A stretch of DNA of 45,407 nt from assembly GCA_007132095.1 (NCBI GenBank), contig SLPH01000058.1, forward strand, positions 1 through 45,407, given 5' to 3'. Both the position numbers and the translations under genes were made by a program. The notes beneath the pieces were generated by a model. That model did not search any database, was not told the DNA's origin, and saw only the letters and a list, made by a program, of their open reading frames with translations. Shown here piece after piece: positions 1-45,407 of the stretch. Origin of the DNA: Syntrophomonadaceae bacterium (lineage in GTDB: Bacteria > Bacillota > Dethiobacteria > DTU022). Within the stretch, counting starts at the first letter, position 1; every line of letters begins with the position of its first letter.

Positions 1-41
1 ATTTCCGAAAGGCCAGCAAGCCTTATATCAATAATAGAGGA

Positions 42-839
42 GTGAGTGCGATTAACCTGAGGGGTCAGGAAAGAGAATACGGTTACCTGTCCAGTCTTGA
101 GGATAATAAAGAAATCAGGATGAAAAAAGGCCAGAATTATGCCGGTTACTCGGTTGGCATTCTGCACATTGACGATGTTTACTACCCCCTGGTTCCCGGT
201 AATGTTGTCAACGCCTATACCTATGATTTTCCGGTCCGGATGATGGCCGTGCCGGATCTTGATGTTCCGGGACTGCTGAGCGGGGATCCTAATTTCAGCA
301 AACCGATTATTGATGCGGCTAAAAAGCTGCAGTCTGAAGGTATCAGGGCAGTATCAGGAGCATGCGGCTTTTTCGGCCATTTTCAGAAACAGGTCGCCGA
401 AGCTTTGGATATACCGGTTGGCCTGTCAAGCATGGTCCAGATTAACTGGATCAAGAGCGTTATGAAGCCGGGTAAGAGAATCGGGGTCCTTACTGCAGAT
501 GCTTCTTCATTAACCGAACCGCTGCTTAAAAACTGCGGGATTGAAGATCCCTCAAATTTGATCGTAAAAGACTTACGGCATGGGCCGCAGTTTTCAGCCA
601 TCCTCGAAGGCAGGGGCTCTTTTGATAACGGTGTCGTTAAAAATGAAGTTGTTTCTGCAGCGCTGGAAGTTGTTGAGAACAATACCGATGTAGGGGCGAT
701 CCTTCTCGAATGCAGTGATATGCCTCCCTATGCTTCTTACATCCAGCGGGAGGTCGGGCTGCCCGTATTCGACTTTATCACCCTGATCAGGTGGCTTCAT
801 TATGCCACTACTCATAAACCGTATTCAGGCCATATATAA
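42..839 (+). CDS. Asp/Glu/hydantoin racemase-like protein
   Basis: ORF 265 aa, GTG start with upstream AGAGGAG; motifs SGACGFFG and LLECSDMPPY resemble the two catalytic-Cys regions of the Asp/Glu racemase superfamily. Confidence 0.7.
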   Translation: MSAINLRGQEREYGYLSSLEDNKEIRMKKGQNYAGYSVGILHIDDVYYPLVPGNVVNAYTYDFPVRMMAVPDLDVPGLLSGDPNFSKPIIDAAKKLQSEGIRAVSGACGFFGHFQKQVAEALDIPVGLSSMVQINWIKSVMKPGKRIGVLTADASSLTEPLLKNCGIEDPSNLIVKDLRHGPQFSAILEGRGSFDNGVVKNEVVSAALEVVENNTDVGAILLECSDMPPYASYIQREVGLPVFDFITLIRWLHYATTHKPYSGHI

Positions 840-894
840 AACCGCTGATGCTTCTGCAACATTTATAGCGGCCATGTTTGAAGGTGAAGACAAA

Positions 895-933
895 TTAAGG
901 GCTGCCCGGGGTAAATTTACGGGCGGCCCTTAA
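895..933 (+). terminator. Hairpin terminator-like
   Basis: TTAAGGGCTGCCCG ... CGGGCGGCCCTTAA inverted repeat after racemase-like ORF. Confidence 0.6.
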
Positions 934-1028
934 TCATGTTGTTTTCCCGGCATGGGCGTAAACTGTGCCGATTCTCAGGGATGCAATAAAACCCTCAGGC
1001 CGGGGTTCGGCCTAAAAGGTTATCTTCA

Positions 1029-2378
1029 TTACTTTGCATAGCCCAACTTCATCAACGTTTTCTCCAGCGAAACAGCCAGCTTTTGGATCATCATTTCAAT
1101 TTCTGCTTCGGAAATCGTGAAAGGCGGCCCGATGACAAGGTAGTCTCGCGGAATTATGTCGGCTGTAGGACCGACACCGGTATATGTGATCAACCCTTCC
1201 TCTAATGCTGTTTCACGAACTTTTTCTGCAACAGAGAGCGCAGGGTCAAATGATTCCTTACTGCTGCGATCCAAAACCAGCTCCAGGCCCATCAGGAGGC
1301 CGGTTCCGCGAATATCACCAACATGGGGGTGATCGGAAAAAGCTGCATGCAAATTCTTTTTAAGCAGTTCACCTTTTGGCCCAACCTGCTCAAATAACTT
1401 TTGTTCTCTTAAATAGCGGTGGACGGCAACGGCTCCTGCGCAGCTAACCGGGTTGCCCTGGTAAGTATAACCATGGTAAAACTTACCCCAGTTGGCGCTG
1501 AATACATCATGTATATCTTTGTGGGCTATGACTGCGCCCATGGGGATATAGCCGCCCCCAAGCCCTTTGCCCAGTGTGGTTAAGTCAGACGTTACGCCCC
1601 ATAGTTCCTGGGCTGTATAGCTGCCGGGTCGACCATAGCCGCAGAGAACTTCGTCGCAGATTAGCAGCACATCATGCTTTGAGCAAATTTCCCTGATCCT
1701 GGGGAAATACTCTTTTGGCGGCACGCTGGCTGCAGCAGAAGTACCAATAATCGGTTCGGCGATGAATGCGGCCACGTTGTCAGCGCCTTCGGCAAGGATT
1801 GTCTTTTCCAGTTCTTCAGCGCAAATAATTCCGCATTGCGGGTAGCTCAGGCCGTAGTAGCAGCGGTAGCAATGGGGGGCGGGGATCAAGGGGAAATTCA
1901 TCAACAGGGGAGAATACATCTTCCGACGTTCTACGTTACCGGCAGCTGAAAGGGTGGCAAAAGAACTTCCATGGTAGCTGAGCCTTCTGCCGATGACTTT
2001 GTATTTGCTGCTTTTCCCTCTTTGCATGTGATATTGCAGGGCCATGCTGATAGCAGTTTCGTTTGCTTCGGTTCCTCCCGACAAAAAATAGGCATAATCA
2101 AGCCCTTCAGGGGCCTTTTCTGTTACGAGGGCAGCTAACTCCTCCTGGGCTTCAGTGGTGAAAGTGCTGCCGTGGGCATAGCCTGTTTTCAGGGCCTCAT
2201 TTTTCAGTGCTTCAGCTACGGAGCTGACACCGTAGCCAATATTAGTGACCAGGCAACCGGAAGAGCCGTCTAAATACCTTTTGCCCTCTCCATCGTAAAG
2301 GTATACTCCTTCGCCGCGAACCGCAACAGGGTAATCTTTGTTTTGTGAACGGTAAAAAACATGCCCTTTCTTTAACAT
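1029..2378 (-). CDS. Class-III pyridoxal-phosphate aminotransferase (omega-amino acid/aspartate aminotransferase family)
   Basis: 449 aa; SGGTEANE, LLICDEVLCGYGRPG, TLGKGLGGGYIPMGAV (PLP Lys), YTYQGNPVSCA motifs. Confidence 0.9.
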   Translation of the reverse strand: MLKKGHVFYRSQNKDYPVAVRGEGVYLYDGEGKRYLDGSSGCLVTNIGYGVSSVAEALKNEALKTGYAHGSTFTTEAQEELAALVTEKAPEGLDYAYFLSGGTEANETAISMALQYHMQRGKSSKYKVIGRRLSYHGSSFATLSAAGNVERRKMYSPLLMNFPLIPAPHCYRCYYGLSYPQCGIICAEELEKTILAEGADNVAAFIAEPIIGTSAAASVPPKEYFPRIREICSKHDVLLICDEVLCGYGRPGSYTAQELWGVTSDLTTLGKGLGGGYIPMGAVIAHKDIHDVFSANWGKFYHGYTYQGNPVSCAGAVAVHRYLREQKLFEQVGPKGELLKKNLHAAFSDHPHVGDIRGTGLLMGLELVLDRSSKESFDPALSVAEKVRETALEEGLITYTGVGPTADIIPRDYLVIGPPFTISEAEIEMMIQKLAVSLEKTLMKLGYAK

Positions 2379-2574
2379 TATTCACGCTCCTGACAAAATG
2401 TAGTTTCAAAATATCGTTATTGAAGGTCTGACTAAATAATAGCTTAGAGTGACGCACAGCGCAATATCGCTTCTAAAAAGCATTATTTTACTATATCCTG
2501 ATGGCTGGTTGATGATTATGTCAAACAGGAAAAAGTAGACTAAAGGGCCCTGAATTTAGATGGACAAGGCTAAA

Positions 2575-2611
2575 CCGCGCTCCCTGCGGCGTTTAGCGGC
2601 GGGGAGCGCGG
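2575..2611 (-). terminator. Hairpin terminator-like downstream of the D-aminoacylase-like gene
   Basis: CCGCGCTCCC ... GGGAGCGCGG perfect 10-bp arms. Confidence 0.6.
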
Positions 2612-2644
2612 GATTAAATATTATCAGAGGTTTTATTAGTGGTC

Positions 2645-4027
2645 CTATAGCTCCCAGATCTTGTTAGGAAGGGTTACCGGTTTACCCGGTTTGCTATCCT
2701 GAACAAAACCGCCTTTTTCAACAACGGGAGCGCCGTTAACAATCACGTAATCGATTCCCGACGGAGGGGCATCAGGTTTACCCAGCCCGGGGTAATCACT
2801 ATTGTCGCGAATCTCTTTCAGGTCAAAAATAACCAGGTCGGCATCGGCGCCCGGACGAAGGTGCCCCTTGTCAGTGAGCCCAAGCCGCTGTGCCGGCAGC
2901 AGGGTGCACTTTTTAACTGCTTGCAATAGAGTAAGTATGCCTGTTTCGCGGACCATCAACCTGAAAAATCTGGGATAAGTCCCGCTATCCTGGGGATGTC
3001 CGGAGCCCGGCTCGGGTGACCCGACGCATCCGTCTGTCGAAACCATTACAAAGTATGCGGATAGCGCTTCAAGGACTTCGCTGTCCCGTCCGGCAAAGGC
3101 AACAATTACTGTATCAGGTTCATCTTGACGAAGCTTCTCAAACAGGGGCTGGTCGCACTGGCGTCCGGCGAAAGGACCGGTAGAAACATAGAAATCACTG
3201 TAATCAATGCCCCACTTTTCAAGACAGCCCGGATCAAAGACAGCGGATCCGATAAAAGTGGCAAACGCGCTGTAAAGGCCGCTGTCAGCAGTAATGTCAA
3301 GCCCTTCCCTGCGGGCATCGGCGATCATATTAAGAGCTTCGGTCATCATGCCCATTCCCACCATATAGGCTAAGTGGGCCACTTGGATTGAAGCGCCTGT
3401 TTCCCGGGCCAACCTGATTACCTCGTGAATTGCTTCAAGGCCTCGCCATGAATCATAACGGGTATGGATAGCGACCGGCTTGTTATAAAGGGCGGCTATT
3501 TTACTCAGTTCCCTGACCTCTTCGAACGAGCTGCCAGGAGCATACTCCAGACCCAGTGAAAGACCCAGGGCTCCTTCTTCTAATCCCTTTTCCAGTCTTC
3601 TGGTCATAGCTTCAATTTGATCTGCTGAAGCCGGGGCGTAAACATCTGTTAGTCCCGCTTCAGTCCGCATGCTAAAAGAATGCCCCACCAACTGACCCTG
3701 GTTTATGGGAAAGCCGGTTTCGGACATCTCCTGGAAGAATTGTTTTGGCCCAACAGGGCTGAGGCCGCAATTTCCGCCAACAGTGGTTGTGATCCCCTGC
3801 ATAGCGTAAAGCATGCCCCCGTATTGATAATTATCAACATGCGAGTGGATATCAATAAAACCGGGGCAGACAACTTTAAGGTCTGCATCGATCACTTTTT
3901 GTCCTTCAAGCTCACCCCTGGTTACGACGGCCACTTTTTCGTCTTTGATACCGATGTTGGCTAGAGTTAGCAAATCACTTGACGGTTCAACTAAAGTTGC
4001 GTTATTTATGACCAGATCAAACTGCAT
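2645..4027 (-). CDS. D-aminoacylase / N-acyl-D-amino-acid deacylase-family amidohydrolase
   Basis: 460 aa; VCPGFIDIHSHVDN, GNCGLSP, GLEYAPGS, STDGCVGS, AQRLGLTDKGHLRPGADADLVIFD. Confidence 0.85.
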   Translation of the reverse strand: MQFDLVINNATLVEPSSDLLTLANIGIKDEKVAVVTRGELEGQKVIDADLKVVCPGFIDIHSHVDNYQYGGMLYAMQGITTTVGGNCGLSPVGPKQFFQEMSETGFPINQGQLVGHSFSMRTEAGLTDVYAPASADQIEAMTRRLEKGLEEGALGLSLGLEYAPGSSFEEVRELSKIAALYNKPVAIHTRYDSWRGLEAIHEVIRLARETGASIQVAHLAYMVGMGMMTEALNMIADARREGLDITADSGLYSAFATFIGSAVFDPGCLEKWGIDYSDFYVSTGPFAGRQCDQPLFEKLRQDEPDTVIVAFAGRDSEVLEALSAYFVMVSTDGCVGSPEPGSGHPQDSGTYPRFFRLMVRETGILTLLQAVKKCTLLPAQRLGLTDKGHLRPGADADLVIFDLKEIRDNSDYPGLGKPDAPPSGIDYVIVNGAPVVEKGGFVQDSKPGKPVTLPNKIWEL

Positions 4028-4048
4028 CGGCTCAACTCCCGAAATTTA

Positions 4049-4963
4049 TTATTCAATAACTTTTTTCAGTATTTCTCCATATGTATCTACGCGGCGGTCA
4101 CGGTGGAACTGTAATACATCGCGGGACTTCTTGATCTCATCAAGATCGCATTCAGCCATAATAATCTCGTCATCCCTGGTTTTGGCCTTGGCCAGGATTT
4201 CGCCCCAGGGATTACTGATGAAACTGCAGCCGTAAAAGCTCATTTCACCTTCTTCGCCAACGCGGTTTACCGCTGCCACAAACATGTTATTGCAGATTCC
4301 ATGAGCACGGATAGCGGTAATCCAGGGTTCTGAAGTGTCTAAATCGGGATCGTCCGGTTCAGATCCGATTGCTGAAGGGTAGAAAACAATGTCTGCCCCT
4401 TTTAAGGCAACAATGCGGGAGGCTTCGGGGAACCACTGATCCCAGCAGATCAGAATGGCAATTTTCCCGAACCGGGTTCGAAACACGGGATAACCCATGT
4501 CCCCGGGAGTAAAATAGTATTTTTCAATATACTGTGGCCCTTCTGGAATATGGTTTTTTCTATATTTGCCAAGGTATGTTCCGTCTGCGTCGATAACGGC
4601 GGCAGTGTTGAAGTAAACTCCGTCCATTGCATATTCATAAACAGGAACCAGGAGTACAACTCCCAGCTCTTTTGCCAGCTCCTGAAACAGTTTGGTAGTT
4701 GGCCCGGGAACCGGTTCAGCCCAGTCATATTTTTTTACGTCGATAGTTTGTGGAAAATACCGGCCCTTAAAAAGCTCCTGGGGGCAGATGATTTTAGCTC
4801 CACCTTCGGCAGCTTCGCGAATTAACCTGATCGCTTTTTCCAGGTTTTCATTTTGATCTTCCGAGCAGGTCTGCTGGATTATAGCTACACTAACAGCGCC
4901 TTTTTTCATCATAATTTCTATCTCCTTTTTGTTGTTCATTAAACTGCTCACCGCAGAGGACAC
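4049..4963 (-). CDS. Nitrilase-superfamily amidohydrolase, N-carbamoylputrescine amidase-like
   Basis: 304 aa; catalytic triad contexts CPQELF (Glu), YRKNHIPEGPQYIEKYYFTPGD (Lys), CWDQWFPEASR (Cys), and FYPSAIGSEPDD, recalling AguB/CPA; start may be internal (MMKKGAVSVAI). Confidence 0.85.
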   Translation of the reverse strand: MSSAVSSLMNNKKEIEIMMKKGAVSVAIIQQTCSEDQNENLEKAIRLIREAAEGGAKIICPQELFKGRYFPQTIDVKKYDWAEPVPGPTTKLFQELAKELGVVLLVPVYEYAMDGVYFNTAAVIDADGTYLGKYRKNHIPEGPQYIEKYYFTPGDMGYPVFRTRFGKIAILICWDQWFPEASRIVALKGADIVFYPSAIGSEPDDPDLDTSEPWITAIRAHGICNNMFVAAVNRVGEEGEMSFYGCSFISNPWGEILAKAKTRDDEIIMAECDLDEIKKSRDVLQFHRDRRVDTYGEILKKVIE

Positions 4964-4978
4964 TTAAGCAAACTTGGT

Positions 4979-6352
4979 CTAGATGGTTGCGAACCCGACG
5001 ATCAGGTAGAGTAAGATAGCCAGGCCTGCCGGTATTATCAGCATAGGCAGGGTAGTCTTTGCATATTCGATATTGGGGATCTGGGTTGATGCACAGGTCA
5101 GAGTGGCTGCGTCGCCGTAGAAACAGGCATGGCTGCCGAAAGCTGCGGCAGAAATGACCGCGCCTGATGCCAGGAATACATTGACGCCGTATACTCCGGC
5201 CAGGGGGATAATAATGGGCAGTGAAATTGCGGCAACACCCCAGAAAGAACCTGTGCTGAAAGCAATTAGGGCCACTACAATAAAGGTCACGGCCGGCAGC
5301 AACCCACCGGTCATAAAAGGTTCGACCGATTCGATGACAAATGCGGTAAGACCTAAACCTTCATTGGCCTGCTGTAAAAAGAAGGCGGCGCAGACAATAG
5401 CAAGGGCCGGGATCATGTTTTGGAAACCTTCCATAAATGAATCCCAGAACTGGGAGAAATTCATTACCTTCCTTGATATATATAATGCCAGGCAGGAAGT
5501 GATTGCAATTAATACACCCCAGAGCATATCTTCGGTAATAATAGTTACCGCAGCCAGGATTAGCATGGGGACGATAAAATCAAGGATCTGAGGCTTCTTT
5601 TCCCCATCCTCTTCGGCAGCTTCAGAAAGAGATTCTTCTTTAACCTTATCCCTTACCCCGGGTGGGAAGAGTTCTCCTGCTTCGGCCCGCAGTTCAGCTT
5701 TTCTCATTGGCCCGAAGGTGGGAATAACTTTCAGGGCGACCAGCGGAACAACCAGAAGGGCAGCCCAGCCATAAAACACGTAGGGGATAGTTCTAATGAA
5801 CGCCGCCGTAGCAGAACCGTCGACCAGGACGCCGTTTGCGCCTAGCTGGCCGGCCATAAAAGCAGACCAGGTGGAGAAAGGGACAATTACGCATACAACA
5901 GCGCCGGTCGAGTTAATGACATAAGCCAGCAGTTCCCGCGGCACTTTGAAGTTATCCGTTACTTTGCGCATTGCTACGCCAACAGATAAAGCGTTCAGGT
6001 AATCGTCAACAAAAATCAGCATACCTAAGATCCAGGTGCCGATTAGCGAGGTTCCTCTTCCTTTGACTACATTGGTAGCGGCAATAGAAAAGCCCTTGGC
6101 TCCGCCCGATTTTTCGAGCAGGGCAATCAGGCTTCCGAAAAGGCCGCAGACAAGAACTACCCAGACTGTGACGTCATCCATCATCACAATGTAGATTGCG
6201 TCCAGCCATGCTGGAAAGAAACCGAATCCATCGAGCAATACAAAGCCGATTAATGAGCCAAACAAGAGGGGTTCAAAAGTTCTGCGGGTGATGATGGCAA
6301 GGGCGATAACTGAAAGAGCGGGGATAACACTAATAATGCCCATATGTTCCAT
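4979..6352 (-). CDS. Na+/H+ antiporter NhaC-family transporter
   Basis: 457 aa polytopic; FVDDYLNALSVG, STGSFWGVAAISLPIIIPLA, GSHACFYGDAATLT motifs. Confidence 0.85.
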   Translation of the reverse strand: MEHMGIISVIPALSVIALAIITRRTFEPLLFGSLIGFVLLDGFGFFPAWLDAIYIVMMDDVTVWVVLVCGLFGSLIALLEKSGGAKGFSIAATNVVKGRGTSLIGTWILGMLIFVDDYLNALSVGVAMRKVTDNFKVPRELLAYVINSTGAVVCVIVPFSTWSAFMAGQLGANGVLVDGSATAAFIRTIPYVFYGWAALLVVPLVALKVIPTFGPMRKAELRAEAGELFPPGVRDKVKEESLSEAAEEDGEKKPQILDFIVPMLILAAVTIITEDMLWGVLIAITSCLALYISRKVMNFSQFWDSFMEGFQNMIPALAIVCAAFFLQQANEGLGLTAFVIESVEPFMTGGLLPAVTFIVVALIAFSTGSFWGVAAISLPIIIPLAGVYGVNVFLASGAVISAAAFGSHACFYGDAATLTCASTQIPNIEYAKTTLPMLIIPAGLAILLYLIVGFATI

Positions 6353-6463
6353 ATGTGTTATTTCCTCCTTGCTGTAATATGTATTTAATTTCAGCTATAC
6401 AAACAAGGTAATTATGAATCTGTGGATCAAAAGCGTCCCCTGCGGTAAGGGGTTTAAAGGCGC

Positions 6464-6500
6464 AAAGGCCCTGGCATGCGATCCTTATACCAGGGCCTTT
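6464..6500 (-). terminator. Inverted repeat/terminator-like between AOR and nhaC-like gene
   Basis: AAAGGCCCTGG ... CCAGGGCCTTT perfect 11-bp arms; no long T tract on the minus strand. Confidence 0.5.
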
Positions 6501-6553
6501 ATCTGTAATCTCTCCTCTCCCGGGTTTACACCCGGCTCAGGTTTGGAACTTAT

Positions 6554-8308
6554 TTAGATATCCAGTTCCTTTTTCTTTTCGTCAGTAACCCGGCCGTCGT
6601 TATCCCAGCCGCGAGCTCCATAGTATTCGGCCAGCATCCGCTCGTAATCTTCGCGGGGGATAACCTTGCCGGCAGCAGGACCGGTTGGCAGCGGATCCTT
6701 AAAGATCCGTTCGGGCAGGGTATCATCTTTTGATGAAAAACCTTCCCGTTCGTTAAACATGCGGGCCAGGTTATATGTTCTTTCGCCTACTTTTCTCAGG
6801 TCTTCAGGGCTGATTTCATAGCCGAGCGCCGCGCTTAAAATCTGGGCCTGAGTTTCGCCGTCAAGGCCCCAGAAGTCACAGAATATGGCGCAGAACTTGG
6901 CTGAATTGCCGTCCTGCATACCTTTAACCAGGGCCCCCTTGCCCTCAACCGTGTAAGGATCGAGATCGCCGAGCGCTTCCATGGAAATCGGCCAGGCCCG
7001 CATATGACATGCGCCGCGATCTGATGTAGCGTATGCCAGACCCATCCCCCAGGAGCCACGCGGCTCGTAACCGGGAAATTCAAGACCTTTGACCTGCATG
7101 GCAAATTCTCTGCCGCCGTACTTCTCGGCCAGATCGCGCACACCGAGAGCAAGGTCAGCCCCTACGCCTTCTTTGAGGGCTATAAGGGTAGGGACTTCGA
7201 GATAGGTGTCAACATCGCCGAAGCGAAGCCCGAAGTCGTGAATGCCCTTTTCTGTCATCTCCATGGCAAAAGCGGTAACATTGCCGGCAGATATGGTGTC
7301 GAGGCCGAGATCGTCGCAAAGGCGGTTGAATTCAATTACCGCTTCAAGGTCATCAATGCCGCAGTTCGAGCCGCAAAGGGCCAGGGTTTCATATTCGGGA
7401 CCTTCAACGCGGGTATGTCCGGATTTGACATAATTGCCGCAGCCCAGTGGGCAGGCGAAGCAAGCTTTTTTGCCCACTCGGACACCTTTTACCGCTTCGG
7501 TGTCAATACCTTTGTATCCATCGAAAGTGCTCTGCTGGAAGTTCTTTGTCGGCAGGGTGCCGGTTTCATTTGTCAGCTCAACGAGCATTGGTGTTCCGTC
7601 AGTGTAAGTCCAGTAATTATCTTCGGACATGGTGTCATTGCGGCGCAGCTTGTTCATGGCTGCAGTAAATTTACGAATGTCCGGTACTGTTACGCTGCCG
7701 CTTCCTTTGACGGCGATCGCTTTCAGGTTTTTACTGCCCATAACAGCCCCAATTCCGCCGCGGCCAGCCTGGCGGTAGAGCTCAGAACTGATGCAGGACA
7801 TGGGGACCAGGTTTTCGCCCGCCTGCCCGATAGTGAGAATTTTGGCGCTGCCGAGCGCATCCTTTAGCATATGTTCAGTTTCATGAGAGCCTTTGCCCCA
7901 TAATTTCCCCGCGCTGCGCAGTTCAACATTGCCATCTTCGATATAGAGATAGACAGGAAGTTTTGCCTTTCCGGTTACAATTACCCCGTCGTAGCCGGCG
8001 TACTTCAGCTCGGGAGCGAAAGCGCCTCCGATAGAACAGTCAAGGATAGTACCTGTGGCCGGCGATTTAGAAGCTATAGCCAGTTTACCGGAATTGGGAA
8101 CGATTGTACCTGTAAGAGGGCCGGTCATTAAGACTAATACATTGTCAGCGGATAGGGGATCTACTCCCGGTTTAAGCTCTTCAAATACATACTTGATGCT
8201 CAAACCTTTGCCGCCCAGGTAATCGCGGGCCCACTGCTTGGGCAGGTTTTCAGTATGGGATTCTCCGGTCGACAAGTTTATTTTCAGGATTTTACCGGTG
8301 TATGCCAT
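6554..8308 (-). CDS. Aldehyde:ferredoxin oxidoreductase family (tungsto/molybdopterin) protein
   Basis: 584 aa; KGLSIKYVFEEL, SGKLAIASKSPATGTILDCSIGGAFAPELKYAGYDGVIVTGKA, GRGGIGAVMGSKNLKAIAVKG, CFACPLGC Fe-S motif; ATG directly abuts the upstream TAA. Confidence 0.95.
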   Translation of the reverse strand: MAYTGKILKINLSTGESHTENLPKQWARDYLGGKGLSIKYVFEELKPGVDPLSADNVLVLMTGPLTGTIVPNSGKLAIASKSPATGTILDCSIGGAFAPELKYAGYDGVIVTGKAKLPVYLYIEDGNVELRSAGKLWGKGSHETEHMLKDALGSAKILTIGQAGENLVPMSCISSELYRQAGRGGIGAVMGSKNLKAIAVKGSGSVTVPDIRKFTAAMNKLRRNDTMSEDNYWTYTDGTPMLVELTNETGTLPTKNFQQSTFDGYKGIDTEAVKGVRVGKKACFACPLGCGNYVKSGHTRVEGPEYETLALCGSNCGIDDLEAVIEFNRLCDDLGLDTISAGNVTAFAMEMTEKGIHDFGLRFGDVDTYLEVPTLIALKEGVGADLALGVRDLAEKYGGREFAMQVKGLEFPGYEPRGSWGMGLAYATSDRGACHMRAWPISMEALGDLDPYTVEGKGALVKGMQDGNSAKFCAIFCDFWGLDGETQAQILSAALGYEISPEDLRKVGERTYNLARMFNEREGFSSKDDTLPERIFKDPLPTGPAAGKVIPREDYERMLAEYYGARGWDNDGRVTDEKKKELDI

Positions 8309-10063
8309 TTACCTGCTCACCTCCTTGGAAGTTACAGCCTTGGTCGGGCACCAGTTCACGCAGCTCATGCACTGCACGCAAACCCCGACCCCTCTTTCCT
8401 TGCCGACAATAACACCCTCTGGGCATATATCGACACATAATTTGCAATCGGTGCAGGCATCAAGATCGAAAAAGAGACGCCCATTTTTCAACTGGATAGC
8501 GCCTGTCGGGCAGGCATTTACACATTCAAGGCAGAGGTCGCAGGTTTGCCCTTTTACTTCCAGGTCATCCCTGGTGTATTCGGAGGAAACTTTTAACCTG
8601 GCTAATGCAGGGTTAAATACGCCTTCATTTTGAGCGCTGCAGGCTAAATGGCAGAGCTTACAGCCAATGCATTTATCAGCTTCAAAGTTCAGGATTTTTG
8701 ACGCCTTGCCTGACAGTGATACGGTGCCGGCGCCGGGTGAAACGCCCTGAAGAACTTTATCCAGGGTTTCGACAACTGTGTCCATTTCTTCGTAAGAGAT
8801 TGTCAGTGTCGGTTCGATCCGGATAGTGATGGCGCTGATCAATGTCCCGGCAACCAGGACACCATGATCAAAGAGGCCCTTGGCTACCTCGTAGCCGGTC
8901 TCGTCGTCAATAAAATCTAAGCCGATTAACAAGCCCTTACCTCTGGCTTCTTTCATGGCCGGATATTTTTCTGCTACCTGCTTCAGCTTGCCCAGGAAGT
9001 ATTCTCCCTTCTCTTCCGATTGCCGGACCAGGTCCTCTTCGATAATGACATTGATTGTGGCAATTGCAGCTGCACAGGCCAGCGGGTTTCCGCCGAATGT
9101 TGTGGTGTGCAGGAAAGGGTTGGGAGTCATTTTTTCAAATATCTCTTTCGTGGAAACGAAAGCGCCAATCGGCATCACACCGCCGCCAAAAGCTTTGGCC
9201 AGGCAGAGTATGTCGGGCACCACATCGTAGTGTTCCATGGCAAACATTTTTCCAGTACGGCCCATCCCGGTCTGGACTTCGTCGGCTATCAGCAGCACCC
9301 CGTATTCGTCGCAAATCTGACGAACTTCTTTGAAATAGCCTTCGGGAGGAATAATGACTCCACCCTCACCCTGGACCGGTTCCAGGATTACGGCTGCAAT
9401 CTCATTTCCAACCGCAAAGCTGCTGTAAATAATTTTCCTCATTGTTTCAGCGTCACCGTAGGGGACATGCTGAACGCCCGGTAGTAATGGTAGATAAGGG
9501 GTTCTGAACACAGCTTTGGCTGTGCAGCTTAACGAACCCAGCGATTTGCCGTGAAATGCGCCAACAGTAGAGATTATGCCGGGCCTGCCGGTGTGCAATT
9601 TGGCAAGCTTCAAAGCTCCTTCGATAGTTTCAGTGCCGCTGTTGGTAAAAAATGCATAGTTAAGTTCACCGGGTGTGATCATGGAAACCAGCTTTGCCAG
9701 CATCCCTCTCAAAGGGTCAAGCAGTTCCTGGCTATGCAGGGCCTGGCGATCCAGCTGATTCCTAACCGCCTGGACTACTTTTGGGTGACGGTGTCCAACA
9801 TTGTAAATGCCGTAGCCCCCCAGGCAGTCGATAAATTTACGTCCATAGATGTCAGTGAAGCCAGTACCGCTGTCTTCCCACTCTACTGCAGCATAATCTG
9901 TGGAAACTGATTTGCGGTAATCCAGAAAGCCGGGGTTATAATTGTCCCGGAACCCGGTTACGGTTTCTTCTGCCACCCAATCTTTTTCCTCCCTGGTCAA
10001 CTCCCGTTTCGCTACGAAATCGAGTATCTGTTGGGAGTAGCCAAGGGCTTTTCGCCTATCCAT
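8309..10063 (-). CDS. Fusion: putrescine aminotransferase (PatA/YgjG-like) + C-terminal 4x[4Fe-4S] polyferredoxin domain
   Basis: 584 aa continuous ORF; N-terminal NPGFLDYRKSV, FIDCLGGYGIYNVGHRHP, HSQELLDPLRGMLAKL, DEVQTGMGRTGKMFA, LCLAKAFGGGVMPIGA match my recall of PatA; C-terminal CIGCKLCHLAC, CDLCLECVNAC, CTDCKLCVDIC, CVQCMSCVNWC. Confidence 0.93.
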   Translation of the reverse strand: MDRRKALGYSQQILDFVAKRELTREEKDWVAEETVTGFRDNYNPGFLDYRKSVSTDYAAVEWEDSGTGFTDIYGRKFIDCLGGYGIYNVGHRHPKVVQAVRNQLDRQALHSQELLDPLRGMLAKLVSMITPGELNYAFFTNSGTETIEGALKLAKLHTGRPGIISTVGAFHGKSLGSLSCTAKAVFRTPYLPLLPGVQHVPYGDAETMRKIIYSSFAVGNEIAAVILEPVQGEGGVIIPPEGYFKEVRQICDEYGVLLIADEVQTGMGRTGKMFAMEHYDVVPDILCLAKAFGGGVMPIGAFVSTKEIFEKMTPNPFLHTTTFGGNPLACAAAIATINVIIEEDLVRQSEEKGEYFLGKLKQVAEKYPAMKEARGKGLLIGLDFIDDETGYEVAKGLFDHGVLVAGTLISAITIRIEPTLTISYEEMDTVVETLDKVLQGVSPGAGTVSLSGKASKILNFEADKCIGCKLCHLACSAQNEGVFNPALARLKVSSEYTRDDLEVKGQTCDLCLECVNACPTGAIQLKNGRLFFDLDACTDCKLCVDICPEGVIVGKERGVGVCVQCMSCVNWCPTKAVTSKEVSR

Positions 10064-10188
10064 AGTTGGTTAACCTCCTTGTTAAGTATTATTGAGTTTA
10101 GAAAATATATGGAGTTTATATAATTAACGATCCCTCCCGAAAATCCTTTTTTATATTGGTTTAACTAAAGGTTTCCCCTATAATACTT

Positions 10189-10204
10189 TGCAAAAAGGGT
10201 GCCA
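10189..10204 (-). promoter_or_regulatory. Sigma-54 (-24/-12) promoter for the aminotransferase-ferredoxin/AOR operon
   Basis: minus strand TGGCAC-CCTTT-TTGCA, exact match to TGGCAC-N5-TTGCW; 126 nt upstream of the start codon. Confidence 0.88.
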
Positions 10205-10266
10205 AGGCAACATTGCTTTTAGTACAAGTAAAATCGGCTATTATTTAAATATATTGCAGGATATTG

Positions 10267-10282
10267 TTCTCAAAAAAGAGAA
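10267..10282. promoter_or_regulatory. Putative EBP-binding site A1, TTCTC-N6-GAGAA
   Basis: TTCTCAAAAAAGAGAA perfect dyad. Confidence 0.75.
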
Positions 10283-10296
10283 GTATGGAGTTTAAC

Positions 10297-10312
10297 TTCT
10301 CGAATTTGAGAA
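10297..10312. promoter_or_regulatory. Putative EBP-binding site A2, TTCTC-N6-GAGAA
   Basis: TTCTCGAATTTGAGAA perfect dyad, 30 bp from A1. Confidence 0.75.
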
Positions 10313-10331
10313 AGAAAGGAGGCATGCTCGG

Positions 10332-12125
10332 ATGGCGGGTCTTTTGGAGATTCAGTCCACGGTTCAGGATGTTGCCGATGCAATATCTGCGGCGTTGGGC
10401 ATTGAGGTTGAAATAGTCAACGACAAGCTGACGGTGGTCGCGGGAAGCAGCCACTACAGGTACCGGGTGGGGCAGAAGCTCGAGTTTGGAGAGGTTAGGG
10501 GAAATTTTCTTTACGCCCGGACGCTGAGAAGTAAAAAGCCCTCTGTTATAACTGACCCCGCCGGTGATCCAAGCTACGATCCATCTTCGCTTTCCGGAAC
10601 AACCAAAGAACTTGGAGAAATCTGCAGCCCAATTCTTTTTGAGGGTCAGGCTGTAGGAGTGATCGGTTTATCGGCATTAGATGAGCCGCAGCGAGAACAG
10701 CTGCTGGACAAAAGGGATGCAGTTTTAAACTTTTTGAAACATATGGGACGCCTCCTGACCGCTAAGCTTTCAGAAGCGGTAACAATGGAAAGGCTGACAA
10801 CCCTGTCCCGCGAACTAGCGGTAGTTCTGGAAACAATCCATGAAGGAGCGCTTGCAGTTAACGCTGAAGGAATAGTCACACACTGTAACAGTAATGCTGC
10901 CCAGCTTCTAAAAGCCAGGGCGGAAGAGATCATCAGTCGCCCGCTAAAAAGCTTTTGGGATAGCGCCCAGGCTTTGGAGGTGCTGAAAACGGGTCAGCCG
11001 TACACGGAGAGAGAAGAACTATACCATACCGGCCAGCGCCGGCTGCATTTTATAGTATCAGTCAGGCCAATTCCGGGCGACAAGAAGCCGGTGGGAGCCG
11101 TGATTTCATTCCGCGATATATCAGAAGCCAGGCGCCTGATCTATGATTTAAGCGATCACCGGGCCCAGTATACTTTTAAAGACATAATTGGCGGCAGCAG
11201 GGCCTTGAAAAGGGTAAAAGAGCAGGCCTTGCAGGTAGCAGGGGGTAATTCCACCATCTTGATCACCGGTGAGAGCGGTACGGGAAAAGAGATTTTTGCC
11301 CGGGCAATTCACGGGGCCAGCTCCTGGGAAAAGGGGCCTTTTATCAGCATCAACTGCGGGGCAATTCCGGAATCTTTGCTCGAAAGCGAACTGTTCGGTT
11401 ATGAAGGAGGGGCCTTTACCGGGGCTCGTAAAGAAGGAAAAGCCGGTAAGTTTGAATTAGCTGACGGCGGAACGATTTTTCTTGATGAAATCGGGGAAAT
11501 GCCGCTGCATTTACAGGTTAAGCTTTTGCATGTTTTACAGAATCGCGAAGTTGAGCGGGTAGGTGGGAACAAAAAGATTCCGGTTAATGTGAGAATAATC
11601 GCTGCCACTAACCGCGACCTGGAAGTGATGCTCCAGGAAGGTAAGTTTAGAAAAGACCTGTATTTTAGATTAAGTGTAATTCCGCTGCACATTCCCCCGC
11701 TTAAAGACAGGCAGGAGGATATCCCTCCACTGGTTAATAACTGCCTGGAGAAATATAGCCTTATGACCCACGATCAACCCTTGAAACTTGAAGCCGATGT
11801 AATGGAAAGGTTCCTCCAATACCCCTGGCCTGGTAATGTGCGGGAGCTGGAAAATGCTGTGGAATACTGCGTAAATATGACCGGTGGGGATACAATTACA
11901 TCAAGCCATATCCCGCCGCGAATCCTCCGCTTTGGCGAACAGCAAAAGCAGATGTCTGCCCTTGATTATAAAGCCTTGATCAAAAATTATGAGAGGGATC
12001 TTCTTGCAGAATACCTCGAACGCTACGGCACTTCATACCGATCCAAGATGGCAATTGCGCGAGACCTTAATATCAGTCGCGCCACACTTTACCGTAAACT
12101 GGACGAACTCGGGCTTTCTCAATAG
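10332..12125 (+). CDS. Sigma-54-dependent transcriptional activator (GAF-like sensor, PAS, AAA+, Fis-type HTH)
   Basis: 597 aa; [10 protein letters not shown] Walker A, GAFTGA loop, FLDEIGEMP Walker B, C-terminal NISRATLYRKLDEL HTH. Confidence 0.95.
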   Translation: MAGLLEIQSTVQDVADAISAALGIEVEIVNDKLTVVAGSSHYRYRVGQKLEFGEVRGNFLYARTLRSKKPSVITDPAGDPSYDPSSLSGTTKELGEICSPILFEGQAVGVIGLSALDEPQREQLLDKRDAVLNFLKHMGRLLTAKLSEAVTMERLTTLSRELAVVLETIHEGALAVNAEGIVTHCNSNAAQLLKARAEEIISRPLKSFWDSAQALEVLKTGQPYTEREELYHTGQRRLHFIVSVRPIPGDKKPVGAVISFRDISEARRLIYDLSDHRAQYTFKDIIGGSRALKRVKEQALQVAGGNSTILITGESGTGKEIFARAIHGASSWEKGPFISINCGAIPESLLESELFGYEGGAFTGARKEGKAGKFELADGGTIFLDEIGEMPLHLQVKLLHVLQNREVERVGGNKKIPVNVRIIAATNRDLEVMLQEGKFRKDLYFRLSVIPLHIPPLKDRQEDIPPLVNNCLEKYSLMTHDQPLKLEADVMERFLQYPWPGNVRELENAVEYCVNMTGGDTITSSHIPPRILRFGEQQKQMSALDYKALIKNYERDLLAEYLERYGTSYRSKMAIARDLNISRATLYRKLDELGLSQ

Positions 12126-12136
12126 TGAGAAAGCCC
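12111..12136 (+). terminator. Hairpin overlapping the EBP stop codon; also contains TTCTC-N6-GAGAA
   Basis: GGGCTTTCTC-AATAGT-GAGAAAGCCC perfect 10-bp arms. Confidence 0.55.
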
Positions 12137-12297
12137 GCAGGATTCCTTTTACAGCTACAAAGTAGGGGTATTTGGTTTCGCTCGAAATATTGAATGATGC
12201 TGGCAGTGAAAAAGGGCAGGCAGCCTGTTTGGCCGCGTGCCCCCTTTTGCTTCATGTGCCTGCTTTTAAAACGGAACCTGAAGGTTGTCGTCCGGTA

Positions 12298-13875
12298 TTA
12301 CCCGTTCACAATTTTTCCTTCGGCGTCAGTGATTGGTTTAGGCGGACTGCTTTTCTGGGTGGCCAGCGAAACTATAACCATGGTTGCTATAGCAATTATG
12401 GTCGCTGGAACCAGGGCAATGTAGATTGCATCCCAGATTGCCCATTCCATGAACACTTCGCCTTCAACCATAATGTCGAGATTTGCTTCCGAGGTCATCG
12501 GCAGGGTCATGAAGAATATAACAACCCAGGAGACCAGGCCGGCAATATAAGAGGAAATTGCCCCGATGTTGTTAGCTTTTTTCCAGAAAAAGCCGAAAAC
12601 GTAGGGGGCAAAGATAGTGCAGAGTGCGATAGCGCCGGTGAATACAATCAGCCGGTAGACAGAACCGAAGAAAAGGGCTACACCGAGAGCTATGAGAGCG
12701 ATAACAGGGGTAGCGAAGCGGACCACTTTAAGCTCCTCTTGTTTGGTCGCTGTCGGCTTGATATAACGGTATACGTTATGTCCGACCATAGTTGCTCCGA
12801 TCAGGACATTGTCGCCTGAAGTGCTGATAATCGCAGCGGCCAGGGCGACGATGAAAAGAACGCTCGCAAATGGAGGCATGAAATTGCCGGCAACCCAGGG
12901 CAACACGAACTCAGCGGTGACCGGATCCAGTTCCAGCCCCCAGGTAAACATGGCAATACCGATCGTGACCGGAATCAAACCGAGGATAAGATAAGTGAAA
13001 GCGCTAATGTAAAAGCCCTTGGTAGCTGTTTGATGGTCTTTTGCGGCCAGGGCTCTTTGTAACAAGATCTGGCTGTTTACATCGCCAAGGCCGAGCGATG
13101 CCCAGGCAGCAATGTAATAAGCGATACCGATAATTCCGGTGTACCAGAGGTAACCTTCTTCTCCGGCCAGCGGAACCATGGCAAACGCCGGTATTTCGCC
13201 CCAGACTTCAGCGGTAGCGAAAAACTGGCTGAATCCTCCCACTTCGCGCATAACCACGGGCAGCATGATCACCAGTCCAACCAGGATCAGGGCGAACCCG
13301 ATTGCGTCTACGCGGGAAAGGGCCCACAAGCCGCCGTAATAGGTGACAATGATAACTACAATGGTTGCAACAATGATCGCTATGTTCATATCAAAACCGG
13401 TGGTTAAGTGAAGGATGATGCCAAGAGCAACAAGCTGGCCACCGAGCCATCCGAACACAACCAGGACCTGGATGAGCATATATAAAAAACCCATGAAGGG
13501 GCCAAAGCGGCTGTTAAAAAAGTCAACTACCGTGGTATAGCCCAGTTTTCTCATCCTGCCGGCAAAAAAGATGCCGATCAGGATCATGGTCAGGAATGGT
13601 CCCCAGGGATCAAAGATGGTCCCCTGGAAACCATAGAGGTAGCCCCAGCCTGCAGCGCCCATCAGCGCCCCGGCACAGATCCAGGTCGCCACAATGGATG
13701 GAACCATGAATGGCAGGGTCAGGTTGCGGCTGGCTAACGCCCAATCGTCCGCTTCCGTAATTCTTTTAGAATAAAAAATACCCAGAAATAGCACGACAAC
13801 GAGGTAAATAGCAATAAAAATCAAAATCCATGTCGCCTGTGAAAATGTTTCAACTACCGGTGTATCCAAGTACAA
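12298..13875 (-). CDS. Sodium:solute symporter (SSS) family transporter
   Basis: 525 aa polytopic; SSS-like order of TM segments, GWGYLYGFQG, AAIISTSGDNVLIGATMVGHNVY. Confidence 0.9.
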   Translation of the reverse strand: MYLDTPVVETFSQATWILIFIAIYLVVVLFLGIFYSKRITEADDWALASRNLTLPFMVPSIVATWICAGALMGAAGWGYLYGFQGTIFDPWGPFLTMILIGIFFAGRMRKLGYTTVVDFFNSRFGPFMGFLYMLIQVLVVFGWLGGQLVALGIILHLTTGFDMNIAIIVATIVVIIVTYYGGLWALSRVDAIGFALILVGLVIMLPVVMREVGGFSQFFATAEVWGEIPAFAMVPLAGEEGYLWYTGIIGIAYYIAAWASLGLGDVNSQILLQRALAAKDHQTATKGFYISAFTYLILGLIPVTIGIAMFTWGLELDPVTAEFVLPWVAGNFMPPFASVLFIVALAAAIISTSGDNVLIGATMVGHNVYRYIKPTATKQEELKVVRFATPVIALIALGVALFFGSVYRLIVFTGAIALCTIFAPYVFGFFWKKANNIGAISSYIAGLVSWVVIFFMTLPMTSEANLDIMVEGEVFMEWAIWDAIYIALVPATIIAIATMVIVSLATQKSSPPKPITDAEGKIVNG

Positions 13876-14004
13876 ACACCTCCCCTTTTGTGTGAAACTT
13901 AAATGTGGTCTACCCTCCTTTTCAAAATATTGGCAGGAGCATAATGTTTTTCCGCTTAGTTGCCATTTATTTCAAGAAACTGCTCCCACCTGGGCTTTTA
14001 AAAA

Positions 14005-14020
14005 TGCAATAGTTGTGCCA
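14005..14020 (-). promoter_or_regulatory. Sigma-54 (-24/-12) promoter for the SSS symporter gene
   Basis: minus strand TGGCAC-AACTA-TTGCA, exact consensus, about 130 nt upstream of the start. Confidence 0.87.
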
Positions 14021-14093
14021 TAGTGGTATACCCTGCCTGGCGGTAATTAACAAGTAGAGCGGAATTAGGGATCTTTAAATATAGCCGGGGGCC

Positions 14094-14109
14094 TTCTCAT
14101 GTTTGAGAA
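14094..14109. promoter_or_regulatory. Putative EBP-binding site B1, TTCTC-N6-GAGAA
   Basis: TTCTCATGTTTGAGAA perfect dyad. Confidence 0.75.
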
Positions 14110-14123
14110 TTATCAGAGGTCTA

Positions 14124-14139
14124 TTCTTTAGATTGAGAT
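14124..14139. promoter_or_regulatory. Putative EBP-binding site B2 (degenerate)
   Basis: TTCTTTAGATTGAGAT, 8/10 match, exactly 30 bp from B1. Confidence 0.55.
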
Positions 14140-14344
14140 GGCTCCGTTATTCCCTATTACTATCTGTTAGGCCGCCTTTTAAACAGTTTCTAAGAGTTCG
14201 ACTAATTAATCTTAATTCCTTCATTTCATCTGAAGAAGGTTTTTACTGCCGAAAAGTGTAATAATAAGTAGCAGGTTATGCAGGGCGCCGGTATTGGTGC
14301 CTTGTGGATGAAGCATATTAACGTGATGAAAGGAGAGATTAGTC

Positions 14345-14842
14345 GTGAGTGAAAAGGCAAACACCGTTCCAAAAGTACTGGTGTTATATTACAGTCGCAG
14401 CGGAAACACTAAAAAAATGGCAGTTGCAGTGGAAGAAGGCGCTAAAGGTGCGGGTGCGGAAACCAGCCTCGTAAACGTCAAAGAGGCGAATGTAGACATG
14501 CTTCTTGAATATGATGGAATTATCGTCGGCACGCCAACTTATTATGGGGTTGCCGCAGGTGCGTTAAAAGAGTTTTTTGATAAGAGCGTCAAGCATCACG
14601 GTAAGCTTACCGGTAAAGTGGGCGGAGCTTTTTCCAGCGCCATGGCTCTTGGCGGGGGCATGGAAACTGCCATAATGGATTTGGTGCAGATTATGCTTGT
14701 CCACGGCATGATTATCCAGGGCCAGGCCAAGGGAGGCAACCATTACGGGGTGGCTTCAATTAATGAGCCGGATCAGGAAGTTATTGATGAATGCAAAAAG
14801 CTGGGAGAGAGAGTGGCTAAGCTGGCCGGGAAACTGGCTTAA
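14345..14842 (+). CDS. Flavodoxin/WrbA-like NAD(P)H-dependent FMN protein
   Basis: 165 aa; LYYSRSGNTKKMA phosphate-binding loop, GTPTYYGVAAGALKEFFD; RBS AAAGGAGAG. Confidence 0.88.
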   Translation: MSEKANTVPKVLVLYYSRSGNTKKMAVAVEEGAKGAGAETSLVNVKEANVDMLLEYDGIIVGTPTYYGVAAGALKEFFDKSVKHHGKLTGKVGGAFSSAMALGGGMETAIMDLVQIMLVHGMIIQGQAKGGNHYGVASINEPDQEVIDECKKLGERVAKLAGKLA

Positions 14843-14868
14843 TAATTGATAATCAGGCTTCAGCAGGC

Positions 14869-14906
14869 TAAGGCTCTATTTTCATTTGCCTGAAAATAGA
14901 GCCTTA
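14869..14906. terminator. Bidirectional hairpin terminator-like
   Basis: TAAGGCTCTATTTTCA-TTTGCC-TGAAAATAGAGCCTTA, 16-bp perfect arms. Confidence 0.75.
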
Positions 14907-15054
14907 GAACATAGGGAAAATTTGGCGGAGTTTTGTGTTTTGTTTTTAAAATACAATAGCTCTGCCCAGCTTTGCAGTGAGGTGTCTACACAGGCATGGT
15001 ATCCGGAGCTGTATTAGCTATAGACGGGGGAGGAGTTAAGATAGGTTGATCTTT

Positions 15055-16224
15055 TTATAGGTCCTTTTCCTTTACGGTTAAGAGGCTTCCTTTGAATAGG
15101 ACTTTATTGCCGTATTTCTTTCGCAGTTGATCACCCGTTTCCAGTAAGTGTCTGTTTCTTTGAGCATTGCTGTCAAACGAAAACAAGGAAAGCTGTTCTC
15201 CTTTTTCCAGGTTGGATACCTGTACTCCTGCCAGGCGCCATGGTGGCTGCTGGCAGTGCTTGTTAAAAAGCTCCCTGGCATTTTCATAAATTACGGTATC
15301 GCTGTCTGTTGTTGCCGGCAGGGTTTTACTGCGGCTGATGGTGCGAAAATCCTCAAAGCGAAGCTTTAACGTTATTGTTGCTGCGGTTAGTTTCTCGCCG
15401 CGCAGGCGGTAGCCTACTCCCGCTGAGAGCTGCTGCAGGATAGATAGCATATACTGATGTTCTGTGATATCTTCGGAAAAAGTTGTTTCTTCGGAAATCG
15501 ATTTTAACTCCTGCCTTTTTTCTATGCTGCGGTGATCAATACCCCTGGCATATTGATGTAAAGTTCTGCCCGTTTTCCCCAGCAGCCGGTCTAGGGCATC
15601 CTCGGTGACTGCGGCAAGATCCTTTACAGTTTTAATGCCCTGGCGATTCAAGATCTCTCTCGTTGCCGGTCCAACGCCCGGTAAAACTTTAACAGGCAGA
15701 GGCCATAAGCGGCTTGTTACATCTTCGGGCCAGATGGCCAGGACCCGGTTTGGTTTGGCAAGCTCACAGGCAATCTTCGCTAATAGTTTGTTTTTTGAAA
15801 CCCCGATGCTGAGCGGCAGGGAAAGTTGCCTGGAAACTTCAGCTTGAATAATGTTTGCCGTAGAGAGGCCTGTTCCCGAAGGAAGCCCAAGGTATGCTTC
15901 ATCTATTGATACCGGTTCGATACAGGGAGTATGCTGTGAGAAAATCGCTCCGACCTGCTTTGAGACGGAAACGTATTTATCCATATCCTGATGGATAATA
16001 ATTGCATCAGGGCAGAGGCTGAGCGCTCTTTTCATTGGCATTGCCGAGTGAATGCCGTAGCGCCGCGCCTCGTATGAACAGGTTGATACAACGCCCCTAT
16101 CCTCCGGCCTGCCGCCGACAAGAACAGGCTTGCCCTTCAGACTGGGGTTGTCACGCTGTTCGACTGAAGCATAAAAAGCGTCGAGGTCGCAAAGAAGTAT
16201 GTCCTGAAGCTGTTTCACCCGCAT
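15055..16224 (-). CDS. dinB: DNA polymerase IV (Y-family)
   Basis: 389 aa; LCDLDAFYASVEQRDNP, CSYEARRYGIHSAMP, SIDEAYLG. Confidence 0.95.
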   Translation of the reverse strand: MRVKQLQDILLCDLDAFYASVEQRDNPSLKGKPVLVGGRPEDRGVVSTCSYEARRYGIHSAMPMKRALSLCPDAIIIHQDMDKYVSVSKQVGAIFSQHTPCIEPVSIDEAYLGLPSGTGLSTANIIQAEVSRQLSLPLSIGVSKNKLLAKIACELAKPNRVLAIWPEDVTSRLWPLPVKVLPGVGPATREILNRQGIKTVKDLAAVTEDALDRLLGKTGRTLHQYARGIDHRSIEKRQELKSISEETTFSEDITEHQYMLSILQQLSAGVGYRLRGEKLTAATITLKLRFEDFRTISRSKTLPATTDSDTVIYENARELFNKHCQQPPWRLAGVQVSNLEKGEQLSLFSFDSNAQRNRHLLETGDQLRKKYGNKVLFKGSLLTVKEKDL

Positions 16225-16716
16225 CTACTCCTGTTGTTGTTCCCGTTGATGCAGAAAATGTTGACACTTATGTTCTCGGAACTCTCCGGTTCATCCGGGC
16301 CAAGCTTATATATTGCCCTATCCCTTTAATGATTCGCTGTTTTATTCTTCTTTTCCTTGTCTGGATACGCCATGTCCATCGCCCGGTTTTTTTGAAGCCT
16401 GATAAAACAAGAAGTTTTGCCCGGTGTACAATATGTATTCAATTATTGCCAAAGACTACTGATTCCTGTCGCAATTAAATGATAGCTGTATAAACTTGGC
16501 TGCTAGTTCAACCTTTTCCCGGTGTTCAAAACACGGGCTGGTGAGAAACTTCTCAGGCGGTGCGTAGATTAGCAGCGTTTGATAGGGAAATAATTGCATT
16601 GATGGCGAATAATAACTTGCAACAAAACTGCCTAAAAAGTATAATCATAAAGATATGCCGTTGCTTGGTGTTTGGCTTAGAAGAGACTGGCAAATTTTAT
16701 TGAAGGAGGGATTACT

Positions 16717-17859
16717 CTGCAGGCATTTTTGTTACTTGAAGATGGATTTACAATGAAGGGTGAAGTTTTTTCCGGAAGTGGCGAAGTGTTTGGTGAAGTG
16801 GTATTTAACACATCCATGACCGGTTACCAGGAGATGATTACCGACCCGTCTTACAAGGGGCAGATACTGACGCTTACCTGCCCCCTGATAGGAAATTACG
16901 GGGTAAATCAATATGATGTAGAGTCGGCCTCCCCTCAGGTGGAGGCTTTTTTAGTAAAAGAATACTGCCATAAGCCTAGAAACTGGAGAGCCGAGGAGTC
17001 TCTCGGTTCATACCTGGACCGCCATGGTGTTATAGGAGTTGAAGGGATTGATACCCGAACACTAACCCTGCACCTGCGCAGGGCGGGTACGATGAAAGGG
17101 GTGCTTTCAACTCTGAATGAGAATCCCGACCAACTGAAAGAGCGGCTGGCCAATTTTAAGTTTAAGAATGCGCGCGAACTTGTCGGCAGCGTATCGGGCA
17201 AAAATATTCACCCCTGGGCCTGCCCGGAGCCGAACCCTCTTTTTCCATTTGGGACCGAGGGTCTGCAAAAGCGTGATTACCACATTGTCGTTTACGATTT
17301 TGGGATTAAATATAATATTATGCGCAGCTTAAGCGCTCGCAGCTGCAGGGTTACGGTGGTGCCCCACAATACTCCGGCAGCCGATATTTTGGCCCTGAAA
17401 CCACAGGGAGTACTTCTTTCCAATGGTCCCGGCGATCCGGCTGAGCTTGATTACATTCTGCCGGAAATCCGATCTTTATTGGGCAGGGTTCCTCTATTCG
17501 GGATTTGCCTCGGTCATCAGTTGTTGGCATTGGCTTTGGGATGCAAAACATTCAAACTGCCTTTCGGTCACCGCGGTTCCAACCATCCTGTCAAGGAACT
17601 GCAAACGGGAAAAGTGCAGATTACTTCTCAAAACCATGGCTACTGCGTAAGCCTTGAAGGCGGCCCGGCCGGCACAAAGGCTACGCATATTAATTTGAAC
17701 GACAATACCCTGGAGGGTTTTGAGAATGGTGAGCTGAAGTGCTTTTCCGTGCAGTACCACCCTGAGGCTTATCCGGGTCCTCGTGAATCAACATACCTCT
17801 TTGATAATTTCATGCGTCTCATAGATAGCTCTGTAGAGGAGGTTGGCCCATTTGCCTAA
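16717..17859 (+). CDS. carA: Carbamoyl-phosphate synthase small chain
   Basis: ORF track starts at TTG 16729; N-terminus typical of CarA (xAFLLLEDG) and RBS GAAGGAGGG (16702-16710) favour CTG at 16717; [14 protein letters not shown] GATase motif. Confidence 0.93.
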
Positions 17860-20800
17860 GCGAACTGACCTGAAGAAAATTATGCTGATCGGTTCAGGCC
17901 CGATTGTAATCGGGCAGGCCTGCGAATTTGATTACTCAGGTACACAGGCCTGCCGCGCCCTGAAAGAAGAAGGTTACGAAGTGATCCTGATTAATAGCAA
18001 CCCGGCTACGATAATGACCGATCCTTCAATGGCTGACCGGACCTACATTGAACCGCTGACCCGGGAAGCAACAGCCCTGGTCATCGAAAAAGAAAGGCCC
18101 GATGCCCTGCTGCCTACGCTGGGTGGACAAACGGCATTAAATATTGCCGTCGATTTAAGCGATAGCGGGTTGCTTGAGCGCTACGGGGTTGAGCTGATTG
18201 GCGCTGATTCCGCAGTGATCAAAAGGGCCGAGAACAGGGATCTTTTTAAGAAAACGATGGATAAAATAGGGCTGGAATCGGCTGAGAGCAGTCATCTTGG
18301 CAGCGTTCCAGAAGCTCTCGACTTTGCCGCCCTGAAGGGATATCCCCTTGTCATAAGGCCTTCATTTACCCTTGGTGGGGCCGGAGGCGGAATTGCATAC
18401 AGCGAAAACCAGTTAATCGAAATGGTAAAAGCGGGTTTAAGCAGCAGCCCGATCAAACAGGTCCTTGTCGAGGAAGCTTTAACGGGTTGGAAAGAATTTG
18501 AGCTGGAAGTTATGCGTGACCGCAATGACAACGTGGTGATAATCTGTTCGATCGAAAATGTTGACCCCATGGGGGTCCATACGGGTGAAAGCATAACAGT
18601 TGCTCCTGCTCAAACCTTAAGCGATCGTGAATATCAGCTCATGCGAGACGCTTCAATAAAGGCCCTGAGGGCTATCGGCGTCGAAACGGGTGGCTGCAAC
18701 ATCCAATACGCGCTGAACCCGGAAAACGGGAGAATGGTCGTGGTGGAAATGAACCCGCGGGTCTCCCGTTCATCGGCTTTAGCTTCAAAGGCAACCGGTT
18801 TTCCTATTGCCAAGATCGCTGCCAAGCTGGCTGTCGGTTACACCCTTGATGAGCTTTCGAATGACATCACCAGGGAAACACCGGCATCATTTGAACCGGC
18901 CATTGACTACTGTGTCGTAAAGATTCCGCGGTGGGATTTCGCCAAGTTTCCCGGAGTCGATCAAACTCTGACTACCAGGATGAAATCTGTTGGTGAAGTG
19001 ATGAGCATTGGCCGGACCTATAAGGAGGCATTTCAGAAAGCGCTGCGCTCGCTTGAGCAGGGTTATGACGGCCTTAATGAGCAGGCGGATCTCAACGGTA
19101 CCGTTCAAAATTTGGACCAGTTGAAAAAATTACTTTCTCAGCCTTTGCCCGGTCGCCCTTTCACTATCGCCAGGGCTTTGCGGGAAGGCTTAAGCAGCGA
19201 GGAGATTAGCGGGCTAACCGGGGTGGATGGATGGTTTGTCGATCAAATTGAAAGCCTGATCACTTTTGAAAGCGAGCTTGCAGCAGTCGACAAGCTGGAA
19301 GAGGATCTGCTCTGGGAAGCAAAATCCCTCGGTTTTTCTGACAGCAGGATTGCCCGGCTGGTTGGAATGAGTGAAGAAGAGGTCAGGGAACTGCGCAAGA
19401 GTTGGTCGATTTATCCTACCTACCGCCGGGTTGATACCTGTGCCGGTGAATTCGAGGCTTACACACCATACCTTTATTCCACTTATGAACGCGGCGCCCG
19501 TGAAGGCGCCATAAACCCTGCCGGCGTGAAAGAGGGCAGCAGGGGTAATGTCATGATCCTCGGTGGTGGACCCAACCGGATTGGCCAGGGGCTTGAATTT
19601 GATTATTGCTGCGTTCAGGCGGCTTTTTCACTGCGCGACAGAGGCTACCGTGTGGTCATGGTTAACTGTAACCCCGAAACGGTCAGTACCGATTATGATA
19701 TTTCAGATTGCCTTTACTTTGAACCTCTGACCTTGGAAGATGTTTTAAATATTTGCCACGAGGAAAACCCTGATGGGATTATTCTCCAATTTGGAGGTCA
19801 GACACCTCTGAAGCTGGCCCTGCCGCTGCTGAAAGAAGGAGTGCCAATCTGGGGTACTTCACCGTTGGATATCGACCGTGCCGAAAACCGGCGTGAATTT
19901 GCGGCTGTGGTTGAGAAACTTGGTCTCTGGGAGCCGGCTCATGGAACTGCAGCTGCGGTTGAAGAGGTTTCAGGGATAGCGCTCGGCCTCGGCTTCCCGC
20001 TGCTCGTCAGGCCGTCATATGTATTGGGCGGCATGTCGATGAGGATTGTCTACAATGAAGCGGACCTGGAAGAATATTTAAAGACAGTGCCTGAAGTAAA
20101 TCATGCAAACCCGCTGCTCCTGGATAAATTTTTGGATGGAGCCGTTGAACTTGATGTTGACGCTGTTAGTGACGGGGAAATGGTTGTAATTGGCGGGATC
20201 ATGGAACACGTTGAGCACGCCGGGGTTCACTCCGGGGATAGCTGCTGCGTTTTGCCGCCGTACAGCATCGGCTCTCAGCAGCTTAACGAAATCAGGAGGC
20301 AGACCAGGCTGTTGGCTGCTGAGTTGAATATCAGGGGGCTAATGAATATTCAGTTTGCCGTGCGTGGAAGAGAATTATTTATCCTTGAAGCGAACCCCCG
20401 GGCTTCCCGCACTGTTCCCTTTGTGGGTAAAGCGATCGGCAGGCCGCTGGCAGGTATAGCTGCCGAGGTTATAGCCGGCAACTCCCTCAAAGATCTCGGC
20501 TTTACTGAAGAACAAGTTCCCGCTTACTATTCTGTTAAAGAAGCTGTTTTTTCATTTAGCCGGTTCGACAAGGCCGATATCATCCTTGGGCCGGAAATGC
20601 GTTCGACAGGAGAAGTAATGGGTATCGACTACGATCTTGGTATGGCTATGGCCAAAGCCATGCGGGCAGCCGGCACCCCCTTGCCTCAGGAAGGGCGGAT
20701 ATTTATAACCGTGGCCGACCAGGACAAGCCCCATGTTTTGGAGGTTGCAAGAGGGTTGGCCAGGATTGGTTTTAAGCTTTTGGCAACTGCCGGTACGGCT

Positions 20801-21106
20801 TTAAGCCTCAAAGCTGCCGGGCTCGAAGTTGAAGAGGTAAATAAGATTGGCGATGGTTCACCGCACATGCTTGATTACATCAATGAAGGAAGGGTCGATC
20901 TGATCATCAACACCCCTGCCGGAAGGGGAGCGCTTTCAGATGGAGCCCAGATGCGACTGTATGCTGTGCAGCGCGGAGTATCGATTATAACCACCCTGCA
21001 GGGGGCACTTGCCGCGCTCGAGGGAATTCGCGCCAATCAAGAACAGTCCATGGATGTCCGCTGCCTCCAGGATTACTACAGGGGTAGGGAAGAAGTTGGC
21101 TCTTAA
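17852..21106 (+). CDS. carB: Carbamoyl-phosphate synthase large chain
   Basis: duplicated ATP-grasp; [33 protein letters not shown] at 17852 with GAGGAGG upstream preferred over 17843; overlaps the carA end. Confidence 0.96.
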
Positions 21107-21273
21107 GATCTAAGGCTAATATGACTTTATGTTTTCAAAACTGAGGTCTCCTGGTCAAATATGAGCGCTCTCAATTATTGTTCAAACCGAGGGGAAAGGC
21201 GCAATGCAGGCATTTTCTAGTTGGCATAGATCTTGCTTTTAATAATATCAATACAATATGAATAATTAAATTT

Positions 21274-21349
21274 GAGCCATCTCTACTACTCTTCTTTAAG
21301 AAAACAGCCAGCTTAGATATTTTGTCTCCCGAAGAAGCAGAGATGGCTC
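21274..21349. repeat. Long-loop inverted repeat in a 568-bp noncoding gap
   Basis: GAGCCATCTCT ... AGAGATGGCTC perfect 11-bp arms separated by 54 nt. Confidence 0.6.
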
Positions 21350-21674
21350 AGTTATTTGTTTGGGCTAAGGTAGGACTTACTGCCGCCGATACTTTATCTC
21401 TGGGCAGAGCAATAGCGATTACGGCAATCCCTCGGCCTTCAATCCATACTAAAAAATTGTGTGGACTTCTTCACATGTAATAAGAAATAATGACACTCGA
21501 ATAGTTTCGATTTGTTAAACTCGAGAAGTCTTTTTTCGCAATGCTCCCTTTGCCCTGCGTTGCCGGCGATTATTATTTTTAAAAAGCTACTTTAAAGACA
21601 GTTGACCGGTAGGAATAGCGGGAGGCCACGTCGAATTGTTTAAATTACAATCAAATTGTTGGGAGGCTGTATAA

Positions 21675-22115
21675 ATGTATAAAATACTGATAGCTATAGA
21701 CGGTTCTGAGCATTCCGAAAAAGTACTTAAGGAAGCGATTACTATTGCCGAACCCCTGGGCGCCGCAATAACAATTCTTACTGTGATTGTAAGAGATTAT
21801 CTGCCACCTTCGGTGAGTATTCAGTTTACAGATGATGTGTGGGATACTGTTAACGCGAACCTGCAGGAAGAAGCCGAAGCCCTGGTCGCAAAAAGTGCCG
21901 CTCCTTTTAAAGAGAAAGGTTTAGAAGTAAACACGAAAGTAGTTTTCGGGCGCAAACCGCCTTCGGAGATCATCTGCGAAGAGGCACAGGAAGGAAAGTA
22001 TAACCTTGTTATGCTGGGCAGTCACGGTTTAAGAGGGTTTCGCGAGGCATTGCTGGGCAGCGTTAGCAACAAGGTCGCTCACTGCCTCAATGGCAATGTC
22101 ATGATCGTTAAGTAA
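21675..22115 (+). CDS. Universal stress protein UspA family
   Basis: 146 aa; KILIAIDGSEHSEK, VMLGSHGLRGFREALLGSVSNKVAH. Confidence 0.95.
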   Translation: MYKILIAIDGSEHSEKVLKEAITIAEPLGAAITILTVIVRDYLPPSVSIQFTDDVWDTVNANLQEEAEALVAKSAAPFKEKGLEVNTKVVFGRKPPSEIICEEAQEGKYNLVMLGSHGLRGFREALLGSVSNKVAHCLNGNVMIVK

Positions 22116-22133
22116 TCTGATTCGCCGAAAAGT

Positions 22134-23153
22134 TTGTGTCAACAGTTAAAATGGGCGGTCTTGAGAGCTATGATCAGTGTGAAGGCGAATAAACATCCGG
22201 TATATATGTGGATACGCGGGGCGGCATTAGTTTTGGCCGCCCTGTTTATACTGGTGAGTCTCGCACCTTACCTGCTCCCTTTCAAGCAGTTGGAGGGTGA
22301 CCGCTATGAACAGGCATACACAAACAGCTTTTTTGAAACCATTGACGAGCTTGAACTGCATTTCCGTTTATGGAGCGGAGAAGAAGCCGAAAGGGGCAAT
22401 ATATTTTTGCTTCATGGTCTGGGGGCTTCTACTTTTAGCTGGCGCCATGTGGCACCCTACTTCGAAGCAAAAGGATACCGGGTCATTGCTGCTGATCTCC
22501 CCGGATTTGGTTTAAGTGAACGTAAGGCCGGAATCGATCACTCGGCTTCAGCCAGGGCTGAAAAAATGTGGGAACTGTTAAATTATATTGCTCCTCAAGA
22601 GCAATGGCATCTTGTCGGCCATTCCATGGGCGGAGCGACAGTTACTGCAATGACAATGCTTGAACCCGAAAAAACCGCCAGCTTGACCATGGTCGCAGGG
22701 GCTGTAAGACATTTTGAGCCTAATTTTATTAGCTTTCTGCTTAAATATCCTCCCTTATCCCGGTGGTTTAAATATATGAGCAGTAATGTCCTGGTCAGGG
22801 AAGAGAGGGTGGAGCGATTTTTGCAGAGCGCCTATGGGCGCCGCCCCGAACATAATGAAGTTATAGGTTACTACCAACCTCTGACCATCAGGGGAACTGA
22901 AACTACCTATCTGGATATGGTCGATTCAGCAGCAGCGCCGCTGCCAGGAGATCTTTCTGAGCTTCAGCTGCCAGTTTTACTGCTATGGGGTGAAGAGGAT
23001 TCATGGGTTCCAATAGAGGATGGCTTACGCCTGGAAGGGAAGATAGAGGGTTCTCGCCTGGTCAGGTTTGCTGATCAGGGGCATTGTCCGATGGAAACAG
23101 CGCCTGAGCTTTTTAACCAGGCCCTGGAAAGTTTTCTCTCCGGCCTGCATTAA
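22134..23153 (+). CDS. Alpha/beta-hydrolase with N-terminal membrane segment
   Basis: FLLHGLGASTFSWR, VGHSMGGA nucleophile elbow, C-terminal LWGEEDSWVP and DQGHCPMETAPE; exact start uncertain (M at ~22170 possible). Confidence 0.88.
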   Translation: MCQQLKWAVLRAMISVKANKHPVYMWIRGAALVLAALFILVSLAPYLLPFKQLEGDRYEQAYTNSFFETIDELELHFRLWSGEEAERGNIFLLHGLGASTFSWRHVAPYFEAKGYRVIAADLPGFGLSERKAGIDHSASARAEKMWELLNYIAPQEQWHLVGHSMGGATVTAMTMLEPEKTASLTMVAGAVRHFEPNFISFLLKYPPLSRWFKYMSSNVLVREERVERFLQSAYGRRPEHNEVIGYYQPLTIRGTETTYLDMVDSAAAPLPGDLSELQLPVLLLWGEEDSWVPIEDGLRLEGKIEGSRLVRFADQGHCPMETAPELFNQALESFLSGLH

Positions 23154-23238
23154 TTGCCAGGCATTAATTTTACTGGGTATCAGCCGATATATAGATTAGC
23201 AGGTAAAGGTTTCCTTATACCCGGGATGGAGGTTTGTT

Positions 23239-23899
23239 ATGGCTAAGCTTTCGTTGGATGCCATTATTGCAAGAGTGGATGAACTGCCATCGTTGCCCCA
23301 GATTGTTGTTAGGGTGATGGAGTTAACAGAGGATCCGGATGCTACAGCCTTTGATATTAATGATGTCATAAACCAGGATCAAAACATCACAGCTCAGGTT
23401 CTTCGCATGGCTAACTCTCTTTATTATGGTTATACCAGGAGAATCTCAACTGTAACCGACGCAATAATTTTAATCGGGTTTAATGCCGTCCGCAGTTTGG
23501 TCCTTGCCGCTTCGGTCAGCAAGATTTTAAAACGCGAACTCTCCGGCTACCTGATGGGGGAGGGAGAGCTTTGGAAACACTCTCAATGCGCAGCTGTGTA
23601 TGCCCGTCTTCTGGCCAGGAAAGTTAAATTTAAATCGGTGGAACCTGCCGGCAGAATTGGTTGAAGCGATCGCCTGTCATCACCAGCCTCTTTCAACAGC
23701 GAAGAATAAACCGCTGGCTTCCATAGTCCATATTTCAGACGCAGTTACACTGCAAATGGGGATGGGTTTAGGGATAGATGGGCTCATGTATCCGTTATCG
23801 GAAGAGGCTCTAAAAGTAGTCGGTGTTACCGGAGACGATCTTGAGTTTCTAATGGCAGATATCGTCGATCTTTTTATTGACAAAGATATGTTTAGCTAG
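23239..23899 (+). pseudogene. HDOD-domain protein, internally deleted and frameshifted
   Basis: ORFs 23239-23664 and 23600-23899 overlap in different frames; first half carries HDOD start (LPSLPQIVVRVMEL...), second resumes at WNLPAELVEAIACHHQP; the HDxGK-type segment between is absent. Confidence 0.7.
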
Positions 23900-23908
23900 T
23901 CAAGCTTT

Positions 23909-25000
23909 TTACTCATCATCAAGCTTCGGATCAGGGCGCTTCTGTTTGAGGTATCCTGTCAGCTTGTCTCCGCCGTCTTTCAGGGCGTCGCCAAATGATT
24001 TCGCCATTTCTTCGGCTTTTTTCAGGGTAAGTTTTCCCCTATCCCAGGTTTTCCTCGTTGTTTTGGTAACAACCTTATGGCCGTAACGAATCGGTCGCGT
24101 ACCGGCTTTTGCCGTAGCTCTTAAAACTGCCCGGGAAATATTGTAAGTTGATTCTCCAAGCACTTTTGCCAGCAGCGAAGCGGCCTCAACGGCAGCAATC
24201 CTGCGCAGGCTGCTCCTTTCCTGGCTGACCAGGGATGAACAATACTGGCGCGTAATGACTCCAACCCTGAGAGTAAGGTAGGCATTTGCCGAACCCTGTA
24301 TGACAGCGTTAGTGATCACATTAGCCGCTGTATTGATAGCCGGAGTCAGGGATGACAGGGAGCTCCCCATAATGGAAGCGATTACCGGTTCAAGCTGATC
24401 TTCGAGGAGATCGAGGTTTTCAATCTTAGCCGCCAGAAAAGCAGTGGCGAAAACATTGCCGTAAAGATAACCCAGCTCTCGCAGGGAGGGCCTCTGGTTA
24501 TAGAGCAGGGTTATCTGCCAGATCATTCTTAGCTGGGCCAGGGTGACAATCAAGGCATCCAAAGCTCCGTATTGAGAGATAGCAGTCATCACGAAGACGT
24601 TGGTAGCGGAAACTTTTATCTTTTCTTCCGCCAGCTGATCCAGTTTCTTCAGGGCTTCCTTAACTGTGTCAATTTCTTCAGCTTTGATTTTGTAGCCGGA
24701 GAGATGAGGGTTTTTGGACAGCCTTTTGCTCAGCCTGACAATATAAAGGCTGAGTTCTTCAGCGGCACCATCTTTTGGCGGGAACATGGCTTTAGGCCTG
24801 CGCAATATTGCAACCAGGGGCAAAATGATTACCGCGGCATAAACTAAAAGCATGACAAAAAGGACAGTTCTGCCCAGGAGTGGGTTAATTTCCGTTAGCA
24901 GGCCGAAGATTTGGCTGGTCTGGTTAACAATAAAGACAATAAATAGCAGCGTTAAGAAAAATACAACCAGGGCCGTTATTTTTTTTGCAGTTTTCAGCAT
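23909..25000 (-). CDS. DUF697-like (YcjF-type) membrane protein
   Basis: 363 aa; two N-terminal TM segments and a hydrophobic C-terminal domain with NAVIQGSANAYLTLRVG. Confidence 0.65.
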   Translation of the reverse strand: MLKTAKKITALVVFFLTLLFIVFIVNQTSQIFGLLTEINPLLGRTVLFVMLLVYAAVIILPLVAILRRPKAMFPPKDGAAEELSLYIVRLSKRLSKNPHLSGYKIKAEEIDTVKEALKKLDQLAEEKIKVSATNVFVMTAISQYGALDALIVTLAQLRMIWQITLLYNQRPSLRELGYLYGNVFATAFLAAKIENLDLLEDQLEPVIASIMGSSLSSLTPAINTAANVITNAVIQGSANAYLTLRVGVITRQYCSSLVSQERSSLRRIAAVEAASLLAKVLGESTYNISRAVLRATAKAGTRPIRYGHKVVTKTTRKTWDRGKLTLKKAEEMAKSFGDALKDGGDKLTGYLKQKRPDPKLDDE

Positions 25001-25035
25001 CCCCGTTTATCCTGCCCTCATGAAAGCTGCCTGCG

Positions 25036-25593
25036 TTATGCGCAACTTCCGTTATTTATATAATCTTGTCCCTTGAGAAGCGCTTTATTAATGCCCAAGG
25101 CCAGCCCGCTCTTATGAGGCGGCAGAAATGATTCAATTTCCTCAGCCGCGACCGCAGGGTCAAATAACTTTGAACTGGCTATAAATGCTCCAAGCATAAC
25201 AATATTGGCCATTTTTTCATCTCCGCTTGCCCTGGCCAGATCAACGGTCGGAACATTAATCCTGCTCAGGCCATTGCCGCTGTCAGGAAGCTCACAGCTG
25301 ATTAACGAGCTGTTGACCAGGAGGAGCCCGTCTTGTTGAAGCTTTGGGCCAAATTTATTCAATGCCGGCTCACTCATAGCAATAACAGCTTTTGGGCTGC
25401 CGGTGATGGGCGCGCCAATGCTGTCTTCAGACAAGATCACAGTGCAGTTGGCAGTCCCGCCTCTCATTTCAACTCCGTATGAAGGCATCCAGGTTACATT
25501 TAATCCTGTTTTCATCCCACAATGCGCCAGGAACTCACCCATCATCAGGACTCCCTGGCCTCCGAAGCCAGACATAATTACAGAGTATTCCAC
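25036..25593 (-). CDS. 2-oxoacid:ferredoxin oxidoreductase gamma subunit
   Basis: VIMSGFGGQGVLMMGEFLA, YGVEMRGGTANCTV; GTG at 25593 with GGAGGC RBS preferred to the 25635 start of the ORF track. Confidence 0.9.
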   Translation of the reverse strand: MEYSVIMSGFGGQGVLMMGEFLAHCGMKTGLNVTWMPSYGVEMRGGTANCTVILSEDSIGAPITGSPKAVIAMSEPALNKFGPKLQQDGLLLVNSSLISCELPDSGNGLSRINVPTVDLARASGDEKMANIVMLGAFIASSKLFDPAVAAEEIESFLPPHKSGLALGINKALLKGQDYINNGSCA

Positions 25594-25606
25594 TGAAACA
25601 GCCTCC

Positions 25607-26362
25607 TTACAGCTCAAAATCTTTAAATGTCCCAAGAGGATAGGCAGGGATCATTTCATCCACGAGCCGTTCAACAGATTGCGCAGGCGTCATGCGCCAG
25701 TTGGTTGGGCATGCTGATAGCAGTTCGATTAAAGCAAAGCCACGTTTTTCGATCTGGGCCTGAAAAGCCCGGAACATAGCATGTCGCGCTTTCCTGACAT
25801 GAGCGGCATCATGACACGAAACCCTGGCTGAGTATGCTGTTCCTGGCAGGGTGGCGATTAGTTCTGCCATGTTAATCGGAAAACCGTCTCCCGCAGAATT
25901 TCGCCCGAAAGGAGTGGTCGTGGTTTTTTGCCCGGGAAGAGTGGTCGGGGCCATTTGCCCGCCGGTCATTCCGTAAATACTGTTGTTAACAAACACGATA
26001 GTGATATTTTCCTTACGGTTGGCGGCGTGAATAACTTCGCTTGTTCCGATCGCGGCCAGATCTCCATCGCCCTGGTAAGTGAACACGAATGAGTCAGGGT
26101 TTGATCTTTTCAATCCGGATGCAACGGCCGGAGCCCTGCCATGGGGGGCTTCGCAGCAGTCAATTGCCAGATAGTCATAGAGAAAGACTCCGCATCCTAC
26201 CCCAATCACCCCTACGGCTGACGAGGCCAGGTTAAAATGATCAATGGCTTCGGCAGTTAGACGGTGCACTAACCCGTGATGGCAGCCGGGGCAAAAGTGA
26301 AAAATATTTTCCTTTAAGCATCGTGGAGCAGAAAAGCCTTTAATTTTTTTTACAGCCTGCAT
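25607..26362 (-). CDS. 2-oxoacid:ferredoxin oxidoreductase TPP-binding (beta) subunit
   Basis: FCPGCHHGLVHRL, YQGDGDLAAIGTSEVIHAANRKENITIVFVNNSIYGMTGGQMAPTT. Confidence 0.93.
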   Translation of the reverse strand: MQAVKKIKGFSAPRCLKENIFHFCPGCHHGLVHRLTAEAIDHFNLASSAVGVIGVGCGVFLYDYLAIDCCEAPHGRAPAVASGLKRSNPDSFVFTYQGDGDLAAIGTSEVIHAANRKENITIVFVNNSIYGMTGGQMAPTTLPGQKTTTTPFGRNSAGDGFPINMAELIATLPGTAYSARVSCHDAAHVRKARHAMFRAFQAQIEKRGFALIELLSACPTNWRMTPAQSVERLVDEMIPAYPLGTFKDFEL

Positions 26363-27426
26363 ACCCGCTGTCCCCCCTTCTCAAAAATCATGCATATCTC
26401 TGCTTCAATTTCTTCAGGTGTGGGTATTGTGCCACCGGGGTAGCCTTTGAAGTATACTTCGCTATTTCCTGAGCAGGCCAACCTGACATCGTCTACCATC
26501 TGGCCCGTATTCAGTTCGATAACCAGGGTGCGGCCGGACTTGCCAGCAGCTTCTGCAACAGCCTGTTCCGGAAAGGGAAAAAGGGTTATCGGTCTGACCA
26601 GGCCAACCGGAAGCCCTCTTTTGCGGGCCCTGGAAACTGCAGTTTTGACTATTCTGCCGGCTGAGCCAAAAGCTATCACAGCCAGGGCGCAGTTCGATGG
26701 ACAGTCAACTTCGACCCGGGTGTCGTTTTTTTTCAGGAGGTTATATTTTTCATGCATTTTCCAGTTGTGAACGGTCATTTCACCGTCTTTCAGATAAAGA
26801 GATTTAACCAGCCGCGGAGCCCTGTTCTTAGCACCGTTTAAAGCCCATGGGGCTTCGGGGTCAGGGGTTTTTGCCGGGTTGATTAATACCGGTTCTTTCA
26901 TCTGGCCGAGAATTGCATCGGCAAGGATCATAGCAGGGTTTCTGTAAGAAAAAGCGAGGCGTATAGCTTCACCGGCCAGATCATACATTTCCTGGACAGA
27001 GTTTGGGGCCAAAACGATCAGGCGGTAGTCGCCATGCCCCCCACCGCGCGTAGCCTGGCCGTAATCGCCCTGGGTTGCGGCTATACCGCCTAACCCGGGA
27101 CCACTGCGGGCGATATTGACTATAAGGGCGGGCAGCTCCGAACCGGCCAGGTATGAAAGGCCTTCCTGCATGAGCGAGATGCCGGGACCTGATGATGAAG
27201 TCATCGTTATTTTACCGGCCGCGGCGGCGCCCAACACCATATTGATTGATGCCAATTCGCTTTCAGCTTGCACGAATACACCGCCAACTGCGGGCAATTC
27301 TGCGGAAAGGTATTCGGGGATTTCATTTTGCGGCGTTATGGGGTATCCAAAATAATAACGGCAGCCTGCGTCGATCGCACCCATCGCCAGGGCAACATTG
27401 CCTTTAAGCAGTAATTTATCCGACAT
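26350..27426 (-). CDS. 2-oxoacid:ferredoxin oxidoreductase alpha subunit, VorB-like
   Basis: YYFGYPITPQNEIPEYLS, TSSSGPGISLMQEGLSYLAGSELPALIVNIAR, TRGGGHGDYRLIVLAP as in VorB-annotated proteins. Confidence 0.92.
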   Translation of the reverse strand: MSDKLLLKGNVALAMGAIDAGCRYYFGYPITPQNEIPEYLSAELPAVGGVFVQAESELASINMVLGAAAAGKITMTSSSGPGISLMQEGLSYLAGSELPALIVNIARSGPGLGGIAATQGDYGQATRGGGHGDYRLIVLAPNSVQEMYDLAGEAIRLAFSYRNPAMILADAILGQMKEPVLINPAKTPDPEAPWALNGAKNRAPRLVKSLYLKDGEMTVHNWKMHEKYNLLKKNDTRVEVDCPSNCALAVIAFGSAGRIVKTAVSRARKRGLPVGLVRPITLFPFPEQAVAEAAGKSGRTLVIELNTGQMVDDVRLACSGNSEVYFKGYPGGTIPTPEEIEAEICMIFEKGGQRVCRL

Positions 27427-27479
27427 ATAATCTCACTCGCTTTCTGGTCTGTAAGGGCAATAGCCCGGCTTCAAAGGGT

Positions 27480-27683
27480 TTAACTGACTTCTAAAGCAAC
27501 ATCGGGACAGACGGTTGCGCACAGGGCGCAGCCCGAGCAGTCTTTTTCCCGGTTAAATACGGCGACACAGTAACCGGCGCGGTTGCGCCTGGTCGGCTCT
27601 AGTGCAATAACCCCTTTAATACAGGCTGTTGCACAATAACCGCAACCCTTACAGCGATCTTCATTTACTGTAACCTTAGCCAC
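27480..27683 (-). CDS. 2[4Fe-4S] ferredoxin-type subunit of the oxoacid oxidoreductase
   Basis: 67 aa; CKGCGYCATACIKGV and CSGCALCATVCPDVA; GTG start with GGAGG. Confidence 0.9.
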   Translation of the reverse strand: MAKVTVNEDRCKGCGYCATACIKGVIALEPTRRNRAGYCVAVFNREKDCSGCALCATVCPDVALEVS

Positions 27684-27710
27684 CAGATAAAACCTCCGTC
27701 ACTAATAATT

Positions 27711-27960
27711 AAAACCCCTTCGTTCCCATTGAAGAGACGAAAGGGTATTCTTCCGCGGTACCACTCTAATTGTCAGCCTGCGCAGGCCGACCTCTTAAAG
27801 CTATAACGGCGCCACCGGCTCCTGCTTAATAGACTTTCTCACTTAGTCTTTCAGCGGGCTGCTCCTGGGGGAGTTCTATCGCCCGGGCGTGCCGCTTTTG
27901 CAGCTGGTGGCGGCTCTCTTAAACGCCGGTTGGCGATATACTATTTCCATTCATGGCATT
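27711..27960 (-). promoter_or_regulatory. T-box riboswitch leader
   Basis: minus strand AGTA (S-turn), AGAGAG bulge, GAACTC specifier-loop candidate, AGAGTGGTACCGCGG T-box core, then CCCTTTCGT...ACGAAGGGGTTTT terminator. Confidence 0.88.
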
Positions 27961-28264
27961 TTCTATAAAATTACTTTTAAATATAGCCTAATTCGACTTT
28001 TCCGTCAACCCTCAGATGGCGTTCGGATAGCGTTAAGCCATTGCAGGGAAAAGAAACCTCATTTTCAGCTCATACAGCAATACAATTGCCCAAACCTCTT
28101 AACGCCTTTCCGGTTAAATTGTCCGGCCTGTTCAGTAGCAGCGATAGACTAGCTAGGCGGAGTCTTCTCTCGGCGGGTGTTGAGGTCGGCGCCGAATTTG
28201 GTATAATAATCATCATAAGCTGAACAGGTAAAATCTGATCATCAGAAAAGGGGCTGGTTAAGCA

Positions 28265-29125
28265 ATGCTTGAGCAGTTATTGGCAAATAAAAAGGTGGTT
28301 TTGCTTGATGGCGGCCTGGGAACCGAATTGGCCAGGAGGGGCTGTGAAATGAGCGGCCTGAGCAATGCAAGGAACGCCGGGTCTGTGACTGCTATTCATA
28401 GAGATTATCGGCTTGCCGGATCAGATATTCTGCTTTCTAATACATTTACTCTGAACAGGATCAGTATGGAGGCTCGCGGATTAGATGTAGACATAAGGGA
28501 GATCAACGCCGCTGCCATTCAGTTGGTTAAAGAGGCTTCTGAAGGAAAATGCCTGGTATTTGGCGATATCGGGCCAACCGGTAAACTTTTGCAGCCATAC
28601 GGAGATTACAGCGAATCCCAGTTTTATGACTGCTATGCAGAACAGGTTGAAATTCTGATCGAAGCGGGGGCAGAGGGGATCATCATTGAAACTATTACCG
28701 ATTTGCGCGAGGGCATCTGTGCGCTGCGGGCAGCAAAGGATAATACCGGGCTTCCGGTCATACTCTCGTTGGCTTTTTCGACAATAGATCGTGGGGGACG
28801 GACGGTAATGGGCAGCAGCGTTGAAGAGGCTTCTGCTTCCGCCGAGGAGCTTGGAGCAGCTGCTGTGGGGGCAAATTGCGGAAGCCTGGATCCGGCCCAG
28901 ATGGCCGAAATTGTTCGGCTCTTTAAAAGCTCCACCAGCCTGCCTGTTGTTATCCAACCAAACGCGGGAATTCCGAAACTTATTAAGGGCGAGACTGTTT
29001 TTGACATGGAGCCGCAAGAATACGCCGAGGGTTTAATGAAATGCATTGAGCAAGGCGCATCGATTGTAGGCGGGTGCTGCGGCACTACACCGGCCCATAT
29101 CAAGGCGTTGGCTTTAAAAATATAG
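28265..29125 (+). CDS. Homocysteine S-methyltransferase family protein
   Basis: 286 aa; LLDGGLGTELARRG, GANCGS, VGGCCGTTPAHIKAL (Zn-binding Cys). Confidence 0.9.
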   Translation: MLEQLLANKKVVLLDGGLGTELARRGCEMSGLSNARNAGSVTAIHRDYRLAGSDILLSNTFTLNRISMEARGLDVDIREINAAAIQLVKEASEGKCLVFGDIGPTGKLLQPYGDYSESQFYDCYAEQVEILIEAGAEGIIIETITDLREGICALRAAKDNTGLPVILSLAFSTIDRGGRTVMGSSVEEASASAEELGAAAVGANCGSLDPAQMAEIVRLFKSSTSLPVVIQPNAGIPKLIKGETVFDMEPQEYAEGLMKCIEQGASIVGGCCGTTPAHIKALALKI

Positions 29126-29192
29126 TAAATAATAGTAAGGCAATCTCGCTGGAATGGTTTTTGGGTTAGCTTAATATTTTTTGGCCCCGACC

Positions 29193-30287
29193 TCAAGAAT
29201 CACTTTTTTTACCCAGGGCGACATGCTCGTAGATATGGGCTGCCACAATTTTCATAACGGTAAAAACCGGAATTGCCAGGATGATACCTAGTAATCCGCC
29301 AAGCCTTCCCGCCACGAGAACGATTAGAATTATTGCCAGCGGGCTTAAAGATAGCTTTCTTCCCATTACCTGGGGGGATATGAGCAGGCTTTCCACCTGC
29401 TGAACTATAACTATGACTATAACTACTTTCAGCATCATCAGGGGCGATTCAAGGATGCCAACTATTACCGCTGGTATTGCGCCAATGAACGGGCCGAGGA
29501 AGGGCACAATATTAGTGATCATGATGAAAATGGAAAGTATGAGAGCGTAATCGAGACCGATTAATAAAAACCCGATGTAAGCTAATATGCCGACACATAA
29601 ACAGACCAATCCCAAGCCCTGCACATAAGAGCCAAGCATCCTGTTCATTTCTGCCAGGGCGCTTTTTATGTTGTCCCTGTAATCGGCGGGCGCCAATTTA
29701 TCAGCCAGCGATGCTATCAGGCCCTTGCCCTGTTCCTTCAGCATATAATAGAGCAAAAATGGAATAATAACTATGGTCATAAAAATACTGGTTATAAAAT
29801 CTATGATCGCCGCTATGCTGAGGGCAAACTGCCTTAGGGCATTGTTCAGGGCGGCGGTCAGGTTATCGACAATGTTGTCATAATCAAAAGCCTCATGATC
29901 CAGGATCTGATTAATTACCCTGTTTCCCTCCAGGTTTTGAATAAGTCCCCGGAATTCGGATACTTTTTCTGGAACATTAAGCACCAACCTTTCAAACTCT
30001 GCCTGTAAAACAGGGCCGATGGTTAAGCCCAGCAGCACCAGAAGACCGGCTATGAGCAGATAAATGAGGGCTATGGCTGCAGGGCGTGGAAATTTATGCC
30101 CATATAGCCATTCGGCTAAAGGCAAAGTCAGGTAATAAAGAATCCCGGCGACGAAGAAGGACAGAAAGAGCGCTTCAATAGCAATAACAAAAGGCTGAAA
30201 AACAAAGGACACAAGGCTTCCCACATAGATAATCAGAAAAAACAGTAATATGGCAATTCCCGTTTTAAACCACTTTGCATTCCACAT
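29193..30287 (-). CDS. AI-2E family transporter (UPF0118)
   Basis: 364 aa polytopic; ITNIVPFLGPFIGAIPAVIVG, GRLGGLLGIILAIPV. Confidence 0.92.
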   Translation of the reverse strand: MWNAKWFKTGIAILLFFLIIYVGSLVSFVFQPFVIAIEALFLSFFVAGILYYLTLPLAEWLYGHKFPRPAAIALIYLLIAGLLVLLGLTIGPVLQAEFERLVLNVPEKVSEFRGLIQNLEGNRVINQILDHEAFDYDNIVDNLTAALNNALRQFALSIAAIIDFITSIFMTIVIIPFLLYYMLKEQGKGLIASLADKLAPADYRDNIKSALAEMNRMLGSYVQGLGLVCLCVGILAYIGFLLIGLDYALILSIFIMITNIVPFLGPFIGAIPAVIVGILESPLMMLKVVIVIVIVQQVESLLISPQVMGRKLSLSPLAIILIVLVAGRLGGLLGIILAIPVFTVMKIVAAHIYEHVALGKKSDS

Positions 30288-30336
30288 AACTAATCCTTCC
30301 TTAAACCCGGCACCGGGCTTCTTCCACCTCTAAGGT

Positions 30337-30867
30337 TTATGACCCTGCTTTTACCGGAAGATCGTAGTTGACGCCGAAGGTTTCAACCCGGATTGTTTTA
30401 ATTTTTTGCTCTTCAAGCGGACGGTCACGGGGGTCGCATGATGTAGTGACAATCCGGTCCGCAGCCTCCATTCCACTAATAACTTTTCCAAAAGCTGCAT
30501 ATTGCCCATCAAGATGGACAGCGTTTTCAACGGTAATAAAGAATTGCGAGCCTGCAGAATCCGGATGCTGAGATCTGGCCATAGATATAACCCCGCGCTC
30601 GTGTTTGATCGGGTTATCGTGTTTGTTGGTCGCAAACTCTCCTTTAATCTGGTAGCCTGGCCCGCCGGTTCCCTGACCTTCCGGGCAGCCTCCCTGGATC
30701 ATGAATCCCGGGATGGTGCGGTGAAAGATCAGGCCATCGTAAAAACCTTCATTAGCCAGGGCAATAAAGTTTTTTACGGTGTTGGGGGCATTTGAAGGAT
30801 CAAGTTCAATTTCAATTCTGTCTCCGTTATCCATGGTGATTGTTGCCATAGGGTTCTGTTCAGACAT
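30337..30867 (-). CDS. Peptidyl-prolyl cis-trans isomerase, cyclophilin type
   Basis: FHRTIPGFMIQGGCPEGQGTGGPGY, SAGSQFFIT, LDGQYAAFGKV. Confidence 0.96.
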   Translation of the reverse strand: MSEQNPMATITMDNGDRIEIELDPSNAPNTVKNFIALANEGFYDGLIFHRTIPGFMIQGGCPEGQGTGGPGYQIKGEFATNKHDNPIKHERGVISMARSQHPDSAGSQFFITVENAVHLDGQYAAFGKVISGMEAADRIVTTSCDPRDRPLEEQKIKTIRVETFGVNYDLPVKAGS

Positions 30868-31099
30868 GGTAAACCTCCTTCTTTTTTTTCAACAGGCCTT
30901 CCCGGCTTAGGTGTAATAAAAACAAAGCTTTTGAAAGGCTTATTGAGCTCTCAATAATCGCGATTAGTGGTATAAATTTATAAATAGTGCGGCAAGTTTA
31001 CACCTACACATGTTATTATTATACTACGTACTATTTTTATTTTACCAGTTTGCATCTTTATTTTGGCAGATAGACTGCATCTGTCGGGAGGTGGCAATT

Positions 31100-31672
31100 A
31101 TGAAATGCGATCTTTGTAAAGAAAACGGCTGTTACAACAACACCGAATGCAGGCAGAATAAGAAGGAAAGTGCTGTTGCTTATGAAGGTGAAAACCGGAA
31201 GATTCATGAAACAGCTGCAAAGATAGAGGCAGAGTATTACATGAAGAAAACCCGGATTGAGGAGTTGATTATATTCTGCCGTGAAATGGGGTACGAGAGA
31301 ATAGGGGTCGCCTTTTGTATCGGTTTAAAAGATGAAGCCGGAACTCTCTGCTCATACCTGAGAAATCACTTTTCCGTTTTTAGCGTTTGCTGCAAGGTTT
31401 GCGGTATCCCAAAGGAAGAATTGGCGCTGCAGAAAATTGAACCTGAACGGTTTGAAGCGATGTGCAATCCTCTTGCGCAAGCTGAAAAACTTGAACAGGA
31501 TAGGACTGAATTAAATGTTACCGTTGGTTTATGCATCGGTCACGATATTTTGTTTGGTAAAAGATCGCACGTGCCCGTCACCGCCCTGGTCGTTAAAGAC
31601 AGGGTGTTATCTCATAACCCTGCCGGTGCCCTTTACACAGGTTATTATAAGAAAAAATTAGGGGGCAAATAG
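31100..31672 (+). CDS. DUF1847-like Cys-rich protein
   Basis: MKCDLCKENGCYNNTEC start at ATG 31100 with GGGAGGTGG; conserved CKVCGIPKEE, MCNPLAQAEKL, GLCIGHDILFGKRSHVPVTALVVKDR. Confidence 0.8.
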   Translation: MKCDLCKENGCYNNTECRQNKKESAVAYEGENRKIHETAAKIEAEYYMKKTRIEELIIFCREMGYERIGVAFCIGLKDEAGTLCSYLRNHFSVFSVCCKVCGIPKEELALQKIEPERFEAMCNPLAQAEKLEQDRTELNVTVGLCIGHDILFGKRSHVPVTALVVKDRVLSHNPAGALYTGYYKKKLGGK

Positions 31673-31737
31673 CCGTGATTGGTCGTATCATGGGAAAGTA
31701 ATTTTGCCCGAAGCTTTGTTGCACTACAATATTTTGG

Positions 31738-31772
31738 CATAAAAAAGGCTCAACTGATGGTGAGCCTTTTAC
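31738..31772. terminator. Bidirectional terminator-like hairpin
   Basis: AAAAAAGGCTCA ... TGAGCCTTTT between convergent genes. Confidence 0.75.
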
Positions 31773-31802
31773 GTAAACTTCTTGCAGGGTGTGGAGAAAA
31801 GG

Positions 31803-32081
31803 TTAATCCTTTATAAGCTTATTCGAAATGAAGAGCTTGAAGAAGAGAATAAAAAGGCCGATCATTAAAGTTATCAAAACAACAATTAACGTGTCCCTGA
31901 TCGCCTCAACGTCCCTGGCCAGGTAGATTATAAAAATCGGGCGGGCAAGCCCGTATAATAATATTGCCAATCCCAGAGTAAAAAAACCAATCAGCTTAGA
32001 GATTCGCTTATTACGCTTGAAACCGGGTTGATTTTGTATATGGTCTAAAGGCTTTTCCAGGGCTTCCTGATATCTTTTCAT
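31803..32081 (-). CDS. Small hypothetical membrane protein
   Basis: 92 aa with two predicted TM stretches; no recognised family. Confidence 0.6.
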   Translation of the reverse strand: MKRYQEALEKPLDHIQNQPGFKRNKRISKLIGFFTLGLAILLYGLARPIFIIYLARDVEAIRDTLIVVLITLMIGLFILFFKLFISNKLIKD

Positions 32082-32191
32082 TGTTTACGCCCCCCCCTGG
32101 CACGGACTAAATCCCTGCCACTCACTTTTATTATAGGAGAAATGCTGATAAATAGCAATAATAGAAAAAGAAAAATAAGAGGGGCCCTATC

Positions 32192-32223
32192 GTGCAATAT
32201 TCTGTGATATCAAAATATTGCAC
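32192..32223. repeat. Perfect inverted repeat, possible operator
   Basis: GTGCAATATT-N12-AATATTGCAC in a divergent intergenic region. Confidence 0.65.
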
Positions 32224-32298
32224 TAAAAGAATGGATTTATCCGTTTATTTCTCATCCCGTAGACAAATTAATTTTAGCAAGATATAATATGGTCGTTG

Positions 32299-32323
32299 AG
32301 CCCCCTCTTTCCGGGAGGGGGCT
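32299..32323 (+). promoter_or_regulatory. Leader hairpin upstream of the SLC13 permease gene
   Basis: AGCCCCCTC-TTTCCGG-GAGGGGGCT 9-bp stem, no T tract. Confidence 0.45.
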
Positions 32324-32418
32324 GAAGCATATCTAAGTTGACCTGATATAATGGACCTTTGTTGGCCTGAAGATTTGTTCCAGCCTCCACATTATGGATC
32401 GAAAGGTGTTGCAAAAAG

Positions 32419-33687
32419 ATGGACCCCGCATATATAGCCCTGATTATTCTTGGCGCGGTGGTTGTGTTGTACATTACAGAGCTTTTGCCTTTACCGCTTA
32501 CATCTGTAGGCGGCTGTGTCGCCATGGTTATTTTTGGTGTTGCTACTTTTGGAGAAGCTTTTAGCGGTTTTTCCAACAGCACTGTTTTTTTGGTCGCCGG
32601 CATGATGGTTGTAGGTACCGCATTGTTTGAAACCGGAGCTGCGGAGGATATTGGTAAGAAGATTGCCACGCTCGCTCATTCAAATGAAAAAAGGATCCTG
32701 CTGGTGATAATGATTACTGCGGGTGTTCTTTCAGCGTTCCTCAACAATTCTACCACTACAGCTATGTTCATAACGGTAATTATGGGAATAGCTGCGGCCA
32801 GCCGGGGTAAAATACACTCGCAGCGGTTAATTATGCCGCTGGCTTTTGCCTGTAATGCCGGAGGTATGTTAACCCTTGTCGGTTCAACCCCTACAGTTAT
32901 TGTCCAGGGGGTCCTTACCCAGGCAGGTTATGAGCCGCTGGGCTTTTTTGAGTTCAGCTTGATCGGCCTGCCTGTTTTTATCGCTGTTATCATTTATATG
33001 TCTACAATTGGATATAAGGCATTGCATAAGTTGGCTGATTTGAAAGATACCCCGGTGATACCGGAGACGGAAGATCCTCATTCAGATAATGGCAAACGGA
33101 CTTCAAAAAAGAAAACCGCTGTCGCTATCATGCTCCTCTGTATTATCCTTTTTATCACCGAGCCGTTTCCCCCCGGGCTAACTGCCATGATCGGCGCCTG
33201 GCTCTGCCTGGTAACGGGCTGTCTTAAAGAAAAAGATACATATCGCAATTTTGATTGGACGACGGTGCTTGTTTTAGCAGGCTCACTGGGAATAGCCCAG
33301 GGCCTGGAAATCAGTGGGGCAGGCCAGCTAATCGCTGAGCAGGTTCTTGAGCTGGGGGTATCGAGTAACCCATATGTAATCTTCGGCATCTTTATCGCTC
33401 TCGGTATGATTTTGACCCAGATCATGTCGAATACCGCTACTACCGCGATGATGGCGCCAATAGCACTTTTTATGGCCCAGGGTCTGGGGGTTTCACCTTA
33501 TCCATTCATGCTGGGCTTGTGCACGCTTACCGCTGCCGGCTTTGCCACACCTGTTGCAACTCCTCCGAACACTATGGCCCTGGTAGCCGGCTATACTTTT
33601 AAAGATTACCTTAAGATCGGGGGAATCTTGAACATAGTAGTTTTCATTGTCACCCTGGTATTCGTGCCCCTCATTTGGCCTTTTTAG
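32419..33687 (+). CDS. SLC13/DASS-family anion permease
   Basis: 422 aa polytopic; FLNNSTTTAMFITVIM and MSNTATTAMMAPIALFMA (repeated SNT-like motifs). Confidence 0.88.
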   Translation: MDPAYIALIILGAVVVLYITELLPLPLTSVGGCVAMVIFGVATFGEAFSGFSNSTVFLVAGMMVVGTALFETGAAEDIGKKIATLAHSNEKRILLVIMITAGVLSAFLNNSTTTAMFITVIMGIAAASRGKIHSQRLIMPLAFACNAGGMLTLVGSTPTVIVQGVLTQAGYEPLGFFEFSLIGLPVFIAVIIYMSTIGYKALHKLADLKDTPVIPETEDPHSDNGKRTSKKKTAVAIMLLCIILFITEPFPPGLTAMIGAWLCLVTGCLKEKDTYRNFDWTTVLVLAGSLGIAQGLEISGAGQLIAEQVLELGVSSNPYVIFGIFIALGMILTQIMSNTATTAMMAPIALFMAQGLGVSPYPFMLGLCTLTAAGFATPVATPPNTMALVAGYTFKDYLKIGGILNIVVFIVTLVFVPLIWPF

Positions 33688-33714
33688 CCTTTTCGGCATA
33701 TGTTTAGGATCGAT

Positions 33715-33746
33715 ATGAGCCCCTGAAAGCGGGGCTCATTTATTTT
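33715..33746 (+). terminator. Rho-independent terminator
   Basis: ATGAGCCCC-TGAAAGC-GGGGCTCAT followed by TTATTTT. Confidence 0.8.
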
Positions 33747-33773
33747 GTCCGGGAATGGGCAGATCGGTTAAGT

Positions 33774-35744
33774 TTAAGCTTCCCCCGCACCGGTACTGTT
33801 ATTATCTGGCATTCGCAGTTTTTTCCAGAGTGTAGTTCGGCTGATGCCCAATCTTTTTGCAATTTCCACTTTATTTTCAGCAGGATGCATCTGCTGCGTT
33901 TTTTCAATTATCTCCTGTTCCATCTCTTCCATGGTTCCCATGGAAATAACAATTTTGCCTTTTTCAGGCGCTGCCTGATCATCTTCAGCAATATATTCAC
34001 TGCCAAAAGAATAAAGTTCTTTGATTAAATCGTTTAATGTATTCAGGGGATTGCTGCTGACTTCGCTTAAAGTTACGTATTTTTCAACGAAATTAGCCAG
34101 TTCCCGAACATTTCCCGGCCATGGGTACCTTTCGAGCCAGCGTTGAATGGTTTCCGAGAATTCAAAATCAACAGCGGCTGGGGAATAAGCGGTTTTGACA
34201 AAATACTTGAACAGGAAAATTATATCCTCCTTGCGATTACGCAGTGGGGGAATGTTCAATTGTAAAACGTTTAGCCGGAAAAAGAGATCCCGCCTGAACT
34301 GGTTATCCATCAACATCCTGGTAAGATCGCGATTGGTAGCGGCAATTATTCTTACATCAACAGGCACAAGCCTGTCGCCTCCTAACCTGCGGACAGCTTT
34401 TTCCTGTAATACTCTCAGGAGACGGGATTGAAGAGAAAGAGGCATTTCGGAGATTTCGTCCAGGAACAAGGTTCCTCCATGGGCCAATTCAAACAAACCC
34501 GGCTTACCGCCTTTTTGTGCCCCTGTAAAAGCTCCTTCGTCATAGCCGAAGAGTTCGCTTTCCAGCAGGTTTTCCGGAATTGCGGCACAGTTTACCGCTA
34601 CGAAAGGGCCGTCGCTGCGCAGGCCTGCAGTGTGTATGCTGTGGGCGAAAAGCTCCTTGCCTGTACCGCTTTCTCCTGTTATTAGCACTGTTGAGTTTGT
34701 TTTAGCATAGCCCCGGGCGCGTAAAACAGCGTTCTTAATAGAGGCCGATCTGGCTGCTATGTCATCGAAAGTAAACCTTGACACCAGGCCTTTCGTGTAG
34801 AGTTCACGGCGAATCTTGGCTTCGAGTTTTTGGATTTTGCTGACCCGCTGCAGGGTAACCATGACTCCGAAAGGCTTGCTCCTGTTTTGCAGGGCAATGC
34901 GGTTGGCAAGAATCCGGTTTCCCCTGATATCGATAACCTTCGAGGGCTCAATGCAGCCAGGATCGAGAAACTCTTTAAACTCGTAATATAAGCCTGATAT
35001 CTCAGCCATTGGCCTCCCCACGATCTCTTTCTGTTTCAGGCCGATTAAGTTTTCTGCAATAGGATTGAAATGCGAAATCCTGTTTTGGCGATCCAGGGCT
35101 AAAACGCCGGTTTCAGTATTGTCAATTATTGCCTGTAGAAATTCAGCCATTTCCAGGTCTTTCTGGCGGATAGCCAGCAAATCTGCCGCCCTTTGAAAAG
35201 CATCAACTATTGCTTCACGGCTGGAGTAGACCATCACGCCTTGCATCCCCTTTTCCCTGGCCATACGTATTGTGCATTCTCCCGTTGCAACCACGACATC
35301 GGCTTTCCATGCTGCGGCTGCATCGACCTGGGCTTCAAGCATGCTGCGGTCTTCGTAATAAAAAGGTTTGGCTCTCTCCTGCAGATGAAGAATTTTCAGG
35401 AGATTGGATTTTTCATAAAATGATTTGCGGGATATATGTTCAAAGAAGGCGATTTTACGGCCGACTTCTTTGGCGCGATAAAAAGCCTGCAGGGCATCAT
35501 AAGGAGTGATCTGAATCAGGATAACCGGGATGGATACAATATTTTTTATAAATACTCCTGTAGCCCCGCGGCTGATAATACATTCGACCTTGTTTTTTTC
35601 AAAATCGCGCGCTGCGGTAACCCCTCTTTCCAGGGCCTCCTCTACAATATTGACAGCAAGCTTCATTTCATCGGCCACTTCACGCGCGGTTAATGTTAAT
35701 TCGGGATAAGGTGAAATCATGGCAATTCCGCTTTTTGCATTCAT
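33774..35744 (-). CDS. Sigma-54-dependent activator with PrpR-type N-terminal domain and PAS
   Basis: 656 aa; PrpR_N-like ([37 protein letters not shown]), [26 protein letters not shown], Fis [15 protein letters not shown]. Confidence 0.93.
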
Positions 35745-36089
35745 ATATTAAACACCCCCGATAATTATTATACGGTTTCTGGCAGGATAAGGTCAATCTA
35801 TGTTTAATATACTAACAAGGGCGCAGAAATCCGCCGCCCCGGGAGAACCCTGAACGCCTCTGAAAAGACGAGGTGGCGGCAAGACATCTAGTCAAATTTA
35901 AGCTAAAACTAAAGGCCGGCAATTTCAGTCCCGATGTCGTTGACAATGTGAACTTTAATGTTAATTAAATGAACGTGTAGTCAGCTTGCTCTATGCCGCC
36001 AGCGTATTGGGCATTGCGCCAGGGTCCGGAAAGCGCTGCCTGGCGGGCGTTTAAGAATATTATAGGAATCAGGCTGTGAAGCGGCTTAT

Positions 36090-36105
36090 TGGCAAGAATA
36101 TTGCT
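36090..36105 (+). promoter_or_regulatory. Sigma-54 (-24/-12) promoter for the thiolase operon
   Basis: TGGCAA-GAATA-TTGCT, one mismatch to TGGCAC-N5-TTGCW. Confidence 0.78.
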
Positions 36106-36300
36106 TATATTATTTGTAAGGTTTTATGCGCTATTATCCTGTTGCAAATTCAAAGATTGATAGCGGTGAGACTTTCAAGGGGAGGTGATTCTTTCAGCAG
36201 ATCAAAAGAGTAACAAGAAAAATGTGAAATAGGGGTGAAATCCCCCAAAAAATATCACAAGGAGGGCTGATTCGGAAAGCTGAGCTTTTCGAAGAAAACT

Positions 36301-37482
36301 ATGGGTAAAGCAGTAATTGTTAGCGCAGTGCGCACTGTCGGCGGCAGGTATGGCGGCGGTTTAAGTAAGATGAGCGCGCCTGAACTCGGCGCTGCCGTTG
36401 TTAAAGAGGCCGTAAAAAGAGCCGGCATGCCCGGCGATGAGGTAGATGAGTTAGTATTTGGTTGCGGCTGGCAGGCAGGTATTGGGCCAAACGTTGCCAG
36501 GGTAGCCACTGTTAACGGAGGGCTTCCCCAGGAGGTGCCCGCTTACACTGTTAATATTCGTTGTGCTTCCAGTCTTCAGGCAACCATTCAGGGCACCCGT
36601 TCGGTTTTGCTGGGAGATTCTGATGTAGTTGTAGTTGGAGGGACAGAATCGGCATCGAACGTTCCCTACCTTTTGGACAAAGCGCGTTGGGGCGCCCGCA
36701 TGGGCGACTTTAAAGCTTATGACGGCCTGCACAAGGATGGTTTTATGTGTCCCCTGGCCGGCATGCTGATGGGTAACACGGCTGAACTTCTAGCTGAAAA
36801 ATATAGCATTGACCGCAAAGAACAGGATTCTTTTGCACTTGAAAGCCACACCAAGGCTGTCAAGGCGATCAAAGAAGGCCGTTTCAAGGATGAAGTAATG
36901 CCTATCGAGATTAAATCCCGTAAAGGTACGGTCACAGTTGTTGACGAAGAGATTCCGCGTGAAGATGCTTCTGTGGAAATGATGGGTAAACTGCCTCCCG
37001 TGTTCCAGAAAGACGGTACAGTAACTGCAGGAAACAGCTGTGCTCTTTGCGATAACGCTTCTGCAATGGTGATCATGTCCGAAGAAAAAGCCAAGGTGCT
37101 GGGCCTGGAACCGCTGGCTGTCATTCGCGGTTATGCGGCCAAAGGCGTGGATCCAAAATACATGGGTATTGGACCTGTAGCCGCGGTTCCCATTGCCTGT
37201 GAAAATGCCGGTGTAAAGCTGGACGACATCGATTTAATCGAGCTTAACGAAGCTTTTGCTGTGCAGTACCTGGCAGTGGAAAGAGAAATGAAGTGGGACC
37301 GGGATAAAGTAAACGTTTACGGTGGGGCGATTGCACTGGGACACCCGGTTGGATCAACGGGAACCAAGATTTTGACCACCCTGTTATACGCTTTGCAGAG
37401 CCAGGATAAAACCCTTGGCCTGGTAAGCGCTTGTGTCGGCGGCGGGCAGGGACTGGCCATTATTGTAGAGAGGCTTAAATAA
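36301..37482 (+). CDS. Thiolase / acetyl-CoA acetyltransferase
   Basis: 393 aa; NIRCASSLQATIQGT, NEAFAVQYLA, GGAIALGHPVGSTGTKI, CVGGGQGLAIIVE. Confidence 0.95.
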   Translation: MGKAVIVSAVRTVGGRYGGGLSKMSAPELGAAVVKEAVKRAGMPGDEVDELVFGCGWQAGIGPNVARVATVNGGLPQEVPAYTVNIRCASSLQATIQGTRSVLLGDSDVVVVGGTESASNVPYLLDKARWGARMGDFKAYDGLHKDGFMCPLAGMLMGNTAELLAEKYSIDRKEQDSFALESHTKAVKAIKEGRFKDEVMPIEIKSRKGTVTVVDEEIPREDASVEMMGKLPPVFQKDGTVTAGNSCALCDNASAMVIMSEEKAKVLGLEPLAVIRGYAAKGVDPKYMGIGPVAAVPIACENAGVKLDDIDLIELNEAFAVQYLAVEREMKWDRDKVNVYGGAIALGHPVGSTGTKILTTLLYALQSQDKTLGLVSACVGGGQGLAIIVERLK

Positions 37483-37513
37483 TTTACCTGATTCGTGAAA
37501 GGAGGAAGTAAAG

Positions 37514-38398
37514 ATGACAATCAAAAAAGGTTTTGTTCTCGGCGCTGGAATTATGGGGGCCGGAATTGCCCAGCTGATGGCTCAAAAAGGCATAGAAGCC
37601 ATCATGGTCGATGTTGACGAGGCGGTTGTTAAGCGCAGCCTGGCCGGAATCGAAAAGGGGCTGCAAAAAAGGGTTGATAAAGGCAAGATGACCGAAGATG
37701 AGGTTAAGGATATCCTGGGCAGGATTACCACCTCAACCAAGCTTGAAGATGCGAAGGATGCTGATTTTATCATCGAAGCGATCGTGGAAAATGTTGAGAT
37801 CAAGCAAAAAGTATTTGCCAAGCTTGAAGAAGTGGCAAAACCGGGCGTAGTGCTCGCTACCAATACTACGGCCTGCTCTATATCTGAAATCGCTTCGGCA
37901 ATCTCCGATCCAAGCAGGGTTGTGGGCATGCACTTCTTTAACCCCGCTGTTGTGATGAAGCTTGTAGAAATTATGCCTGGCGTTTCAACTGATCCTGCCA
38001 TAGTTGAGAAGACCCGTGCTTTAGCCGAGTTCCTCGGTAAAGAGCCTGTAGTTACAGCCAAGGAAGGCATCGCCGGTATTGCCAGCCGGGTTTTGGCCGC
38101 CCTGTTGAATGAAGCAGTATGGGTTTTAGATGAAGGAATCGGAACAGTTGAAGATATCGACAAGGCCATGAAAATGGGCGCTAACCAGCCCATGGGGCCG
38201 CTGGCTCTGATCGACCTGATCGGAATCGATACTCACCTGGCCAAGACCAGGACCCTATACGAAAAGTTTGGCGATCCCCGTTACCGTCCCTGCTACCTGC
38301 TGGAGAAAATGGTCCATGCTGGTTTACTGGGCCGCAAAGCCAAAAAAGGCTTCTATGATTACGAGCAGGATCCCCCTGCCCCAATGAAGTTAAATTAA
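37514..38398 (+). CDS. 3-hydroxyacyl(butyryl)-CoA dehydrogenase
   Basis: 294 aa; GAGIMGAGIAQLMAQKG, NTTACSISEIA, VGMHFFNPAVVMKLVEI, GRKAKKGFYDY. Confidence 0.95.
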   Translation: MTIKKGFVLGAGIMGAGIAQLMAQKGIEAIMVDVDEAVVKRSLAGIEKGLQKRVDKGKMTEDEVKDILGRITTSTKLEDAKDADFIIEAIVENVEIKQKVFAKLEEVAKPGVVLATNTTACSISEIASAISDPSRVVGMHFFNPAVVMKLVEIMPGVSTDPAIVEKTRALAEFLGKEPVVTAKEGIAGIASRVLAALLNEAVWVLDEGIGTVEDIDKAMKMGANQPMGPLALIDLIGIDTHLAKTRTLYEKFGDPRYRPCYLLEKMVHAGLLGRKAKKGFYDYEQDPPAPMKLN

Positions 38399-38440
38399 TG
38401 AACAGCGGCCTTAAGGCCAACAATTTAGGAGGTGTCGTTT

Positions 38441-39595
38441 TTGAATTTTGATTTAACGCCAGAACAAGAACAAGTCCAAAAGATGGTGCGCGACTTTGTC
38501 GCCAAGGAGATTACACCCAATGCCGGTCAGTGGGACAAGGAAGAAAAGTTCCCGACAGATGTTTGGAAAAAAATGGGTGATCTCGGCATAATCGGTACAT
38601 CAATCCCCGAGGAATACGACGGCAGCGGAATGGACTTCATCACCCACGCAATCGTTGCCGAGGAATTAGGGTATGGCTGCAGTTCGATGAGAGGTACATA
38701 CTCCGTTCAGATTTCGCTCTGCACTAAAACTATCCTTGCCTTTGGCACCGAAGAGCAAAAGCAAAAGTACGTCCCCAAAATGGCTATGGGTGAATTAATC
38801 GGCTGCTACGGCCTCACTGAGGCTGACTCGGGCAGCGATGCTGCAAGCATGAAATGCACTGCCGAGGACAAGGGTGATCATTATGTTTTAAATGGCGGCA
38901 AAATGTGGATCACCAACGGTGGTATTGCCGACGTAGCCCTCGTTTTTGCGAAAACCGACAAGGAAGCCGGCGCCAGGGGCATTACCGCCTTTTTGGTTGA
39001 CAAAGGCACCCCCGGTTATTCTACCTGCGACATTCATGATAAACTTGGCCTGAAAGCGTCTAACACTTCCGAGCTGATCCTTGACAACTGTGAAGTTCCC
39101 AAGGAAAATGTCCTTGGACCGGTTGGCAAAGGTTTTAAAGTAGCTCTCTCCGCGCTGGATAACGCCCGCTTTACCGTATCGGCAGGATGCGTGGGCTCAG
39201 CTCAGTCTGCCTGCGACACCGCAAAAGCTTATGCCAAGGAAAGAATCCAGTTTGGCAAGCCGATTGCCCAGCACCAGCTGGTTCAGCAGCTCATTTCTAA
39301 CATGGTGCTTGACATTGAATGCGGCCGGCTCCTGGTGTATCGCGCCGGGCATATGAAGAACAAAAAAGTGCCCAATACCCGCGAAACTTCGCTGGCAAAA
39401 TACTTCTGCACCGAAATGGTTAACCGGGTAGCTTACAACGCGATCCAGGTTCTTGGCGGATACGGGTTCTCCGGCGAGTATCCGCTGGAAAGGATCTACC
39501 GCGATGCCAGGGTCAACACTCTTTATGAAGGCACATCGCAGATCCAGCAGCTGATTTTAGGAAATATTGAACTCGGAATGCCGGCATTTACTTAA
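38441..39595 (+). CDS. Acyl-CoA dehydrogenase
   Basis: YGLTEADSGSDAASMKC, MWITNGG, QVLGGYGFSGEYPLERIYRDARVNTLYEGTSQIQ; TTG at 38441 after AGGAGGTG preferred to GTG 38432. Confidence 0.94.
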   Translation: MNFDLTPEQEQVQKMVRDFVAKEITPNAGQWDKEEKFPTDVWKKMGDLGIIGTSIPEEYDGSGMDFITHAIVAEELGYGCSSMRGTYSVQISLCTKTILAFGTEEQKQKYVPKMAMGELIGCYGLTEADSGSDAASMKCTAEDKGDHYVLNGGKMWITNGGIADVALVFAKTDKEAGARGITAFLVDKGTPGYSTCDIHDKLGLKASNTSELILDNCEVPKENVLGPVGKGFKVALSALDNARFTVSAGCVGSAQSACDTAKAYAKERIQFGKPIAQHQLVQQLISNMVLDIECGRLLVYRAGHMKNKKVPNTRETSLAKYFCTEMVNRVAYNAIQVLGGYGFSGEYPLERIYRDARVNTLYEGTSQIQQLILGNIELGMPAFT

Positions 39596-39620
39596 AAACG
39601 GATAACCGGTAACCGGAAAT

Positions 39621-39652
39621 AAAGGGAAAGAGGCCAGCGCCTTTTTCCCTTT
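39621..39652 (+). terminator. Intergenic hairpin between acyl-CoA dehydrogenase and enoyl-CoA hydratase genes
   Basis: AAAGGGAAAGAGGC-CAGC-GCCTTTTTCCCTTT. Confidence 0.5.
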
Positions 39653-39673
39653 AATAAAATTTAGGGAGAGGTA

Positions 39674-40456
39674 ATGATGTACGAACTTTTAAAGTATGAA
39701 AAAGAAGGGCCCCTTGCAACAATCACTATTGATCGCCCCAAGGTTATGAATGCGCTTTCCAACGCCCTGGTTGATGAGATGGCCCAGGCGTTTGCCGAAG
39801 TTGAAAAAGATAAGGAAATCAGGGCCTTGATTATTACCGGTGAAGGCGAAAAAGCTTTCATGGCCGGTGCTGATATTAAAGAGCTGCAGGAACGCGATTT
39901 TGTCCTGGGGCGTGAGCAGACCAGGCGCCGCCAGGAAGTATTCAACATGCTCATGGAAATGCCGATCCCTGTCATAGCGGCAATAAACGGATTTGCCCTG
40001 GGAGCGGGCCTTGAATTAGCGCTTGCCTGTACCCTTCGTGTTGCTGCCAAAACTGCCAAGATGGGATCTCCCGAGGTAAACCTCGGTATAATTCCCGGCG
40101 ATGGAGCCACCCAGCGCTTACCCCGCGTGGTCGGTTTTGGCAGGGCGATGGAGCTTGTGTTAACCGGCGGCATGATTGATGCAGAGGAAGCATACAGGAT
40201 CGGGCTGGTTAACAAGGTGGCTGAGCCTGAAGAACTGATGGAAACGGCGAAAAAGCTTGCTTCTATTATCGCTTCAAAAGCGCCGCTGGCGATCCAGTAT
40301 GGCAAGGAAGCCGTTAACCGTTCTTTAGAAGTTGGCCTTTATGAAGGCTTGGCTCATGAATCTTACCTGCATGCGCTCGCCTGCGCCAGTGAAGACAAAA
40401 AAGAAGGCGTAGCAGCATTTCTGGAAAAGAGAAAGCCTGAATACAAGCGTAAGTAA
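39674..40456 (+). CDS. Enoyl-CoA hydratase/isomerase (crotonase)
   Basis: 260 aa; [53 protein letters not shown]. Confidence 0.95.
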
Positions 40457-40592
40457 GCGCGGTAATAAAAGATCGGTTTTAAAACCAGGATATACTCAGT
40501 TTTTGGCGCCGGGAGGTAAACCGGTTAATGAGACTCTTTAAGCGGCAGCTATCTCCGTCTTGCAAGGCGTTATCAGGTAAGGAGGTTCAAAT

Positions 40593-42101
40593 TTGATTAG
40601 CAATTACGAACTGCTTGCCGAAAGGGTACGCCATAACCGCCTGAAAGATAAAATCATGACCCCACAGGAAGCAGCATCGATGGTGAAAGATGGTTACACC
40701 CTGGGCGTGAGCGGTATGGCAAGAGCCGGGTATCCCAAAACGTTTCCGCTGGCTTTAGCTGAAAGAGGGCGCGGCGGTGAGAAGCTGAAAGTAAATATCT
40801 ATTCCGGTGCCTCAGTTGGTGAAGAGCTGGACGGTGAATTAAGCTCTCTGGGGATGATCAACCGGAGGCTCCCGTACCAGTCGGTAAAATCTATTCGCAA
40901 CCATATCAATAACAGGACCATTCGCTTCGTGGATCAGCACTTAAGCCAAACTGCCGAACAGGTTCGATATGGATACCTGGGAAAGGTCGATCTGGCCGTC
41001 ATCGAAGCGCTTGGGATTACGGAAGATGGCGGTATAATACCAACAACTTCCGTAACCAATTCGCCAACTTATGCCCGTGAGGCTGAAGCTGTCATAGTTG
41101 AGATTAATACTGTTCAGCCTGAAGAGCTCGAAGGAGTTCACGACGTCTACATTCCGGGCGATCCTCCTTTTCGCCGTGAAATTCCAATTTACAGGGCCCA
41201 GGATCGAGTCGGCCTTCCCTACATTGAGGTGCCGCCGGAAAAAATCAAAGGCATTATTGGATCGGATATCCCGGATAACCCTTACTCCATCGAAATCCCT
41301 GATCAGGTTTCGCTCGCCATTGCCGATCAGCTTTGCGCTTTCCTCAACCGGGAAGTAAATGCCGGCCGTTTACCGGCTACCCTGCTTCCGGTTCAGGGCG
41401 GGATAGGAACAATCGGTAATGCGATCCTCGAGGGACTTGCTGATTTTAAAGGAGTGGAAATCTACTCCGAAGTCCTCCAGGATAATGTATTTAAACTGAT
41501 GGAAGAGGGAATAATTGCGGCAGCCTCAGGTTGTGCGATTACCCTTTCTCCGGAGGGGCAGAAACGATACCTGCCCCGAATTGGACTGTTTAAGGACCGC
41601 CTGGTTCTCAGGCCGCAGGAAATCAGCAATCACCCCGAGATAATCAGACGGCTTGGAGTGATTGCCATTAATACCGCCGTAGAGCTTGATATTTACGGAC
41701 AGGTTAATTCCACCCACACGATGGGTTCAAAAATGTTAAACGGTATCGGCGGTTCGGGAGATTTTGCCCGCAACGGTTCACTTTCTATATTCGCAACACC
41801 TGCTACGATGAAGGGCGGCAATATTTCTTCTATCGTGCCCATGGTTACTCATGTAGATAATACCGAGCATGACGTTATGGTGATCGTGACCGAAGAAGGG
41901 ATAGCAGATTTACGCGGCCTATCTGGAGAAGAGAGGGCAGAGTCGATTATCGAAAACTGCGCTTCTCCACTTTACAGGCCCCTGTTGCTGGATTATCTCA
42001 GGGAGGCCGCCCGCATCAGCGGAGGTAACAGGCCTCACCTGCTCGATAAGGCCTACAGCTGGCATTTACGTTTACAGGATACCGGAACCATGCTGCCCTG
42101 A
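40593..42101 (+). CDS. Acetyl-CoA hydrolase/CoA-transferase family (Cat1/succinate-CoA transferase-like)
   Basis: 502 aa; SGMARAGYPKTFPLALAER, VQGGIGTIGNAILEGL, YSEVLQDNVFKLMEEG, GIGGSGDFARNG, VTEEGIADLRGLS. Confidence 0.93.
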   Translation: MISNYELLAERVRHNRLKDKIMTPQEAASMVKDGYTLGVSGMARAGYPKTFPLALAERGRGGEKLKVNIYSGASVGEELDGELSSLGMINRRLPYQSVKSIRNHINNRTIRFVDQHLSQTAEQVRYGYLGKVDLAVIEALGITEDGGIIPTTSVTNSPTYAREAEAVIVEINTVQPEELEGVHDVYIPGDPPFRREIPIYRAQDRVGLPYIEVPPEKIKGIIGSDIPDNPYSIEIPDQVSLAIADQLCAFLNREVNAGRLPATLLPVQGGIGTIGNAILEGLADFKGVEIYSEVLQDNVFKLMEEGIIAAASGCAITLSPEGQKRYLPRIGLFKDRLVLRPQEISNHPEIIRRLGVIAINTAVELDIYGQVNSTHTMGSKMLNGIGGSGDFARNGSLSIFATPATMKGGNISSIVPMVTHVDNTEHDVMVIVTEEGIADLRGLSGEERAESIIENCASPLYRPLLLDYLREAARISGGNRPHLLDKAYSWHLRLQDTGTMLP

Positions 42102-42123
42102 TTTACCTTGTTTTATGCATTGC

Positions 42124-42188
42124 AAACTGCGCCTCCAGGGGATAAGCCGGAAAAACAGATCCCTTTCGGAGGCGCAGTTTTTATTTTT
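42124..42188 (+). terminator. Rho-independent terminator
   Basis: AAACTGCGCCTCC ... GGAGGCGCAGTTT followed by TTATTTTTT. Confidence 0.85.
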
Positions 42189-42405
42189 TGATAAATTTTG
42201 GGTATCCGCTGTTAGTGCTCAAGAGCCCGGAGCGCCCCTTTCAGGTTCTATCGGTCTGCAGCGTTCCGGAATTGCCTTTTATCGGTATCATGCGCTGGTT
42301 GTCAAAACTTTTAATCTGAATTATAATTAATGCAGCAACACGCGAGAACTTTTTTAATGGAAGCACCCGGCACTTAAATCTGTAATAAATCAGAGGTCCT
42401 GACCG

Positions 42406-43140
42406 ATGAATGTTAATAACTATATCAAGCAAAAGTTGAACGACGGAGCAGTGCATGTGACTCTTATCGATCCGTCCCGGCAAGCGCCCGATGCTGCGGG
42501 GCGTTTGGCGGAGACTGCCCAGGAAGTTGGCAGTGATCTGATATTTGTTGGCGGTTCTTCAGGAGTAACCCAGCGCACCCTGGCTGAAACGGCAGAAGCG
42601 GTAAAGGAGAGGGCCTCGATACCGGTCTTGTATTTTCCAACCGGCTCAGAGTCTGTCAGTTTCAACCTTGATGCTTTCTTATTCCTCAGCCTTCTGAATT
42701 CCCGGAACTCGCAGTTTATCAGCGGCATTCAGTCTAAAATGGCTCTTGTTCTCAAGCGGCTTGAAATTGAAGTGCTTTCTGTTGGTTATATCATGGTTGA
42801 ACCGGGCATGAAGCTGGGCGAAATAGGTGAAGCAGAGCTGGTTGCGCGCGATAATTTCTGGCAGGCTATCGGTTATGCTTTGACCGCTCAATTTATGGGT
42901 ATGCCCTACGTATATCTCGAAGCCGGCAACGGGGCCGCTCAGCCTGTTCCGGCAGGTATGATCAGGGCTGTAAAGAGAGAAGTAGAGATCCCCCTGATTG
43001 TTGGAGGGGGGATCCGTACCGCTATTGATGCCCGCAGAGTTCGTCAGGCCGGGGCCGATATAGTTGTAACAGGGACAGTAATTGAAACAGCAGGCTACAG
43101 GGAAAGGCTGCGGTCCATCCTCAGTGCCTTAAAGGACTAA
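42406..43140 (+). CDS. Geranylgeranylglyceryl phosphate synthase family (PcrB/GGGPS, group II-like)
   Basis: 244 aa; HVTLIDPSRQ, LIFVGGSSGVT, VLYFPTGSESVS, VGYIMVEPGMKLGEIGEAELV, YVYLEAGNGAAQPVP, IVGGGIRTAIDARRVRQAGADIVVTGTVIE. Confidence 0.88.
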   Translation: MNVNNYIKQKLNDGAVHVTLIDPSRQAPDAAGRLAETAQEVGSDLIFVGGSSGVTQRTLAETAEAVKERASIPVLYFPTGSESVSFNLDAFLFLSLLNSRNSQFISGIQSKMALVLKRLEIEVLSVGYIMVEPGMKLGEIGEAELVARDNFWQAIGYALTAQFMGMPYVYLEAGNGAAQPVPAGMIRAVKREVEIPLIVGGGIRTAIDARRVRQAGADIVVTGTVIETAGYRERLRSILSALKD

Positions 43141-43305
43141 CCTGGCATTGAATTGGTGAAACCTGATTTAATCAAGAGACATCTCAATATAACTTCAGAA
43201 GTAAGCAATATGATGTTTGTTTTCAGGATGCTGCAAGTCAAGTTATTTAGAAATTACTTGTCAGTGTTGGTAATGAAACGATTGATTTTCAGCGATTAAA
43301 TAGCC

Positions 43306-43345
43306 AATGGCGTTTGGGTTTATCTTCAACTCAAGCGCCGTTTAT
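43306..43345. terminator. Weak hairpin in convergent gap
   Basis: ATGGCGTTTG ... CAAGCGCCGT (two G:U pairs) followed by TTATAATT. Confidence 0.4.
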
Positions 43346-43413
43346 AATTGCGATTTGACTTATATTTTACCTGTGCACTTTCGAAGACCGGTAAATGAAG
43401 CAGCGCTAATTGT

Positions 43414-44328
43414 TTAGCGGGCGCAGTCGCCGCTTTTTCCGGTAACTGTTTCTAAGGCATGTTCGAGCACGGGAAGAAGCACTTCCAGGCATTCTCCGAC
43501 TGCTTTAGGACTGCCAGGAAGATTCACAATCAGGGTAGTTCCCGTGATGCCTGCCACAGCTCTCGAGAGCATAGCCCTGGCGGTAACCGCAGCGGTTTCG
43601 CGACGCATCGCTTCAGGTATCCCGGGCACCTGACGTTCAATTACCGCTAAAGTTGCTTCGGGTGTAACATCTCTTGGTCCCATTCCGGTCCCCCCTGTTG
43701 TAAAGATGGCGTCCGGATCAGTTTTTAGCATGCTGCTGAGAGCTTCTTTCAGAGAATCAATGTCATCGGCAACAATAAGGGAGTCTGCCAGGTCGCCGTA
43801 GGGAGTGAGCATCTCTGAGATCAGCGGCCCGCTTGTATCTTCGCGTTCCCCCCGCGAGCCTTTGTCGCTGGCGGTAATAATGCCAAAACGGTAAGAAGGC
43901 ATAATTAAGATTGGATCGCCTGCTTCAACCTCTCCGTCAGTCAAAACTTCGGCAAAAACTCCTTCGCGCGGCATAACGCAATCGCCGGCCTGATAGTAAA
44001 TAGCGCAGCGGTCATGGCACTCCTTACCGATCTGGCTAATTTTTAAGATTACCTCTTTTCCAATCCTGAGCCGCGTTCCGACCGGCAGCCCGGGCAGATT
44101 AATGCCACGGGTGGTCAGGTTTTCGGCAAAATCTCCAGGCCCTACTTCTAATCCTTTTTCTATCATTTTGGCGATACTTTCTTCGGCAAGAAGGCTAACC
44201 TGGCGGTGGGCAAAACCGGCATGAGCATCATTTTCCAGGCCCCGGTTTTTAATAAGAAAACATTTTCCAATATTAGTTTTGCGCTGCCCCTTTTCCGGGC
44301 TTGTGCAGACTGCAGTTATGTTGGCCAT
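43414..44328 (-). CDS. MOSC domain fused to MogA/MoaB-type molybdopterin-binding domain
   Basis: 304 aa; N-terminal MOSC (HAGFAHRQVSLLAEESI, GPGDFAENLTTRGI), C-terminal FGIITASDKGSRGEREDTSGP, FTTGGTGMGPRDVTPEAT, NLPGSPKAV. Confidence 0.92.
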   Translation of the reverse strand: MANITAVCTSPEKGQRKTNIGKCFLIKNRGLENDAHAGFAHRQVSLLAEESIAKMIEKGLEVGPGDFAENLTTRGINLPGLPVGTRLRIGKEVILKISQIGKECHDRCAIYYQAGDCVMPREGVFAEVLTDGEVEAGDPILIMPSYRFGIITASDKGSRGEREDTSGPLISEMLTPYGDLADSLIVADDIDSLKEALSSMLKTDPDAIFTTGGTGMGPRDVTPEATLAVIERQVPGIPEAMRRETAAVTARAMLSRAVAGITGTTLIVNLPGSPKAVGECLEVLLPVLEHALETVTGKSGDCAR

Positions 44329-45368
44329 TACTGTTGCTCACGGCGATAATGACCGGAGCACCCCCCCTTCTTTTCTACGAGTCGAATGTTTTGAATTACC
44401 ATATCCTTATCAACAGCCTTGCACATATCATATACTGTAAGGGCTGCCACGCTGACTCCGGTTAAGGCTTCCATTTCTACCCCGGTCTGGCCCGATAGTT
44501 TTACCCTCACACCTATCTCAATCACAGCCGGAACGCCTGCCCGGTGTTCAAAGTCTACTTCTACTGCAGAAATTCCCAGCGGGTGGGCCATGGGGATCAG
44601 GCGTCCTGTTTCTTTAACCGCCATAACGGCCGCTACCTGGGCCACGGCCAGGACATCGCCTTTGGCCATTCTGCCACCTGTTACTTTTTCCAGCGTTTCC
44701 TGCTTCATCAGGATCTCTCCCCTGGCATAAGCTTCGCGCAGGGTCGCTTCTTTCGCCGATACATCAACCATTCTGGGACGTCCTTCAGGGTCAAAGTGGG
44801 TTAGCCCCGAAGGCGGGCTTTCTTTTTCAGCGTTCAGCGGGAAAAATGTGCGTTCGATAAAATCGGCCAGTTCACCTGGTTTTTCCAGGGGCAGGACCGG
44901 AACAGGCAGCATTAAATCGCTAAGATCTGATACCACGGCCACTGTGTTGGCTGGAAGCAGGGGAGATCTGTTAACGGCGCTGCGAAGGACCTCTATTTTA
45001 GGGTTTTCGCTATGCTTGTCGCCCTCGATCAGGATCAGATCGAAATCGCGCAGCAGCTCGATTGCAGCTTCAGTGCCGCTTTTATCAACGCTTTTACCGG
45101 TTAAAATAAAGCGATCTGATGCGGCCAGGCCGGCTATATCGGCCCCAGCCTCCCCTAAGCGGAAGCTGTCTTTTCCTTCAGGGTCTACACTGAATCGCTT
45201 AAGGTTGCCCTTGATGGCAGCAACCCTGTATCCGCGGCTTTTCAGCAGCGGTAAAATTCTTTCAATGAGCGTTGTTTTTCCGGTACTTGATTGAGCGGCA
45301 ACTATATTAATTATGACCGGAGCCAAAGTTCCACCTCCATTAAGTAAGAGCTTTTTATTACCAGGCAC
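44328..45368 (-). CDS. MobB-like (guanine dinucleotide) domain fused to MoaC (cyclic pyranopterin monophosphate synthase)
   Basis: 346 aa; N-terminal AAQSSTGKTTLIERILPLLKSRGYRVAAIK, LILIEGDKHSENPKIEV; C-terminal RMVDVSAKEATLREA, KGDVLAVAQVAAVMAVKETGRLIPMAHPL, GVEMEALTGVSVAALTVYDMCKAVDK. Confidence 0.93.
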   Translation of the reverse strand: MPGNKKLLLNGGGTLAPVIINIVAAQSSTGKTTLIERILPLLKSRGYRVAAIKGNLKRFSVDPEGKDSFRLGEAGADIAGLAASDRFILTGKSVDKSGTEAAIELLRDFDLILIEGDKHSENPKIEVLRSAVNRSPLLPANTVAVVSDLSDLMLPVPVLPLEKPGELADFIERTFFPLNAEKESPPSGLTHFDPEGRPRMVDVSAKEATLREAYARGEILMKQETLEKVTGGRMAKGDVLAVAQVAAVMAVKETGRLIPMAHPLGISAVEVDFEHRAGVPAVIEIGVRVKLSGQTGVEMEALTGVSVAALTVYDMCKAVDKDMVIQNIRLVEKKGGCSGHYRREQQ

Positions 45369-45407
45369 GGTTAGCCGCCGGTTTTAGACATCGCTCTCAT
45401 CGCTCCC

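Follow-up and report, generated by a model that had tools for sequence, protein, structure and literature searches.

A predicted sigma-54 promoter and divergent activator gene before an aminotransferase-ferredoxin/AOR operon in a Syntrophomonadaceae bacterium

How is an operon that encodes a putrescine-aminotransferase-like protein joined to a ferredoxin, together with an aldehyde ferredoxin oxidoreductase (AOR), switched on? The question is raised by a 45,407-nucleotide contig of a Syntrophomonadaceae bacterium (SLPH01000058.1, assembly GCA_007132095.1), which was analyzed over its whole length and is called the window here. The original prediction placed an exact-consensus sigma-54 promoter at 10189-10204, in front of the fusion and AOR genes. 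From the sequence, we assign a probability of about 0.9 to the joint reading that this element is a working sigma-54 promoter of the aminotransferase-ferredoxin/AOR operon and that it acts by the mechanism proposed below.

The promoter and the genes around it

The features on both sides of the intergenic gap are as follows.

10189-10204, minus strand: sigma-54 -24/-12 promoter, exact consensus
10064-10178, minus strand: predicted leader of the operon mRNA, 115 nt, with no significant structure and no Rfam family
8309-10063, minus strand: fusion of a putrescine-aminotransferase-like domain and a ferredoxin domain, 584 aa (Aminotran_3, Fer4)
6554-8308, minus strand: AOR (AFOR_N, AFOR_C), directly abutting the fusion gene
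1029-6352, minus strand: possible distal operon genes of uncertain membership (NhaC-type antiporter, carbon-nitrogen hydrolase, amidohydrolase, second class-III aminotransferase)
10332-12125, plus strand: sigma-54 activator (enhancer-binding protein), with PAS, AAA+ with GAFTGA, and a probable C-terminal HTH (Pfam)

The plus strand at 10189-10204 is TGCAAAAAGGGTGCCA. Read on the minus strand (10204-10189), it is TGGCACCCTTTTTGCA, that is TGGCAC-CCTTT-TTGCA, which fits TGGCACNNNNNTTGCW (TGGCAC-N5-TTGCW, with invariant GG and GC) with zero mismatches, at the coordinates and in the orientation originally claimed. Position 10202 holds the -24 G and position 10190 the -12 C; recomputation from these positions returned the predicted start at 10178 and the leader of about 115 nt that had been proposed (115 nt to the ATG at 10063). 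Under a first-order Markov model of the window, 0.066 exact matches are expected on both strands of the whole window, and 0.0004 in the 268-bp intergenic gap alone. Two were observed, at 10189-10204 and 14005-14020, both on the minus strand and with the activator gene (10332-12125) between them.

When two mismatches were permitted, 25 sites were found in the window against 25.5 expected. Near-matches thus occur at chance level and only exact matches carry weight; a tally of all near-matches was discarded as uninformative. The same chance frequency speaks for the view that the 16-mer is itself a functionless chance match and that an ordinary vegetative promoter serves the operon. We consider this highly improbable: the match is exact, well placed and well oriented, it is kept in at least 12 genomes while its spacer varies, and a scan of the minus strand upstream of the operon for a sigma-70-like site found none.

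The class-III aminotransferase domain of the fusion passed NF008570 (702 against 612 bits) and missed TIGR03372 (594.6 against a cut-off of 658.65). It shares 58% identity with E. coli YgjG, and 11 of the 12 residues checked are the same, F91 being replaced by Y. The ferredoxin domain carries several 4Fe-4S motifs. As for the extent of the operon, conservation links only the fusion gene and AOR; the four downstream genes (1029-6352) are missing at the corresponding position in the nearest relatives, L041 and G028, and lie outside the conserved unit. The leader showed a fold z-score of -0.47 and no Rfam match, and a riboswitch or other structured leader was rejected. A GGGAGG island lies some tens of nucleotides before the start codon and is conserved in the window, L041 and G028; a leader peptide was rejected by eye, as no consistent start codon follows the island.

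The divergent gene starting at 10332 was borne out as a sigma-54 activator gene by a Sigma54_activat score of 240.9 bits (Pfam) for 10332-12125. Both the Walker motifs and GAFTGA are present in the AAA+ domain, and the N-terminus is GAF-like with a score just under the curated cut-off. At the C-terminus, where a Fis-type HTH is expected, HTH_8 scored 21.2 bits against a cut-off of 22, and HTH_50 and HTH_7 also fell under theirs; the helix is invariant in orthologues, and a 13-member ortholog alignment shows no change in either GAFTGA or the HTH segment SRATLYRKL. No receiver domain was found in the activator, which is therefore probably a small-molecule sensor. PrdR is its best NCBIfam match; identity with PrdR was ruled out by the score against NF041552 (463.5 bits against a cut-off of 795).

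RpoN is encoded elsewhere in the genome (PF04552, 211 bits, full ORF, RpoN box SRRTVAKYRE). With RpoN encoded, the site facing the operon, a GAFTGA-type activator gene divergent to it and the element kept in relatives, the sigma-54 promoter reading is supported. The element is very probably the on-switch of the predicted amine-degrading operon. In itself, the promoter is an ordinary example of a well-known class.

Candidate activator sites and a second promoter

Of the following features, the second exact promoter and the candidate activator sites were absent from the original prediction.

10267-10282, unstranded: proximal candidate activator site (UAS) TTCTCAAAAAAGAGAA, centered 73 bp upstream of the -24 element
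10297-10312, unstranded: distal candidate UAS TTCTCGAATTTGAGAA, centered 103 bp upstream of the -24 element
14005-14020, minus strand: second exact sigma-54 promoter TGGCACAACTATTGCA (TGGCAC-AACTA-TTGCA), predicted start 13994
14094-14109, unstranded: candidate UAS TTCTCATGTTTGAGAA, centered 84 bp upstream of the -24 element of the second promoter
12298-13875, minus strand: sodium/solute symporter (SSF) by family match and synteny, beyond the activator gene as seen from the operon
12110-12137, unstranded: terminator-like hairpin CGGGCTTTCTCA-ATAG-TGAGAAAGCCCG, spanning the activator stop codon and including a fourth palindrome copy

The palindrome TTCTC-N6-GAGAA was derived by eye from the DNA upstream of both window promoters. 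Since the window sites defined it, only the relatives provide an independent test. Copies occur in the window at 10267, 10297, 12116 and 14094, and at two further places in the 2.16-Mb genome. With one mismatch permitted, five matches were found in the window against 1.4 expected, and none of 100 shuffles reached five. The form with an A/T-rich spacer has four matches in the genome, three of which are the promoter-linked window sites; the fourth lies on a short contig, inside open reading frames, and does not precede an aminotransferase or AOR gene.

Activator sites of sigma-54 promoters were taken to lie roughly 70-250 bp upstream, a range that includes the centers of both palindromes in front of the first promoter (73 and 103 bp). 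The distal UAS is 30 bp from the proximal one and 20 nt before the ATG of the activator, and its distance of 103 bp recurs in L041 and G028. Both palindromes and the -24/-12 element appear as conserved islands in a three-way alignment of the window with these two relatives. The copy at 12116 was rejected as a UAS; it lies in the inner portion of a perfect 12-bp hairpin that spans the activator stop codon, for which a structure at the end of the transcript is the better reading.

The predicted start of the second promoter, 13994, lies 119 nt ahead of the SSF symporter start codon. In several relatives SSF orthologues follow AOR. That the SSF gene of the window has its own promoter and its own palindrome supports a single regulon.

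The mechanism that we propose is as follows. RNA polymerase with RpoN would bind 10189-10204 as a closed complex. The divergently encoded activator would bind the WTCTCRWWWWYGAGAW palindromes at 10267-10282 and 10297-10312 and loop to the promoter, and ATP hydrolysis by its GAFTGA-containing AAA+ domain, as expected from its protein family, would open the promoter near 10178. The N-terminal GAF/PAS region of the activator would probably be the sensor, and the small molecule that it recognizes would most likely be one of the amines or aldehydes in the pathway. The shared sites suggest that the SSF transporter gene is under the same activator as well, by way of 14005-14020 and the palindrome at 14094. 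Judging from protein families and synteny, an amine (by homology putrescine or a similar diamine) would be transaminated to an aldehyde, which would be converted to the acid on AOR with transfer of the electrons to ferredoxin. The best reading of the locus is a dedicated sigma-54 circuit that would induce anaerobic amine oxidation.

Sigma-54 elements were also found elsewhere in the genome. The genome as a whole has 19 TGGCAYN5TTGCW sites; 17 of them fall outside any open frame of 150 aa or more, and most closely precede the start of a gene. Control by sigma-54 thus seems to be a general feature of catabolic genes in this genome. A second putrescine-aminotransferase-like gene of the same genome (L159:3446-4852; 56% identical, without ferredoxin) has its own exact sigma-54 promoter, TGGCACGAAAGTTGCA, from which transcription is predicted to begin 40 nt ahead of the start codon.

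Several side observations concern other loci. In the window, the stretch 33774-36105 holds a second sigma-54 activator gene (minus strand, PrpR_N type), which diverges from a thiolase gene with its start at 36301, and a one-mismatch -24/-12 site, TGGCAAGAATATTGCT, at 36090-36105 on the plus strand. A sigma-54-like site, TGGCATAGATCTTGCT (21222-21237, plus strand), is located about 430 nt before the genes for a universal stress protein (21675-22115) and an alpha/beta hydrolase. A T-box leader (RF00230, 112.8 bits; 27730-27963, minus strand) lies shortly before a gene for a 2-oxoacid:ferredoxin oxidoreductase, whose start is at 27426. On another contig of the genome, C137, four sigma-54-like sites fall within 7 kb (L161:2704-9725); one precedes a protein that by eye resembles MttB-type methyltransferases, and this is perhaps a methylated-amine sigma-54 cluster.

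Conservation in related genomes and the possible substrate

A family search found the activator at 61% identity or more in 15 of 43 genomes, and the loci were retrieved and mapped. The orthologous activator is 64-73% identical in twelve related genomes. TGGCAY-N5-TTGCR (or TTGCT) adjoins the activator or its operon in twelve relatives, namely L041 (identical to record G065), G028, G063, G016, G002, G020, G008, G005, G012, G019, G027 and G023; the background of the element in the same loci is 0.015 per 250 bp, with the orthologous sites included. Across the orthologous loci the -24/-12 letters are fixed and the five spacer letters vary, and where the loci are divergent the element is kept between the activator and the operon. 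In G013 the -12 element is degenerate, and G015 has a related activator without the aminotransferase-ferredoxin/AOR operon.

Ten of the twelve relatives have the palindrome with no more than one mismatch; in G028 and G016 it has two, at shuffle frequencies of 0.08-0.13. The combined shuffle p for eleven regions, uncorrected for relatedness, was 1.5e-11. Its consensus is WTCTCRWWWWYGAGAW, and its center lies 97-155 bp upstream of the -24 element in L041, G002, G020, G008, G005, G012, G019 and G027, all with at most one mismatch. It is still conceivable, though improbable, that the sigma-54 promoter is real and is driven by a different activator of the genome, and that the palindrome serves another DNA-binding protein, for instance a repressor. 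A first look at the genome gave 26 candidate activators, and the link of palindrome and activator is one of co-occurrence alone. On the other hand, activator and palindrome lie next to each other in almost every relative examined, the HTH does not vary where the palindrome is kept, and three of the four A/T-spacer matches in the genome flank the divergent activator gene. Control by this activator remains our preferred reading.

The conserved core of the operon consists of the aminotransferase, a 4Fe-4S ferredoxin and AOR. Aminotransferase and ferredoxin form one protein only in the window, G028 and L041, and are encoded separately, by genes for about 446 and 130 aa, in seven relatives (G016, G002, G020, G008, G005, G019 and G027), which points to a probably recent gene fusion. 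G012 and G023 lack the aminotransferase but retain ferredoxin, AOR and SSF. The activator of G008 faces saccharopine-dehydrogenase-like genes instead of the operon, and the aminotransferase-ferredoxin-AOR operon of this genome is on another contig with its upstream end cut off.

These loci also bear on the substrate. The promoter may be as described while the substrate is not putrescine and the activator unit is specialized for another aldehyde, such as an amino-acid semialdehyde, the aminotransferase being interchangeable; we regard this as a tenable but lesser possibility. It would suit G012 and G023, which have activator, ferredoxin and AOR without the aminotransferase, and also G019 and G027, whose aminotransferases are merely 45-49% identical. 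Proteins resembling saccharopine dehydrogenase, with a weak match to carboxynorspermidine synthase, recur near these loci as well; in G002 one is encoded after SSF (L149:4741-6042). Putrescine is favored, however, by the window protein, which passes the putrescine aminotransferase model and keeps all but one of the YgjG residues checked. The spermidine synthase gene that follows the activator in G002 (L149:13661-14569) also favors it, as do the 302-aa ORFs, of the same length as this gene, that follow the activator in four other relatives. Taken together, the recurrent saccharopine-dehydrogenase-like genes and the spermidine synthase of G002 make a polyamine or amino-acid semialdehyde theme likely. 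The compound that induces the activator should belong to the pathway, and it offers a direct route to finding the substrate.

Comparison with known systems

We lean slightly towards a wider reading in which ferredoxin-linked amine oxidation in uncultured Syntrophomonadaceae-like bacteria is governed by a group of activators that has not been described and that has a palindrome of its own. Transaminase and AOR would there take the place of an NAD-linked aldehyde dehydrogenase, and in one clade the ferredoxin is covalently linked to the transaminase. If this is true, the ferredoxin-linked pathway would yield low-potential electrons from amines. The proposed circuit ties an unusual fusion enzyme and an AOR to specific inducible control, and brings to the clostridial sigma-54 regulons an activator group with its own predicted binding site. 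A literature search covering few subscription papers found none that links AOR with putrescine and an aminotransferase, and none that links AOR with a sigma-54 enhancer-binding protein.

The homologous enzyme of E. coli is the putrescine aminotransferase PatA (YgjG; 58% identity), and patA expression in that organism is sigma-54-dependent. E. coli pairs YgjG with the aldehyde dehydrogenase YdcW (PMC4244111), whereas AOR and ferredoxin are the partners here.

The sigma-54 regulons that serve fermentation and amino-acid catabolism in clostridia are well documented (PMC6615313). Two sigma-54 activators that act on amino-acid catabolism in Clostridia, PrdR and OrdR, resemble the present system in that the activator adjoins the catabolic operon and has multiple upstream sites. 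However, the window activator scores far under the PrdR cut-off, and the site reported for PrdR is TGT-N10-12-ACA (PMC6615313), not TTCTC-N6-GAGAA. Another similar system is AorR of Clostridium, in which a predicted sigma-54 promoter and a dedicated activator likewise precede the AOR gene aor (Nie et al. 2019, PMC6615313). Its target, aor-moaD, was read as serving alcohol synthesis, its reported site is likewise TGT-N10-12-ACA, and no regulon in Table 1 of that paper pairs an aminotransferase with aor. The conserved site found upstream here is TTCTC-N6-GAGAA, which differs from the one reported for AorR, and the operon has an aminotransferase and ferredoxin. Sigma-54 control of AOR has a known precedent in AorR; the activator, its predicted binding site and the gene set described here add another example of such control.
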